NCBI GenBank assembly: GCA_947501215.1
Contig: CANMUS010000001.1
Span: 62,001-126,000 of the forward strand
Direction: 5' to 3'
Length of the DNA stretch: 64,000 nucleotides
Source of the DNA: an uncultured Erythrobacter sp.
GTDB taxonomy: Bacteria > Pseudomonadota > Alphaproteobacteria > Sphingomonadales > Sphingomonadaceae
The translations under genes were made by a program, and so were the position numbers. Positions 1-64,000 of the stretch are shown one piece after another (positions within the stretch are counted from its first letter, which is position 1; each line of letters starts with the position of its first letter). The notes beneath the pieces were generated by a model that saw only the letters and a program-made list of their open reading frames with translations, made no database searches and was not told the origin of the DNA.

Positions 1-459
1 CACCAGTGCCACCGGAGCGCCGATCAGGGCGGCGGCGGGAACGACCGATCGCCAGGTCGGGATCAAGCCGATGGGGAGGTTGGCGTAAAAGCGCGCAAGG
101 ACGAGGACGAGCCCCGGTTTCATCAGTTCCGACGGCTGCAACTGCATGAAGCCCAGATCGAGCCAGCGCTGGCTACCCCCGCCCACGAAACCGATCGCCT
201 CCACCGCCATCAGCATGACGATAATCACGATGTAGACGGGGAAGGCGAAGAATTGCGCCAGTTCTCGGCTGAACATGCTGATGACGAAAGCCATCGGCAG
301 GAAGACCAAGAAGCGGATCACATGCGAGGAGGCATAGGGGTCCCAAGACCCTCCTGCCGCCGAAAACAGAACGAGCGCGCCGAAGCCTATCAGGACGAAC
401 AGCGGGAAGAGCATCCGCCAGGGCTGGCGGGCTATCGGATCGGGTACAATTCCGCTCAC
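1..459 (-). CDS. rodA: Rod shape-determining peptidoglycan glycosyltransferase RodA (3' end missing)
   Basis: SEDS-family glycosyltransferase that polymerises lipid II with PBP2 during lateral wall growth. Only the first 153 codons lie in the window; the C-terminal part runs off the left edge. Several hydrophobic helices are visible, followed by the typical SEDS stretch GGGSQRWLDLG and then QPSELMKPG. The start is the GTG at 459, whose GTGA overlaps the TGA of mrdA, so the two are translationally coupled. It is the last visible gene of the mreB-mreC-mreD-mrdA-rodA operon. Identity is secure from motifs and context. Confidence 0.93.
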   Translation of the reverse strand, partial: MSGIVPDPIARQPWRMLFPLFVLIGFGALVLFSAAGGSWDPYASSHVIRFLVFLPMAFVISMFSRELAQFFAFPVYIVIIVMLMAVEAIGFVGGGSQRWLDLGFMQLQPSELMKPGLVLVLARFYANLPIGLIPTWRSVVPAAALIGAPVALV

Positions 460-2573
460 TCGGGATCGTCCGCCGGGGTGGCCTGTGTGGTCGATCCGGG
501 CGAAGTCGGCCTCGCCGAGTTGGTGTCTTCGGACACCTCTTCGGCAGAACGGGTATCAACGCGCGACGGGCTGGCTTCCTCGGCAATCGCTTCGGGTTGG
601 CGAGCCGCCACGCGCGCTTCAGCCTCGACCTGGTCGAAGATATCCTCGTCGCGCTCGGGCACCGGGGGAACCGCTTCTCCGGCGGCCGCTGCGTAGGCGC
701 GATATTTCTGATTGAGGCGCTCTTGCGCCGTGCCGCCCCATTGCTCTTCCAGCGGGCGCAAAGCCTCCATGCCCTTCGCCGGATCGAACATGAAGGTCAT
801 CACGTCCCGCGCGATGGGGTAGGCAGAGCCCGAACCGCCTCCGTGCTCGATCACCACCGCGCCGGCGTATTTCGGCTTGTCGAAGGGTGCGAAGAACACG
901 AACAGGCCGTGGTCGCGATATTTCCAAGGACCCGTCTTGCCGTTCGAGATGCTCAGCGAAACAACCTGCGCGGTACCCGTTTTCCCGGCCATGAGAATAT
1001 CATCGAACGGCAGGCGGGCGCGCCCGGCCGTGCCGGGTCCGTTGACCGTGTCGCTCATCGCCTGGCGAACGTAGCCGATCTCCTCGGGGCTAAAGTCGAA
1101 ATGCTCGAACTGCGGCTTTTCGTCGGTCAGGCGCAGGCGCGGCATGACCCTGTCGCCGGTCGCGAGGCGCGCGCTCATTACGGCGAGCTGCAGCGGACTG
1201 GTGAGATAATAGCCCTGGCCGATGGACGAGTTGACCGTATCGTAGGGCTGCCACTCCTGATCGAACTTCTTTTTCTTCCACGCCGGATCGGGCACGGTGC
1301 CGTAGAACTGGCTGGTGACGGGAAGGGGAAATTCTTCGCCCAGACCCATCTTGTGCGCCCATCTCGCCACATGGTCGAAGCCGACCTGCTGCGCGAAATG
1401 GTAGAAATAGCTGTCGCAGCTTTGGTAGATGGCCTTTGCCATGTCGACAGAGCCGTGATTGCTCCAGCAGTTGAAGAACCGGTTGCCGATGCGCCGGCCG
1501 CCGCCACAGATAATGGTTTCTTCCGGCTTCACGCCTGCATCTAGGAAGGCCATGCAGTGCATCGGCTTGACCGTCGAGCCTGGCGGATAAAGGCCCTTGA
1601 GCACCTTGTTGCGCAGCGGCACGCGCTCGTCATCACGCAGCATGGCATATTCCACGCGGCCGATGCCTTGCGAGAAACTGTTCGGATCGAAGCTCGGCAT
1701 GGAGGACATGCAGAGGACGTCGCCGGTCTCGCAATCCATGACCACGCAGGACCCGCTTTCGAGGCCGATGCGCCGCGCGGCGTAGTCTTGCAAAGGGCCG
1801 TCGATGGTCAGGCGAACGGGATCGCCCTGGACGTCTTCGCGCGTTTCGAGGTCGCGAACGATCCGGCCTGATGCCGTAACCTCCACCCGCCGCGCGCCGG
1901 GGACGCCGCGCAGGTCCAGCTCGAACTGCTGCTCGAGCGCGTCCTTGCCGATCTTGTAGCCGGGGGTGATGAGCAGCGGGTTGCGGTCCTGTTCTTCGTA
2001 TTCCTCGGCATTGGCGGGCCCGACATAGCCGATCAGGTGACCGACCGACGGGCCGGTCGGATAGAAGCGCGAGAAGCCGCGTTGCGGCACGACGCCGGGC
2101 AAATCGGGCAGGCGCACGCTGACAGCGGCGAACTGGTCGTATTTGAGGCCGGAGGCGACTTCGACGGGCTGGAAGCCGGGCGAGTCCTCGATCCGCTTGA
2201 GCACGTCGGCGGACTGGTTTTCGTCGAGCTCGAGTATGTCGGTAAGGACCGCGACCGTCCGGTCCGGATCGGGCGTGCGTTCCGGAATAATGTCGACACG
2301 GAAGTCGGCACGGTTGGATGCCAGTGGGGCGCCGTTACGGTCGAGGAGCCAGCCCCGCCGCGGCGGGATCAGCGACAGATTAACGCGATTGCTTTCGCTT
2401 TCGAGTTCGTATTTCTCGTTCTCGGCAATGGCGATATAGCCCATGCGCGCAGCGAGCAGAACGCCGAGCCCGCCCATCGCCGTGCCGATGGTGAAGGTAC
2501 GGCGGTCGAAAGCATTGTCCAGCGTCACCTGGCTTACGATATCGCGCCGCTTGTTCCTGTTGCGCAAGCCCAT
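456..2573 (-). CDS. mrdA: Penicillin-binding protein 2, elongasome transpeptidase
   Basis: Inner-membrane class B PBP that cross-links peptidoglycan during cell elongation, partner of RodA. The protein of 705 residues has one N-terminal membrane anchor, a PBP dimerisation region and a transpeptidase domain. The SxxK nucleophile motif is GSTVKP, SCD serves as the second motif, and KTGTAQ is the third. The open frame extends upstream, but MGLRNRNKRR is chosen as the start because its ATG (2573) overlaps the mreD stop as ATGA. The C-terminal tail is long, acidic and Pro/Ser/Thr-rich, probably disordered. Confidence 0.96.
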   Translation of the reverse strand: MGLRNRNKRRDIVSQVTLDNAFDRRTFTIGTAMGGLGVLLAARMGYIAIAENEKYELESESNRVNLSLIPPRRGWLLDRNGAPLASNRADFRVDIIPERTPDPDRTVAVLTDILELDENQSADVLKRIEDSPGFQPVEVASGLKYDQFAAVSVRLPDLPGVVPQRGFSRFYPTGPSVGHLIGYVGPANAEEYEEQDRNPLLITPGYKIGKDALEQQFELDLRGVPGARRVEVTASGRIVRDLETREDVQGDPVRLTIDGPLQDYAARRIGLESGSCVVMDCETGDVLCMSSMPSFDPNSFSQGIGRVEYAMLRDDERVPLRNKVLKGLYPPGSTVKPMHCMAFLDAGVKPEETIICGGGRRIGNRFFNCWSNHGSVDMAKAIYQSCDSYFYHFAQQVGFDHVARWAHKMGLGEEFPLPVTSQFYGTVPDPAWKKKKFDQEWQPYDTVNSSIGQGYYLTSPLQLAVMSARLATGDRVMPRLRLTDEKPQFEHFDFSPEEIGYVRQAMSDTVNGPGTAGRARLPFDDILMAGKTGTAQVVSLSISNGKTGPWKYRDHGLFVFFAPFDKPKYAGAVVIEHGGGSGSAYPIARDVMTFMFDPAKGMEALRPLEEQWGGTAQERLNQKYRAYAAAAGEAVPPVPERDEDIFDQVEAEARVAARQPEAIAEEASPSRVDTRSAEEVSEDTNSARPTSPGSTTQATPADDPE

Positions 2574-3124
2574 CAGATCGTTCTCCAGCGATGCAGCCGG
2601 AAGCGATCGAGCCGCGCGACTATGCGCGAGAGAATGGGGAAAAGCAGTATGGACAGCACGAGTTGGGGCACGAGAGCGATAAGCGAATGGATGTTGGGCG
2701 TGGCGCCGGATAGCAGCCAGCCAACAATCAGATAGACGCTTACGACTATACCAGCGGTGAACCAGTCCTGCCAGAAGGCGCGCCACGGCAACCTACCTTC
2801 GAGGATCTCGATCCCGATCAGGGCGAGCGACCAAGTCAGTATCGCAAAGCCGAAGGGCTGGCCGCTAAAAAGGTCGTCGAACAGGCCGAGCGGAATGCCG
2901 GCCCACACCGGCAAAAGACCGGGGCGCACGAGCCGCCACCCGAGCAGCATGAGAAATCCCAGCGGCGGCAGGAGCGGCAGCGCGGAGGCAATCGGGAACA
3001 GCGGCAGGATCGACGCGAGGAGGATCGATCCCCACGGCACGACCGTCGCGAGGAAAGTCGAATGCGAGCGATTGATGCGATTGCCGTAAGCGTCGCTGCG
3101 AGCACGCGGGTCGATCCGCTCCAT
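2573..3124 (-). CDS. mreD: Rod shape-determining protein MreD
   Basis: Small integral membrane protein of the elongasome, 183 residues, with about five hydrophobic helices and the family-typical segment PVWAGIPLGLFDDLFSGQP. It bridges MreC to the rest of the machinery. Both ends are coupled: its ATG overlaps the mreC stop and its stop overlaps the mrdA start (ATGA each). Sequence is poorly conserved in this family, so the call rests on hydropathy, the GLFDDLFSG motif and operon position. Confidence 0.93.
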   Translation of the reverse strand: MERIDPRARSDAYGNRINRSHSTFLATVVPWGSILLASILPLFPIASALPLLPPLGFLMLLGWRLVRPGLLPVWAGIPLGLFDDLFSGQPFGFAILTWSLALIGIEILEGRLPWRAFWQDWFTAGIVVSVYLIVGWLLSGATPNIHSLIALVPQLVLSILLFPILSRIVARLDRFRLHRWRTI

Positions 3125-4014
3125 CAGTCGGACAGCTCGGTTTCGGTCGGTGTCTCGACTGCCAGGGCGGCTTCAGGCTCGAAGATCGGGTCGATGGAAA
3201 CGAAGTCGGTCGCCGCGGGATCGCTGACCATGCGGGCGAGACCGCCATCGTCGGTCTTTTCGACCAGGATCGCGACGGCAGCACCCGGGCGATAATATCC
3301 GCCTGCACCGCTCGTCACGAACAGATCGCCTTTTTCGAGCGGATTGATACCGAGGTTAATCAGCCGGATGCGCAGCAGGCCGTCGCCGCGCCCCTCGGCG
3401 AACGCCACGACCTCATCGCTCGCGCGGCGGACAGGCAGGACGCTTTCGGTGTCGGTTAGCAGCAGGATGCGCGCGCTATCGCTGCCGGTTTCGAGCACTC
3501 GGCCGACGACGCCGCGCGGCGAGCGGATCGGCATGCCGACCTCGACACCCTGGTCGCTGCCTGCCCCGACATAGGCAAAGCGACGCGTGCTTGATGCCGT
3601 GGAGCCGACCAGCCGTGTGACAGCAACAGGTTCGACGTCTTCTTCCCGCAAGCCCAGAAGCGCCTTCAGGCGAAGGTTTTCCTGCTCGACCGCCTGCGCT
3701 TCGGCCAGGCGGATACGGGCGATCTCTATCTCGCGCTTAAGTTCGGCATTCTTGGACCCCGCGCGGTAGTATCCGCTGATCGAATCCCAGATGCTCTTGC
3801 TGCCCGTGCGTACCGTGGCGGAAGTCTCGGTCGCCGGAGAGACGCCATCGGCCGCCGCGCCTCGCAGCCCGCCGAACAGCTGGGGCTGGAAGAAGGACAG
3901 CACCAGCAACACGGCACCGATCAGGGCACCGATCCCGGCGATGATGTAGCCGGTGAAGAGATTGTACTGCGCCCTTCGCGAATAGCCCGAGCGCCGTTGG
4001 CCTGTCGGCGCCAT
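3124..4014 (-). CDS. mreC: Rod shape-determining protein MreC
   Basis: Periplasmic scaffold anchored in the inner membrane that links MreB to PBP2. The 296 residues comprise a basic N-terminus, one transmembrane helix (about residues 22-45), a charged helical coiled-coil stretch (about 85-120, rich in Glu, Leu and Ala) and the beta-rich MreC domain with VTRLVGS, GVVGRV and GDLFVTSGAGG. It starts 12 bases after mreB. The C-terminal tail is acidic and Thr-rich. Confidence 0.95.
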   Translation of the reverse strand: MAPTGQRRSGYSRRAQYNLFTGYIIAGIGALIGAVLLVLSFFQPQLFGGLRGAAADGVSPATETSATVRTGSKSIWDSISGYYRAGSKNAELKREIEIARIRLAEAQAVEQENLRLKALLGLREEDVEPVAVTRLVGSTASSTRRFAYVGAGSDQGVEVGMPIRSPRGVVGRVLETGSDSARILLLTDTESVLPVRRASDEVVAFAEGRGDGLLRIRLINLGINPLEKGDLFVTSGAGGYYRPGAAVAILVEKTDDGGLARMVSDPAATDFVSIDPIFEPEAALAVETPTETELSD

Positions 4015-4026
4015 ATGCAGTCCCCC

Positions 4027-5262
<1,236 letters not shown>

Positions 5263-7068
5263 ATGCCGCAAATCCGCCGCCTTCCCGACGCTCTGGTCAA
5301 TCGCATTGCTGCGGGCGAGGTCGTGGAGCGGCCGTCCTCCGCGCTCAAGGAACTGATCGAGAATGCGATCGATTCCGGAGCGAGCCGGATTGCGGTGAAA
5401 CTGGTCGAAGGCGGGCTGGCAAGCCTCGAGGTCACCGACAATGGCTGCGGCATGACAGCTGACGAGATGAGTCTCGCGCTCGAACGGCACGCGACGTCTA
5501 AGCTGCCCGACGAGGCGATCGAGCAGGTGATGACGTTAGGCTTCCGAGGCGAAGCCTTGCCCAGCATCGCCAGTGTCGCACGTTTCACGATGGAAAGTCG
5601 TCCGCAGGGTGCGGATGCAGGGTGGAAGCGGGTCGTCGACCATGGCGAGACGATTGCCGAGGGACCTGCTGCCCTTCCGCCCGGCACCCGGGTGCGGGTC
5701 GAGAACCTGTTCGGCAAGGTGCCCGCCCGGCGAAAGTTTCTGCGAACCCCTCGCAGCGAGTACGCCGCGTGCAAGGATGTGGTCCAACGTCTGGCGATGG
5801 CGCGCCCGGACATTGCCTTCACGCTCGATCATGGCGACCGCCGTATCCTTGCGCTGCAGGGCGGAGAGACCCCGCAAGACCGTGTCGCCCAGATCGTCGC
5901 GCGCGAATTGAAGGACAATGGCGTGCTGCTCGATATGGAGCGGGGCGCGATGCGGCTGACCGGAGTTGCCGGCTTGCCGACCTACAATCGCGGTGTGGCC
6001 GATCACCAGTATCTGTTCGTCAATGGTCGTCCCGTGAAGGACCGGCTGCTGATCGGCGCAGTGCGCGGAGCCTATGCCGATATGCTCGCGCGCGACCGCC
6101 ATGCGGTGCTGGCGCTGTTCCTCGAAGTTCCGGCCGAAGACGTCGACGTGAATGTCCACCCGGCCAAGACCGAGGTGCGTTTCCGCGATGCGCAGGGTGT
6201 GCGCGGCTTTATCGTTTCCGGTCTACGGCAGGCGCTTGCGACTGGCGACAAGCGCAGCGCGCAAAGTCCCGATGCGGGCGCGATGGGGCGCTGGCAGGCG
6301 GAACCCGCACGCGAAGAACCGTCGCCTGCACTTCGCTCGATCTTCTCGGGCCGCGACTGGACCGGACCATCTCCTTCGCGCGTGTCCGAGCCGAATGCAG
6401 CCTGGCGAGGCGTGGAGGCCAATGTGATGGCTGCCCCGCGAGGCCGCGCGGAAGAGGCGCAGCCGGTAGCGGAGGAGGAGAGGGACTATCCGCTCGGGAT
6501 CGCCCGGGGGCAGGTGGCCAATACCTATATCGTCGCCGAAGCGCAGGACGGTCTCGTGCTGGTCGATCAGCATGCGGCGCACGAGCGTCTCGTCCTCGAA
6601 CGTCTTCGTGCTGCGGGGGCAGAGGATGCGGTGAAGCGCGAGCAGGCGCTGCTCATTCCCGAAGTGGTCGAGCTGGAAGAAACCGCCTGCGACCGGCTCG
6701 AGGACGCCGCGCCGAAGCTTGCAGAACTCGGCCTCGGGATCGAGCGGTTCGGGCCGTCCGCCATGCTGGTACGATCGATGCCGCATGCCATCGCGCGGAC
6801 CGATCCGGAGAAGCTGCTGCGCGATATCGACGACGATCTGGCGCTCAACGGCGAGGCGCTGTTGCTGGGCGAGAAACTCGATCTCGTGCTAGCGACGATG
6901 GCCTGCCATGGCTCGGTGAGGGCGGGGCGCACTTTGCGGGTCGACGAGATGAATGCGCTGCTGCGCGAAATGGAGCGCACGCCGCGTTCAGGGCAATGCA
7001 ATCATGGGCGGCCGACATGGGTCAAACTGTCGATGGAAGACGTCGAGAAACTTTTCGGGAGGCATTGA
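5263..7068 (+). CDS. mutL: DNA mismatch repair protein MutL
   Basis: Mismatch-repair ATPase of 601 residues. The N-terminal GHKL domain shows LIENAIDSGAS, TDNGCGM and GFRGEAL. The C-terminal part carries DQHAAHERLVLE, matching the endonuclease motif DQHA-x2-E-x4-E, and QCNHGRPT in the place of the CPHGRP metal motif. This MutL is therefore probably a nicking endonuclease, consistent with the lack of MutH in alphaproteobacteria. The start chosen is MPQIRRLP; the upstream open frame only reads antisense through mreB. Its stop overlaps the next start as ATGA. Confidence 0.96.
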   Translation: MPQIRRLPDALVNRIAAGEVVERPSSALKELIENAIDSGASRIAVKLVEGGLASLEVTDNGCGMTADEMSLALERHATSKLPDEAIEQVMTLGFRGEALPSIASVARFTMESRPQGADAGWKRVVDHGETIAEGPAALPPGTRVRVENLFGKVPARRKFLRTPRSEYAACKDVVQRLAMARPDIAFTLDHGDRRILALQGGETPQDRVAQIVARELKDNGVLLDMERGAMRLTGVAGLPTYNRGVADHQYLFVNGRPVKDRLLIGAVRGAYADMLARDRHAVLALFLEVPAEDVDVNVHPAKTEVRFRDAQGVRGFIVSGLRQALATGDKRSAQSPDAGAMGRWQAEPAREEPSPALRSIFSGRDWTGPSPSRVSEPNAAWRGVEANVMAAPRGRAEEAQPVAEEERDYPLGIARGQVANTYIVAEAQDGLVLVDQHAAHERLVLERLRAAGAEDAVKREQALLIPEVVELEETACDRLEDAAPKLAELGLGIERFGPSAMLVRSMPHAIARTDPEKLLRDIDDDLALNGEALLLGEKLDLVLATMACHGSVRAGRTLRVDEMNALLREMERTPRSGQCNHGRPTWVKLSMEDVEKLFGRH

Positions 7069-7553
7069 TGCGGATAGCAATTCCGGTGGCTCTGCTGGCT
7101 CTGGCCGCCTGTGCGGCCGAGCCGAGCGAGGAAGAACGCCAGGCGGCGGTTGCCGAAGTCGAGGCGAACCAAACACCCGCTCCGGAAGAGCTGGCGCTGG
7201 AGCCCATCGGTTATCCCGATATCGAGCAGAACGACCTCTATGGCGCCGGGTGCAACTTCGCTCCCGATGGCGGCGGGATGGGTGCCGTGGCGATCGCAAT
7301 GGCGGAAGAAGGCTATCTCAAGCGCAAGGGCGAGATACTTACGTTCGCTGCAGACTCGGGAAGCACGGAATTGCCCTATCTCGCCCGCTCCAAATACGAC
7401 GGGAAGGCCTATTCCTTCTCGCTCGCCATCGACGAGGCCAGCGAAACACCGACCGGGATGGAAACGAGCGACTACTCCGGCGAGTTAACGGTCGAAGACC
7501 AGTATGGCAGCGTGGTCTACCAGGCGACCGGCATCGTCCAGTGCGGCGCCTGA
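7068..7553 (+). CDS. Small lipoprotein of unknown function
   Basis: A 161-residue putative lipoprotein: a short signal peptide ending in LAACA, with the cysteine as the lipidation site, then an acidic Glu/Ala-rich linker and a compact domain containing a conserved-looking YGAGCNFAPDGGG and a C-terminal IVQCGA. The two cysteines in the mature domain could form a disulphide. It is translationally coupled to mutL (ATGA), probably by accident of packing rather than function. I do not recognise the family. Confidence 0.8.
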   Translation: MRIAIPVALLALAACAAEPSEEERQAAVAEVEANQTPAPEELALEPIGYPDIEQNDLYGAGCNFAPDGGGMGAVAIAMAEEGYLKRKGEILTFAADSGSTELPYLARSKYDGKAYSFSLAIDEASETPTGMETSDYSGELTVEDQYGSVVYQATGIVQCGA

Positions 7554-7554
7554 C

Positions 7555-8019
7555 CTAATCCTCTATCGGCGCGTCCTCGTCGCGTACGCGGATCAGGCCG
7601 TTGCTGATCATTTCTAGCACCGGTTCGTCATGCTGGTTGAAGGTCGTCGTCCGGCTCTTGAAAATGCCCATTTCGCGGCGCGACTTGCTCCGGCGCTTTT
7701 CGAGAATCTCGCTTTCGCAGCGCAACGTGTCGCCGGGGTACACGGGCTTCTTCCAGCGGAGCTCATCGACGCCGGGTGAGCCGAGACCGGCCTGTTTGTT
7801 GGCGGTCAGGTTCTCGACCATCATGGCCATGGTCATGGCGCAGGTGTGCCAGCCGCTGGCCGAAATCCGCCCGAAGTGGGTCTGTGCTGCGGCCTCGTCG
7901 TCGAGGTGGAAAGGCTGCGGATCGTATTTGCCGGCGAATTCCAGCACCTCTTCACGGGTGACTTCGTACCGGCCGAAGGACTGGCGGCTACCGACTTCGA
8001 TGTCTTCGAAATAGATCAT
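7555..8019 (-). CDS. MaoC-like hotdog dehydratase
   Basis: Hotdog-fold enoyl-CoA hydratase-like protein of 154 residues. The segment FAGKYDPQPFHLDDEAA matches the catalytic hydratase-2 motif, with D and H as the likely catalytic pair, followed by the helix containing ASGWHTCAM. The substrate is unknown but is likely an acyl-CoA. It follows the glutaredoxin-MauE gene after 15 bases, so both are probably on one transcript. Confidence 0.88.
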   Translation of the reverse strand: MIYFEDIEVGSRQSFGRYEVTREEVLEFAGKYDPQPFHLDDEAAAQTHFGRISASGWHTCAMTMAMMVENLTANKQAGLGSPGVDELRWKKPVYPGDTLRCESEILEKRRSKSRREMGIFKSRTTTFNQHDEPVLEMISNGLIRVRDEDAPIED

Positions 8020-8034
8020 GCCGACAGGGATGGA

Positions 8035-8775
8035 TCAGAGTGCGGGGCGAAGCAACATCCAAATCCCCATGCCGATCATCGCGAGGTTCTCGCTCAGCGA
8101 AATGAAGCCCAGCGGCACGTTGCCCGATCCGCCCACGCAAGCGCATTTGATGTCGCGCTTCTGGATGTAAACGGCGTAAAAAACGCTGACCGCACCGATC
8201 GTCCCGATCGTCAGCGCGACGGGTATGGAAATCCAGGGCAGGTTGCGCCCGGCCATCAGAACCGCCGCGGTCGCTTCCAGGAACGGATAGGCGTAGGCAT
8301 AGGGCACCCACCGCTGGCCAAGCAGATCGTAGCCGACGAACATGGTCGAAAATTGCTCGACGTCCTGCAGCTTGAGCATGGCCAGCATAGCCATCGAGAA
8401 CGCGATGAACCACTCTGCAGTGCGGACGGTAAAGGGCGACTGGTAGACGAAAAGGCTTAGCGCGACCGCGAGGGCCGCGCCGACGGCGAAGACGGCAAGG
8501 ACGGGGGTGTAGCTTTTCCCGCCATCGTCCTTTTTGTCATGGCCGAAATGTTTGCGGAGCTCGGTATAACCACCGAGCCGCTTGCCATCGATGAAGGTCT
8601 GCGGCGTCGTCTTGACGCCATGCTCAGCCTTGAAGGCATCGGTTTCTTCGCGCGTGGTGAGGTGGTGATCCTCGACCGCAAAACCCTCTCGCTCCAGCAG
8701 CCATTTCGACTTGGTGCCATAGGGACAGACATGCTTGTCCATCACCATGCGATAGAGTTTTGCGGTCTTGGTCAT
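8035..8775 (-). CDS. Glutaredoxin fused to a MauE/DoxX-like redox membrane domain
   Basis: A 246-residue two-domain protein. Residues 1-80 form a glutaredoxin fold with CPYG as a monothiol-type active site, then TPQTFIDG and a GG pair that normally bind glutathione. Residues 90-246 carry about four or five membrane helices of the MauE/DoxX type and end with a CAC motif (KCACVGGSG) that could exchange electrons or bind metal. A membrane-tethered thiol-disulphide role is likely. Its promoter region holds a CsoR/CstR-like operator 12 bases upstream of the ATG. Confidence 0.86.
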   Translation of the reverse strand: MTKTAKLYRMVMDKHVCPYGTKSKWLLEREGFAVEDHHLTTREETDAFKAEHGVKTTPQTFIDGKRLGGYTELRKHFGHDKKDDGGKSYTPVLAVFAVGAALAVALSLFVYQSPFTVRTAEWFIAFSMAMLAMLKLQDVEQFSTMFVGYDLLGQRWVPYAYAYPFLEATAAVLMAGRNLPWISIPVALTIGTIGAVSVFYAVYIQKRDIKCACVGGSGNVPLGFISLSENLAMIGMGIWMLLRPAL

Positions 8776-8786
8776 CCTTTCGATAT

Positions 8787-8803
8787 ATACCCCCGGGGGG
8801 TAT
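8787..8803. promoter_or_regulatory. CsoR/CstR-like operator
   Basis: Near-perfect palindrome ATACCCCCGGGGGGTAT in the 36-base gap between the DUF1206 gene and the glutaredoxin-MauE gene. C5/G6 blocks flanked by ATA/TAT are typical of operators for the DUF156 repressors that sense Cu(I) (CsoR) or persulphides (CstR). No such repressor gene is in the window. Resemblance is by eye, and the link to the downstream gene is inferred from position. Confidence 0.6.
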
Positions 8804-8811
8804 GTTTCAAC

Positions 8812-9624
8812 TCACGCGCGGAATTTCGGCACGCCGGCATCCGAGTCGAGATCGGGAATGATCCGATAGCGAGCCAGCACGAGGCTGAAGAGACCGAAAA
8901 GCAGCAGACCGATCGCAGTCAGCGTGAAGATGAAACCTTCACCTGCCAAGCTGGCGACAGCGTCGCCCAGCGTCTTGATCTGGTCCGCACCACCCGACAT
9001 GAAGCCCGCTTGGAACAGCGACCAGCCGATGACGGTGTAGACGACAGCGCGAGCAAGGAAGCCCGCTCCGCCGAGCCAGCGCGTGAAGTCGGGCGCCTGT
9101 CCGCTGATGCGGTGCATGAAGCTGCCAGTGATGCCCTTCTTCGCTTGGTGGAACGCTGCCACGAACAGCGCGATGCCGAGCAGGCCGAGCACGATGCCGC
9201 CGAATTCGAAACCGAGAACGCCGGAGGCCGCCTCCTGCGCGCCGCCGCCGCTACTACCGGACGAACCGCCCGTATCGCTGGTGGCGAGCTTGTAAGCCGA
9301 ATATGCGAGTGCAAGGTGGGCGATGCCGCTACCGGCATGGCCGATCCGCTTGCCCCAGCCTTTGGCGTCCGAGCCATTGTTCTCGATATCGAACAACAGC
9401 GAGCAGAAGCGGAACAGGGCATAGGCGATCAGGCCGACGACCATAATCCACAGGATCACGGTGCCGAGCGGAAATTCCTGGATCGCGCGGAAGATGCCGT
9501 TGGTCCCCTCGGCAATTTTCTGGGCGCTGGTAAGCGCGATCAGGCCGAGGACGAAATAGAGGATCGCACGGCTGAAATAGCCCACGCGCACCAACCAATT
9601 GAATTTTTCTGATTTGTCGACCAC
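8812..9624 (-). CDS. DUF1206 family membrane protein
   Basis: Integral membrane protein of 270 residues with six predicted helices arranged as three repeated pairs, each pair beginning with a similar G(Y/H/A)-(F/G)-(S/I/L)-x-A motif (VGYFSRAILY, IGHAGSGIAHL, GGAGFLARAVVY). This threefold repeat is the hallmark of DUF1206. A Gly/Ser-rich loop separates the second and third pairs. Function is unknown. It lies upstream of the glutaredoxin gene on the same strand. Confidence 0.88.
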   Translation of the reverse strand: MVDKSEKFNWLVRVGYFSRAILYFVLGLIALTSAQKIAEGTNGIFRAIQEFPLGTVILWIMVVGLIAYALFRFCSLLFDIENNGSDAKGWGKRIGHAGSGIAHLALAYSAYKLATSDTGGSSGSSGGGAQEAASGVLGFEFGGIVLGLLGIALFVAAFHQAKKGITGSFMHRISGQAPDFTRWLGGAGFLARAVVYTVIGWSLFQAGFMSGGADQIKTLGDAVASLAGEGFIFTLTAIGLLLFGLFSLVLARYRIIPDLDSDAGVPKFRA

Positions 9625-9682
9625 GTCGAGGCTCCCTGTTGTTCAGGGTGCTAACGTGGCGCGGTCGCAATCCGTTCCAGAA

Positions 9683-10948
9683 CTATTGGTTGAGGGCAGG
9701 CCGCAGGGGATCGAGCGATCCGTCGGTCCGTCCACGGGGCGGCAGACCGATGAGTTCTCGCAGCAGCGGCTCCACCGACGTGTTCCGGAACGAGGGCAGG
9801 GCGATCCCGGTGCGAAATGCCGGACCGTGAGCGATAAAGAGCGACGCCATCTCAGGCGCGGCGGGATCGTAACCATGAGAGCCGCCCGTCCAGCTGCTGT
9901 CTGAAGCGGTCGGCGCGATCGTCCAGCCCGTTTCCGCGAGGCAGAAATACGGCGGGATCCGGCGGTGCGTACCGTACTCGAACCGCTCCGGCATCTCGTC
10001 CTTGCGCCAGCACTCCATGTGCTCGTGATCGGTTAGGATAGCCGCCTCGAAAGCAGCGCGGTTGCCTTCGGTAGGCTCGAAGGTGGCATAGGCCCCGCCC
10101 TCGACAAGGCGATAGAGCGACGGATCGATGATCGTGTCGAGCCCGATCATCCGCTGCGAGCTGGTAGCGGCCATGCCATGGTCGGAAACGATGACGAGGT
10201 TTGCCGGCTGCCCCAGTTGATCGAGGCCAGCGACCAGATCGGCGATGTGCCGGTCTATATCTCGCAGGGCAACATCGAGTTCTTCACCCTGCGGGCCGAC
10301 ATCGTGGCCGGCAGTATCGGTGGTGTCGAAATAGAGCGTCACGAACTCCGGGCGGATATCCGCCGGACGACGCAGCCAGTCGAGCACGCTGTTGACGCGC
10401 TGCGTATTGCTGACCTGCATGCTGAATGCCTGCCAGTCGCTCGGCAGCACACCATCATCCACCGGGCCGAAACGCTTGGCGGTGCCGCCCCAGGGCACGG
10501 CCGAGCCCGGCCAGAACATGGCCGCGCTCCGGATACCGGCCTCTTCCGCGTCGACCCAGATCGGGCGCGCATCGGCCCACCACCAGGGATCGACGTTCGA
10601 CATGCCGAAAGTCTCGTCCGGCCGCTCGGGATCTTCCATCCGGTTGGCGGTGATGCCGTGGTGATCGGGCACCAATCCGGTGACGAGCGTCCAGTGATTG
10701 GGGAAGGTCTTGGTCGGGAAGGACGCCTGCATCGACGCTGTCGCGCCGTTTTCGGCGAGACGAGACAAGGTTGGCGTGAGCCCGCGCTCGAGATAGTCCG
10801 GATGGAATCCGTCGATCGAGACGAGGATGGTGACCGGCTCGCGCTGTTCTACCTCCGCTGCGGCAACCGGCGGAGCATCGGCATAGGTCGCGCAGCCGCC
10901 CAACGTGGCGGCGAGCCCCAAGGCCAGTGCTGCGGCAATCCGATTCAT
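9683..10948 (-). CDS. Type I phosphodiesterase / nucleotide pyrophosphatase lipoprotein
   Basis: Alkaline-phosphatase-superfamily enzyme of the ENPP type, 421 residues. A lipoprotein signal ends in LGGCA. Metal and catalytic motifs are in order: SIDGFHPDY (Asp ligand), FPTKTFPNHW (Thr nucleophile), a Asp-containing TTDTAGHDVGP segment, VSDHGM and GGSHGYDP. It probably hydrolyses phosphodiester bonds of extracellular nucleotides in the periplasm or outer membrane. The ATG at 10948 is preferred over an upstream GTG because GAGGTG lies at the proper distance, overlapping the ychF stop. Confidence 0.9.
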   Translation of the reverse strand: MNRIAAALALGLAATLGGCATYADAPPVAAAEVEQREPVTILVSIDGFHPDYLERGLTPTLSRLAENGATASMQASFPTKTFPNHWTLVTGLVPDHHGITANRMEDPERPDETFGMSNVDPWWWADARPIWVDAEEAGIRSAAMFWPGSAVPWGGTAKRFGPVDDGVLPSDWQAFSMQVSNTQRVNSVLDWLRRPADIRPEFVTLYFDTTDTAGHDVGPQGEELDVALRDIDRHIADLVAGLDQLGQPANLVIVSDHGMAATSSQRMIGLDTIIDPSLYRLVEGGAYATFEPTEGNRAAFEAAILTDHEHMECWRKDEMPERFEYGTHRRIPPYFCLAETGWTIAPTASDSSWTGGSHGYDPAAPEMASLFIAHGPAFRTGIALPSFRNTSVEPLLRELIGLPPRGRTDGSLDPLRPALNQ

Positions 10949-10958
10949 GGGTTTCACC

Positions 10959-12059
10959 TCAGACGTTGAACTTGAATAGCATCACGTCGCCATCCTGCAC
11001 GACGTATTCCTTGCCTTCCTGCCGCAGCTTGCCGGCCTCCTTGGCACCGCTTTCGCCGCCCAGCGCAACGTAATCATCGTAGGCAATTGTTTCAGCGCGA
11101 ATAAAGCCGCGCTCGAAATCGGTATGGATTTCGCCCGCCGCCTGCGGCGCCTTCGCGCCGTCGGGAAAGGTCCAGGCGCGGGATTCCTTGGGGCCCGCAG
11201 TGAAGAACGTCTTCAGGCCGAGCAGCTTGTAGCCTGCGCGAATGACACGGCTGAGGCCTGACTCATCGAGACCCAGCTCGGCGAGATATTCCGCGCGGTC
11301 TTCCTGGGGCATGGCGACCAGCTCGCTTTCGATGGCAGCGGACACGACGACAGCTTCGGCGCCTTCGGCCTTGGCCTTTTCGAACACGAGGTCGGACAGG
11401 GCATTGCCCTTCGCTGCATCCTCTTCGGAGACATTGCAGACATAGAGCACCGGCTTGGCAGTGAGCAGCTGCGCCTGGCGGAACATGCGCGCTTCTTCAT
11501 CGTCCTTGGGCTCCGTGAGGCGCGCAGGCTTGCCGTCGCGCAGCAGATCGAGCGCCTGGCCGAGCACGCTGGCCATGATCTTGGCCTCCTTGTCGCCGCC
11601 CGTCGCGCGTTTCGCCGCAGCGGGCACGCGCTTCTCGAGGCTTTCGAGGTCGGACAGCATCAGCTCGGTCTCGACTACTTCAGCATCGGCAATGGGATCG
11701 ACTTTGTTGGAGACGTGCTGGATGTCGTCGTCCTCGAAACAGCGCAGCACGTGGACGATCGCATCCACCTCGCGGATGTTGCCGAGGAACTGGTTACCCA
11801 GGCCTTCGCCCTGGCTCGCGCCCTTAACCAGGCCGGCGATATCGACGAAGGCCAGCTGGGTCGGCACGACCTTGGCCGATTTCGCGATGCCCGCAATCTT
11901 GTCCAGCCGCTCGTCCGGCACGGCGACCTGGCCGACATTCGGCTCGATCGTGCAGAAAGGATAGTTCGCAGCCTGAGCGGCCTGCGTTTCGGTAAGGGCG
12001 TTGAAAAGGGTGGACTTGCCGACATTCGGCAGGCCGACGATCCCGCAGCGGAAACCCAT
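10959..12059 (-). CDS. ychF: Redox-regulated Obg-like ATPase YchF
   Basis: Universal ribosome-associated P-loop ATPase, 366 residues as expected. The P-loop is GLPNVGKST, switch region FVDIAGLVKGASQGEG, a central coiled helical insertion, and the NVSEED segment in place of the guanine-specific NKxD motif. The C-terminal TGS domain contains FFTAGPKESRAW and ends GDVMLFKFNV. Upstream of the phosphodiesterase gene on the same strand; likely co-transcribed. Confidence 0.97.
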   Translation of the reverse strand: MGFRCGIVGLPNVGKSTLFNALTETQAAQAANYPFCTIEPNVGQVAVPDERLDKIAGIAKSAKVVPTQLAFVDIAGLVKGASQGEGLGNQFLGNIREVDAIVHVLRCFEDDDIQHVSNKVDPIADAEVVETELMLSDLESLEKRVPAAAKRATGGDKEAKIMASVLGQALDLLRDGKPARLTEPKDDEEARMFRQAQLLTAKPVLYVCNVSEEDAAKGNALSDLVFEKAKAEGAEAVVVSAAIESELVAMPQEDRAEYLAELGLDESGLSRVIRAGYKLLGLKTFFTAGPKESRAWTFPDGAKAPQAAGEIHTDFERGFIRAETIAYDDYVALGGESGAKEAGKLRQEGKEYVVQDGDVMLFKFNV

Positions 12060-12124
12060 CGATAACTCCGGAAAATGAGGTGTGGACGCGCCCTTAGCGC
12101 CGCCGCCGCAGGAATGCCAGAGCG

Positions 12125-13120
12125 TCAGACGTTATGGACGGCCTTGATCCAGGGGCCATAACCGCTCTCGCCCAGCCAGCCGACCTGCACCTTGGCGGTG
12201 ACCTCGTTGATCGGGATCTGGGGCTTCGGTCCGGGATGCACCGGCGTGCGCAGCGGGCGCGTGCCCGGCGGCATGGCGATGATCGCGGCGATGGCGTTGG
12301 GCACATCCATTGGGTCGGCGCTGCGGGTGGAGCCGTCCTCCTCGCCCATGCGGGCGACCACTTGCGGATAGCCGCTGGTGTGAATGTCCTCGGCGCGTTC
12401 CTTAAGCTGGGCCGAGTAGATGTTGCGGTTGACCCAGACTTCCGTCGGATAGCCGCCCGGCTCGATGATCGCGACATCAATGCCATGCGGCACCAGTTCG
12501 TAGGCCAGCTGCTCGCTCATCGCCTCCAGCGCAAACTTCGTCGCGGAGTAGTGTCCAGCGTTCGGAACGATGACCCGGCCCAGCTGGCTCGAAATCGGGA
12601 CGATCAGGCCCGAGCCACGCTCTCGCATGCCGGGGAGGACAGCGCGGGCCATGCGGTGGCAGCCGAAGACATTGGTGTCGAAGATCAGCTCCGTGGCCTC
12701 CATGTCCTGCACCTCGACAGGTGAGGAGATGCCGATACCCGCATTGTTGACCAGCACATCCATGGCGCCGCCCGCGATCCGCACGGCCTCTGCAACACCG
12801 GCAGCCACCTGGTCATCGTCGGTCACGTCGATCTCGATGATGTGGAGATCGAGATCGTCGGCTTCAGCCAGGGCGCGCAATTCAGCGGCCTCGGGGCGCG
12901 GCAAATTGCGCATGGTGGCGAAGACCCTGGCACCCTTGCGCGCGTAATCTTCCGCCATCAGCCGGCCGAAGCCTGAAGAGCAGCCGGTGATAAGGATATT
13001 CTTCCCTGCCAGGCTGGCGGGGATCGGCGTGCTTTGGGCCAATGCGGCGCGCGCGCCGACGACGGCCACTCCCGTCGCAGCTGCTCCGGCGAGAAGGGTA
13101 CGGCGATTGATGCTCGGCAT
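12125..13120 (-). CDS. Tat-exported short-chain dehydrogenase/reductase
   Basis: Classical SDR of 331 residues. The N-terminus carries a twin-arginine signal (NRRTLLAG plus a hydrophobic stretch ending ARAALA), unusual for an NAD(P)-dependent enzyme, because folded, cofactor-loaded proteins use this route. Rossmann motif TGCSSGFG, LVNNAG, catalytic Ser (ISSQLG) and YSATK are all present. The substrate is unknown. The gene is divergent from the TPR lipoprotein gene. Confidence 0.88.
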   Translation of the reverse strand: MPSINRRTLLAGAAATGVAVVGARAALAQSTPIPASLAGKNILITGCSSGFGRLMAEDYARKGARVFATMRNLPRPEAAELRALAEADDLDLHIIEIDVTDDDQVAAGVAEAVRIAGGAMDVLVNNAGIGISSPVEVQDMEATELIFDTNVFGCHRMARAVLPGMRERGSGLIVPISSQLGRVIVPNAGHYSATKFALEAMSEQLAYELVPHGIDVAIIEPGGYPTEVWVNRNIYSAQLKERAEDIHTSGYPQVVARMGEEDGSTRSADPMDVPNAIAAIIAMPPGTRPLRTPVHPGPKPQIPINEVTAKVQVGWLGESGYGPWIKAVHNV

Positions 13121-13232
13121 GGCTCTCTCCTAAAGTCGTGGCTCAACCTAGCACCCGCGCTGCGGATTGACAGGGTCTCTCCGATGCGAAAATTTCACGA
13201 AGATTTCAGGCAATCTTGCTAAGCGGCAGACC

Positions 13233-14756
13233 ATGTTCAGCAAACGCCATTTTGCATCGACCTTCGTGCTGGCCGCGGCGCTTGCCGCGTGTTCGCCCGA
13301 TCCCGCCACGCGCTTCGCGACCGCCGAGGAAGCCTTCGCGGCAAACGACTTCCGCGCAGCGCGCATTTCGCTGATTGCCGGGCTGAGGGAACAGCCCGGC
13401 GACCACGAGATGCGGCTGCTGCTGGCGCGGGCGCAACTGGCGCTGGGAGACGGGGAGGGTGCTGCTTCGTCGCTCGACGCCCTTCCTGCGGAGTTCGCCT
13501 CGCAACCCCGTATCGCCATCGTACGGGCGGAATCGGACATTTTGCGGGGGCGGTTCGACGAAGCACTCGCGGGCGTGGCGGAGATCGAAACAGGTGCTGC
13601 CGACCGTATTCGCGCGCTGGCCTATATCGGGCAGGAGAAGTTCGACAAGGCGGCGGAAGCGTTCGCGACAGGCGCGGCCCGCAATGAGGTCGATGCGCGC
13701 CTGTTGGCAGCCTACGGACGCTTCGCCTTGGGGAATGGCGAGGGCGACAAGGCCACATCGCTCGTCGGGCAGGCAATCGAGATCGATCCGCAACTGGTCG
13801 AGGCCCATCTGGTCAACGGCCTCGTCAGGGAGAACCGCAACGACCTGACCGGCGCTTTGATGGCCTACGACCGCGCCTTGGAACTGCACCCCGACAATTT
13901 CGACGGCCGTCTGGGCAAGGCGCAAATGCTCGCCCTGCTCGACCGATTCGAGGAGGCTTCCGGGATTGCCGATGACCTGGCGCGCGAGGCGCCCGAGGAT
14001 CGCTCGGTCGCTTTCCTCGAGGCGCGGATCGCTGCGGGCGAGGGCGAATGGCAGGTCGTACGGAAGATCCTGCAGCCGTACGAAAACGAGCTGCGGTCCG
14101 CTGCGGGACTGCCTGCGATCTACGGCGAATCGCTGCTCGAGATCGACCAACCTGCGCTGGCGCTCGGCGTGCTGGAGCCGGAGCTGAGCCGACAGCCGAA
14201 TTCCCGTCCGCTGCGCCGGCTCGTCGCGCGCGCGCAACTGGCCGGTGGTGATGCGCACGCCGCCCTCGGCACGATCCGCCCGCTGGCGACCCGGGCCGAT
14301 GCGACGCCTGCGGAACTGCGCCTCGCTGCCCGTGCGGCAGAACGGGCGGGAAGCGACTCTGCTGGAGAATTCGAACGCCGCGCCGTGATGCCGTCTGCCG
14401 AATGGGTCGGCGGCGAACTGGCCAAGGCGGACCAGGCGCTGCGCAACCGGCAGTGGCGCGATGCTGAGACGCGGTACGAGAGCATCCTGTCGCGCACGCG
14501 GTCCGACAATGCGATGGTGCTCAACAACCTCGCCTTCGCGAAAGAGAAGCTCGGCAAGGAAGAGCAGGCGCTCGAGATCGCCTTGCGCGCGGCCAAGCTG
14601 GAGCCGGACAATGCCTCCATCCTCGACACCGCTGGCTGGCTGCTGGTTCAGAGCGGATCGCGGGCGCGTGGTCTCGAAATGCTGCGCCGGGCGGCGAAAC
14701 TCGATCCCGACAATCCGACGATCCAGCGGCATCTGACAGAAGCCACAAAGGGATAG
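13233..14756 (+). CDS. Tetratricopeptide-repeat lipoprotein
   Basis: Secreted TPR protein of 507 residues. The start MFSKRHFAS follows an open but non-coding-looking extension. A lipoprotein signal ends in AALAACS. Most of the chain is made of TPR-like helix pairs, e.g. the repeat with ALELHPDNFDGRLGKAQ and the final pair with KLEPDNASILDTAGW and KLDPDNPTIQRHL. The layout recalls PrsT-type TPR lipoproteins of PEP-CTERM systems but is only about half their length; a PEP-CTERM gene lies next to it, in convergent orientation. Confidence 0.82.
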   Translation: MFSKRHFASTFVLAAALAACSPDPATRFATAEEAFAANDFRAARISLIAGLREQPGDHEMRLLLARAQLALGDGEGAASSLDALPAEFASQPRIAIVRAESDILRGRFDEALAGVAEIETGAADRIRALAYIGQEKFDKAAEAFATGAARNEVDARLLAAYGRFALGNGEGDKATSLVGQAIEIDPQLVEAHLVNGLVRENRNDLTGALMAYDRALELHPDNFDGRLGKAQMLALLDRFEEASGIADDLAREAPEDRSVAFLEARIAAGEGEWQVVRKILQPYENELRSAAGLPAIYGESLLEIDQPALALGVLEPELSRQPNSRPLRRLVARAQLAGGDAHAALGTIRPLATRADATPAELRLAARAAERAGSDSAGEFERRAVMPSAEWVGGELAKADQALRNRQWRDAETRYESILSRTRSDNAMVLNNLAFAKEKLGKEEQALEIALRAAKLEPDNASILDTAGWLLVQSGSRARGLEMLRRAAKLDPDNPTIQRHLTEATKG

Positions 14757-14800
14757 ATCTCTTACGCCCCGTCTATGTCGGCTATTTGAGCACCAGACAC

Positions 14801-14838
14801 AAAAACGGCGCAGGACCCATTAGTCTCGCGCCGTTTTT
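14801..14838. terminator. Bidirectional intrinsic terminator
   Basis: Perfect 11-bp inverted repeat: AAAAACGGCGC at 14801-14811 and GCGCCGTTTTT at 14828-14838. The A/T ends supply a U-tract on either strand. It sits between the convergent TPR lipoprotein and PEP-CTERM genes. Confidence 0.85.
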
Positions 14839-14860
14839 CGTGATCCAGGAGGCTGGACTA

Positions 14861-15592
14861 TCAGGCGTAGGCCAACCGGGCCGGGGCCGCTGCCAGCGGG
14901 CGGCGACGGCGGGTGCCGATCGCAAGTCCGAGGACTGCGAGGCCGAAGAGCAGCATCATGCCCGGTTCGGGGACATCGGTACCGCTGGTCGTACCGCCGC
15001 TGGTCGAGGTCTGGCGACCGCTGGCCGAACCGACTCCGTCCGCGCCGGTGACCGACTGGTAGCGAACGAAGAAGTCGTCGAGCGCCAGCGACGCCGGAGC
15101 AGTTCCGCCAAAATCGAGGCTCAACGTGCCGCTGCCGGTATCGCCGTCGAAGACGCCGCCCGAACCGCCGCCGGCACAGCTGCCAGTACGCTGCGCCTGG
15201 AAACAGACGTCAACCGTGCCGATCCCATTCGGATAGTTCGAGCCGGTGTTGGTATAACCGTAAGTGCCGGTGCTGGTGGCCGAATCAACGTCCGGATCGG
15301 TGTTGAAGGCGAAACCGGCGACCCGCGAGCCGATGCCGTCGCCATCCGCGCCGGTGTTCGTCATCGTATAGTCGAAGGTGTAGACGCCGTTCTCGATACC
15401 GGTCAGCGTGAGCGTAAGTTCGGAGCCGAGGCCGTCGATCGAGGGCCCGCCGTCGACGAAGCCGTCGAAGGTGATGGTGAAGCTTTCGCCGACCGATCCG
15501 GCGTCGAGCAGGATCGGCTCTGCAGCTGCCGGTGCAGCAGTCGCCACGCCGACGATGGCAAGTGCCTTAAGGAAAAGTCGTTTCAAGTTCAC
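14861..15592 (-). CDS. PEP-CTERM sorting-signal protein
   Basis: Exported protein of 243 residues. A signal peptide (MNLKRLF to APAAAE) is followed by a beta-rich, Gly/Thr/Asp-rich body with a single CAGG segment. The C-terminus shows VPEPGMMLLFGLAVLGLAIG followed by four arginines: the PEP motif, hydrophobic helix and basic cluster recognised by exosortase. Twelve residues follow the basic cluster, slightly more than usual. The body resembles the cistern family of PEP-CTERM proteins, tentatively. No exosortase gene is in the window. Confidence 0.88.
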   Translation of the reverse strand: MNLKRLFLKALAIVGVATAAPAAAEPILLDAGSVGESFTITFDGFVDGGPSIDGLGSELTLTLTGIENGVYTFDYTMTNTGADGDGIGSRVAGFAFNTDPDVDSATSTGTYGYTNTGSNYPNGIGTVDVCFQAQRTGSCAGGGSGGVFDGDTGSGTLSLDFGGTAPASLALDDFFVRYQSVTGADGVGSASGRQTSTSGGTTSGTDVPEPGMMLLFGLAVLGLAIGTRRRRPLAAAPARLAYA

Positions 15593-15737
15593 GGTAGCCC
15601 CCGTCTCGGTTCCGGCCTGATTGATTGATTATGTCGAAATGACAGGAGCAATGCGAGAGCACCAGCATGACGAAGCTCATGTCTCATTAGGGAACACCCC
15701 GCGTCGGATTGGCTAATCACGACGTCTCGCGAGCGGA

Positions 15738-16307
15738 TCACCCCTGCATCCGCATCGCGAAATCGCTCGTGAAACGGGCGTTGTCTCCGGCGGCCAGCCA
15801 ACCCGCTTCCGCGGCAATAGCGGCGAGCATATCGGCAAGCGGATCCATTTCCGCCTTGGCGTAATTGCCGAGTACGTGGCCGGTGACCCGCTCCTTGCTG
15901 CCGGGATGACCGATGCCGATTCGCACGCGGCGGAAATCGGGGCCGAGATGCTGGTTGATCGAGCGCAGCCCGTTATGGCCCGCCAGACCGCCACCGTCCC
16001 GTACCTTCACCTTGAAAGGGGCGAGGTCCAGCTCGTCATGGAAGACGGTGAGCGCATCGGGTTCCAGCTTGTAGAAACGCAGCGCCTCGCCGACCGCGCG
16101 GCCGCTTTCGTTCATATATGTGGCCGGTTTGAGCAACAGGATCTTCTCGCCGCCGATCCGTCCTTCTTGCGTCCAGCCGGAGAACTTCTTCTGTACCGGC
16201 GCGAACCCGTGGATTTCGGCCAGCACATCGCACACCATAAAACCGACGTTGTGCCGGTGTAGTGCGTATTTGGGTCCGGGATTTCCAAGGCCTGTCCAGA
16301 TCTGCAT
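15738..16307 (-). CDS. pth: Peptidyl-tRNA hydrolase
   Basis: Releases tRNA from prematurely dropped peptidyl-tRNA in the cytoplasm. Length 189 is standard. Motifs: GLGNPGPKYALHRHNVGF with the catalytic His, KPATYMNESG, FHDELDLA with the catalytic Asp, and GGLAGHNGLRSI. It lies 91 bases downstream of rplY, the common pairing in bacteria, but a terminator-like hairpin separates them. Confidence 0.97.
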   Translation of the reverse strand: MQIWTGLGNPGPKYALHRHNVGFMVCDVLAEIHGFAPVQKKFSGWTQEGRIGGEKILLLKPATYMNESGRAVGEALRFYKLEPDALTVFHDELDLAPFKVKVRDGGGLAGHNGLRSINQHLGPDFRRVRIGIGHPGSKERVTGHVLGNYAKAEMDPLADMLAAIAAEAGWLAAGDNARFTSDFAMRMQG

Positions 16308-16335
16308 CAGCGCCCTCTAGCTTCGTGATCCCCAA

Positions 16336-16370
16336 AAGCAAAACGCCGGCCCATTGCTGGACCGGCGCTT
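16336..16370 (-). terminator. Terminator or attenuator after rplY
   Basis: Read on the minus strand, GCGCCGGTCC and GGGCCGGCGT form a 9-bp stem around AGCAAT (one mismatch), followed by TTTTGCTTTT. It lies between rplY and pth, so it may end part of the rplY transcripts before pth. Confidence 0.7.
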
Positions 16371-16398
16371 CGTGTTTCGTAGCTGGATGCGGAGCGGA

Positions 16399-17094
16399 TT
16401 ATTCGCTCTTCGCTTCCTGCTCGTCTGCGGCGTCGTCGTCCGGACCCTGCTCGGTAGCAGCGGTCTCGCCCGGCTCAATGCCTTCGCCGGTCTGGTCTTC
16501 GCCTTCGGCGCCTTCGCTCTTCTTGAGAGCGGACGGGGCGACCAGCGTTGCGATGGTGAAGTCGCGATCGGTGATCGCGCTTTCGCTACCCTCGGGCAGT
16601 TGTACTTCGCTGATATGGATCGAATCGCCGACTTCCTTGCCGGTCACGTCGATCTCGATCTCGCCGGGGATCTTGTCGTTGTCGCACACCAGCTCGAGCT
16701 CGTGGCGAACGATGTTGAGCACGCCGCCCTTCTTGAGGCCAGGCGATGCTTCCTCGTTCAGGAACACCACGGGCACGTTCACTTCGATCTTGCCGCCCTT
16801 GGCGAGACGGAAAAAATCAGCGTGCTCTGGACGGTCGTTGACCGGGTGCAGGGCGACGTCCTTGGGAATTGTGCGGACCTTCTTGCCGTCGAGCTCGATC
16901 TCCACGATCGAGTTCATGAAGTGTCCGGTGCCGAGCTGGCGAACCAACTCCTTCGCTTCCACGTGGATCAGGGTGGGTTCTTCCTTGCCGCCATAGATAA
17001 CGGCGGGAACACGGCCTTCGCGGCGAAGTTGACGGGAGGCTCCCTTGCCAGCCCGTTCGCGCGCCTCGGCCGGCAGGGTCAGAGCGTCGCTCAT
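16399..17094 (-). CDS. rplY: 50S ribosomal protein L25 (general stress protein Ctc form)
   Basis: Long TL5/Ctc-type L25 of 231 residues that binds 5S rRNA. An N-terminal L25 domain ([25 protein letters not shown]) is followed by the beta-rich TL5 C-terminal domain (HVPVVFLNE-like, [31 protein letters not shown]). The last 35 residues are highly acidic (Glu/Asp/Gly-rich), typical in this lineage. The gene precedes pth. Confidence 0.95.
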
Positions 17095-17219
17095 TGCACA
17101 TACCTTTCGAATGCATATTGAATGTTCGGTCCCACCACGCCTCCAGGGATGACCATGGTGCCGAAGGACGCGCGCCTAGCAGGTCCGGCGCGAAAGGCAA
17201 GCGATTTGGACCGGTCGCG

Positions 17220-18101
17220 CTATTCGATCCGGGTCACGACATATCCGTTCGCCTGGAGCAGCGCGGGCAGGCCGTCCTCGCCGAGCAGATGGCCTGCGCC
17301 CACGGCAATCAATGGCCTGTCGCGGGCGGACAGCAGGTTTTCGATGCGCGTAGCCCAGGCGGAATTGCGGTCGATAAGCAGCGCCTGGCGCAGTTCCGGG
17401 TCGGCCAGCATCCCGCTCTGCGTTAACTGTTGCAATTCGTCCGTATCGCCTTCGCGCCACAAGCGGGCGAGGCGTCCGGGATCGCGTCCGTGCGTAGCAG
17501 CCTCTTCCAGCACCGCATTCAGCAAGTCGCGTTGCTCCTTCCGCGGCAGGCTGTCGAAGATCGCCAGTTGCGAACGGGCCCCCTCAAGTTCGATCAGGTC
17601 GCGCCCATCGAAAGCTTCGATGAGCGCGCGATCGGCCCCATTCTCCGGCTGCCCCTCCTGAGCCACCTGGGCGAGGGCGAGGGCAGCGGCCCAGCTTTCC
17701 ATCGGATCGAAATAGCTGCGACGAACCTTGGCTTTTACCAGCAGCTCGTCGAATTCGTTGCGCAAATCCTTGCGAATGCGGGCGCGGATCGGGCCTTCGG
17801 GCCGGTCGAAAGCCATATTCTCGAACAGGGCGGACAGCTTGGCTCCGTCGCCCAAATTGCCCACCTCGACAACGAGCATGTCGGCATTCTCGATCACCTG
17901 TTCGAGCTGCGGAGAGCGCCAGGCTATATCGTCCGGCAAAGCATGGACTGTGCCAAACAGCCAGCCTTCGACGGCACCGTCCTCCCGCGCGATTTCCCAG
18001 AGCGCGGGGTAGGTCGTCTGCTCGGGCGGCTGCGCGGGTTGCTGCTCGCAAGCTGTCGCGAGCGTCAGAGCGGCAAAACCGAGGGCGAGACGTTTCAACA
18101 T
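17220..18101 (-). CDS. TraB/GumN family lipoprotein, copy 1
   Basis: TraB/GumN fold protein of 293 residues, paralogous to the next gene upstream. The start MLKRLALG gives a lipoprotein signal ending in ATACE. Family motifs are LWEIAREDGAVEGWLFGTVHALPDD near the N-terminus, where the GTxH motif is probably part of a metal-dependent active site, and a C-terminal GAGHLLGEDGLPALL. Members of this clan include the TIKI metalloproteases; the substrate here is unknown. Confidence 0.87.
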   Translation of the reverse strand: MLKRLALGFAALTLATACEQQPAQPPEQTTYPALWEIAREDGAVEGWLFGTVHALPDDIAWRSPQLEQVIENADMLVVEVGNLGDGAKLSALFENMAFDRPEGPIRARIRKDLRNEFDELLVKAKVRRSYFDPMESWAAALALAQVAQEGQPENGADRALIEAFDGRDLIELEGARSQLAIFDSLPRKEQRDLLNAVLEEAATHGRDPGRLARLWREGDTDELQQLTQSGMLADPELRQALLIDRNSAWATRIENLLSARDRPLIAVGAGHLLGEDGLPALLQANGYVVTRIE

Positions 18102-18128
18102 GCCGGTCTTCCAGCCCAAACTGCCGGA

Positions 18129-18164
18129 CCGCGCAAGGGGCACGCCACAGGTGCCCCCGCGCGG
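18129..18164. other. Intercistronic hairpin between TraB/GumN copies
   Basis: CCGCGC-AA-GGGGCAC (18129-18143) pairs with GTGCCCC-C-GCGCGG (18151-18164) around a 7-base loop: 13 base pairs with a small internal loop. No U-tract follows on either strand. It sits in the gap between the two TraB/GumN genes and may adjust their relative expression or stabilise the upstream message. Confidence 0.5.
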
Positions 18165-18170
18165 AGCATC

Positions 18171-19091
18171 TTACTGGATCCGGGTGACCGCTATGTCGCG
18201 CCCGGCAAGGTAATCCTGGACGCTCTTTTCACCCGCCAGGTGACCGGCGCCGACGGCGATGAACACCGTTCCGGGCGTGTCCATCCGCTCATCGATCCAC
18301 TCCGCCCAATTGGCGTTGCGATCATAGAGCAAAGCCTTGGCAAGCGCGGGATCGGTGAGGCTGCGGTTCATAAGCTCGGCCAGGCCATCAGCATCGCCGG
18401 CGACCCATTCGGCCAGCATCTCGTCCATCAGGGGGACGAGCTGATCGATGTTATCGATCGTGCTCATCAGAAACTCGATCTGTGTGTCCTGTGGCAAATT
18501 GTCGAATACGCCGATCTGATACTCGACCGTCTCCAGCGCATCGCGCGCCACCGCCTCGCCCGCACTAGTCTCGACCACGTTTTCGACACCGCTCTCGGCC
18601 GTCCAGCCATTCTTAAGCAGCGGAAGCACCGCCATGGTCATGCCGGCGAACCACGGCTCGAACCGGTCGAAGGCGTTCACGGGGAGACCGAATCCTGTGA
18701 GCGCTGCTTCGTACTTCGCCGACTGTTCTTCACCCAGGATACTGCGAAGGGTCTCGCCCTCCGGCAACATGGCCTGCATCGCGATCGCTTGCTGCGACGC
18801 GGGATCGCTGGTCGCATCGGCGGGGATCTCGGTCACGAGGGTATCGGCGGAATCGAGCGCGGTTTCGATCGGACCCTTGTACCATTCCACGCCATCGGGC
18901 AGCGCATGGACGGTGCCGAAAAGGTAGATGGTCGTATCCTCGTCGGCGACCTTCCACAGCGCGGGGCCTTCGCCGGTGCTCTGTTCGACAGGTGCGACGG
19001 GGGTCGAGGCAACGGCGGTTTCTTCAGCATAGGTGGCACAGCCCTGAAGCATAAGCGCGATAGGGGCGGCGGCCAGAAGAAGGTTTTTCAT
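18171..19091 (-). CDS. TraB/GumN family lipoprotein, copy 2
   Basis: Second TraB/GumN protein, 306 residues, in tandem with the downstream copy. Lipoprotein signal ends in MLQGCA. It has the same landmarks: LWKVADEDTTIYLFGTVHALPDG near residue 45 and GAGHLAGEKSVQDYL near the end. The two copies have diverged substantially outside these motifs, so the duplication is old. Upstream, on the same strand, are the membrane protein and the XRE regulator. Confidence 0.87.
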   Translation of the reverse strand: MKNLLLAAAPIALMLQGCATYAEETAVASTPVAPVEQSTGEGPALWKVADEDTTIYLFGTVHALPDGVEWYKGPIETALDSADTLVTEIPADATSDPASQQAIAMQAMLPEGETLRSILGEEQSAKYEAALTGFGLPVNAFDRFEPWFAGMTMAVLPLLKNGWTAESGVENVVETSAGEAVARDALETVEYQIGVFDNLPQDTQIEFLMSTIDNIDQLVPLMDEMLAEWVAGDADGLAELMNRSLTDPALAKALLYDRNANWAEWIDERMDTPGTVFIAVGAGHLAGEKSVQDYLAGRDIAVTRIQ

Positions 19092-19120
19092 ATCGATTAT
19101 CTTTCAAGTGAAGGAACTTA

Positions 19121-19774
19121 TCAGTTGGCCTTGCGATACAGCCAAACGATGCCCCAGACAGAAATGACAAGCAGGTACACGATCATCGGTTCCTGCGGCG
19201 GGATCAGGGCGGCGCGTTCGAGCAACCACCAGCATGGTGCGAGTATCGAATAGACATACATGGCGATAATGGCGCCATCGCCGGAAGCGCGTTTCTCGAA
19301 CTCGTCGGCATTGGCGTACCAATAGAAGCTCAGGAGCGGCACGAGCAGCGCGATGGCGGCAACGACGATGAGCGCGACGGTCGGCGAAAGCGATCCGTTG
19401 CTGAAGACGCCGTTCTCACCGTTGGCCAGGCCTGCAATGGAAAGTGTCAGCCCGATAACGCCGCCGAGTACACCGCAGGCGACCAGCACCCAATTCGCGC
19501 GTCTGGTTTTCGCCGATTGCGGTTCGCTGGTCAGAAACGCCGGCTTGAGCCTGACGATACCCCAAGCGCATAAAGCGATCAAAACGATCGCAACCGCCAG
19601 AAGGATGCCGCCGCGCATCGAGAACCCACCCTTTTCGGCGGCGGACATCAGCACGCCGGTGACGAAACCGAGCAGGGCGATGAGGATGAACCCCAGCGTA
19701 CCCACGCCCAGCCAACGGCGAAACGGAGAAGCTTGCTCGCTTGCAGGAGCATCGAAGTCAGTTGAGTTCGTCAT
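19121..19774 (-). CDS. Six-helix membrane protein of unknown function
   Basis: Integral membrane protein of 217 residues with about six hydrophobic helices and short polar loops; an Asn/Gly/Ser-rich loop (ANGENGVFSNGSLS) joins helices 3 and 4. No enzymatic motif is visible. Its first 17 bases overlap the end of the XRE regulator gene, so the two are coupled, an arrangement common for small HTH regulators and the membrane protein they control. Confidence 0.78.
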   Translation of the reverse strand: MTNSTDFDAPASEQASPFRRWLGVGTLGFILIALLGFVTGVLMSAAEKGGFSMRGGILLAVAIVLIALCAWGIVRLKPAFLTSEPQSAKTRRANWVLVACGVLGGVIGLTLSIAGLANGENGVFSNGSLSPTVALIVVAAIALLVPLLSFYWYANADEFEKRASGDGAIIAMYVYSILAPCWWLLERAALIPPQEPMIVYLLVISVWGIVWLYRKAN

Positions 19775-19955
19775 CGAAGATCTCCTCGATAGGCATGCTG
19801 AAAAGGCGGGCGATGCGGAAGGCGAGGGGAAGCGAAGGATCGTGCTTGCCGGTCTCGATCGCGTTCACGGCCTGGCGCGATACGTCGAGATGCATGCCGA
19901 GCTCGGCCTGGCTCCAATCGCGTTCGGCGCGAAGGACCTTGAGGCGGTTCTTCAT
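19758..19955 (-). CDS. Small XRE-family transcriptional regulator
   Basis: A 65-residue helix-turn-helix protein consisting of little more than the Cro/CI-type domain: MKNRLKVLRAERDWSQAELG, then VSRQAVNAIETGKHDPSLPL, the canonical recognition region, and a short acidic tail. The start at 19955 is chosen over one six codons upstream because GGAG lies 8 bases before it. The gene overlaps the membrane-protein gene. Regulators of this size (YozG/ImmR-like minimal XRE) often control their own operon. Confidence 0.88.
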   Translation of the reverse strand: MKNRLKVLRAERDWSQAELGMHLDVSRQAVNAIETGKHDPSLPLAFRIARLFSMPIEEIFDDELN

Positions 19956-19969
19956 ACAATCTGCTCCAT

Positions 19970-20104
19970 TCATGCAGTCCCCCGGATAGGGGCCCAGGCA
20001 TTGCCTGCGAAGAAAGCTGCGACGTAAGAAGGCAGGTCGACCAGCGTCGCGAAATTGTGGCTTCGGGTTTGCTTATCGCGCTTGGTCTTAGGTGGGTTGG
20101 TCAT
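19970..20104 (-). CDS. Possible 44-residue small protein
   Basis: Short open frame starting MTNPPKTKRDKQTRSHNF, with a purine-rich GAAGAGAG ribosome-binding sequence upstream. The N-terminal half is basic; the C-terminal half has a short hydrophobic stretch (LVDLPSYVAAFFAG). It ends 14 bases before the XRE regulator and would be the first gene of that operon. Coding potential is suggested by position and ribosome-binding site only; no family recognised. Confidence 0.35.
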   Translation of the reverse strand: MTNPPKTKRDKQTRSHNFATLVDLPSYVAAFFAGNAWAPIRGTA

Positions 20105-20171
20105 GAGAACTCTCTTCGCAAGGTCGCCGGAGCGGCGCGTAGGGCACGCTGCCCCGGCGGTAAGTTTTCGC

Positions 20172-20489
20172 TCAGGCGTCGGAATCGACGTCGAGGGCTG
20201 CGAAGCGATCTCCGCGGGCGGCGGCGATGGCGAGGCGGATTTCGACATTTGCAGCCTCGCGTAGTTCGGCGCGGCACTGCTTTTCCGCGGCCATCACCGT
20301 CAACCCCTTGCCACCGTCGGCGCAGGCCTTGCGGATGGCACGTTCGACCCGGCTTTCGAGGCGATTTTGGTCTTTCGCCGAGGCGAGGTCGAGATCGGTC
20401 GTCTCTACGGCGATCGAAGGAATGTCGCTCGCGATGACCTGAGCAGGCAGGATGGCCAGGGTGGCGGCAATCAGTACGGTCTTTTTCAT
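20172..20489 (-). CDS. UrcA family protein
   Basis: Secreted 105-residue protein of the UrcA family, widespread in Sphingomonadales and Caulobacterales. Signal peptide (MKKTVLIAATLAILPAQVIA), then the family core VETTDLDLASAKDQNRLESR with its DLDL motif, and two cysteines (KACADGG and EKQCRAE) that probably form the conserved disulphide. Function is unknown. It has a strong-looking promoter with two palindromes, described separately. Confidence 0.88.
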   Translation of the reverse strand: MKKTVLIAATLAILPAQVIASDIPSIAVETTDLDLASAKDQNRLESRVERAIRKACADGGKGLTVMAAEKQCRAELREAANVEIRLAIAAARGDRFAALDVDSDA

Positions 20490-20540
20490 GTGTTATCTCC
20501 AGATGGATATTCGGTCCAGTGGTAGGTCAACCTTCCGTTG

Positions 20541-20598
20541 TGTCAGGTTGTGCTGACTATATGTCGTGATTCACTGACCATGTCAACAAAACCTGACA
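20541..20598 (-). promoter_or_regulatory. urcA promoter with two TGTCA-N8-TGAC palindromes
   Basis: On the minus strand TTGACA (20586-20581) and CATATA (20563-20558) are separated by 17 bases, a good housekeeping promoter for urcA. One palindrome, TGTCA-N8-TGACA (20581-20598), covers the -35 box; a second, TGTCA-N8-TGAC (20541-20557), lies just downstream of the -10. Their centres are about 40 bp apart. This is a typical arrangement for repression by a dimeric regulator, which is not identified. Confidence 0.6.
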
Positions 20599-20681
20599 AA
20601 AAGTTTTGATGACCTGTCATTCGCTTTGCGTGAGCCTTGCGGCATTGACGCGTTTTCGCCCTTGCGCCATTGCGCCGCTCC

Positions 20682-21581
20682 ATGGACCGAAACCCGCGTA
20701 AATCCTTCCAGGGCATGATCCTTGCGCTGCACGATTTCTGGAGCGCGCATGGTTGCCTGATTCTCCAGCCCTACGACATGCGCATGGGGGCGGGGACCTT
20801 CCACACCGCCACCACCCTGCGCGCGCTGGGGCCGGAGCCGTGGAATGCAGCTTTCGTGCAGCCCTGCCGCCGGCCGACCGATGGCCGCTATGGCGAGAAC
20901 CCGAACCGGCTGCAGCATTACTACCAGTACCAGGTGATCCTGAAGCCGAGCCCGCCCGACATCCAGGGCCTCTACCTCGAAAGCCTGCGCATCATCGGCA
21001 TCGATCCGCTGAAGCACGACATCCGCTTCGTTGAAGACGACTGGGAAAGCCCGACGCTGGGCGCATGGGGCCTTGGTTGGGAAGTCTGGTGCGACGGGAT
21101 GGAGGTCACCCAGTTCACCTATTTCCAGCAGATGGGGGGGGTCGACTGCAAGCCCGTCGCGGGCGAGCTGACCTACGGGCTCGAACGTCTCGCCATGTAT
21201 ATTCAGGGCGTCGACAACGTCTACGATCTCGACTTCAACGGCCAGGGCGTTTCGTATGGCGACGTGTTCCTCGAGAACGAGAAGCAGATGTCGAAATGGA
21301 ACTTCGAGGTCGCCGAGACCGACGCGCTATTCGACCTGTTCAACAAGGCCGAGGCGGAGTGCAAGAACGCGCTTGCCAATGAAGTGCCCATCGCGGCGTA
21401 TGAGCAGGCGGTCGAGGCCAGCCACATTTTCAACCTGCTGCAGGCACGCGGCGTGATCAGCGTGCAGGAACGCGCCAGCTACATGGGCCGGGTGCGCGAT
21501 CTCGCGCGTGGCAGCTGCGAGGCGCATATGGCAAAGGAAACGCCCGCGTGGGCCGAGAAATATCCGGAGTGGTCGAAATGA
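20682..21581 (+). CDS. glyQ: Glycyl-tRNA synthetase alpha subunit
   Basis: Catalytic subunit of the bacterial alpha2beta2 GlyRS, 299 residues. Class II core motifs: [40 protein letters not shown] (motif 2 region) and [14 protein letters not shown] (motif 3). ATG at 20682 is preferred to a TTG 12 bases earlier; no convincing ribosome-binding site is visible. The stop overlaps the glyS start as ATGA, fitting equimolar synthesis of the two subunits. Confidence 0.97.
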
Positions 21582-23998
21582 GCGGCTCCGACTTCCTCCT
21601 CGAACTGCGCAGCGAAGAAATTCCGGCCCGCATGCAGGCCGGTGCGCGCGCCGAACTCGAAAAGCTGTTCCGTCGCGAAATGGAAGCGGCCGGTGTCGAG
21701 GCTGGCGAGATCACCGTCTGGTCGACCCCGCGCCGCCTTGCACTGATTTCGCGCGGGCTTCCGGAAGCGACCGAAGCGGTCAGCGAGGAGCTGAAAGGCC
21801 CTCCGGTCGGCGCGCCCGATCAGGCGCTCGACGGGTTCTGCCGCAAGGCGGGGGTCGAGAAAGGCGACCTCGAAGTCCGCGAGGTGAAGGGCCGCGAGAC
21901 CTATTTCGCCGTGAAGAATATTCCCGGCCGCGCGACGAAGGACCTGCTCGCCGAAGCAATTCCCGCGATCATCCGCGACTTCAGCTGGCCCAAGTCGATG
22001 CGCTGGGGGGCTGCCTCGATCAGCACCGAGAGCCTTCGCTGGGTCCGCCCGCTGTCGGGCATCGTCGCGCTGCTGGGTGACGAGGTGGTCGAATGCGAGG
22101 TGCATGGCGTAACCTCCGGTGCGGTCACGCTGGGCCACCGCTTCCATCACTCGGGCGACATCACCATAGGCAATGCGGACGATTACGCGCTGAAGCTGCG
22201 CGCCGGTCACGTCATCGTCGATCACGAGGAACGGCAGAACATGATCCGCTCGGGCGCCGCCAAGGTGGCGAGTGAAGCCGGACTCAAACTGGTCGAGGAC
22301 GAAGGACTGGTGATCGAGAACGCCGGACTCACCGAATGGCCCGTCCCGCTGCTCGGCCGGTTCGAGGAGGATTTCCTCGAAGTCCCGCCCGAGACGATCC
22401 AGCTCACCGCGCGAGTGAACCAGAAGTATTTCGTCTGCGAGGATGCGCAGGGCGAGCTCGCCAATGCCTTCATCTGCACTGCCAATATCGAGGCGGAAGA
22501 CGGCGGCGCGCGGGTGGTCGACGGCAACCGCAAGGTCCTCGCCGCGCGCCTGTCCGACGCGCGCTTCTTCTGGGACGTCGACCGCAAGAAGACCCTCGCC
22601 GAGCACGCCAGGGGGCTTGAGCGCATCACCTTCCACGAGAAGCTGGGCACCGTCGCCGACAAGGTGGAGCGTGTGTCCAAGCTAGCAAGGTGGTTGGTCG
22701 AGGAAGGGATAGTAAAACCCACTTCCGTTCGCCCTGAGCCTGTCGAAGTGCCGTCCTTCACTTCGAACACTGGACCAGAAGTAAAGAACGGGGCGTCGAC
22801 AAGCTCAGCCCAAACGGTTGAGGAATTGGCCGACATGGCCGAACAGGCCGCACGCCTCGCCAAGGCCGACCTCGTCACCGAAATGGTCGGTGAATTTCCC
22901 GAGCTGCAGGGCCTGATGGGCGGCTACTACGCCCGCGCCGAGGGACTGCCCGATGCTGTCGCCGACGCGATCCGCGATCACTACAAGCCGGTCGGGCAGG
23001 GCGATGAAGTGCCGACTGCTCCGGTGACGGTGGCGGTGAGCTTGGCAGACAAGCTGGACACGCTAGTCGGGTTCTTCTTCAATCAGGATCGACCCACGGG
23101 CTCAAAAGATCCGTTTGCTCTCCGTCGCGCTGCCCTCGGTGTGATTTCAACTCTGATAGAGAATGATAGCCGCGCAAAGCTTCTCCCCATCGTTATGCAC
23201 GCGGGTGCTCCATTCATTGCTTATCGAATGGATCGGATAAGCAAGGATTTCCGTGACCGCATATTAGATCATTATAAGTCCGATGACCCAAGCCTGGACG
23301 ACATTCGAAGGCTTAGTGCTTGGCGCGATGAAATGTCCGACGACGAGGGCTTCGAGATTCTTACCCTTGGTGCTTACCAGTCGTTCGTCGGTCCATTACT
23401 CGATTTCTTCGCCGACCGCCTCAAAGTCCAGCAACGCGAAGCAGGCGTGCGCCATGACCTCATCGATGCGGTCTTCGCACTCGGCGGAGAGGACGATCTC
23501 GTCCGCCTGCTCGCCCGCGTGAAGGCGCTCCAGTCTTTCATGGAAACCGAAGACGGCGCCAACCTGCTCGCCGGATACAAGCGCGCGGCCAATATTCTCA
23601 AGAAGGAAGACTGGCACGGCGCGGAAGGGGAAATACCGCGCACCGGCGAGGAAGACCCGCTGGCGCTGGTCGACGATCCCGACATGAAGGCGGTGATCGA
23701 CGCGAAAATGTCCGAGCGTCACGCGAGGGAGCTTTCCTACACGCCCGAGCCGGCCGAAAAGGCGCTGATGGATGCGCTCGACACTTCGGAACCGGCTGCT
23801 TCGCGAGCCATTGCAGCGGAGGACTTCGGCGCGGCGATGGCAGCGCTGGCCAGTCTGCGCGGTCCGATCGACCGTTTCTTCGAAGAAGTGACGGTAAATG
23901 CGGATGAAGAAAACAAGCGAGCACACCGGCTCGACCTGCTTGCAGCTTTTCGTGCTGCAGTGCACAAAGTCGCGGATTTCTCTCGTATCGAGGGATGA
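21578..23998 (+). CDS. glyS: Glycyl-tRNA synthetase beta subunit, with an internal palindromic repeat
   Basis: tRNA-binding subunit of GlyRS, 806 residues, longer than the usual 690-750. N-terminal [15 protein letters not shown] and the [15 protein letters not shown] region are typical, as is the HD-like part with [14 protein letters not shown]. Two oddities: residues about 383-413 are encoded by a 93-bp repeat element inserted in frame, and codons around 23100-23400 are markedly AT-richer than the rest. The C-terminal anticodon-binding region ([21 protein letters not shown]) is intact, so the protein should be functional. Confidence 0.95.
22725..22817. repeat. Palindromic repeat element inside glyS
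   Basis: Imperfect terminal inverted repeats: the left end CCGTTCGCCCTGAGCCTGTC matches the reverse complement of the right end (CCGTTTGGGCTGAGCTTGTC) in 16 of 20 positions. Total 93 bp, an exact multiple of three. In the glyS frame it encodes a Pro/Ser/Thr-rich stretch containing VRPEPVE and STSSAQT, the peptide signature of the widespread CTGAGC-TGTCGA repeats found in many proteobacteria. A sister element lies at 58060-58151. Confidence 0.8.
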
Positions 23999-24058
23999 AC
24001 ATTTTCCCCAATGGACTGTGTAACATGCGGTCCATGTCTCAGTTTGACGGGCGGTAAC

Positions 24059-26730
<2,672 letters not shown>

Positions 26731-26734
<4 letters not shown>

Positions 26735-27489
26735 TCCTTCCAGCCGGTTAGCGTCAGAATCTCGAAGGTTTCGACGACGCGGCCCTTGGCATTGGCGGAG
26801 CGCAGGAAGGCGGCCCGCGCTCGCTCCAGTGCCGCCTTGCCCAGCGGCGGTGCCGGACTGGCAAGCGAACTGCCGAGACCCTGGTCGCGCAGGTCGGAGA
26901 CCAAGCGGTCGAGGTTGCCATAGGACACGCTCAGCGAGCGTCCATCGACCACCTGCCGCCGGAACAGCGCGCGCTGGAGCAAGGCGGAGGCCGCAGCGTT
27001 GTCGATCAGCGGATGCATCCGGGCCGCCGGCCGGTCCGGCTCGCTGGCGATCATGGCGGTCCGCAGAGCGGCGAGGCTTCCGGCCCCGACCACGCTGGCG
27101 ATCAGGATGCCGCCATCATTCAGCGCGCTGCGAAGATGGAGGAGCGCACCCGGCAGATCGTTCACGCGGTCGAGCGAGGCTAGTGAAACTATGAGGTCGT
27201 AGGGACCGCCGGGCAGGGGCTGCTCCTCGTCCAGCGTTGCGACGTCGGCCTCCTCGACCTCGACGCCGAGCCCACGAAGCGACAGCGCGAGCGTGCCGGT
27301 CCAGTCACCGATCACCAGAGCGCGTGCCGGGGACAGGCGCATGAATTCGAGCCGCTCGAGCACATCCTCGACCATGTCGTGCAGGATATAGCGCGCGGCA
27401 TCGCGCTGCGATTGGCGAACCCGCGCGCGACGCAATCCGGCGATGCGGCGGCGGCGCGAGAAGATGCGGGGCGGGGGCGTGCTGGCCAT
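26731..27489 (-). CDS. SAM-dependent methyltransferase, BioC-like
   Basis: Class I methyltransferase of 252 residues with an Arg-rich N-terminus (FSRRRRIAGLRRARVRQ). The SAM-binding region is degenerate: ALVIGDWTGTLALSL replaces the usual GxGxG, followed by acidic strand ends and YDLIVSLASLDRVNDLPGAL, as in BioC/NDUFAF5-type proteins. NDUFAF5 relatives act in complex I assembly, so that role is as likely as biotin synthesis. ATG 27489 is chosen because upstream codons run antisense into comF. Confidence 0.8.
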
Positions 27490-27543
27490 GACGCGTGCCC
27501 TGCCGTGCTTGCGGGAGGCGCGCAAGACGGGCATCACGTTTCG

Positions 27544-28317
27544 ATGTCGACAAGACGCTTCCTCGCCGAAAGCCTCGCGCCGGTGGTGGACTTCATCTAC
27601 CCGCCGCGGTGTCCGGCATGTGGCGAGAGTGTGGGCGAACAGGGCGGCCTTTGCCACGCCTGTTGGGTTGAGTTGGTCATCCCCTCGGAGCCGAACTGCC
27701 GCCTGTGCCAACGCCCGTTTGGCGAGAATGGCCCGCAGCACGGGGCGATTTGCGCGCCGTGTCACGCCGATCCCCCGGTTCATGACGGGATTTCGGCAGG
27801 AACGCTCTACGGCGAGACGGCGAGAAAGCTGATGCTCGCGCTAAAGCATGGGCGCCGGATAGCGCTCGCCCCGATGTTGGCGCGCCTGATCGCTGCGCGC
27901 ATCCCTGAAATCGAGGCTGGAAAGGTTCGGATCATCGTGCCGGTGCCGCTTCATCGTCAGCGCCTTTGGCAAAGGGGATACAACCAGGCAGCGCTGCTCG
28001 GGCGCCAACTAGAGCAGCTCGGGCATGGTAAGCTTGTTGTCGATGCGCTGGTACGGACGAGACCTACGCCATCGCTCGGCGGACTGGGGGCGAAGGCGCG
28101 CAAGAAGGTCCTCGCCGGGGCTATCGCACTCAATCCCAAGATGAAACCGCAGCTCGATGGGGCAGACGTCCTGCTGGTGGATGACGTTCTGACGAGCGGG
28201 GCGACCTCTTCGACTTGCGTGAAGGTCCTGAAGCGTGCCGGCGCCAGGACCGTTCGGATCGCCTGTTTTGCACGGGTCCTGGAAGAGGCGAAAGACCTGT
28301 CGAGGCGCGCCGCCTAA
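27544..28317 (+). CDS. comF: ComF family phosphoribosyltransferase-like protein
   Basis: Double-zinc-ribbon plus phosphoribosyltransferase fold, 257 residues. Four CxxC pairs lie in the first 75 residues (CPACGE, CHACW, CRLCQ, CAPCH). The PRPP loop is VLLVDDVLTSGATSSTC. ComF proteins help process imported single-stranded DNA in competent bacteria and may act more widely in recombination. Start MSTRRFLAE; the gene is divergent from the methyltransferase with a 54-base gap, an arrangement common in alphaproteobacteria. Confidence 0.92.
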   Translation: MSTRRFLAESLAPVVDFIYPPRCPACGESVGEQGGLCHACWVELVIPSEPNCRLCQRPFGENGPQHGAICAPCHADPPVHDGISAGTLYGETARKLMLALKHGRRIALAPMLARLIAARIPEIEAGKVRIIVPVPLHRQRLWQRGYNQAALLGRQLEQLGHGKLVVDALVRTRPTPSLGGLGAKARKKVLAGAIALNPKMKPQLDGADVLLVDDVLTSGATSSTCVKVLKRAGARTVRIACFARVLEEAKDLSRRAA

Positions 28318-28560
28318 ACGAAACGCCCGGGTCCTTGCGAACCCGGGCGCCACGTGACGAATATTACCGGACCGGTCTTTCGACGGCGGTGCTGCCCCCC
28401 AGCAGGCACCTCGGTCCATCCCTCATCGTTTCCGGATGCGCCGCGAAAACCCTCAACGCGGCAGCGGATCCGGGACCCCCATGAACCTGGCGCTCTAGCG
28501 GCACCGATGCTCCGGTTTGGCGGATCGTCGCGATCCACGTGAGGAATGTTCACCATGCGC
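28315..28560 (-). ncRNA. Candidate structured small RNA
   Basis: The 350-base gap between comF and hisI has no convincing gene on the plus strand. Read on the minus strand it is a chain of hairpins: GGATCG-CGA-CGATCC, a long stem with CCGGAT/ATCCGG and GCCGCG/CGCGGC, GGTGC-C-TGC/GCA-GCACC, and a final perfect 9-bp stem (CGCCCGGGT/ACCCGGGCG, 28327-28352) followed by TTTCGTTT. That ending looks like an intrinsic terminator on the minus strand only. SRP, RNase P and tmRNA signatures are absent. Boundaries are approximate. Confidence 0.4.
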
Positions 28561-28667
28561 GCACCCGATGGAACAGGCATTTTGAAAGCTGCTCGATTTT
28601 GAAACGCATTTGTGGTTATCGTGCAACAAGCCCGTCGCATTTTTACAAGCCGGAAAGGTCCAGCCGC

Positions 28668-29039
28668 GTGTCCGACAGCGATCAGCGTGAAACCAGTCGC
28701 ACCCTCAATCCAAAATACGACGATCGCGGCCTGCTGAGCGCCGTGGTGTTGGATTTGGCGACCAAGGACGTCCTGATGGTCGCCTTCATGAACGCCGAAG
28801 CCCTCGAAGCGACGCTGGAAAGCGGCGAGGCGCATTTTTACTCTCGTTCCCGCGACACCCTCTGGAAGAAGGGCGAGACCTCCGGCAATATCCTGAAGGT
28901 CGATGAAATCCAGGTGGATTGCGACCAGGATGCATTTGTCCTCCACTGCAGCCCCGTCGGGCCGACCTGTCACACTGGCGCTCGTAGCTGCTTCTACAGG
29001 GTGGTGGAGGGGCGAACTCTCCAACCCGTCAAGACTTGA
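28668..29039 (+). CDS. hisI: Phosphoribosyl-AMP cyclohydrolase
   Basis: Third step of histidine synthesis, opening the adenine ring of PR-AMP. The 123-residue stand-alone form shows [38 protein letters not shown] and [12 protein letters not shown], including the Cys and Asp residues that bind zinc and magnesium. The GTG start at 28668 has GGAAAGG 9 bases upstream. No other his gene is nearby. Confidence 0.95.
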
Positions 29040-29055
29040 CGCTTACGTAAACGTT
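29036..29055 (+). promoter_or_regulatory. Possible LiuR-type operator upstream of the MerR gene
   Basis: TTGACG overlapping the hisI stop is followed by TTACGTAAACGT (29043-29054), an ACGT-ACGT core like the operators of MerR-family regulators that control branched-chain and fatty acyl-CoA catabolism. It lies 17 bases before the regulator start, suitable for autoregulation and control of the acyl-CoA dehydrogenase. Assigned by resemblance only. Confidence 0.45.
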
Positions 29056-29071
29056 GGGTAGGGAAGTTGGC

Positions 29072-29530
29072 ATGAACCAGCCGCTTCCCAAAGATGCTCC
29101 GCGCAGCGAAGGCGACCGGCGGCACGCCGGCGCGCACCTCGAACGCCCGGATGCCTTCGACCGTGAGCAGTTCTCGATCTCGGATCTGACCAGCGAGTTC
29201 GGCTGTACCGCCCGCGCCCTGCGCTTTTACGAAGACGAAGGCTTGATCGCGCCGTCACGCGTCGGCCTGACTCGCATCTATTCGAAACGCGACCGTGCAC
29301 GGCTCGCCTGGATCATGCGGGCGAAGAACGTCGGTTTCTCGCTCACCGAAATTCGCGAGATGATCGATTTGTACGATCTCGGCGACGGGCGGGTCGAACA
29401 GCGCCGCGTCACGGTAGAAAAGTGCAAGACCCATGTCGCCAAGCTCAAGGAGCAGCGCGACGACATCGACAGCTCGATCAACGAACTGACCGATTTCATC
29501 GACCAGATCGAGTCGCTCGACCTCGATTGA
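29072..29530 (+). CDS. MerR-family regulator, LiuR/PsrA-like context
   Basis: MerR-type regulator of 152 residues. The winged HTH starts at about residue 33 (FSISDLTSEFGCTARALRFYEDEGLIAPSR) and is followed by the wing RIYSKRDRARLAWI and a C-terminal coiled coil (VEKCKTHVAKLKEQRDDID). There is no C-terminal cysteine cluster typical of metal sensors, so an organic effector such as an acyl-CoA is more likely. The next gene, 45 bases downstream, is an acyl-CoA dehydrogenase and is the obvious target. Confidence 0.88.
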   Translation: MNQPLPKDAPRSEGDRRHAGAHLERPDAFDREQFSISDLTSEFGCTARALRFYEDEGLIAPSRVGLTRIYSKRDRARLAWIMRAKNVGFSLTEIREMIDLYDLGDGRVEQRRVTVEKCKTHVAKLKEQRDDIDSSINELTDFIDQIESLDLD

Positions 29531-29575
29531 CCTAAGGGCCGATTACCCAATTTCACTTCAAGCAAGGACACGCAG

Positions 29576-31381
29576 ATGCCCATCTATTCCGCCCCGACCC
29601 GCGACACGCGCTTCATCGTGAACGAAGTCCTCGACCTCGGCAGCTATGGCAATTTGCCCGGTTTCGAGATGGCGAGCGCAGACGTGACCGATGCTGTAAT
29701 CAACGAAGGCGGGAAATTTTGTGCCGAGGTGCTCGCACCGCTCAACCAGTCGGGCGACCAAGAAGGCTGCACCAGGAACGAAGACGGCTCCGTCACCACG
29801 CCCAAGGGCTTCAAGGAAGCGTTCGACCTTTTCAACGAAGCAGGGTGGGGCACACTGTCCCATCCCGAAGAATTCGGCGGACAAGGCATGCCGCATGTTC
29901 TCGGCTTCGCAATGGAAGAGTTCATTTCCAGCGCAAACCAGGCCTTTGGCATGTATCCCGGCCTCACCAATGGCGCGATCTCGGCCTTGATCGCCAAGGG
30001 TACGCAGGAACAGAAGGAAAAGTACCTGCCGAAGATGGTGTCCGGCGAATGGACCGGCACCATGAACCTGACCGAGCCGCATTGCGGCACCGACCTCGGC
30101 ATGATCCGCACCAAGGCGGAGCCGCAGTCCGACGGCAGCTATGCCATCACCGGCACCAAGATCTTCATCTCGGCCGGCGAACACGACATGAGCGAGAACA
30201 TCATTCACCTCGTCCTCGCGAAGCTTCCCGGCGCGCCCGATAGCACGAAGGGCATTTCGCTGTTCGTGGTGCCCAAGTTCATCGTCAACGAAGACGGTAC
30301 GTTGGGCGAGCGCAATGGCGTGATGTGCGGTTCGATCGAGCACAAGATGGGCATTCACGCCAACTCGACCTGCGTGCTGAACTATGACGGCGCCAAGGGC
30401 TGGCTCGTCGGCGAAGAGAACAAGGGCCTCGCCGCGATGTTCATCATGATGAATGCGGCTCGTCTGGGCGTGGGCATCCAGGGCCTGAGCCAGGCCGAGG
30501 TGTCTTACCAGAACGCCGTTGCTTACGCGCTCGACCGTCGTCAGGGCCGTGCGCTGACCGGTCCGGCTGATCCCGATGCGCAGGCCGACCCCATTTTCGT
30601 CCACCCCGACGTGCGCCGTATGCTGATGGATGCAAAGACCTTCACCGAAGGCATGCGCATGCTGTGCCTGTGGGGAGCGCTGCAGGTCGATCTGACGCAC
30701 AAGGCGCAGACCGAGGAAGAGCGCGAGGAAGCCGATATGATGATCGGCCTGCTGACGCCGGTCATCAAGGGTTACGGCACCGACAAGGGCTATGAAGTCG
30801 CGACCAATATGCAGCAGGTTTTCGGCGGCCACGGCTATATCGAAGAATGGGGGATGAGCCAGTTCGTGCGCGATGCCCGCATCGCCCAGATCTACGAAGG
30901 CACGAATGGCGTGCAAGCGATGGACCTTTGCGGTCGCAAGCTCGCCCAGAAAGGCGGCGCCGCGATCCAGGCGTTCTTCAAGGTCGTCGGTGAAGATATC
31001 GCCGCGGCCAAGGAGGACCAGGCTCTCGCACCCATGGCCGAAGCGCTCGAGAAGGCACTCGGCCAGCAGCAGGCTGCGACGATGTGGTTCATACAGAACG
31101 CGATGCAAAACCCCAACCACCTCGGCGCGGGTGCGCATCACTACATGCACATCATGGGCATAGTCTCGCTCGGGTGGATGTGGCTTCGCATGGCGAAGAC
31201 TGCGGCGGCCGCTCTGGCCAGTGGCAGCGATGACAAGGCGTTTTACGAAGCCAAACTCGCCAGTGCGCGCTATTACATGGACCGCTTCCTGCCCGATGCC
31301 GGTGCGCTGCGCCGCAAGCTGGAAAGCGGTTCGGAAAGCATGATGGCGCTGGGCGAAGAAGCTTTCGCTACCGCTGCCTGA
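29576..31381 (+). CDS. Acyl-CoA dehydrogenase, long form with C-terminal extra domain
   Basis: FAD-dependent enzyme of fatty acyl-CoA beta-oxidation, 601 residues. A short N-terminal domain (MPIYSAPTRDTRFIVNEVL) precedes the acyl-CoA dehydrogenase core: MNLTEPHCGTDLG, EHKMGIHANSTC, QVFGGHGYIEEWG and RIAQIYEGTNGVQ with the probable catalytic Glu. The last 130 residues form the extra helical domain of DmdC-like and FadE-like long enzymes. The chain length of the substrate cannot be told. Downstream is a strong terminator. Confidence 0.94.
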   Translation: MPIYSAPTRDTRFIVNEVLDLGSYGNLPGFEMASADVTDAVINEGGKFCAEVLAPLNQSGDQEGCTRNEDGSVTTPKGFKEAFDLFNEAGWGTLSHPEEFGGQGMPHVLGFAMEEFISSANQAFGMYPGLTNGAISALIAKGTQEQKEKYLPKMVSGEWTGTMNLTEPHCGTDLGMIRTKAEPQSDGSYAITGTKIFISAGEHDMSENIIHLVLAKLPGAPDSTKGISLFVVPKFIVNEDGTLGERNGVMCGSIEHKMGIHANSTCVLNYDGAKGWLVGEENKGLAAMFIMMNAARLGVGIQGLSQAEVSYQNAVAYALDRRQGRALTGPADPDAQADPIFVHPDVRRMLMDAKTFTEGMRMLCLWGALQVDLTHKAQTEEEREEADMMIGLLTPVIKGYGTDKGYEVATNMQQVFGGHGYIEEWGMSQFVRDARIAQIYEGTNGVQAMDLCGRKLAQKGGAAIQAFFKVVGEDIAAAKEDQALAPMAEALEKALGQQQAATMWFIQNAMQNPNHLGAGAHHYMHIMGIVSLGWMWLRMAKTAAAALASGSDDKAFYEAKLASARYYMDRFLPDAGALRRKLESGSESMMALGEEAFATAA

Positions 31382-31402
31382 GGCGCGGACGGTCTTTGGT
31401 AG

Positions 31403-31430
31403 AAAAGGGGGCGTTTCGGTGCCCCCTTTT
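31403..31430. terminator. Bidirectional intrinsic terminator
   Basis: Perfect 10-bp stem AAAAGGGGGC (31403-31412) and GCCCCCTTTT (31421-31430) with an 8-base loop; a T-rich run GTTTTGTTG follows on the plus strand. It lies between the convergent acyl-CoA dehydrogenase and dienelactone hydrolase genes. Confidence 0.88.
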
Positions 31431-31467
31431 GTTTTGTTGTGAGACCAAATGCCTGATTGGTTAGGCG

Positions 31468-32178
31468 TCAGGTCCGCGGGTTGGAGAGCACCTCATCGAA
31501 CAGGCCGAGCATCGCCTGCCAACTTTGCCGATCGGCGCTGGCATTGAAGGCCGGATTGGGCGAGCCGTCGAGGCCGACCTTGGCGGTGAAGCCATGCCCG
31601 ACATTGGCATAGCTGTGGAAGTGCCAGTCGGCCCCGACCTGGTCCATCTCTTCCCAGAAGGCCATGACATGCGAGCGTGGCACCAGTTCGTCCCGATCGC
31701 CATGGCAAACGAGCATGCGCGCCTTCGGACGGTCCTGAGCCGGAAGTCGCGTGTCGAGCAGGCCATGGAAACTCGCTACTGCAAGCAGGTCCTGCCCGTC
31801 GCGCGCCATCTCGAGAACGGCCATTCCGCCGAGGCAAAACCCGATCGCCAAATGCGGCCCGTGCGGTGCCAATTCGCGTGACAGATCGAGCGTCGCACGC
31901 AGCCGCTGGCGCATGGCGGGCGGATCGCCGCGCAGTTTCTCGAGTGCGACGAAGGCTTCGTCAGGCGTTGAGGGTGCTTCGGGTCCGTAGAAATCGCCGA
32001 TCAGCACTTCGTAGGCCTCATCCACCAGCGCCCGGGCTTTGGCTTCGACGCCGGGCGTGGAGTTCATGAAGGTCGGGAAGACCGCCACTGCCGCCCGTGC
32101 TTGTCCCGCAGGCTTGCCGTGCAGAGCGACGAGCGGCGTGCCGTTATCGCCGTAGTCGATACGCTGGAGTTCGCTCAT
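31468..32178 (-). CDS. Dienelactone hydrolase family protein
   Basis: Alpha/beta hydrolase of 236 residues. GFCLGG carries the nucleophile, here a Cys in the G-x-C-x-G motif as in true dienelactone hydrolases; HGDRDELVP holds the Asp and YANVGHGF the His. The physiological substrate is unknown. The ATG at 32178 overlaps the cysK stop (ATGA), placing it last in the MFS-cysK-hydrolase set. An upstream open frame is antisense artefact. Confidence 0.9.
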
Positions 32179-33092
32179 TCGGGCAGGAAGTCCGGCACCG
32201 AGAGATAGCGCTCGCCCGTGTCGTAATTGAATCCCATCACGCGGCTGCCAGCGGGCAGGTCGGGCAGTTTCTTGGCGATCGCTGCAAGCGTCGCGCCGCT
32301 CGAAATGCCGACCAGCATGCCTTCCTTCGCCGCGCATTGCCGGGCCATCTCCTTGGCGGCCTCGGCATCGACCTGGATGGAGCCATCAATCGATTGCGTG
32401 TGAAGATTGTCGGGCACGAAGCCCGCGCCGATGCCCTGGATGGGGTGGGGGCCGGGCTGGCCTCCGCTGATAACCGGGGACTGGGCAGGCTCGACGGCGT
32501 AGGCCTTGAAACCGCTCCACTTCTCCTTGAGCACTTCCGCACAGCCAGTGAGGTGGCCTCCTGTGCCGACGCCTGTGATCATCACATCGATGGGATTGTC
32601 TGCAAAATCCTCGAGAATTTCCTGCGCGGTCGTGCGGGCATGGACTTTCCAGTTACTCTCGTTGTCGAACTGGCTCGGCATCCAGGCACCGTCGGTTTCG
32701 GCGACCAGCTCCTGCGCGCGTTCGATCGCGCCTTTCATGCCCTTTTCCTTCGGCGTGAGGTCGAAGGTCGCGCCATAGGCCAACATCAGGCGACGCCGCT
32801 CGATGCTCATGCTTTCGGGCATCACGAGGACCAGCTTGTAGCCCTTGACCGCGGCGGTCATCGCCAGGCCGATGCCGGTATTGCCGCTGGTCGGCTCCAC
32901 GATGGTGCCGCCCGGCTTGAGCTTGCCGGTCTTTTCGGCATCCTCGATCATGGCGAGGCCGATGCGGTCCTTGATGGAACCGCCGGGATTGTTCCGCTCG
33001 CTTTTCACCCAGACCTCGTGGTCGGGGAACAGGCGGGAGAGGCGGACGTGCGGTGTGCGCCCGATGGTGTCGAGAATGGAGTCGGCTTTCAT
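32175..33092 (-). CDS. cysK: Cysteine synthase A
   Basis: PLP-dependent O-acetylserine sulphhydrylase, 305 residues. PLP lysine in [12 protein letters not shown], substrate loop [10 protein letters not shown], phosphate-binding [10 protein letters not shown] and C-terminal [10 protein letters not shown] are all present. It makes cysteine from O-acetylserine and sulphide. Coupled by ATGA overlaps to the MFS gene upstream and the hydrolase downstream. Confidence 0.95.
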
Positions 33093-34402
33093 GGCATCTG
33101 CTCCTTGAGTTTTTCTTCCGGTGTCGGTTCTAGCAATTCTTCAGGCGGGTCAAAGGTCCGGGTTGTCCGCAGAACCGGGAACAGCTTGCTCCATAGCGCC
33201 ACCGTGACGATGGCACCGGCGCCTCCGCCGACCACGGCGATCACCGGGCCGAACACAAATGCGAGCGACCCCGAAAAGAAATCTCCGAACTCGTTAGAGG
33301 CGCTGATTGTCAGCAGGCTGACCGAGGAGACCCGGCCGCGCTTGTCGTCCGGAGTGTGCAGCTGGATCAGCGACTGGCGGATGTAGACGCTGAACATGTC
33401 CGCTGCGCCGACGATGAACAGCATGGCGAGGCTGAGCGGCATATAGGTCGACAGGCCGAAAACGATGGTCGCCACACCGAAGATCGCGACGGCCCACAGC
33501 ATCTTCGGCCCGACATTGGTCTTCAGCGGGCGGAAGGAAAACAGCAGCGCGGTCAAGGCAGCGCCGACGGCGGGAGCCATGGCGAGCTGGGCAAGGCCCG
33601 TCTCGCCGACCTCAAGGATGTCGCGCGCATAGACCGGGAACAGCGCAGTCGCCCCGGCCAGAAACACCGCGAACAGGTCCAGCGTGATCGCGCCGAGCAC
33701 CATCTTATTGCGTACGACATAGCGCAGGCCTTCAACCATCTGGTGGATCGGTCGCTTGTTCGCCTCGCGCGGGGGTTGCGGGACCTTGCCGATGAAGGAA
33801 ATCGCCGTGATCGACACGGCGAACAATCCGGCGGCCACGAGATAGGGCAGGGCAGGGAGGATCGCATAGGTATATCCGCCGATGGCCGGGCCCACGATCA
33901 TGCCGACCTGCCACGCGATGCTCGACAAGGCGATGGCATTCGGGAGAATGGTCTTGGGCACGAGGTTCGGGGCCAGCGCCGACAGGGCGGGCCCATTGAA
34001 GGCGCGCACCACACCGAGGACGATGGCGACACCATAGAGCCAAGCGAGCGACAGGTCTCCGTGCCACGTCAGGAAAGCCAACGCCGCTGCACATCCCAAC
34101 TGGGCCAGCATCGTCAGCCGCGCGATGTTGCGCCGGTCGAAATGATCGGCCGCCCAGCCCGAAAAGGGTGTCAGTACGAACAGCGGGAGAAATTGCAGCA
34201 GGCCGATCAGCGCGAGTTGGCCGGAGGACTCCGCCACGCTCATCCCGGCATCGCGGGCGATATTGTAGGTCTGCCATCCGATGATCAGCATCATCGCATA
34301 TTGCGCCAGCGTCATGCTCAGGCGCGACAGCCAGTAGGCGCGGAAATTCGCGATCCGGAAGGGCGAGCTATCGGGGGTGATTGCGGTGTCGGTCTGGCTC
34401 AC
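33089..34402 (-). CDS. MFS exporter (MFS_3 / EntS type)
   Basis: Twelve-helix major facilitator transporter of 437 residues. The loop [15 protein letters not shown] after helix 2 fits the MFS signature of the EntS/MFS_3 group, which exports siderophores or drugs. The substrate is not predictable. It is the first gene of a coupled set with cysK and the dienelactone hydrolase, which hints at a detoxification or sulphur-compound role but may be only packing. Confidence 0.88.
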
Positions 34403-34413
34403 GCCAGACGCAT

Positions 34414-34449
34414 GGCAGGCGCGCCTCCCGATGGGAAGACGCGCCTGCT
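34414..34449. terminator. Hairpin between PilZ and MFS genes
   Basis: GCAGGCGCG (34415-34423) pairs with CGCGCCTGC (34440-34448), with an inner CCC/GGG extension and a small internal loop. No clear U-tract on the minus strand, so it may be a weak terminator or RNA-stabilising structure between the PilZ gene and the MFS operon. Confidence 0.45.
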
Positions 34450-34476
34450 TTGCGTGTCAGAATCAGATCTTGGCGG

Positions 34477-34815
34477 TCAGCGCAGTTTGCGCAGGCGCGG
34501 GTTCGGCTGAAGCTCGTCGATCAGGGCGAGGAAATCGTCCATCCGGATGATCCGCTCGAACTGGAACCCGGCGCGATTGTCGCGGGTCCAGATGACGTAG
34601 GATTCGATCCGTCCGATTACGGGCAGGCGGATGATGACCCGCTCGCCACGGCTGAGCCCGTCGGCATTGTCGACCATGAAGCCGTTTGCCGAGATATTGG
34701 CGATGTGGAGGCGCAGATCACCCTTGCCGAAGTGCTCGGCGATGACGGGGTGATCGACCGGGTGGCGCGCCATGCGCCGCTGGTCGGTTACGCTCAATTG
34801 TGCTCCGGCACTCAT
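34477..34815 (-). CDS. PilZ domain protein
   Basis: Single-domain PilZ protein of 112 residues. The c-di-GMP-binding motifs are visible: RRMARHPVD (RxxxR) near residue 13 and NISANGFMV (N/DxSxxG) near residue 40. It may therefore bind c-di-GMP and pass the signal to a partner. No effector domain is attached, and no neighbouring gene clearly names the pathway. Confidence 0.88.
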   Translation of the reverse strand: MSAGAQLSVTDQRRMARHPVDHPVIAEHFGKGDLRLHIANISANGFMVDNADGLSRGERVIIRLPVIGRIESYVIWTRDNRAGFQFERIIRMDDFLALIDELQPNPRLRKLR

Positions 34816-34926
34816 CTGTTGCGATCCCTCCGAAAAATTGATCGCAATCGGTATGCACCCGGAAAGGCTGATATTTGGTAAACCCGCCCGAAGGAATTGG
34901 CGCTCGCAAGGCGGCGAGCGCCGCGA

Positions 34927-36156
34927 TCAGCGCCGCAAAATCGCGTGTTTCTTCTTGCCCAGGCTGAGCTTGATTTCAGATTCAGTGTCAACGTTTACCA
35001 GAAAACCGGGATCGTCGACGACCGCGCCATCCAGCTTGACCGCACCTTCCGCGAGCTTGCGCTTGGCCTCGCCATTCGAGGCCGTGAAACCGAGCGCAGT
35101 TAGCGCAGCACCGATCCGCATGCCGTCGCTGCCGACCGAAAGCGTGGGCAAGTCCTCGCCCGATCCGCCACCCGCGAAGGTATCGCTCGCGGTCTGCGCC
35201 GCAACGTCGGCTGCCTCGCGTCCGCGAACTAGTGCGGTGACCTCATTGGCCAGCACCGTCTTCGCCTGATTGATTTCCGCGCCCACCAGTGCTTCCAGTC
35301 TGGCGATTTCGTCCAGCGGAAGATCGGTGAACAGCCGTAGAAAGCGCCCGACATCGCGGTCGTCGACATTGCGCCAGAACTGCCAGAAGGCGTAGCTCGG
35401 AAGCTGGTCCTCGTTGAGCCAAACGGCACCTGCTGCGGTCTTCCCCATCTTCGACCCGTCAGCGGTGGTGAGCAGCGGCGTCGTCAGGCCGAACAGCTCG
35501 CTGCCGTCCATGCGGCGAGCAAGCTCCATGCCGTTTACGATATTGCCCCACTGGTCGCTGCCGCCCATCTGCAACCGACAGCCATAGCGTTGCGCCAGCT
35601 CGCGGAAATCGTAGGCCTGCAGGATCATGTAGTTGAATTCGAGGAAGGTCAGCGGCTGCTCGCGGTCGAGCCGCAGCTTGACCGAATCGAAGGTCAGCAT
35701 GCGATTGACGGTGAAATGCGGGCCGATATCGCGCAAAAGCTCGATATAGCCGAGCTCGCTCAACCACTCGTCATTGTTGACCATCACGGCGTCGGTCGGC
35801 CCATCACCGAAAGTCAGCAGGCGCTCGAAGACCTTGCGGATGCCGGCGATGTTCGCGTCGATATCGGCATCGGTCAGCATCTTGCGGCTCTCGTCTTTGC
35901 CGCTGGGATCGCCCACCTTGGTCGTGCCGCCGCCCATCACGACGATCGGCTTGTGCCCGGCCTGCTGCAACCGGCGCAGCATCATGATCTGGACCAGGCT
36001 TCCGACGTGCAGCGATGGCGCGGTGGCATCGAAGCCGATATAGCCCGGCACAATGTCCTCGGCGGCCAGCGCGTCCAGCGCCTCGCCATTGGTGATCTGG
36101 TGGATGTAGCCGCGCTCTTCGAGCGTGCGCAGGAGGTCGGAGGAAAAGCTGCTCAT
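34927..36156 (-). CDS. tyrS: Tyrosyl-tRNA synthetase
   Basis: Class I synthetase, 409 residues. HIGH-type motif is HVGSL, the ATP loop KMGKT takes the place of KMSKS, and the tyrosine pocket includes [26 protein letters not shown]-terminal S4 RNA-binding domain ([20 protein letters not shown]) is present. Divergent from the DOMON-like gene. Confidence 0.97.
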
Positions 36157-36188
36157 GATGGAGCGCGCGCTAGCAGGTAAGAACGCCC

Positions 36189-36731
36189 GTGCAAACGCAT
36201 GAACTGGTGCCCCATCCGGCCTGTCCTCCGGCGAGCGTAAGCGCCGTTACGGCTCGGATCATCGGACGCGATGCCAATTGGCTGCGTGTCCGGTGGCGCG
36301 TCGAGGGCGTGCAAAAACTTGTCGTACCGAAGTGTGCGGGGCGCGGCCGTGCGGACGGCCTATGGCAGACCACCTGCTTCGAGATGTTTGTGAAGCCCAG
36401 AGGCGGCACGTCTTATCGCGAATATAACCTGTCCCCGTCGGAGCGCTGGAATGCTTACGCTTTCGACGCGCCTCGAAAGGGCATGCGAGAACTCCCCATG
36501 GCTCGCGGGCCCGATTGCACCATGCGGCCCGGCAGCAGCTTCGCCATCTTCGATGCGGCCATCCCCGCCGATGCCATACCGTCGGTCGATTGCGACTACG
36601 CGATGACCTGCGTCATTGAGGAACAGGGCGGCACGAAAAGTTATTGGGCGCTCTGCCATGCGGGCGATGCACCGGATTTCCATGAACCGGCTTGCTTCAC
36701 AGGCAAGCTTGCGGCACCCACCGCGCCATGA
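36189..36731 (+). CDS. DOMON-like domain protein
   Basis: A 180-residue beta-rich protein without signal peptide. It contains [38 protein letters not shown], typical of the DOMON-like carbohydrate/haem-binding fold found in sphingomonads (split here by reference to positions 58-95). It is the first gene of a coupled set: its stop overlaps the NamZ-like start as ATGA. Function is unknown; a ligand-binding role for sugars or haem is the family inference. Confidence 0.82.
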
Positions 36732-37930
36732 AATTCGGCATCGACCGCCTTCTGACCGAAGATGAACTGCGCGCCCCGCTCGAGGGCAAACGCGTATCGC
36801 TGGTGGCGCATCCTGCTTCGGTCACCGCGCAACTGCACCATTCGCTCGACGCGCTGATCGAACGCGGGGTCAACGTCACCTCGGCTTTCGGACCGCAGCA
36901 CGGGCTGAAGGGCGACAAGCAGGACAATATGGTCGAGACGGCGGACGAGACCGATCCCCGCCACAACATCCCGATCTTCAGCCTCTATGGCGAAGTCCGC
37001 CGACCGACCGGACAAATGATGTCGACAGCGGACGTGTTCCTGTTCGACCTTCAGGATCTCGGTTGCCGCATCTATACCTTCGTTACGACCCTGCTCTACC
37101 TGATGGAAGAAGCGGCGAAAGCGGGCAAATCGGTCTGGGTGCTCGACCGCCCCAATCCCGCTGGCGGCCCAGTGGAAGGCACGCTACTGGTTCCTGGACA
37201 AGAGAGCTTCGTCGGCGCGGCGCCCATGCCGATGCGCCACGGCATGACGATGGGCGAAATGGGCCACTGGTTCAAAACGCATTTCGACCTCGATCTCGAT
37301 TACAAGGTGATTGAGATGGTCGGCTGGAAGCCCGGTCATGCGGCCGGCTTTGGCTGGCCGGAAGACCGGGTATGGATCAATCCGAGCCCGAATGCCGCCA
37401 GCGTCAATATGGCGCGGGCCTATGCCGGTACCGTCATGCTGGAGGGAACGACACTGAGCGAGGGTCGCGGGACGACCCGGCCGCTCGAAGTGCTGTTCGG
37501 CGCGCCCGATGTCGATGCAGGCGGCGTTATGAAAGAGATGGAGCGACTTGCTCCTGCATGGCTTCGGGGCTGCGCTTTGCGCGAGTGCTGGTTCGAGCCG
37601 ACATTCCACAAGCACGCCGGGAAGCTCTGCAACGCACTGATGATCCACGCGGAAGGCCCGTTCTACGATCATCACGAGTTCCGACCGTGGCGGCTTCAAG
37701 CGCTGGCCTTCAAGGCGATCCGCAACCTCTATCCGGACTACGATCTGTGGCGCGATTTTCCCTATGAGTACGAGCTAGAGCGACTCGCGATCGACGTGAT
37801 CAACGGCGGGCCGAGTTTGCGCGAATGGGTGGATGACAGCGAAGCCGAACCCGGCGACCTGGAAAGCCTTGCCGATGCCGACGAAACTGTATGGCGCCAG
37901 ACAATCGCGCCGCACCTGCTTTACGGATGA
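36728..37930 (+). CDS. DUF1343 / NamZ-like exo-N-acetylmuramidase family protein
   Basis: DUF1343 protein of 400 residues, the family of Bacillus NamZ, which removes terminal MurNAc from peptidoglycan fragments. Landmarks: FGPQHGLKGDKQDNM, FDLQDLGCRIYTFVTTL, DRPNPAGG, and MLEGTTLSEGRGTTRPLE. No signal peptide is visible at the ATG chosen (36728), so this version should be cytoplasmic, perhaps in muropeptide recycling. Coupled on both sides (ATGA) to the DOMON-like and hydroxylase genes. Confidence 0.88.
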   Translation: MKFGIDRLLTEDELRAPLEGKRVSLVAHPASVTAQLHHSLDALIERGVNVTSAFGPQHGLKGDKQDNMVETADETDPRHNIPIFSLYGEVRRPTGQMMSTADVFLFDLQDLGCRIYTFVTTLLYLMEEAAKAGKSVWVLDRPNPAGGPVEGTLLVPGQESFVGAAPMPMRHGMTMGEMGHWFKTHFDLDLDYKVIEMVGWKPGHAAGFGWPEDRVWINPSPNAASVNMARAYAGTVMLEGTTLSEGRGTTRPLEVLFGAPDVDAGGVMKEMERLAPAWLRGCALRECWFEPTFHKHAGKLCNALMIHAEGPFYDHHEFRPWRLQALAFKAIRNLYPDYDLWRDFPYEYELERLAIDVINGGPSLREWVDDSEAEPGDLESLADADETVWRQTIAPHLLYG

Positions 37931-38889
37931 CCCAGGCAGCGCCGGATTTCGCCAGCCTCGTCGCCGAGGGCGATGCTCGCCTCGACGCTGGCGATCATCG
38001 GGCCGCTTCCGCTTACTATACCGCCGCCTTGAAACAGGCCGAAGCAGGCGCGCCCTATGATCGGCCCACAGCGCAAAGAGCCTTGCGGCGCTTGCAGGAC
38101 ATCGAGCAGGGCTATGTGCGCCATCTCCACGCCTCGCTCGAACGGCAAGGCTTCCCGCAATCGGAATGGCATCCCAGATTCGCGAAGAGTATCGCGATCA
38201 TGACCGGCCAGCTTCAGCGCGAAAACACCGGCGAGCAATATCTCCGGATGCCGACGACCTATTTCTATCCCGATCTGCCCTATGCGGAATATTACGATAC
38301 CGCTGGCTGGTCCTGGGTAGAAGAACTCGAAGCCTATACCGAGCAGATCGTCTCGGAAGCGAAAACCCTCATGGACGGCGGTGAAACTTTCGCGGCTTAC
38401 ATGAAGCGCACCAAAGACCGCCCACAGGGCAATTCGCACGGTCTGCTCGAGAATGACGATTGGAGCACCTTCGATCTTATCGATTCGGAGAAGCCGATCG
38501 CGGACCGGGTGAAGCTTTGCCCGCACACGTTTGGTGCGATTACCGACTTCGCTCCCCAGTGCCGGATACCCAAGCGCGCACCGACGATCATGTTCTCCCT
38601 CCTGAAGGCGGGTGCGCACATTCCCCCGCATACCGGGATGCTGAACCCGCGTCTCATATGCCACCTCCCACTGGTCGTGCCGGGTGACGGGGCCCTTCGG
38701 GTGGGTTCGGTCACGCGAGTTTGGGAGAAGGGTAAGCTGATGGTTTTCGACGACACGATCGAACATGAAGCCTGGAACCACTCGCAGACCGACCGCTTGG
38801 TCCTGATTTTCGACATCTGGCATCCCGATCTCGACGAAATCGAGCAGGCGCAAATCGCGGCGCTGTTCCACGCGGTGGACTCGTATTGA
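37927..38889 (+). CDS. Aspartyl/asparaginyl beta-hydroxylase family protein
   Basis: Fe(II)/2-oxoglutarate dioxygenase-like protein of 320 residues. A short helical, TPR-like N-terminus (EGDARLDAGDHRAASAYYTAAL) precedes the hydroxylase domain. Likely iron ligands lie in PPHTGMLNPRLICHLPL and in FDDTIEHEAWNHS; the Arg in LNPRL would bind 2-oxoglutarate. Bacterial members modify proteins or peptides, but the substrate here is unknown. Coupled to the NamZ-like gene by ATGA. Confidence 0.88.
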   Translation: MTQAAPDFASLVAEGDARLDAGDHRAASAYYTAALKQAEAGAPYDRPTAQRALRRLQDIEQGYVRHLHASLERQGFPQSEWHPRFAKSIAIMTGQLQRENTGEQYLRMPTTYFYPDLPYAEYYDTAGWSWVEELEAYTEQIVSEAKTLMDGGETFAAYMKRTKDRPQGNSHGLLENDDWSTFDLIDSEKPIADRVKLCPHTFGAITDFAPQCRIPKRAPTIMFSLLKAGAHIPPHTGMLNPRLICHLPLVVPGDGALRVGSVTRVWEKGKLMVFDDTIEHEAWNHSQTDRLVLIFDIWHPDLDEIEQAQIAALFHAVDSY

Positions 38890-39007
38890 ACCACCCCTAG
38901 GCACCAAACCCGACTTTCGATCGGTCGAAGAACCCTTGACGAAAGGCAATGGATAGGGTTGCTTGACCGAAAGTGACGGGCATACCCGCGCTTCGGGAGA
39001 GAATTTC

Positions 39008-40300
39008 ATGGCGACAGCGGCACCGACCGGCGCAGCGCAGAGTTCAGTGCGTGCCACCCTCTGGATTCTGTTGATCGTCTACATCTTCAATTTCATCGAC
39101 CGGCAGATCGTCAATATCCTGGCCGAACCGATCGCGCAGGACCTGGGTCTGAGCGATACGCAGATCGGCTTGATGACGGGCCTCGCATTTGCACTGTTCT
39201 ACACCGTCCTCGGCCTGCCGATTGCGCGCTATTCCGACAGGCCGACAACGCATCGACCGCGGTTGATTGCATTGGCCCTGGCAACCTGGTCGGCAATGAC
39301 CGCGCTGTGCGGGGTGGCGCAGAATTTTATTCAACTGCTTGTCGCCCGCATCGGCGTCGGTGTGGGAGAGGCCGGTTGCACCCCGCCGGCGCATTCGCTG
39401 ATTTCGGATCTTGTGCCGCCGGAGAAACGCAGCTCCGCTTTGGCGTTCTACGCGCTTGGAATCCCGATGGGAACGCTGCTCGGCATGCTCATCGGCGGCG
39501 TGCTCGCCGATTGGGTGGGTTGGCGCAGAGCGTTTCTCTTCGTGGGGATTCCAGGTGTGGTTCTCGCCCTGATTGTGTGGTTCGTCCTCAAGGAACCGCG
39601 CCGTAAGGACAGCCTCGAGGTTCTACGCCAGAGGGGCACCGAAGACGTGGTCCCGTTCTTCAAGGCGATGGGCAAGGTCATGCGCTCGCGCGCCTTCGTC
39701 CTGCTTTTATGCGCCGGATCGGCGGCGGCGTTTCTCGCTTATGGCAAGGTCACCTGGACGACGATCTTCTTCCAGCGGACCCATGGCATGACCCCGGGTG
39801 AGGTCGGCTTCTGGTTCGGCGTCGTGAACGGCGCAGCGGGCATCGCGGGAACCGTGCTCGGCGGCTGGCTTGCGGACCGCTTCGGCTCGCAGAACCGTCG
39901 CCACGTTCTTACCGCGCCTGCCATCGGTATGGCCGTGGCTGCCCCGATCGCGTTTCTCGCCTATCAGGCGCAGAGCTGGCAGATGGGCCTAATCCTACTC
40001 TTCGTGCCGACATTGCTGAATTCGCTGTATTACGGTCCGACCTATTCCGCAGCGCAAGGCCTCGTGCCGCTCCGCTCGCGGGCGATTGCCGCGGCCGTTT
40101 TGCTATTCTTCCAGAACCTGATCGGGCTGGGCCTCGGGCCGTTATTCTTCGGCATGCTGTCCGACTGGTTGCGCCCCGAATACGGCGAGGAAAGCGTCCG
40201 CTACGTGCTCTATGGCGCGGCCTTTCTCGGTCTCATCCCGGCATTCTTCTTCTGGCGGTGCAGCCTGCGTCTCAACGACGAGTTGGACAAGCAGGACTAG
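39008..40300 (+). CDS. MFS transporter, spinster-like
   Basis: Twelve-helix MFS protein of 430 residues with the spinster-type N-terminus (LLIVYIFNFIDRQIVNILAEPI) and VGEAGCTPPAHSLISDLVPP after helix 4. The start ATG at 39008 has GGGAGAG upstream. Substrate unknown; the group includes lipid, sugar-lipid and aromatic transporters. It follows the hydroxylase after 118 bases and might serve the same pathway, unproven. Its TAG overlaps the convergent neighbour within CTAG. Confidence 0.88.
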   Translation: MATAAPTGAAQSSVRATLWILLIVYIFNFIDRQIVNILAEPIAQDLGLSDTQIGLMTGLAFALFYTVLGLPIARYSDRPTTHRPRLIALALATWSAMTALCGVAQNFIQLLVARIGVGVGEAGCTPPAHSLISDLVPPEKRSSALAFYALGIPMGTLLGMLIGGVLADWVGWRRAFLFVGIPGVVLALIVWFVLKEPRRKDSLEVLRQRGTEDVVPFFKAMGKVMRSRAFVLLLCAGSAAAFLAYGKVTWTTIFFQRTHGMTPGEVGFWFGVVNGAAGIAGTVLGGWLADRFGSQNRRHVLTAPAIGMAVAAPIAFLAYQAQSWQMGLILLFVPTLLNSLYYGPTYSAAQGLVPLRSRAIAAAVLLFFQNLIGLGLGPLFFGMLSDWLRPEYGEESVRYVLYGAAFLGLIPAFFFWRCSLRLNDELDKQD

Positions 40301-40683
40301 CCGGCGGGGATCAGTTCGACGCGATCGTCCGGTTCGGGGACAGGGCGCACATCCGACGTGTCGTTGTGCATAACCATGACACTGCAACCATCGATTTGGT
40401 GATCGACCGCCGCGATCATCTCGGCGTCCTCCGGTGCGGCAGCCTCCCGCCGCAGCGAAGGCTGGCCATTAGACTCGCGAACTTGAGTGATGGTCTGCTC
40501 GCAGTCGTCCACGGTGATCGGCTCTTCAGGACAACCTTCGGGATTGAAAACCGGTACGCTCCCGTCGCACGGGGTCGTTTCCGCCGCCATTTCGGGCTCG
40601 CCAGCCGGCGTGCGCTTCTCGTCGGGCTCCGACGCAATGGCAACACCTGCCAAGGCTAGGGCAGGGAGGACAAAAAAGCGCAT
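40297..40683 (-). CDS. Small exported protein of unknown function
   Basis: A 128-residue protein with an N-terminal signal peptide (MRFFVLPALALAGVAIA) and an acidic, Pro/Glu-rich mature part containing four cysteines (TPCDG, EGCPEE, DDCEQ, DGCSV) that may form two disulphides. GGAG lies 6 bases before the chosen ATG, which fixes the start against longer readings. Family not recognised. Confidence 0.75.
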   Translation of the reverse strand: MRFFVLPALALAGVAIASEPDEKRTPAGEPEMAAETTPCDGSVPVFNPEGCPEEPITVDDCEQTITQVRESNGQPSLRREAAAPEDAEMIAAVDHQIDGCSVMVMHNDTSDVRPVPEPDDRVELIPAG

Positions 40684-40703
40684 TGTGGTCTCCTTCGTTG
40701 CTC

Positions 40704-41537
40704 TCATGCGGGCTCGCGCACCGGGTGCACAAGGCTGACGAGGACGAAGCTGATCAGCATCAACAGGAACCAGCTTCCCAGTTTGGCCAGGCTGACCGGC
40801 TGCCAGCCGTCCTCCTGCCCCGGGTAGGTCCAGGCGCGAGCGAAGGTACCGATATTCTCTGCACCCCAGATGAATAACGCGACCAGAAAGAAGCCGAGAA
40901 GCAGCGGCATCCAGCGATACTCCACCCAGTTGCGGAAGTGAATTTTCGTTCGCCAGAACAGCAGGATCGTGAGGCCGAACAGCAAGTAGCGAATGTCCGG
41001 CAGCCAGTGGTGTGCGAAAAAATTCACGTAGATCGCCGCCGCCAGCGTGTAGGTCGCCCAGCGTGCGGGATAGTGCGAATAACGAAAGTCGAAGATGCGC
41101 CAGACGCGGGCGATGTAGCTTCCTACCGCCGCGTACATGAACCCCGAGAATAGCGGCACGTCGCCAATCCGCAGCACGCTCGGTTCGGGGTAGATCCACG
41201 ATCCCGCTGCTGTCTTGAACAGCTCCATCACCGTTCCGACGATATGGAAGAGGAAGATGACCTTGGCCTCCGACCATGTCTCCAACCGGAAGGCTAGCAT
41301 CGCCGCCTGAATTGCAACGGCTGCCAAGGTGATGAAATCGTATCGGGGCAAGGACGCGTCTTCGGGATAAAACAGATGCGTCGCCAGCAGTAGCGCCAGC
41401 GTCAGTCCACCGAACAGGCAGGCCCAAGCCTGCTTGAACCCGAACAGCAGGAACTCGTAGAGCCACAGCCGCCAGCCCGTGCCCGGATCGAACTGCTCGA
41501 GCCGGTGGCGGACCGCCTCGAAGCGGGTGTGCCGCAA
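40704..41537 (-). CDS. DUF817 family membrane protein
   Basis: Integral membrane protein of 277 residues with about eight helices. Characteristic segments are FLLFGFKQAWACLFGG, WIYPEPSVLRIGDVPLFSGF and ENIGTFARAWTYPGQEDGW, which match DUF817. No function is known. It lies between the small exported protein and the VWA gene, all on the minus strand. Confidence 0.88.
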   Translation of the reverse strand: MRHTRFEAVRHRLEQFDPGTGWRLWLYEFLLFGFKQAWACLFGGLTLALLLATHLFYPEDASLPRYDFITLAAVAIQAAMLAFRLETWSEAKVIFLFHIVGTVMELFKTAAGSWIYPEPSVLRIGDVPLFSGFMYAAVGSYIARVWRIFDFRYSHYPARWATYTLAAAIYVNFFAHHWLPDIRYLLFGLTILLFWRTKIHFRNWVEYRWMPLLLGFFLVALFIWGAENIGTFARAWTYPGQEDGWQPVSLAKLGSWFLLMLISFVLVSLVHPVREPA

Positions 41538-41543
41538 GGCGTC

Positions 41544-42725
41544 CTATCCTTGCTTGCGGCTCAATTCGCGCATCGCGTCGTCGAGGCCGTCCAGCGTCAG
41601 CGGATACATCCGGTCGTTGACGAGGTGTTTCATCACCTTGGTCGACTGCGAATATCCCCACTGCTTTTCGGGCACGGGATTGAGCCAGACGGTCGCGGGA
41701 TAGGTGTTGGTGACCCGCTGCATCCAGGTGGCGCCCGCTTCCTCGTTCATATGCTCCACGCTGCCGCCCGCATGGGTGATCTCATAGGGGCTCATGGCTG
41801 CGTCGCCGACGAACACGACCTTGTAGTCGTGGCCGTATTTGTGGAGAATATCCCAGGTCTTGGTCCGCTCCTGCCAGCGCCGGCGATTGTCCTTCCACAC
41901 GCCTTCGTAGAGGCAATTGTGGAAGTAGAAGAATTCGAGATTCTTGAACTCGCTGGTGGCCGCGCTGAACAGCTCTTCGGTGATCTTGATGAACGGGTCC
42001 ATCGACCCGCCCACATCTAGGAACAGCAGCAGCTTCACCGCATTGCGCCGCTCCGGTCGCATATGGATGTCGAGCCAGCCCTGCTTCGCCGTACCGTCGA
42101 TGGTCGCATCGATGTCGAGCTGGTCCGCCGCGCCTTCGCGCGCGAAGCGGCGCAGTCGACGCAGCGCCATCTTGATGTTGCGGGTGCCCAGTTCCTTGGT
42201 GTTGTCGAGGTTCTTGAACTCGCGCTTGTCCCACACCTTGATCGCGCGCTTGTGCTTGCTCTCCCCACCGATCCGCACGCCTTCGGGGTTGTAGCCCGAA
42301 TTGCCGAACGGGCTGGTGCCGCCGGTGCCGATCCACTTGTTGCCGCCCTGGTGGCGCTTTTCCTGCTCCTCGAGCCGCTTTTTCAGCGTCTCCATGATCT
42401 CGTCCCAGTCACCCAGCGACTTGATCTTTTCCATCTCCTCGTCGGAAAGGAACTTCTCAGCGACGGCCTTCAACCAGTCTTCCGGAATATCGACCGGGTT
42501 CTGGCCGTAATCGGACAGGATGCCCTTGAAGACCTTGGCAAAGACCTGGTCGAAGCGATCGATCAGACCTTCGTCTTTCACGAAGGTCGCGCGGGAGAGG
42601 TAGTAGAAGGCTTCCGGCGTCTGCTCGATCACATCCTTGTCGAGCGCCTCGAGCAGTGTGAGGTGTTCCTTGAAGCTTGCCGAAATTCCGGCAGCGCGCA
42701 GCTCGTCGACGAAATTGAAAAACAT
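41544..42725 (-). CDS. VWA domain protein, CoxE-like
   Basis: A 393-residue protein of the CoxE family. The N-terminal part is helical; a C-terminal von Willebrand A domain carries a MIDAS motif LFLDVGGSMDPF. CoxE-like proteins work with MoxR-type AAA+ ATPases (CoxD) as cofactor-insertion or assembly chaperones. The matching MoxR gene lies about 1.6 kb away on the same strand, beyond the chemoreceptor gene. The target complex is unknown. Confidence 0.88.
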   Translation of the reverse strand: MFFNFVDELRAAGISASFKEHLTLLEALDKDVIEQTPEAFYYLSRATFVKDEGLIDRFDQVFAKVFKGILSDYGQNPVDIPEDWLKAVAEKFLSDEEMEKIKSLGDWDEIMETLKKRLEEQEKRHQGGNKWIGTGGTSPFGNSGYNPEGVRIGGESKHKRAIKVWDKREFKNLDNTKELGTRNIKMALRRLRRFAREGAADQLDIDATIDGTAKQGWLDIHMRPERRNAVKLLLFLDVGGSMDPFIKITEELFSAATSEFKNLEFFYFHNCLYEGVWKDNRRRWQERTKTWDILHKYGHDYKVVFVGDAAMSPYEITHAGGSVEHMNEEAGATWMQRVTNTYPATVWLNPVPEKQWGYSQSTKVMKHLVNDRMYPLTLDGLDDAMRELSRKQG

Positions 42726-42850
42726 GACACAGGCTTAGCGGCCTCTACCGCGATGGCGAAGCGAAAATCGGCGAAGGCTGCTTAACCGGGCAATAACCAT
42801 TCCCGTTTAACCCCTGAATCGGGTCTAGAAATACAGGGACGTGGCCAAGC

Positions 42851-44251
42851 ATGGAAATGCGCGAAATCGCGATGACGGACAGCAAGGACTTGTCGGCAAT
42901 TCCGGAGAGTTGCGGCAAGGTGACGGTCGGGTGCTCCGATGTCGCGGGGATCGTGCAAGGGGTCATCGACTCGTTCGGCCATTTGCGCTCCGAATATGTC
43001 GAATTGCAGGGCACGGTGTCCGCCCTGGACGAAGACCAGCGCATGGTGCTCGAAGCGACCGATGAGGCGCGATTGCTGTCGCAACGTGCGATCGAGCGGC
43101 TTTCCCAGGGTTCCGAGCTTATCGGCAATTCGCTCGGTCAGATCGGTAATCTTCTGGGTCTAGTCGAAACGCTGACCGAACATGTCACCGGCTTCGCTGC
43201 AGCGATGGACCAGGTCCGCCGCAGTTCGCAGGAAATCGACCAGATTGCCGAGACGACGAACATCCTCGCCCTCAATGCGACGATCGAGGCGATGCGTGCT
43301 GGCGAACAAGGCCGCACTTTCGCCGTCGTGGCCAACGAGGTGAAAACACTGGCCAGCGAGACGCGGCGGGCGACCGAGGAAATCGGGCGGACGATCGACA
43401 CGCTTGGCGAAGAAGCCGAACAGGTGATCGAGAAAATCCAAGTCGGTGCCACCGCCAGCGCCGAGGCCAAGAGTTCCGTCACCGCTATCGAACATACGCT
43501 TCAGGGCGTCACCGAACTGATCGGCGAGGTCGATCAGCAGCAGGACCAGATCGCCCGGAATACCGCGACCATTTCGGAACATGTTCACCGCGTCCAGGAT
43601 ACGCTTGGCGATTTCGACACCGCGGTCAGCGACAACGAGCAGAAGCTCGCCACTGCGCATGACCGCATGGAAGATCTCGAACTGACCGCCAGCGACATGT
43701 TCGACAATCTGGTCAAAGCCGGACTTTCGCCGGACGACAGCCTGATGGTGGATAAGGCTCGAAGCTATGCCGAAGAAATAACCAAGCTTGCCGAGGACGC
43801 GCTGGCCGATGGCTCACTGACTATGGAGCAGCTGTTCGACCAGAATTACGTACATGTCGCAGGCACCAATCCCAAGCAGTACAGGACGTCCCTCTGCAAT
43901 TGGGCCGATGCCAACTGGCGCCCCATAAACGACCGGGTGGTTGCCGAAGGCGGCGCGATCATGATGTGTTCGCAGGCCGACATGAACGGGTTCCTTCCCA
44001 CGCATATCAGCGACCGTTGCCGCAAACCCACCGGAGACATCACGCACGATACGACCTACTGCAGGAACGGTCGCATCATGCTGTACGGTATCGACAAGAA
44101 GGCCAAACAGCAGAACGATGCCTTCATGATGGCGGTCTATCGGCAGGAAGGGGACGGGAAGAATTACGTCGTCGTGCGCAATGTCTATGTGCCGATCGTA
44201 ATCAACGGTCGCCGCTGGGGCGACTTCGAACTGGCCTACAGCTTCCGCTGA
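42851..44251 (+). CDS. Soluble methyl-accepting chemotaxis protein
   Basis: Chemoreceptor-like protein of 466 residues lacking membrane helices. The signalling hairpin comes first, with the conserved tip [22 protein letters not shown] at about residues 136-157 (given here by position), flanked by long coiled coils. The sensor-like domain is C-terminal (about 330-466) and rich in Cys, His and Asn: [23 protein letters not shown] and TTYCRNGR. This order is the reverse of classical receptors and suggests sensing of an internal cue such as redox or metal state. Confidence 0.9.
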
Positions 44252-44270
44252 TTGCATCCCTTATCGACAC

Positions 44271-44310
44271 GCGAAAAAGGGCGCGAACGACTTGGTTCGC
44301 GCCCTTTCGC
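44271..44310. terminator. Bidirectional intrinsic terminator
   Basis: Thirteen-bp perfect stem AAAGGGCGCGAAC (44276-44288) and GTTCGCGCCCTTT (44295-44307) with a 6-base loop, extended by an outer GCGAA/TTCGC. It separates the convergent chemoreceptor and MoxR genes. Confidence 0.85.
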
Positions 44311-44333
44311 TACTTTCTGCTTACTGGACGCTG

Positions 44334-45200
44334 CTAGCTCTGGCGCCGGGCCATGAACGCGAGACGTTCGAACATCATCACGTCCTGCTCGTTCTTGAGC
44401 AGCGCGCCGTGGAGTGGCGGGATGGCGCTGTTGGGATTGGCGTCCTGCAGCGTCTCGAGCGGCATGTCCTCGTTCATCAGCAGTTTCAGCCAGTCGAGCA
44501 GCTCGCTGGTGCTGGGCTTCTTCTTGAGGCCGGGCACTTCGCGCAGCTCGTAGAAGATATCCATCGCCTTCTTGACCAGCGTCTTCTGGATGTCGGGATA
44601 ATGGACATCGATGATCTCCTGCATCGTCTCGCGATCGGGAAACTTGATGTAGTGGAAGAAGCAGCGGCGCAGGAATGCGTCGGGCAGTTCCTTCTCGTTG
44701 TTCGAGGTGATGACCACGATCGGACGTTCCTTCGCCTCGATCCGTTCATGCGTTTCGTAAACGTCGAAGCTCATGCGATCGAGTTCCTGCAACAGATCGT
44801 TGGGAAACTCGATGTCGGCCTTGTCGATTTCGTCGATCAGCAAGACGGGCAGCTGTTCGCTGGTGAATGCTTCCCACAGCTTGCCCTTCTTGATGTAGTT
44901 CGAGATGTCATGGACGCGCTCGTCGCCGAGCTGGCCGTCGCGCAGGCGGGCAACCGCATCGTATTCGTAAAGGCCCTGCTGCGCCTTGGTGGTGGACTTC
45001 ACATTCCACTCGATCAGCGGCGCATCGAGCGCCTTGGAGATTTCGTGCGCGAGGACCGTCTTGCCCGTACCCGGTTCCCCCTTCACCAGCAGCGGACGGC
45101 GCAGCGTTACTGCGGCATTGACCGCGACCTTGAGGTCTTCGGTGGCGATATAGGACTGGGTGCCTTCGAAACGGGTCTGGTCGGAAGTGTTGTCGGCCAT
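44334..45200 (-). CDS. MoxR-family AAA+ ATPase
   Basis: AAA+ chaperone of 288 residues, CoxD/MoxR subfamily. Walker A GEPGTGKT, Walker B LLIDEIDKAD, sensor 1 VVITSNNEKELPDAFLRRC. Start MADNTSDQTRFEGTQ with AAGGGA upstream is chosen over a longer open frame. It presumably works with the CoxE-like VWA protein at 41544-42725. Confidence 0.92.
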   Translation of the reverse strand: MADNTSDQTRFEGTQSYIATEDLKVAVNAAVTLRRPLLVKGEPGTGKTVLAHEISKALDAPLIEWNVKSTTKAQQGLYEYDAVARLRDGQLGDERVHDISNYIKKGKLWEAFTSEQLPVLLIDEIDKADIEFPNDLLQELDRMSFDVYETHERIEAKERPIVVITSNNEKELPDAFLRRCFFHYIKFPDRETMQEIIDVHYPDIQKTLVKKAMDIFYELREVPGLKKKPSTSELLDWLKLLMNEDMPLETLQDANPNSAIPPLHGALLKNEQDVMMFERLAFMARRQS

Positions 45201-45301
45201 CGGTTTTCCCTTGCAACTTGACGGGAGCGTTAGGGGGAGGGCACGCGAAGGGCAAGGGGGCGTTGTAACCTCCACGACCCGCCGGACGGACAGGAGAGAA
45301 T

Positions 45302-46522
45302 ATGCCGACAGAAGCACTCAGCATCACGACCGAAGCGGGCCATGTGCTCGAAGGGTCCCTCGAACTCCCGACGGGGCTTGTGCGGGGCGCTGCACTGTTC
45401 GCGCATTGCTTCACCTGCACGAAGAACAGCAAGGCCGCCGTCACCGTGGCGCGCGCGCTGGCGCAGGAAGGCATTGCGACGCTGCGGTTCGATTTTACCG
45501 GTCTCGGCGGAAGCGAGGGCGAGTTCGGGCGCGCGGGGTTCGCCACCGATGTCAGCGATCTGGTGGATGCGGCCCGCAAGCTTGTCGAGCGTTTCGGAGG
45601 CCCGATCCTGATGGTCGGCCACTCGCTCGGCGGAGCCGCCGTGCTGGCCGCTGCCGACGATCTCGGCTCTGACCACGTCGCCGCAATTGCCACGATCGGC
45701 GCGCCCAGCGATGTGCCGCATGTGCTCGAGAATATCGACGGCGATCTCAACGCAGTCCGGGCTGGCGAGGATACCACGGTCACGATCGGCGGCCGCGAGT
45801 TCAGCCTCAGCAAGGAGTTCCTCGACAAGGTTGAAAGTGCCGACTTGCTTGCCGAAGTGGCGCGCATCCGCAAGCCGCTGATGTTCCTCCACTCGCCGAC
45901 CGACCAGATCGTCGGTATCGAGCACGCTGGCGCGCTTTTTCAGGCGGCGAAACATCCCAAGAGCTTCGTCAGTCTCGAAGGGGCGGACCATTTGCTGGTC
46001 AAGAAGGCCGACGCGCGCTTCGCCGCCACGGTTATCGCGGGATGGGCGCAGCGCTACCTGCCCCTTCGCGACGACTGGCCGATGCCGGAGGACGGCGTGG
46101 TCGTGAAGACCGGCCACGGCAAGTTCGGCACTGAGGTCCACACCAAGGCCCACCGCTTCATCGCCGACGAACCGCGCAGCTATGGCGGCGACGATACCGG
46201 CCCGACGCCCTACGATTTGCTCAATGCCGCGCTCGGCACCTGCACGGCCATGACGATGAAGATGTATGCCGACCGCAAGCAGTGGCCGCTGGACGGCGTG
46301 ACTGTCGAAGTGCGCCACGAACGCCAGCATGCGGAAGAATGCGACCATGTCGAAGCGATGGAGCAGGGCAAGCAACTCCAGGCGCTCCACCGAACGATCA
46401 CGATCGAAGGCAACGGGCTGGACGATGACCAGCGACATAAGCTATTGGAGATAGCGGATAAGTGTCCGGTGCATCGCACTTTGGAAGGCGAATTGCACGT
46501 CCATACCGCGATGCAGGAATGA
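45302..46522 (+). CDS. Bifunctional alpha/beta hydrolase / OsmC protein
   Basis: Two-domain fusion of 406 residues. Residues 1-250 form an alpha/beta hydrolase with GHSLGGAAV as the nucleophile elbow, HSPTDQIVGIEHA for the acid and GADHLLV for the His. Residues 265-406 form an OsmC/Ohr domain with NAALGTCTAMTMKMYADRK holding one active Cys and HRTLEGE near the second (KCPVHR). OsmC members reduce organic peroxides. The combination suggests release and reduction of lipid-linked hydroperoxides, an inference. Confidence 0.93.
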   Translation: MPTEALSITTEAGHVLEGSLELPTGLVRGAALFAHCFTCTKNSKAAVTVARALAQEGIATLRFDFTGLGGSEGEFGRAGFATDVSDLVDAARKLVERFGGPILMVGHSLGGAAVLAAADDLGSDHVAAIATIGAPSDVPHVLENIDGDLNAVRAGEDTTVTIGGREFSLSKEFLDKVESADLLAEVARIRKPLMFLHSPTDQIVGIEHAGALFQAAKHPKSFVSLEGADHLLVKKADARFAATVIAGWAQRYLPLRDDWPMPEDGVVVKTGHGKFGTEVHTKAHRFIADEPRSYGGDDTGPTPYDLLNAALGTCTAMTMKMYADRKQWPLDGVTVEVRHERQHAEECDHVEAMEQGKQLQALHRTITIEGNGLDDDQRHKLLEIADKCPVHRTLEGELHVHTAMQE

Positions 46523-46531
46523 GGTAGGAAA

Positions 46532-47047
46532 ATGTTTCGACTCAAACGCCACGTCGCGCTGAATGCCGGGTTTGCATGCCTGGCTTCGCTCTCTCTCGCC
46601 GGATGTGTCACGCAGATGGACGAAATCGATCAAAGCGATACCCGCACTCCCTTGCTCGAAGCGCGGGTTTCCCATCTTCCCATCCGTCCGCGCAGTAAGA
46701 TTGTCCAATCGCCCTCAGAAGAGAATTTGCGACAAGCTCTTGCGATCGCTGGGGTCGATCATTTCCAGTTCGTCGCAGATTGTGCGGTCGGGCGCGACGG
46801 GGTCATATCTTCGTGCGGAAGGTTTTCCGTCGAACCAGAAACCGCAAACGTGAGAAAGGCAGCAGAAACCCTCTACAGAGGTTTCGCGATTGTGAGGGAA
46901 GGCGCGCCACTCAAGACCAGTGTGACACTTTCTGTTGATGCTCGATTCGAAGGCGTAAACAGCATCGAACGATGTGTCGCGGTCTTGCTGTGCGGAATTC
47001 CGACACCTCCCGCACCCAAGCCTCCAGAGCCACAGCGCCAGCAATAA
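46532..47047 (+). CDS. Putative lipoprotein of unknown function
   Basis: A 171-residue exported protein with signal ending LSLAGC, the lipobox cysteine. The mature region has no known motif; it includes FVADCAVGRDGVISSCGRF and a Pro-rich tail (PTPPAPKPPEPQ). GC content begins to fall here relative to the flanking genes. It lies 9 bases after the hydrolase-OsmC gene. Confidence 0.75.
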   Translation: MFRLKRHVALNAGFACLASLSLAGCVTQMDEIDQSDTRTPLLEARVSHLPIRPRSKIVQSPSEENLRQALAIAGVDHFQFVADCAVGRDGVISSCGRFSVEPETANVRKAAETLYRGFAIVREGAPLKTSVTLSVDARFEGVNSIERCVAVLLCGIPTPPAPKPPEPQRQQ

Positions 47048-47096
47048 ATGGGTGGGAACGATTTTCTCCATATCCCACCCATCCGGAATTTATTGC
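47041..47096. terminator. Palindrome spanning two convergent stop codons
   Basis: GCAATAAA (47041-47048) and TTTATTGC (47089-47096) are exact inverted repeats that include the stop codons of the two convergent genes; inside lies a perfect 9-bp stem TGGGTGGGA (47049-47057) and TCCCACCCA (47073-47081). It probably acts as a shared terminator or RNA end-stabiliser. Confidence 0.65.
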
Positions 47097-47891
47097 GAGT
47101 AAGGCTGCCCGTTATTAGCAGCATAGATGTCGGTAGGTTCCTGAGGAGAACCGTGTTGGCCCGTCGTCGCACCATGCAAGTTCATGTTGATGGCATTTGC
47201 CATCTGCTGCGCTAAAGCTTCGGCAAACGCTTCATTGTTTGTGCCGTACTGGGTATCGTAAAATTGTGAACCATTTACAGTATCATCAGCTCGATGGACT
47301 TGGAAGCTAAGCTGCCAAAAGTTAAACCCAACCTGGTTCATATGCGCAACCTCGTGAAGGATGAGTATGCTCATGCCAGAATCATCGACATAGTTTGGGT
47401 TGCCATAGAAATTCGGATCTTGTCCGTCACCGATAATGTCCTGATAATTGATACTGTCCATATTAGGTCCGGTACCCTCGCCGTAATCGGCAGAACCGAC
47501 ACCATTGTTATTGAAATCGGTACGGTCAGTGACGGTGAACTCAGTATTGAGCAGTTCATCGCGGAACATGGAAACGCTGATGGTCCTTCCGAACACTGTC
47601 ACGGTCGCCAAGGGGCTAGCGTCGTTCAATGCAACGAGGATTCGGAGAACTGCTTTGACAACGCGTTTGGTGGCTTCATTCAAATCGTTCTGATCGGTAT
47701 TCGAATCCGTTTTTTCCCGTTTCGACCGATACTTCGATTGTCGGTTCGGGTGACGACCCGTCCGTCGGAACATTCCGCGGTGCGTAGAAGCGGACTCCGG
47801 GGCTACTCGTCGTTCCAATCGAGAAAGTCAGAATGATAGACCCGTCGCTCTGTTGTTCGCGACGTCCGGTAACGATGATCCTATTGGACAT
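47090..47891 (-). pseudogene. HExxH metallopeptidase-like gene with a frameshift in an A6 run
   Basis: Two overlapping minus-strand frames make one plausible gene. The first (47891 to 47676) begins MSNRIIVTGRREQQSDGS; the second continues with KTDSNTDQNDLNEATKRVV to 47090. They join if one base is removed from the six-A run at 47710-47715, giving about 266 residues. The second part holds ILHEVAHMNQVGF, an HExxH zinc site, and NNEAFAEALAQ, a possible third ligand. No signal peptide. The region is AT-rich (about 45% GC in places). Either a real frameshift, slippage, or a sequence error. Confidence 0.65.
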
Positions 47892-47988
47892 TTCAATCTC
47901 TTGATCTCTGCAAATATCGCAGGATCGGAGCAGCTATCTCACGCTAACCGGTGTAGGATAGGCATTTATTCTCGCTTTGTTCTTTTTC

Positions 47989-49980
47989 TCAAGCATCGAT
48001 CATTTCGCGATCGAATTCGCCGGCATTGTTCTGGATGAAATTGAAGCGGTGTTCGGGGTTGCGGCCCATGAGTTGGTCGACGAGTTCCTTCACCACCGCG
48101 CGCTGCTCGAATTCGGCGGGTAGCGTGATGCGGATGAGCGAGCGCGTGTCGGGGTTCATCGTCGTTTCGCGCAGCTGGGCGGGGTTCATCTCGCCGAGGC
48201 CCTTGAAGCGGCTGACTTCGACCTTCTTGCCCTTGAACACCGTCTCTTCCAACTCGGCGCGGTGGGCGTCGTCGCGGGCGTAGCGGCTCTCCTTGCCCGC
48301 CGTCAGGCGATAGAGCGGGGGTTGGGCAAGGTAGAGGTGCCCGCCGCGCACGACCTCCGGCATTTCCTGGAAGAAGAAGGTCATCAGCAGCGTTGCGATA
48401 TGCGCTCCGTCGACATCGGCGTCGGTCATGATGATGATCCGGTCGTAGCGCAGGTTTTCTGGGTCGCAATCCTTGCGCGTGCCGCAGCCCATGGCGAGCG
48501 ACAGGTCGGCGATTTCGCTGTTCGCGCGGATCTTGTCCGCCGTGGCGCTGGCGACGTTGAGGATCTTGCCGCGGATCGGCAGGATCGCCTGCGTCTTGCG
48601 GTCGCGCGCCTGCTTGGCGCTGCCGCCGGCGCTATCGCCTTCGACGATAAACAGTTCGGTCTCGCCATCGCCTTCGCCGGAGCAATCGGTGAGTTTGCCC
48701 GGCAGACGCAGCTTCTTGGCATTGGTCGCGGTCTTGCGCTTGACCTCGCGTTCCTGCTTGCGGCGCAGGCGCTCGTCCATCCGCTCCATCACCTGGCCGA
48801 GAAGCGCCTTGCCGCGGTCCATATTGTCCGTGAGGAAATGGTCGAAGTGATCGCGCACCGCATTCTCGACCAGCTTGGCGGCTTCGGGCGAGGTGAGGCG
48901 GTCCTTGGTCTGGCTCTGGAATTGCGGATCGCGGATGAAAACGCTGAGCATTACCTCCGCGCCGACCATCACGTCGTCGGCGGTCAGGTCCTTCGACTTC
49001 TTGACCCCGGTGAGATCGCCGAAGGCGCGCAGGCTCTTGGTCAGCGCGGCGCGCAGGCCCTGCTCGTGCGTACCGCCATCGGGCGTCGGCACGGTGTTGC
49101 AATACCAGCTGGTCGAACCATCGGAGAATAGCGGCCAGGCGATCGCCCATTCCACGCGCCCCTGCTGGCTGCCGTCCTCGCCCTCGGGAAAATCCTGACT
49201 GCCGGCGAAAGGCTGAGAGGTGACGCACTCGCGCCCGTTGATCTGCTCGGCCAGATGGTCGGCGAGGCCGCCGGGAAACTTGAAGACCGCTTCTTCCGGC
49301 ACTTCCTCTGAGGCGAGGCGGTCGGCGCATTTCCAGCGGATCTCGACGCCCGCGAAGAGGTAGGCCTTGGAGCGGGCGAGCTTGAACAGGCGCTTGGGAT
49401 TGAACTTCCGATCCCCGAAAATCTCGGTGTCGGGCACGAAACTGACGGTGGTGCCGCGGCGGTTGGGAGTCGGCCCCAGCTCCTGCAGCTTGCCCGTCGG
49501 GTGCCCCTTGGCGAATTCCTGCGCGTAGAGCGTCTTGTCGCGCGCGACCTCGACCCGTGTGTCGCTACTCAGCGCGTTGACGACACTGACGCCGACGCCG
49601 TGCAAGCCGCCGCTGGTGGCATAGGCCTTGCCCGAGAACTTCCCGCCCGAATGCAGCGTGGTGAGGATCACTTCGAGCGTGGACTTGCCCGGATATTTGG
49701 GATGTTCGGCCACCGGAATGCCGCGGCCATTGTCCGACACGGTGACCTTATTGCCCTCGTCGAGCCGGATTTCGATGCGGCTCGCATGGCCTGCCACAGC
49801 CTCGTCCATCGCGTTGTCGAGAACTTCGGCGACGAGGTGATGGAGCGCGCGGTCGTCGGTCCCGCCGATATACATGCCCGGACGGCGGCGGACGGGTTCG
49901 AGTCCCTCCAGCACCTCGATCGAGGAGGCATCGTAATCGCCGCTGGAGGTAGGCGTGTTCTCGAAAAGATCGTCGGACAT
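47989..49980 (-). CDS. parE: DNA topoisomerase IV subunit B
   Basis: GHKL-type ATPase subunit of topoisomerase IV, 663 residues. ATPase motifs EVLDNAMDEA, VSDNGRGIPV, ATSGGLHGVGVSVVNALS; TOPRIM motifs FIVEGDSAGGSAKQARDR and IIIMTDADVDGAHI. Length and absence of a GyrB-type insertion support ParE over GyrB. A plausible promoter lies just upstream. Confidence 0.95.
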   Translation of the reverse strand: MSDDLFENTPTSSGDYDASSIEVLEGLEPVRRRPGMYIGGTDDRALHHLVAEVLDNAMDEAVAGHASRIEIRLDEGNKVTVSDNGRGIPVAEHPKYPGKSTLEVILTTLHSGGKFSGKAYATSGGLHGVGVSVVNALSSDTRVEVARDKTLYAQEFAKGHPTGKLQELGPTPNRRGTTVSFVPDTEIFGDRKFNPKRLFKLARSKAYLFAGVEIRWKCADRLASEEVPEEAVFKFPGGLADHLAEQINGRECVTSQPFAGSQDFPEGEDGSQQGRVEWAIAWPLFSDGSTSWYCNTVPTPDGGTHEQGLRAALTKSLRAFGDLTGVKKSKDLTADDVMVGAEVMLSVFIRDPQFQSQTKDRLTSPEAAKLVENAVRDHFDHFLTDNMDRGKALLGQVMERMDERLRRKQEREVKRKTATNAKKLRLPGKLTDCSGEGDGETELFIVEGDSAGGSAKQARDRKTQAILPIRGKILNVASATADKIRANSEIADLSLAMGCGTRKDCDPENLRYDRIIIMTDADVDGAHIATLLMTFFFQEMPEVVRGGHLYLAQPPLYRLTAGKESRYARDDAHRAELEETVFKGKKVEVSRFKGLGEMNPAQLRETTMNPDTRSLIRITLPAEFEQRAVVKELVDQLMGRNPEHRFNFIQNNAGEFDREMIDA

Positions 49981-49987
49981 GCGCCTA

Positions 49988-50017
49988 GCTATATCGTGCC
50001 GAAGCGCCGCGCTACAA
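49988..50017 (-). promoter_or_regulatory. Putative parE promoter
   Basis: TTGTAG (50017-50012) and TATAGC (49993-49988) on the minus strand, 18 bases apart, 8 bases before the parE ATG. The spacing fits a housekeeping promoter, though the message would then have almost no leader. Confidence 0.35.
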
Positions 50018-50044
50018 GCGCGCGGGCGAGGTTATCCGCCCCGC

Positions 50045-51202
50045 TCAGAAGCCGCCAGGCGCGTTGGCAACCACCACGACGCTGTCGCCGCGCACTTCGC
50101 GAACTTCCATGGCGCGCTCCACGATCCCGCTGGGCCCGAAGCGGAAGGCTCCGTCGAGCCCGAGAAAACCGTCCGAACTGCGCAACTTGCGCACCGGGAA
50201 GGGCCGACCGACCTGCCAGTCGCGCGCGACCCGCAACGTCAGCAGCACCGCATCATAACCGAGCGTCGCAATCCGATAGGGCTGGCCGCCGAAGCGCGCT
50301 TCGTAGCTGTCGACGAAGCGCTTGTAGCGATTGTCCGACACGGCGGAGAACAAAGCGCCGTTCATCGCGCGTGCGCGTGTCAGCGAGCTTTCCCCGCTCC
50401 ATAATTCGGTGCCGAGTAACCGGGCGGACCCGCCGCCCGATTTCAACGCGCCAGCTGCCTGGATCGATAGCCGCGCGCCATCGGCAATCAGCACGGTGTC
50501 GTACCCGCCATGCGCCTTCAGCCGCTCTGCCGCGCTGACGATCGATGTGTTGCCGCGCGAATAGCGCTCCGTCCAAACCACGCTGCCGCCATAGGCCCCC
50601 GTCGCCCGGCGCATTGCTTCCTCGGCACGGACGCCATAGGCGCCGTCCGGTGCAATCACCGCGAAATTCTGCGCCCCGCGCTCCCGCGCATATTCGACCG
50701 TTCGCATGATCGACTGTTCGGGGATATGGCCCATGATGAAGACATTCGGGCCGGCGGCATTGGTATCGTTGGAGAAAGAGATGACCGGGACGTCCGCCGA
50801 CCGGGCGACCGAAAGCACCGACGGGATATTGCTGCCGAGCAGCGGGCCGAGGATCAGGCTGTTGCCCTCCGCCACCGCCTGCCGCGCTGCCGCCTCGGGG
50901 CCCTGTGCAGTATCGTAAGTCGTAATCCGCAAGTTTTCCGCGTTGGTATCGAGCAGCGCCATGGTGGTGGCATTGGCGATCGCCTGGCCGACGTTACCGT
51001 TCGATCCGGACATGGGCACCAACAGCGCCACACGGTGTCGGGTCTGGTCTTCGGGCAGGGCAGTCGCGCTCGGTTCCGGCGTCGGCGGCGGATCGACCGG
51101 CGTGGGCCGCTCCGCCCCGCGCGGAATGACGGCGCAACCGGCCAGCAGCGTGGCGAGCGCTGCGGTTGCCAGCGTTCTACGGTCGATAGTCCAGCGCATC
51201 AT
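50045..51202 (-). CDS. Penicillin-binding protein activator, LpoA-like lipoprotein
   Basis: Periplasmic-binding-protein-fold lipoprotein of 385 residues, the alphaproteobacterial counterpart of the LpoA C-terminal domain. Signal ends LLAGCA, followed by a Pro/Thr-rich linker and the type I binding domain starting HRVALLVPMSGSNGNVGQAI. In gammaproteobacteria LpoA activates PBP1A from the outer membrane; the role here is inferred by homology. Divergent from rsmI with only 19 bases between the starts. Confidence 0.85.
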   Translation of the reverse strand: MMRWTIDRRTLATAALATLLAGCAVIPRGAERPTPVDPPPTPEPSATALPEDQTRHRVALLVPMSGSNGNVGQAIANATTMALLDTNAENLRITTYDTAQGPEAAARQAVAEGNSLILGPLLGSNIPSVLSVARSADVPVISFSNDTNAAGPNVFIMGHIPEQSIMRTVEYARERGAQNFAVIAPDGAYGVRAEEAMRRATGAYGGSVVWTERYSRGNTSIVSAAERLKAHGGYDTVLIADGARLSIQAAGALKSGGGSARLLGTELWSGESSLTRARAMNGALFSAVSDNRYKRFVDSYEARFGGQPYRIATLGYDAVLLTLRVARDWQVGRPFPVRKLRSSDGFLGLDGAFRFGPSGIVERAMEVREVRGDSVVVVANAPGGF

Positions 51203-51221
51203 CTTGCCGCATCCCTTTCAA

Positions 51222-52091
51222 ATGGTTCATGGGGAGGGGGTGAGCGATCCCGCACCTCCCGAAAAAAGCCTCGAGCCCGGGCTGTATATCGTGGCGACGC
51301 CAATCGGCAACCTCGGTGACATCACCCTGCGCGCCGTGGGTGTGCTGCGCGCCTGCGATGGGGTTGCGTGCGAGGATACGCGGGTGACGGGCAAGCTACT
51401 CAAGCACTTAGGCATCTCCAAGCCGCTATGGCGCTACGACGACCATAGCGAGCATCGCGATCGCGGGCGGCTGGTCGGTTCGATGCGGACGCGGGCCGTC
51501 GCGTTGGTCAGCGACGCCGGGACGCCGCTGGTCAGCGATCCCGGATACCGGCTGGTCAATGATTGCCGAGCCGAGGGCATTCCCGTGACCGCGCTGCCCG
51601 GCGCCTGTGCGGCGGTAATGGGTCTGTCGCTGTCCGGCCTGCCGAACGACCGATTCATGTTCGCCGGGTTTCTGCCGGCCAAGGACAAGGCGCGCCGCGA
51701 GATGCTCGAAGAACTTGGCGGGATCGACACAACGCTGGTGTTCTACGAAACCGCGCCGCGCCTGCTCAAATCGCTCGATGCGATCGAGCAGGTGCTACCA
51801 CATCGCGAAGTGGCGGTCGCGCGGGAGCTGACGAAATTGCACGAAGAAGTTCGCCGCGGCCTGCCGCATGGCCTGCGTGCCTATTTCGAGTCGCATCCTC
51901 CCAAGGGTGAGATCGTCCTGCTGGTCGGTCCGCCGATCCCCGTCGAAGCGAGCGAGGCCGATGCCGACATCCTGCTGCGCGACGCGCTGGCAACGCTCAA
52001 GCCGTCTCAGGCCGCCGCCCGCGTCGCACGGGAAACCGGGCTGGAGCGCAAGGATCTCTACGCTCGCGCGCTGGAACTGCGTGCCGAATGA
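51222..52091 (+). CDS. rsmI: 16S rRNA 2'-O-ribose C1402 methyltransferase
   Basis: Methylates C1402 in the decoding centre of 16S rRNA. About 289 residues; tetrapyrrole-methylase fold with ATPIGNLGDITLRA, CEDTRVTGKLLKHLGI, SDAGTPLVSDPG and FYETAPRLLKSL. The start is uncertain: the ATG at 51222 has no ribosome-binding sequence, while a GTG at 51240 follows GGGGAGGGG very closely. The stop overlaps yraN (ATGA). Confidence 0.94.
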   Translation: MVHGEGVSDPAPPEKSLEPGLYIVATPIGNLGDITLRAVGVLRACDGVACEDTRVTGKLLKHLGISKPLWRYDDHSEHRDRGRLVGSMRTRAVALVSDAGTPLVSDPGYRLVNDCRAEGIPVTALPGACAAVMGLSLSGLPNDRFMFAGFLPAKDKARREMLEELGGIDTTLVFYETAPRLLKSLDAIEQVLPHREVAVARELTKLHEEVRRGLPHGLRAYFESHPPKGEIVLLVGPPIPVEASEADADILLRDALATLKPSQAAARVARETGLERKDLYARALELRAE

Positions 52092-52438
52092 GGCGGCAGC
52101 TTGCCGAAAAGAGCGGCCGCGACGGCGAGGCGAGAGCAGCGTTCTGGCTGAAGGCCAAGGGCTGGCAAATCCTCGATAGACGGGTGAAGACCCCGGCGGG
52201 CGAGATCGATCTGGTCGCGAGGCGCGGCAATGTGGTCGCGTTCATAGAAGTCAAATGGCGGCGCAAGCGCGCCGATCTCGACCATGCGATCGACGAATAT
52301 CGCCTCTCCCGCGTCGCAGCGGCAGTGGAGGCCGTCGCGCATCGCTATGCCGAGAACGGCGAGGACATACGGATCGACGTAATCCTGCTTGCGCCCGGCA
52401 GCTTCCCCCGCCACATCGCCAACGCCTGGCAACCCTAA
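52088..52438 (+). CDS. yraN: YraN / UPF0102 nuclease-fold protein
   Basis: A 116-residue protein of the UPF0102 family with an endonuclease-like fold: AAFWLKAKGWQILDRR, TPAGEIDLVARRGNVVAFIEVKWR, with the Glu-x-Asp and Glu-x-Lys residues of the nuclease core. It is the usual neighbour of rsmI in many bacteria and coupled to it. Function unproven. Confidence 0.92.
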   Translation: MRRQLAEKSGRDGEARAAFWLKAKGWQILDRRVKTPAGEIDLVARRGNVVAFIEVKWRRKRADLDHAIDEYRLSRVAAAVEAVAHRYAENGEDIRIDVILLAPGSFPRHIANAWQP

Positions 52439-52448
52439 GGAGCCGCCG

Positions 52449-53417
52449 ATGAGTCTGCGTGTCGCCGTCCAGATGGACCCGCTGGAAAGCATCAACATCG
52501 CTGGCGACAGCTCCTTCGCGCTGATGCTGGCGGCGCAGGCCCGCGGGCATAAGTTGTGGCATTACGACGTCGCGACGCTGGCTTACGAGAGCGACGGCAG
52601 CCCTCGCGGCCGGATCACGGCGCGTGTGGCGCCGGTCACGGTCCAGCGGGTCGAGGGCAACCACTTCACAGCCGGGGAGCGGCGGAAGGTTGATCTCGCG
52701 AAGGATATCGACGTCGTGCTGATGCGGCAGGATCCGCCCTTCCATCTCGGCTACATCAGCGCTGCTTTCCTGCTAGACCGGCTCAAGGGCACGACGCTCG
52801 TCGTGAACGAGCCGCGCGAAGTGGTGAATGCGCCAGAGAAGATGTTCGTGCTGGATTATGCGCAGTATATGCCGCCGACGCTGGTCGCCCGGCACCTCGA
52901 GGATCTGCGCGATTTCCAAAAGATGCATGGCTCGGTCGTGGTGAAGCCGCTGCACGGCAATGGCGGCAAGGCGATCTTCCGTATCGACGAGAACGGCACC
53001 AATCTATCGGCGCTCAGCGAGGTCTTCGACCAGACTTGGCCCGAACCGCATATGGTCCAACCCTTCCTCCCGGAAGTCAGCGAAGGCGACAAGCGCATCG
53101 TCCTGGTCGATGGCGAATTCGCAGGCGCAATCAATCGTTTCCCCGGCGAAGGTGAGTTCCGCTCGAACCTGGCACAGGGTGGTCACGCAGAAGCGGCGAC
53201 GCTGACCGATCGCGAGGAAGAAATCTGCGCGGCAATGGGTCCGGAGCTCAAACGACGCGGGCTGGTGTTCGTCGGCATCGACGTAATCGGCGGCAAGTGG
53301 CTGACCGAAATCAACGTGACCTCTCCGACCGGGATAGTCGCCATCGACAAGTTCAACGGTACCGACACCGCCAGGCTGATCTGGGACGCGATAGAGCGCC
53401 GTCACGCGGATCAATAG
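52449..53417 (+). CDS. gshB: Glutathione synthetase
   Basis: ATP-grasp ligase joining gamma-glutamylcysteine and glycine, 322 residues. N-terminal RVAVQMDPLESINIAGDSS, the ATP-binding VVVKPLHGNGGKAIFR, and metal-binding GLVFVGIDVIGGKWLTEINV TSPTG. Start at 52449 with AAGGAG 6 bases before. Follows yraN closely, as in many alphaproteobacteria. Confidence 0.96.
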   Translation: MSLRVAVQMDPLESINIAGDSSFALMLAAQARGHKLWHYDVATLAYESDGSPRGRITARVAPVTVQRVEGNHFTAGERRKVDLAKDIDVVLMRQDPPFHLGYISAAFLLDRLKGTTLVVNEPREVVNAPEKMFVLDYAQYMPPTLVARHLEDLRDFQKMHGSVVVKPLHGNGGKAIFRIDENGTNLSALSEVFDQTWPEPHMVQPFLPEVSEGDKRIVLVDGEFAGAINRFPGEGEFRSNLAQGGHAEAATLTDREEEICAAMGPELKRRGLVFVGIDVIGGKWLTEINVTSPTGIVAIDKFNGTDTARLIWDAIERRHADQ

Positions 53418-53441
53418 CCGACCGGGCGCGTTGGTGCCTGC

Positions 53442-54050
53442 GTGAACAGCTTCATTCTCAACGCGATTGCCGGCGGCGGATATATCGGGATATTTATCCT
53501 GATGGCGCTGGAAAACATCTTCCCGCCGATGCCGTCCGAAATCATCATGGGCTACGGCGGTGTGTTGGTGGCGCAAGGGCGCATGACCTTCGCGCCGCTG
53601 CTCGTCATCGGAACGCTGGGCACGGTCGCCGGGAATTATTTCTGGTATTGGCTCGGCTCACGCTGGCGCGAGGAGGACCTCAAGCGCTTCATCGCCAAGC
53701 GCGGACGCTGGCTGACCTTCGAATGGGACGAATTCGAAAAATCCCGTCGCATCTTTCGCAAGCACGGCGACTGGATCGTTTTCCTGCTCCGCTTCTCGCC
53801 ATTCCTTCGCACGATCATCTCGTTACCCGCCGGCTTGGCGAGGATGAAGCTCTGGCGCTTCCTGCTTTTCACATTCCTCGGATCGCTGATTTGGAACGGC
53901 GCCCTGATCTGGGGAGGGCGATCCCTGGCCGGGCTGATCGGCGAATACGAGACCTATGCCAGTTGGGCGGTCGGCGGTTTCATCGGACTTGGCGCCGTGT
54001 GGTATGCCTGGCGGGTGTGGAAATGGAAGCCGTCGGAAAGCGAGTCCTAA
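53442..54050 (+). CDS. DedA family membrane protein
   Basis: Membrane protein of 202 residues with about five helices and the DedA/VTT hallmark segments ALENIFPPMPSEIIMGYGG and FLLRFSPFLRTIISLPAGLARM. Some DedA proteins flip polyprenyl phosphate or phospholipids, and this may do so. GTG start at 53442. The stop overlaps the convergent xerC stop. Confidence 0.93.
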   Translation: MNSFILNAIAGGGYIGIFILMALENIFPPMPSEIIMGYGGVLVAQGRMTFAPLLVIGTLGTVAGNYFWYWLGSRWREEDLKRFIAKRGRWLTFEWDEFEKSRRIFRKHGDWIVFLLRFSPFLRTIISLPAGLARMKLWRFLLFTFLGSLIWNGALIWGGRSLAGLIGEYETYASWAVGGFIGLGAVWYAWRVWKWKPSESES

Positions 54051-54943
54051 TCCCGGTCGCGCGGATGGGCGGTGCGGTAGGTCTCGAGCAGTTTCGCAGC
54101 GTCGACCTGCGTGTAGATCTGCGTCGAGCCGAGACTGGAATGGCCGAGCAGTTCTTGGAGACTCCGCAAGTCTGCGCCCGCGCCCAGCAGATGGGTGGCG
54201 AAACTGTGCCGTAACGCATGCGGGGTCGCAGTATCGGGCAAACCCAGGGCCTTGCGGGCTCGCGCCGTCGCCTTCTGCACCATACCTTGCGACAGCGGAC
54301 CGCCTTTCGCCCCCCGGAACAGCGGCTCGCCGGTCGACGGCGGCCAGGGGCATTGGCGGGCATAGTCGGCCACCGCCTCGCTGACGATGGGCAGGATCGG
54401 GACGACGCGTTGCTTGCCGCCTTTTCCGGTGACGGTCAGCCGCTCGCCGAGCGGAAGGACATCCGCGGTCAGTGAAAGCGCCTCGGCTATTCGCATGCCA
54501 GCACCGTAGAGCAGCAAGAGCACCGCCCGATCGCGTGCGCCGGTCCAGGCCTCGCCAGCCATCGCCTCGACCGTCTCCGCGAGCGCAGTCGCATCGTCGG
54601 GCGTCACCGGACGGGGCAGGCCCTTCTTGATCCGCGGCCCTCGCATCCGCGGCGGGTCGGTGACGTTATGGCCAGCCTGGGCGCGGGCAAAGGCAATGAA
54701 GCCTTTCAGCGCCGACAGTTCCCGCGCAGCCGAGGAGTTCGCCAGTCCATCGGCGCGTCGCGACGCCATATGCGTGCGAAGGCGGGTTGCCGTCAGTGTG
54801 GCGACCTCTGGCCAGTCGGTGAGTTCCTGACGAGTTAGAAGCCGCTCCGCCGCCGTGTGATACGCACGAACCGTATGCGGCGACTTGCGCTGGCCGATAG
54901 CAAGGTGGTCGTGCCAGACTTGCAAAAGCTCGGCTTTGCTCAT
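54047..54943 (-). CDS. xerC: Tyrosine recombinase XerC
   Basis: Site-specific recombinase of 298 residues that resolves chromosome dimers at dif. N-terminal core-binding domain, then the catalytic set: Arg in GAGMRIAEALSL, Lys in TGKGGKQRVVPI, HALRHSFATHLL (HxxR), GHSS and the nucleophile in TQIYTQVD. Start overlaps the hemW stop (ATGA). Not an integrase: no attachment sites or cargo nearby. Confidence 0.93.
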   Translation of the reverse strand: MSKAELLQVWHDHLAIGQRKSPHTVRAYHTAAERLLTRQELTDWPEVATLTATRLRTHMASRRADGLANSSAARELSALKGFIAFARAQAGHNVTDPPRMRGPRIKKGLPRPVTPDDATALAETVEAMAGEAWTGARDRAVLLLLYGAGMRIAEALSLTADVLPLGERLTVTGKGGKQRVVPILPIVSEAVADYARQCPWPPSTGEPLFRGAKGGPLSQGMVQKATARARKALGLPDTATPHALRHSFATHLLGAGADLRSLQELLGHSSLGSTQIYTQVDAAKLLETYRTAHPRDRD

Positions 54944-56094
54944 GACGTCACGAGGTCTGCAGAGACCAATTCGCCCAGCAGCGCATCAAGCAGCGGCATG
55001 CCTTGCGGCGTGACGCCAATACGGCTGCCGCGCTGCCAGATCATGCAGAGGTTCGTGTAGAGCGCGAGCTTGTCGCGCTCGATCGCCCGTTCGGCGTCGA
55101 GACCGAAGCGGCGGGAAAGCGCCGTGACGTCGATCCCTTCGGCGAGGCGCAAGCCCATGAGCAGCGCTTCGGACAATTGCTCGGCCGCATCGAGATCGCG
55201 CGCGTCGGCGATGCCGTGCGCCTGCCGCTCCACTGCAGCGAGGTAATTCTCCGGCTTGCGATGGCGTATCGTCGCGACGCCACCGCGTCTCCCATGCGCG
55301 CCAGGGCCGATCCCGGCATAGTCTTCGTACAGCCAGTAAGTAAGGTTGTGACGGCTCTCCTCGCCGGGCTTGGCGTGATTGCTGATCTCATAGGAGGGCA
55401 AGCCCGCCGCTGAGGTCATCTGCTGCGTCAGCGCATAAAGATCGGCTCCGCGATCATCGTCGAGCGGGGCGAACATACCGCGCCGGACATCGGTCGCAAA
55501 GCGTGTCGCCGGCTCGATGGTCAACTGGTAGAGCGACATATGGCTCGTCCCCAAGGCTAGAGCCTCGGACAACTCGGTGCTCCACTCTTCCTCGGTCTGC
55601 TTTGGCCGGGCGTATATGAGATCGATGGAGACGCGATCGAAGTGCGTTTGCGCGGTTTCGACGGCTTTCAATGCCTCGTCCACGCCATGCAACCGACCGA
55701 GAAAACGCAACGCCTCGTCGCGCAGGCTTTGGACGCCGAGCGAGACGCGATTGATCCCCGCAGCTGCAAGTGCTGCGAAATTTGCGGCTTCGACGGAGGA
55801 GGGATTGGCTTCTAGCGTGATCTCGATATCGTCTTCGAAGCCCCAAAGCTTTTCGGCCTCTTGAAGCAATCCGGCGACCAGGGCGGGGGGCATCAGCGAG
55901 GGAGTTCCTCCGCCGAAAAAGATACTTGCGAGCTTTCCCTCAGATCGGATCGAGGCCGCTTCATGGCGCATGTCCGCGACTAGGGCGTCTCGCCACGCAC
56001 CATCGTGATGCGTCGCGCGAACATGGCTGTTGAAGTCGCAATAGGGGCATTTCGCGAGGCAGAACGGCCAGTGGATATAGAGTGCGCGCGCCAA
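54940..56094 (-). CDS. hemW: Heme chaperone HemW (radical SAM)
   Basis: Radical SAM protein of 384 residues, once called coproporphyrinogen III oxidase-like. Iron-sulphur motif CLAKCPYCDF (CxxxCxxC), then FFGGGTPSLM, SLGVQSL and the haem-binding HNLTYW region. It inserts haem into respiratory enzymes. The start is TTG at 56094, with GAAGG 5 bases before; this codon choice is uncommon but no better start is seen. Next to rdgB and rph, a frequent neighbourhood. Confidence 0.94.
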   Translation of the reverse strand: MARALYIHWPFCLAKCPYCDFNSHVRATHHDGAWRDALVADMRHEAASIRSEGKLASIFFGGGTPSLMPPALVAGLLQEAEKLWGFEDDIEITLEANPSSVEAANFAALAAAGINRVSLGVQSLRDEALRFLGRLHGVDEALKAVETAQTHFDRVSIDLIYARPKQTEEEWSTELSEALALGTSHMSLYQLTIEPATRFATDVRRGMFAPLDDDRGADLYALTQQMTSAAGLPSYEISNHAKPGEESRHNLTYWLYEDYAGIGPGAHGRRGGVATIRHRKPENYLAAVERQAHGIADARDLDAAEQLSEALLMGLRLAEGIDVTALSRRFGLDAERAIERDKLALYTNLCMIWQRGSRIGVTPQGMPLLDALLGELVSADLVTS

Positions 56095-56132
56095 GATTGC
56101 CTTCAGCTTATCTTAACCCTCCGGGCGAAAAC

Positions 56133-56693
56133 ATGGCCTGCATGGACGGGTCGAAAAAATGGATAGCGCCGGTGATCGGCGCTGCGAGCTTGCTATGTGC
56201 CACGGGGGTCGGCGTCGCCGCAAGCGCATCGTCGCGCAGTGCTTCGTCGAGCGACGTGCATACTTCAGCGCGCATTCTGGATCTTCACAACGCTGAGCGC
56301 CAACGCTTGCGATTGCCGGAGCTCAAATGGAACGTGCATCTCGAGCGCGAGGCGAAACAGTGGGCGCACGAGCTATCCCGCAAGGGTCGGCTCCAGCACG
56401 CCGATCGGGCAGTTCGTAACGGAACGGGGGAAAACCTCTGGATGGGCACCGCCGGATATTGGTCTGTAGACACTGCCGTCGGTCTCTTCATCGACGAGAA
56501 GAAACACTACCGCCACGGCGATTTCCCGCACATCTCGCGCACCGGCAATTGGGCAGACGTCGCGCATTACACGCAGGTCGTATGGCGCGATACGCAGGAG
56601 GTCGGCTGCGCGTGGATCACTGCCCGCGGCAACGACGTGCTGGTATGCCGATACTGGCCCGCAGGAAATGTCTGGGGCCGTAAAGCCTATTGA
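56133..56693 (+). CDS. CAP-domain (SCP/PR-1) secreted protein
   Basis: Secreted CAP-superfamily protein of 186 residues with an N-terminal hydrophobic signal or anchor (WIAPVIGAASLLCATGVGVA). The CAP core shows ILDLHNAERQRLRLPELKW, GENLWMG, TGNWADVAHYTQVVWRDTQEVGCAWI and VCRYWPAGN, including the His and Glu of the CAP tetrad. Function in bacteria is unknown; these domains may bind lipids or act in the envelope. Divergent from hemW. Confidence 0.9.
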   Translation: MACMDGSKKWIAPVIGAASLLCATGVGVAASASSRSASSSDVHTSARILDLHNAERQRLRLPELKWNVHLEREAKQWAHELSRKGRLQHADRAVRNGTGENLWMGTAGYWSVDTAVGLFIDEKKHYRHGDFPHISRTGNWADVAHYTQVVWRDTQEVGCAWITARGNDVLVCRYWPAGNVWGRKAY

Positions 56694-56696
56694 TTT

Positions 56697-57323
56697 TCAA
56701 CCGAACTGCTCGGCTACCAGTTTTGCGAACGCATCGGCCCGGTGGCTGATGACGTGCTTCTCGTCAGGATCGAGCTCGGCGAAGGTCTCTTCGCGCCCGA
56801 TCGGCACGAAGACGGGGTCGTAGCCGAAGCCCATGGTCCCTCGCGGAGGCCAAGTCAGGGTGCCCGGCGCTTTGCCTTCGTAGACAGCGTACTCGCCGTC
56901 GGGCCAGGCGAGGGCCAGGACGCAATGGAAAGCGCAGGAGCGAGGCGCATCGATGCCCCTTTCCTGCAGCATCCCTTCGACCTTGCCCATAGCCATATAC
57001 CAGTCGCGGCCTGGATCGCCTTCGAACCACTGCCGCTCGGCCCAGTCCGCCGTGTAAACGCCCGGACGGCCATCCAGCGCATCGACCGAGAGGCCGCTGT
57101 CGTCGGCCAGCGCGGCAAGTCCTGATGCCTCCGCCGAGGCCCGCGCCTTGATCAGCGCATTCTGCACGAACGTAGTGCCGGTTTCGGCAGGCTCGGGCAG
57201 GCCGAGCGAGCCTGCCGAGAGACATTTGACACCGTGCGGTTCTAGCAGCGCGGATATCTCCTTGAGCTTGCCCGCATTGTGCGTCGCAATCACGAGGCTG
57301 CCGGAACCGAGGCGGCGGGTCAT
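56697..57323 (-). CDS. rdgB: Non-canonical purine NTP pyrophosphatase (RdgB/HAM1)
   Basis: Removes ITP, XTP and dITP from the nucleotide pool. 208 residues with [11 protein letters not shown] at the N-terminus, [20 protein letters not shown], and [13 protein letters not shown] plus SHRADA near the C-terminus. Coupled to rph by an ATGA overlap, a standard pairing. Confidence 0.97.
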
Positions 57324-58036
57324 TTGCGCGTCGCCTCGTCCTGGGCCTTGAATATCTGTGCACAGCCCATCTGGGCAAGTCGCAGGAGGCGCAGGAAAGC
57401 CTCTTCATCGTAAGGTGCGCCCTCTGCGGTGGCCTGCGCTTCGGCGATCTTGCCCCCTTCAATCAGGACGAAGTTGGCGTCCGCGTCGGCATTGCTGTCC
57501 TCGGGGTAATCGAGGTCGAGCACCGGCGTGCCTTGATAGACGCCGCAGGAAATTGCCGCGACCTTTGCGGTGATGGGATCCTGCGTGATTGCGCCCGACT
57601 TCATCAGCCCATCGACTGCGAGCCGCAACGCCACCCAAGCGCCCGAGATCGAGGCCGTCCGCGTGCCGCCATCCGCCTGGATCACATCGCAATCCAGCGT
57701 GATCTGCCGCTCACCGAGCTTCTTGTGATCGACCACGGCGCGCAAGGAACGGCCGATAAGTCGCTGGATTTCCTGTGTCCGCCCGCTCTGCTTGCCCTTG
57801 GCCGCCTCGCGTTGGCCGCGGGTGTGGGTGGCGCGCGGGAGCATCGAGTATTCGCCTGTCACCCAGCCTTCGCCCTTGCCGCGCAGCCACGGCGGGATAC
57901 GCTCTTCGACGCTGGCGGTGCATAGCACCCGCGTTTCGCCGAAGCTGATCAGGCAGCTGCCTTCGGCATGCTTGGTGTAGCCGGTCTCGATAGTGATGGC
58001 GCGCATTTCGTCCGGCGCGCGTCCTGAAGGTCGCAT
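57320..58036 (-). CDS. rph: Ribonuclease PH
   Basis: Phosphorolytic 3'-exoribonuclease that trims tRNA ends, 238 residues. Landmarks: [54 protein letters not shown] and [18 protein letters not shown]. The start is just 24 bases from the palindromic repeat at 58060-58151, so its promoter must lie in or beyond that element. Confidence 0.97.
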
Positions 58037-58059
58037 GAAAATCTCCTGTCACCCCTGAC

Positions 58060-58151
58060 CCGCTCACCCTGAGCCTGTGGAAGGGTCGTTCTTCGTTTCT
58101 GGCGCTGCGCTAGAAGAAATTGCTGCCCTTCGACAAGCTCAGGGCGAACGG
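58060..58151. repeat. Palindromic repeat element between rph and hrcA
   Basis: Left end CCGCTCACCCTGAGCCTGTG and the reverse complement of the right end (CCGTTCGCCCTGAGCTTGTC) match in 16 of 20 positions. Total 92 bp, the same size and end sequences as the element inside glyS at 22725-22817, but with a different middle. It fills most of the 153-base divergent promoter region of rph and hrcA. Confidence 0.8.
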
Positions 58152-58189
58152 AAATTGAGTTTGTCCGCCAAACTTCCTACCTGTCCAAC

Positions 58190-59233
58190 ATGAATTCGCC
58201 GCCGCTCACCGACCTGTCCGACCGCGCGCGGGATATCTTCCGCCTTGTGGTCGAAGGCTATCTCGATAGCGGGCAACCAGTCGGATCGAAGGCGCTCGCT
58301 TCCGATGGCGGACTGAACCTTTCGCCGGCTTCCATCCGCTCGGTGCTAGCGGAGCTGGAGCAGCGCGGATTGCTGGCAGCCCCGCATACCAGCGCCGGAC
58401 GCATGCCGACCGAGACCGGTCTGCGCCTATTCGTCGATGCGATGATGCAGGTCGCAGAACCGACGCGGGAAGAGCGTGCCGCCATCGAACAGCGCCTCGG
58501 CGAGCCGGGCCCGATCGAGCGGGCGCTGGAGGAAACCTCCGCTCTCCTGTCCGACTTATCCGGCGCGGCAGGCATGGTAATGGTCCCGACGCGCGAGCCG
58601 AGGCTGGCGCAGGTTTCGCTGACCGCGCTCGACGCTAATCGCGTCCTCGCGGTGCTGGTGGGTGAGGATGGCCACATAGAAAATCGCGTGCTGGCGCTTC
58701 CGGCCGAGGCGCTGGGCACCTCGCTCGAACAGGCGAGCAACTACCTAACCGTGCGAACATCGGGCCGCACTTTGGCCGAGGCGGCAAAGCTGGTTGAGGC
58801 AGAGATCGTTTCAGGCAAGTCCGCGCTCGACGAGGCTAGTCGCGATCTCGTGCAACGGGGACTCGCGACATGGAGCGAGGATGCGAGCCATCGGCCGGTG
58901 CTAATCGTGCGCGGTCAGGCAAACTTGCTCGACGACAGCGCGCTGTCCGATATCGAACGGGTGCGCTCGCTGCTCGACGACCTCGAAAGCAAGCAGTCGG
59001 TGTCCGCCCTGCTCGAACGGGCCCGCCGTGCCGAGGCCATGCGCATTTTCATCGGGAGCGAGAACCGGCTGTTCTCTCTGTCCGGCTCGTCCGTCATCGC
59101 CTCGCCCTATCGCGACCGCGAGGGCAAGGTCGTCGGCGTGCTGGGCGTGATTGGCCCGACCCGGTTGAATTACGCGCGAGTCGTCCCCATGGTGGATTTT
59201 ACGGCCCGATCCTTGGGCAAACGCATAGGCTGA
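58190..59233 (+). CDS. hrcA: Heat-inducible transcription repressor HrcA
   Basis: Repressor of the GroE regulon, 347 residues. N-terminal winged helix with PVGSKALA and LSPASIRSVLAELEQRGLLAAPHTSAGRMPTETGLR (positions about 27-60), then the dimerisation domain and the GSENRLFSLSGSSVIASPY region. The operator CIRCE was not seen upstream here or before dnaK. grpE follows after 12 bases. Confidence 0.95.
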   Translation: MNSPPLTDLSDRARDIFRLVVEGYLDSGQPVGSKALASDGGLNLSPASIRSVLAELEQRGLLAAPHTSAGRMPTETGLRLFVDAMMQVAEPTREERAAIEQRLGEPGPIERALEETSALLSDLSGAAGMVMVPTREPRLAQVSLTALDANRVLAVLVGEDGHIENRVLALPAEALGTSLEQASNYLTVRTSGRTLAEAAKLVEAEIVSGKSALDEASRDLVQRGLATWSEDASHRPVLIVRGQANLLDDSALSDIERVRSLLDDLESKQSVSALLERARRAEAMRIFIGSENRLFSLSGSSVIASPYRDREGKVVGVLGVIGPTRLNYARVVPMVDFTARSLGKRIG

Positions 59234-59245
59234 CAGGGTTTACCA

Positions 59246-59848
59246 GTGACCGAAGAGAACAGGAACGAACCGCAGGACAAAGCGGTCGATGAAGAATTGG
59301 CGCGCGAGATGGAAGGCGTGCCCGAACACATGCGCGATGACGGCGAGGCGGACGAAGCGAGCGACGAAAACCCGCTGGACGAGGCGCTTGCCAAGCTGAA
59401 AGCGGATCTCGAAGCCGCGATGCAGGACGTGCTCTATGCGCGCGCCGACACGCAGAACGTGCGCCGTCGCCTCGAAAAGGAAGTGCAGGACGCCCGCAAT
59501 TACGCCGCGACCGGCTTCGCGCGCGACATCCTGAGCGTGTCCGACAATCTCGCTCGCGCGCTCGACCACATTCCCGAAGAACTGCGCGAGAACGAGAAGT
59601 CGAAGCACTTTATCGCCGGGATCGAAGCAACCCAGCGCGAACTGGAAAAGGTCTTCACCCAGAACGGCATCACGCGCATCGCATCGACCGGCATGCCGCT
59701 CGACCCGAACCAGCACCAGGCGATGATGGAAGTGCCGACCGACGAAGCCGAACCCGGCACGATCGTGCAGGAAATGCAGGCCGGTTACATGATCAGGGAC
59801 CGCCTACTGCGCCCGGCGATGGTCGGCGTGGCGAAGAAGCCGGACTGA
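59246..59848 (+). CDS. grpE: Nucleotide exchange factor GrpE
   Basis: Co-chaperone of DnaK, 200 residues. Acidic N-terminal region, long helix (AKLKADLEAAMQDVLYARADTQNVRRRLEKE, positions about 46-76) and a beta-wing with VFTQNGITRI, DPNQHQAMMEVPTDE and GYMIRDRLLRPAMV. Start is GTG at 59246. Same transcript as hrcA by spacing. Confidence 0.95.
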   Translation: MTEENRNEPQDKAVDEELAREMEGVPEHMRDDGEADEASDENPLDEALAKLKADLEAAMQDVLYARADTQNVRRRLEKEVQDARNYAATGFARDILSVSDNLARALDHIPEELRENEKSKHFIAGIEATQRELEKVFTQNGITRIASTGMPLDPNQHQAMMEVPTDEAEPGTIVQEMQAGYMIRDRLLRPAMVGVAKKPD

Positions 59849-59873
59849 TCTTCAAACTTGAGGAAATGACACG

Positions 59874-61625
59874 ATGAGGACTGCAATCTTCGGAGCGGCG
59901 GTCCTCGTCGCCTCGGCCTTCTCGTTGCCTGCCATTGCGCAGGAAACCACCGGTGATCGCCTCTCGGCACTGACCGAGCAATGGTATGACCAGCGGATCG
60001 AAGATGCAGGGCGCATCGTGTCGGACACGGGCGCTACGTCGCCCGGCAGCAGCCTGGCGTCGGTCACGCCCGAAGCGCAGCTGGCGCGAGCCGAATATGC
60101 AGAAGCAATGCTGGCCCGGCTCGAAGCGTTGGACGAGTCGCAGTTCAGCGATGCAGGGCGTATCGACGCGGCGGTATTCCGCCACCTGCTCGAAACCGAG
60201 ATTGGCGATGCGCGCTTTCGCGAATGGGAAATGCCCTTCGACAGCGACAACAACTTCTGGAGTTATCTCGCCGCATCGCGTGGGTTCGCGACAGTCGAGG
60301 AGTATGAACGCTACATCGGCCGGATGCGCGACATCCCGCGCTTTTTCGCCGAGCACACCGCCAATGCCCGCGCGGGGCTGGCTCGCGGGTTCAGTGTGCC
60401 GCGCGTCACCCTCGAGGGGCGTGACCGTTCGCTGACGGCCTATGTCGTCGATGATCCCGGGGAAAGCCCGTTTTGGGGTGCCTTCGCGCAAATGCCCGAG
60501 CGCTTTTCCACCGAAGACCGCGAGCGTCTGCTGGCCGAAGGCCGGGCCGCCATCGCAGGCGCGGTAACGCCCGCCTATGGCGACCTGCTGTCCTTCTTTC
60601 GCGACGAGTATCTGCCGAACACGCGCACTACGCTCGGGGCGCGCGAATTTCCCGAGGGAGCGGCCTATTATGCGCAACAGATCAAGGAGTACACGACGCT
60701 CGACCTGAGTGCCGAGGAAATCCACCGGATCGGCCTCGAGGAAGTGGCGCGCATTACCGCGCAGATGGAGACGGTGAAGGCGGAGGCCGGCTTCGAGGGA
60801 ACGCTGCCGGAATTCGTCACCTTCCTCCGCACCGATCCCCAGTTCGTGGCCGACACGCCTGACGAGCTGATGGGTGTCGCGGCCTATACGGCCAAGCGGG
60901 TCGACGACCGGCTGGGCGAGTATTTCGGCTTCCTGCCGCGTTACCGCCATGGCATCCGCCCGGTCGAACCGGCCATCGCCCCGTTCTACACCGCGGGCAG
61001 GGGCGGGCTAGAGTTCTGTCAGATCAATACCTACGACCTGCCTTCGCGTCCGGTCTACAACATCCCGGCGCTGACCATGCACGAATGTGCCCCCGGCCAT
61101 TCGTTCCAGGCAGCGATCGCGCTGGAGCGGGACGCGGCACCGCGCTTCCGTCGCCAAACCTATTTCTCAGGCTTCGGCGAAGGATGGGGCCTCTATACCG
61201 AATATCTCGGCAACGAGATGGGCATCTACCGCACACCCTACGAACGTTTCGGCCAGCTCAGCTACCAGATGTGGCGCGCGGTGCGGCTGGTGATCGACAC
61301 CGGCATCCATCACTACGGCTGGAGCCGGGAGCGCGCCATGGAATACCTTGCGTCGCGCACGGCGCTGTCGGAGCACGAGGTCGGCACCGAGGTCGATCGC
61401 TACATCAGCTGGCCGGGTCAGGCACTGGCCTACAAACTCGGCGAGATGACCATCCGCCGCGTGCGCGCCAAGGCAGAATCGGAGCTTGGCGAGAACTTCG
61501 ATATCCGCAAGTTCCACGACGTCGTGCTGGCACTTGGCTCGGTCCCGCTGCCCGTCCTGGAAGAGCGGATCGACGCCTTCATCGCCGATGGCGGTCAGGG
61601 GCTGCCCGGCGTAAACTACGACTGA
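59874..61625 (+). CDS. DUF885 family exported metallopeptidase
   Basis: Exported protein of 583 residues with signal peptide MRTAIFGAAVLVASAFSLPA ending AIAQ. The C-terminal half carries MHECAPGHSFQ, an HExxxGH variant of the zinc motif, and GEGWGLYTEYLG with a Glu further on, as in DUF885 (gluzincin-like) proteins. Probably a periplasmic carboxypeptidase-like enzyme; substrate unknown. Confidence 0.88.
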   Translation: MRTAIFGAAVLVASAFSLPAIAQETTGDRLSALTEQWYDQRIEDAGRIVSDTGATSPGSSLASVTPEAQLARAEYAEAMLARLEALDESQFSDAGRIDAAVFRHLLETEIGDARFREWEMPFDSDNNFWSYLAASRGFATVEEYERYIGRMRDIPRFFAEHTANARAGLARGFSVPRVTLEGRDRSLTAYVVDDPGESPFWGAFAQMPERFSTEDRERLLAEGRAAIAGAVTPAYGDLLSFFRDEYLPNTRTTLGAREFPEGAAYYAQQIKEYTTLDLSAEEIHRIGLEEVARITAQMETVKAEAGFEGTLPEFVTFLRTDPQFVADTPDELMGVAAYTAKRVDDRLGEYFGFLPRYRHGIRPVEPAIAPFYTAGRGGLEFCQINTYDLPSRPVYNIPALTMHECAPGHSFQAAIALERDAAPRFRRQTYFSGFGEGWGLYTEYLGNEMGIYRTPYERFGQLSYQMWRAVRLVIDTGIHHYGWSRERAMEYLASRTALSEHEVGTEVDRYISWPGQALAYKLGEMTIRRVRAKAESELGENFDIRKFHDVVLALGSVPLPVLEERIDAFIADGGQGLPGVNYD

Positions 61626-61688
61626 TCCGGAACATGCGGCGTGCCTTTCCGTAGTGTGTCCAACAGGGATGCAAGACGGAGAACACTC

Positions 61689-61979
61689 ATGAAAACGAAG
61701 CTCATGCTCGCGCCGGCGCTGGCACTATCGACCCTTTCGCTGGGCGCATGCGCGCAGAACTACGGCGTGGAAGGTGCTGCCGCCGGTGCCGCAGCAGGTG
61801 CCGGGTTAGGCGCAATCCTCGGTGAGGACATCAAGACCTACGCGCTCGCCGGAGCGGCCATCGGCGGTGTGGTAGGTTACGCCACCGACAAGAACGACCG
61901 CTGCGATGGCTACTACGGCGATGGCCGCTATGTGGACGACGACTGCCGCTACGACGATCGCTACGCACGTTACTGGTAG
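61689..61979 (+). CDS. Small glycine-zipper outer-membrane lipoprotein
   Basis: A 96-residue lipoprotein with signal ending LSLGAC. The mature part contains a glycine-zipper hairpin (GAAAGAAAGAGLGAILG, then GAAIGGVVGYATD), as in the 2TM glycine-zipper family, and a Tyr/Asp-rich tail (GYYGDGRYVDDDCRYDDR). Start at 61689 with GGAG 7 bases before. Role probably structural. Confidence 0.85.
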   Translation: MKTKLMLAPALALSTLSLGACAQNYGVEGAAAGAAAGAGLGAILGEDIKTYALAGAAIGGVVGYATDKNDRCDGYYGDGRYVDDDCRYDDRYARYW

Positions 61980-62043
61980 GAACACATCTCGAACCGGTTA
62001 GGGGGTCGCTTGTCGCTATAGACGGGTGGCCCCTCTCATGCGG

Positions 62044-62586
62044 TCAGCGGGGCGTCGCTCCGCGAAACCTGACGAGCAGATCGTAGGCCGAGACATCGGG
62101 TGCGCCTGCAACCCGCATACCGTTCCTCAGCCAGAAGGCGTGTTTCACGATTTCGGCCTGCTGCTCGATCCCGTACCGCTCCAGCCCCCATCCGGGCTTC
62201 AGTGCATAGTCGTAACGCGCCCAGGGCATCCGCCGCGTGACGAGATACCAGCGGCCCTTGGCCTGGACCTGCCAGACGTGGACCAGTTCGTGAATGAACA
62301 GGCCCTGCCGTGTCAGGCTCGCCGTGCTGAAATCGTCGCAATAGGCTTTGCTATGCGGATGGAAGTGAAGATGGCCGCGCGGGGCCATGGTGACCCGGCG
62401 CGGCTGGAACGGAAACCACTTGCGACGCTTGATCGTGACCCGGTTGTAATCGATGGCGTTGCCGAACACGGTCCGCGCGAGGGCGACTTCGCCGGGAGTG
62501 AGTGATCGCTCGCCCCCGGCGGGACAAGATGCAGCGCTTTCATCCGCATGGCTTTCCAGGCCGAGTGTATCGGTGGGTCCGCTCAG
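62044..62586 (-). CDS. HExxH protein ('vgr-related'), likely with CTG start
   Basis: Protein of the sphingomonad 'vgr-related' group. A strict reading starts at GTG 62469 (VFGNAIDYN) and gives 141 residues, but the same frame stays open upstream and encodes LTPGEVALART, which looks like the family N-terminus. With no ATG, GTG or TTG there, the best start is CTG at 62586, overlapping the PCuAC stop as CTGA: 180 residues. LFIHELVHVWQVQ is an HExxH zinc motif. Function unknown; no signal peptide. Confidence 0.7.
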   Translation of the reverse strand: MSGPTDTLGLESHADESAASCPAGGERSLTPGEVALARTVFGNAIDYNRVTIKRRKWFPFQPRRVTMAPRGHLHFHPHSKAYCDDFSTASLTRQGLFIHELVHVWQVQAKGRWYLVTRRMPWARYDYALKPGWGLERYGIEQQAEIVKHAFWLRNGMRVAGAPDVSAYDLLVRFRGATPR

Positions 62587-63065
62587 CGATCATCCCCGGC
62601 AGCGACGATCTCGACATCGGTGGTCATGCTCTTGCCGCCTGCAACCGTTAGCGTCATCGCAGTCGTGCCGCCGGCCTCGAGTGCGGGGTCGAGGTCGAAA
62701 GCCATCACATGCTTGCCGCCCGGTTCGAAACTCGCGCTGTCGCCGGCATTCAGCGTCAGCGGACCCATCTCGCCCATGACCATCTCACCGCTCCACTCCG
62801 TCGTATCATGGATCTGGGCGCTGCTGGCCCCTTCCACAGATGCGCTGCGGATGGCGACATTGCGCTCGCCGACGTTGGTCACTTCGAAATAGATCGCTCC
62901 GGGATTGCCGGATACGGCCGGCAAAACGAGCCGCGCATCGCTCACTTCGAGCCTCGTCGGGTTCGCCTCTGCCGCGGCCTGCGAGGCGTCTCCTCCGTCG
63001 GAGCAGGCAGCGACCGAAAAGGCTGCGACGGCAACAGCATATGGGGCGAAACGCGCGACATTCAT
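62583..63065 (-). CDS. Copper chaperone PCuAC
   Basis: Periplasmic Cu(I) chaperone of 160 residues that delivers copper to cytochrome oxidase. Signal peptide or lipobox FSVAACSDGG at the N-terminus. The copper ligands follow the family pattern: H-x10-M and later H-x-M (IHDTTEW, MVMGEMGPL, GGKHVMAFDL). Divergent from dnaK. The other copper-route partners (Sco, Cox assembly) are not in the window. Confidence 0.92.
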   Translation of the reverse strand: MNVARFAPYAVAVAAFSVAACSDGGDASQAAAEANPTRLEVSDARLVLPAVSGNPGAIYFEVTNVGERNVAIRSASVEGASSAQIHDTTEWSGEMVMGEMGPLTLNAGDSASFEPGGKHVMAFDLDPALEAGGTTAMTLTVAGGKSMTTDVEIVAAGDDR

Positions 63066-63114
63066 GGATTGGCCTCCGTGTGCAACAAGCTTCGAAAACT
63101 AGCCGCGCGGGTCC

Positions 63115-64000
<886 letters not shown>

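Follow-up and report, generated by a model that had tools for sequence, protein, structure and literature searches.

A site in the glycyl-tRNA synthetase beta subunit gene of Sphingomonadaceae occupied by many families of palindromic repeats

The palindromic segment in the glyS gene of the window, the 64,000-nucleotide stretch of DNA that was analysed, probably occupies a long-lived landing slot in the beta subunit of glycyl-tRNA synthetase (GlyRS), a site that palindromic repeats enter. Many families of palindromes were found at the same site, the reading frame was kept, the site turned over repeatedly on the gene tree, and filled sites were nearly absent outside the family among the matches listed.

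The palindrome in glyS and its copies in the genome

The glyS gene was read as an 816-residue open reading frame at 21548..23998 of the plus strand (PF02092, 5.4e-181; PF05746; profile match to GlyRS beta chains in the PDB), with the ATG at 21578 a likelier start than the listed GTG at 21548. A 303-residue open reading frame lay upstream and overlapped it (20670..21581, plus strand), and we take this to be, in all likelihood, glyQ, the gene of the GlyRS alpha subunit.

A sequence-only reading had placed a palindromic repeat in frame at 22725-22817. The element was real, and by its ends it extended slightly further, over 22724..22818 of the plus strand (CTGAGC-TGTCGA family; F1, cluster C13). 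Its ends (TCCGTTCG) ran from 22724 to about 22818 (~94 bp), the letters being TCCGTTCGCCCTGAGCCTGTCGAAG ... CGTCGACAAGCTCAGCCCAAACGGT, and the glyS frame continued through it without a stop. Terminal inverted repeats, as in miniature inverted-repeat elements (MITEs), were present and imperfect. Folded as single-stranded DNA, the palindrome reached -23 kcal/mol (z = -4.28), which none of 200 shuffles equalled. No GTAG tetranucleotide occurred within 22724-22818, and no CGTC tag was present at the hairpin end.

When aligned with GlyS of 35 congeners and 23 members of the same order, the whole slot, from the Ile-Val codons to Asp-Met-Ala-Glu-Gln, lay at 22715..22831 of the plus strand (117 nt, 39 residues), compared with 12-15 nt in most empty alleles. 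The Ile-Val codons at the left edge (22709..22714, plus strand) were ATAGTA here and ATCGTC in many relatives, with Ile replaced by another residue in a few species. The right edge was a Leu-Ala signature (22826..22831, plus strand) of the pattern [LFI]A[DTQNSA].

In an AF2 model (17-row alignment, mean pLDDT 79), residues 394-419 scored below 50 and lay between helices 369-385 and 424-437; the insert had pLDDT block means of 31-46 and no secondary structure. It is thus predicted to sit in a disordered loop, where the structure would tolerate it. By alignment with Escherichia coli GlyRS, the slot lay in the HD domain, with Gln378 on one side and Ile379 on the other. This domain binds the tRNA acceptor stem, with Thr406 and Gln409 contacting C74, in the passages of PMC9908026 that concern it; both residues are some 27 positions beyond the slot site (E. 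coli numbering).

The ends of the element recurred across its own genome (G000; 3.04 Mb, 13 contigs). A 97-bp query gave 37 BLAST matches on both strands (38 with a longer query), which collapsed to 24 distinct places, the palindrome often matching on both strands. A second copy, claimed at 58060-58151 (plus strand), was found there as a member of the same repeat family (z = -3.65); it is intergenic, between divergent open reading frames at 57320-58036 (minus strand) and 58190-59233 (plus strand), presumably rph and hrcA.

Covering open reading frames were sought for 19 own-genome copies, and ten of them (nine loci) were scanned against Pfam. Besides glyS, the one recognised protein with a copy inside was TrmD (L008; own genome C1:399114-400022, minus strand), which carried an F1-family palindrome in frame (HFVRAEPVEAPHFSSSASPEVKDGPSTSSGRTVSS). 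Across 25 genomes of the genus, own included, the TrmD match ran in one piece through the insert in four (G000, G002, G020 and G021), broke there in 20 and was lacking in G013. In three further scanned frames the palindrome was upstream of the domain, and no domain was seen in five more. One open frame (L021:1220-2464; C3 near 468775) spanned a GIY-YIG domain, a palindrome copy and an S4/pseudouridine synthase, in that order; it may be a fusion by way of the repeat or two genes.

Occupancy of the site in the genus, the family and the class

A search for GlyS covered 61 genomes, and the sequence was read in 36 members of the genus, G000 among them; G013 gave no GlyS match and G038 a match in pieces on two contigs. 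In 12 of the 36 genomes (11 in frame) the site, which lies in each between Ile-Val and the Asp-x-Ala-Glu helix, was filled, and in 24 it was an empty, short loop. The inserted residues were likewise absent from 23 genomes of other families. With the residues absent from these genomes and the ends recurring, neither observation that would have spoken against the sequence-only reading (residues conserved in alphaproteobacterial GlyS, or no further copies of the ends) was made.

The genus inserts differed in DNA, several unrelated palindrome types occurring at one place in glyS. F1 was found in G000, G001, G003 and, as a variant, G026; F2 (HSREGGNP...LDPRLRGGD) in G014, G016 and G018; an F2-related type (VPAKAGT...IPAFAGMT) in G029; F4 (TPDLIRGG...GSGAGVT) in G021 and G023; and F5 (NPLPPAGGG...PDPSRRREG) in G022. 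The earlier view of a single moved element was right about the element and too narrow about the site, which holds unrelated palindromes in other species. In G005 (a two-contig assembly) the frame broke inside a G+C-rich palindrome, with an ATG of the downstream frame just before the element; this may be a sequencing error, a split protein or a pseudogene. A recent insertion private to the window genome was rejected: G001 and G003 had related copies with the same ends, so the window copy does not look private. The GlyS tree columns of G022, G028 and G035 were identical to those of Qipengyuania algicida, Q. aquimaris and Q. intermedia, which makes Qipengyuania the most likely genus and Sphingomonadaceae, as GTDB uses the name, the probable family.

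Across the family, 149 evenly drawn genomes were searched with 132 residues of an empty GlyS; 144 matched and five did not. The match was broken at the site in 58 of the 144 (own included) and in 47 of 95 genera. Two or more genomes represented 48 of the genera; 23 of these were mixed, 10 all broken and 15 all unbroken. The 57 other broken alleles were fetched, and 55 kept the frame, their edges lying 75-168 nt apart; the exceptions were G125 (frame unresolved) and G202 (meeting a contig end).

Eighty named loci were also read. On the tree, 66 fell inside the family (30 filled, 3 short, 33 empty), in genera that include Sphingobium, Sphingomonas, Novosphingobium and Alteraurantiacibacter, with some species overlapping the surveyed genomes; the 14 rows from other orders were all short (6-9 nt). 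Two records titled Arthrobacter (L240) and Rhodobacterales (L169) had GlyS placed among Sphingomonadaceae, and their titles are probably wrong. The frame was kept in 96 of the 98 filled alleles read (exceptions G005 and G125). Distinct inserts numbered 92, a set that leaves out G125, G202 and G005; net of the empty loop, inserts added about 20-51 codons.

Outside the family, 24 genomes of other families were searched and 23 read, with 0 palindrome-sized inserts and a modestly longer loop in G047. Class-wide, 241 of 289 genomes matched, 237 of them outside the family. Among the matches listed, which are fewer than two thirds of the total, at least two of these 237 had multiple matches (G265 and G269); the best match of G265 spanned the model in one piece, and at least one genome (G269) was probably broken. 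A lone partial match may conceal a further case. Three of the four family genomes in this draw were broken, which indicates that the test for broken sites works. On both searches, the class-wide one among the matches listed, the slot was rejected as a general property of alphaproteobacterial GlyS.

Turnover was followed on a quick maximum-likelihood tree of 115 GlyS sequences, built from 619 columns that excluded the insert; support was weak on 37 of its 109 inner branches. The change counts did not include short alleles, and the shuffled-label, sister-pair and near/far-tree analyses also omitted the 14 other-order rows. On this one tree there were at least 25 changes between filled and empty and at least 37 changes of content. 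Shuffling the labels of the 98 family rows gave a mean of 31.6 state changes (minimum 24) versus 25 observed, so the filled or empty state was only loosely tied to ancestry. Well-supported sisters held different palindromes (L198/L212, SH-aLRT 100; L196/L240, 99) or were filled and empty (L177/L202, 100; L167/L168, 99; G023/G033, 98). State changes numbered 25 on the tree of the near flanks, 24 on that of the N-terminal part and 25 on that of the C-terminal part; as the near-flank tree had no fewer changes, no slot allele was seen to travel with its flanks.

The pattern [LFI]-A-[DTQNSA] at the right edge, chosen after the alleles had been viewed, was present in all 92 filled alleles, in 4 of 6 short ones and in none of 49 distinct empty ones, these last being those of the genus and named sets and excluding the family-survey empties. 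From this signature we infer that the slot may be one lasting allele class with exchanged content, convergence being the rival interpretation.

Palindromes, host repeats and junctions

The 92 distinct inserts were 75-168 nt long and had a median RNA folding z of -5.7 (60 shuffles each), with 83 below -2; the median of same-length flanking windows, taken from family-survey alleles only, was -0.5, with 12 of 110 below -2. Some of the nine inserts that did not fall below -2 look decayed (G201, G177, G098, G081 and L216).

When local alignment scores were clustered by average linkage, with the cut set at the 99.9% level of shuffled pairs, 15 clusters resulted, of which 11 had more than one member (a stricter cut gave 19). 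Mean scores between the 15 clusters were below the 99.9% shuffled level. Single cross-cluster pairs scored above shuffles, so some inserts are mosaics; single linkage, which chained families through these mosaics (7, 8 or 12 clusters at three cuts), was rejected. Within cluster C8, one palindrome type was read in different frames across species (HSREGGNP, TPAQAG, HPGESRDP).

The inserts are resident host repeats, with exceptions, and host abundance fits the occupant in part and fails to predict it. Three genomes gave 23, 24 and 20 F2 matches, and these were precisely the ones that hold F2 in glyS; each of the other 13 searched gave 0-6. F4 matched 20 times in G021, 15 in G005, 13 in G020, 12 in G026, 10 in G014 and 8 in G023. 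Genomes with F1 in glyS had 37 (G000), 11 (G003), 8 (G001) and 0 (G026, the variant) F1 matches, and genomes with no F1 in glyS had 51 (G020), 19 (G002) and 17 (G023). F5 had three matches in its host G022, all inside the glyS insert itself. The Rfam entry AaHKsRNA41 (Aggregatibacter sRNA 41) weakly matched a CTGAGC-TGTCGA palindrome (L101:650-807), far below the gathering score, and may itself be a palindromic repeat of that sort.

In 12 close pairs, pooled pN/pS was 0.57 for inserts versus 0.14 for flanks. Differences occurred at 104 of 834 stem positions (12.5%) versus 109 of 474 loop positions (23.0%), and changed base pairs were broken in 50 cases, compensated in 17 and kept through a one-side change in 13; these constraint results are suggestive only, since the pairs share members and the stems were predicted from one member. 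The inserts of these pairs evolve under weak constraint (pN/pS 0.57); the proposal that the insert is kept as a spacer in glyS is no more than plausible.

CGTC-type hairpins were carried by clusters C5, C7 and C8, the CGTC being seen in inserts of, for example, G021, G016 and G131. By eye, the CGTC tag coincided with the preceding host codons, linker-free, in 11 of the 30 alleles of these clusters (examples: G021, G023, L164, L167, G131, G170, G205, L201, G074 and G102), and a linker preceded the CGTC element in the remaining alleles.

Ends of tRNA genes were found at some junctions. The G099 insert (L101) started with GTC-GGGGGTTCAAGCCTCTCCTCCGCTACCA, which had two mismatches against the 3' end of tRNA-Met of its own genome, and the G088 insert (L145) with GTC-GGGGGTTCGAGTCCCTCCGGGGCCACC, which differs from the 3' end of its own tRNA-Arg(cct) in the last base only. 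The L240 and L224 inserts look similar to these, the match to a host tRNA having been made for G099 and G088 only; G081 was dropped as such a case, its stretch being too degraded. A T-arm pattern occurred in 3 of the 92 inserts, compared with 0.14 per set after base shuffling (200 rounds). Rfam gave no tRNA in five tRNA-end candidates with E up to 5, all listed matches being below gathering scores, so tRNA identity rests on other evidence, including the host tRNA gene matches of G099 and G088. These tRNA 3' ends sit ahead of the palindrome inside a gene for a tRNA synthetase. The shared GTC junction suggests copying with short homology. By eye, no target-site duplication was seen against empty relatives, the edges of which have diverged, and no parent transposon was seen in a search for PF01797.

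Explanations for the filled site and likeness to known repeats

On the landing-slot reading, the Sphingomonadaceae loop that joins two helices of the HD domain, with Ile-Val ahead of it and Leu-Ala-Asp-x-Ala-Glu behind, would tolerate long unstructured insertions, and palindromic repeats resident in the genome would be copied into it. As glyS is essential, as a rule only frame-keeping, stop-free copies would survive, and an occupant would later be replaced by another palindrome, decay or be lost. Entry may depend on a copying process that joins at (C)GTC, with no dedicated transposase, as the coincidence of the CGTC tag with ATCGTC and the GTC-joined tRNA ends would suggest. A fuller version is put forward tentatively: the loop may be a natural trap that records palindromes with no known transposase joining at (C)GTC, takes along neighbours such as a tRNA 3' end, and is refilled repeatedly, lasting and perhaps selected.

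The filled sites could also stem from many fully independent insertions, the loop being simply permissive and no slot allele lasting; Leu-Ala would then be a helix start that any long insert needs and that arose convergently. This has a modest chance of being right: trees of near and far gene parts gave equal changes (24-25), one palindrome type was used in several reading frames (C8), and TrmD of the own genome also holds an in-frame F1 copy. Against it, Leu-Ala was present in all 92 filled and none of the 49 empty alleles, across all clusters, and was kept in 4 of 6 short ones. Selection for a hairpin or spacer function (ribosome slowing, RNA stability, folding, assembly or tRNA handling) that keeps refilling the site is rather doubtful. 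The filling of one site of an essential gene in many genera agrees with it, as do stems that differ about half as often as loops in the 12 close pairs and the contact that the HD domain of E. coli GlyRS makes with the tRNA acceptor stem (PMC9908026, passages on that domain), but many species, including sisters of filled ones, have the short loop, 23 of 48 genera are mixed, changed base pairs were mostly broken (50 versus 17 compensated and 13 kept), and insert pN/pS was relaxed.

One ancestral insertion, from which the families arose as it diverged and as glyS passed between species, is very unlikely. It would account for the same-ended F1 of G000, G001 and G003, for the F2 shared by G014, G016 and G018, and for the three groups into which single linkage chains most inserts; for the whole set it was largely refuted by between-cluster mean scores below the 99.9% shuffled level, by the use of one palindrome type in several frames, and by the resemblance of F1, F2 and F4 inserts to repeats elsewhere in their hosts. 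Mobilisation of a GTAG-type repetitive extragenic palindrome (REP) into glyS by a RAYT transposase would suit an element that is palindromic, repeated and short, and is extremely improbable: PF01797 had 0 matches in the own genome, with 5 of 14 control genomes matching, and matched 1 of 24 genus genomes (own included; none in the other 23), and 22724-22818 held no GTAG. For the own genome, RAYT mobilisation is refuted by the PF01797 result unless the enzyme has been lost.

The landing slot shares features with several known systems. The Rickettsia palindromic elements (RPE; Ogata et al. 2000, 2002, as cited in PMC10969869) are palindromes of about 150 bp translated in frame in proteins of an alphaproteobacterium, in many unrelated genes, according to the part of PMC10969869 that treats them. 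The window repeat resembles these Rickettsia elements in effect, being in frame inside a protein gene with no stop; it differs in that one glyS site takes many unrelated families, where RPE, as that part of the source has it, enter many unrelated genes. The proposal of a moved, Rickettsia-like repeat in a surface loop held for the repeated in-frame palindrome and the predicted disordered loop; a RAYT enzyme was not supported (PF01797, 0 matches).

CGTC REPs have a CGTC tag at the end of a hairpin with an 8-9-bp stem, occur in intragenic copies, and have no dedicated transposase reported in the sections of PMC3733652 on them. Clusters C5, C7 and C8 are like them in their CGTC-type hairpins, and the window F1 is unlike them in having no CGTC tag. 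The same sections mention REPs of E. litoralis and S. alaskensis that lie in 'tRNA synthetases', the gene being unnamed in the text, and give recB in two Xanthomonas species as a shared REP site, with no many-family slot across a family (PMC3733652). GTAG REPs and REPINs with RAYT are similar as short repeated palindromes and differ in that F1 has no GTAG and that no RAYT was found in the window genome (PF01797). MITEs are small, have inverted repeats and are occasionally fused into open reading frames, in the portion of PMC10969869 on them; the window element is MITE-like in its inverted repeats, small size and in-frame intragenic position; a target-site duplication was not seen by eye, with diverged edges, nor, by PF01797, a parent transposon.

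No published account of the glyS slot was found in the literature searched, which covers few subscription journals; on that ground we take the recurrent, many-family slot to be new. Intragenic REPs were already known. How short palindromes spread with no dedicated transposase is stated as an open question for CGTC REPs in the relevant part of PMC3733652. A single site with some 15 palindrome clusters and with empty and filled sisters helps define the ends of such elements and gives before-and-after pairs, and it points to GTC junctions and tRNA-end capture, both of which are testable. An essential tRNA synthetase gene here accepts strong hairpins and about 20-51 extra codons, in the HD domain that grips the tRNA acceptor stem in E. 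coli (PMC9908026, the same passages).

Other parts of glyS were variable as well. Residues of about 547-615 of the window protein formed a second region very variable among congeners, by eye lacking a palindromic-repeat look. A second palindrome, of F2 type and reversed, was found open in frame in C-terminal glyS near window-protein residue 697 in L081 (G005) and in L035/L084 (G021).
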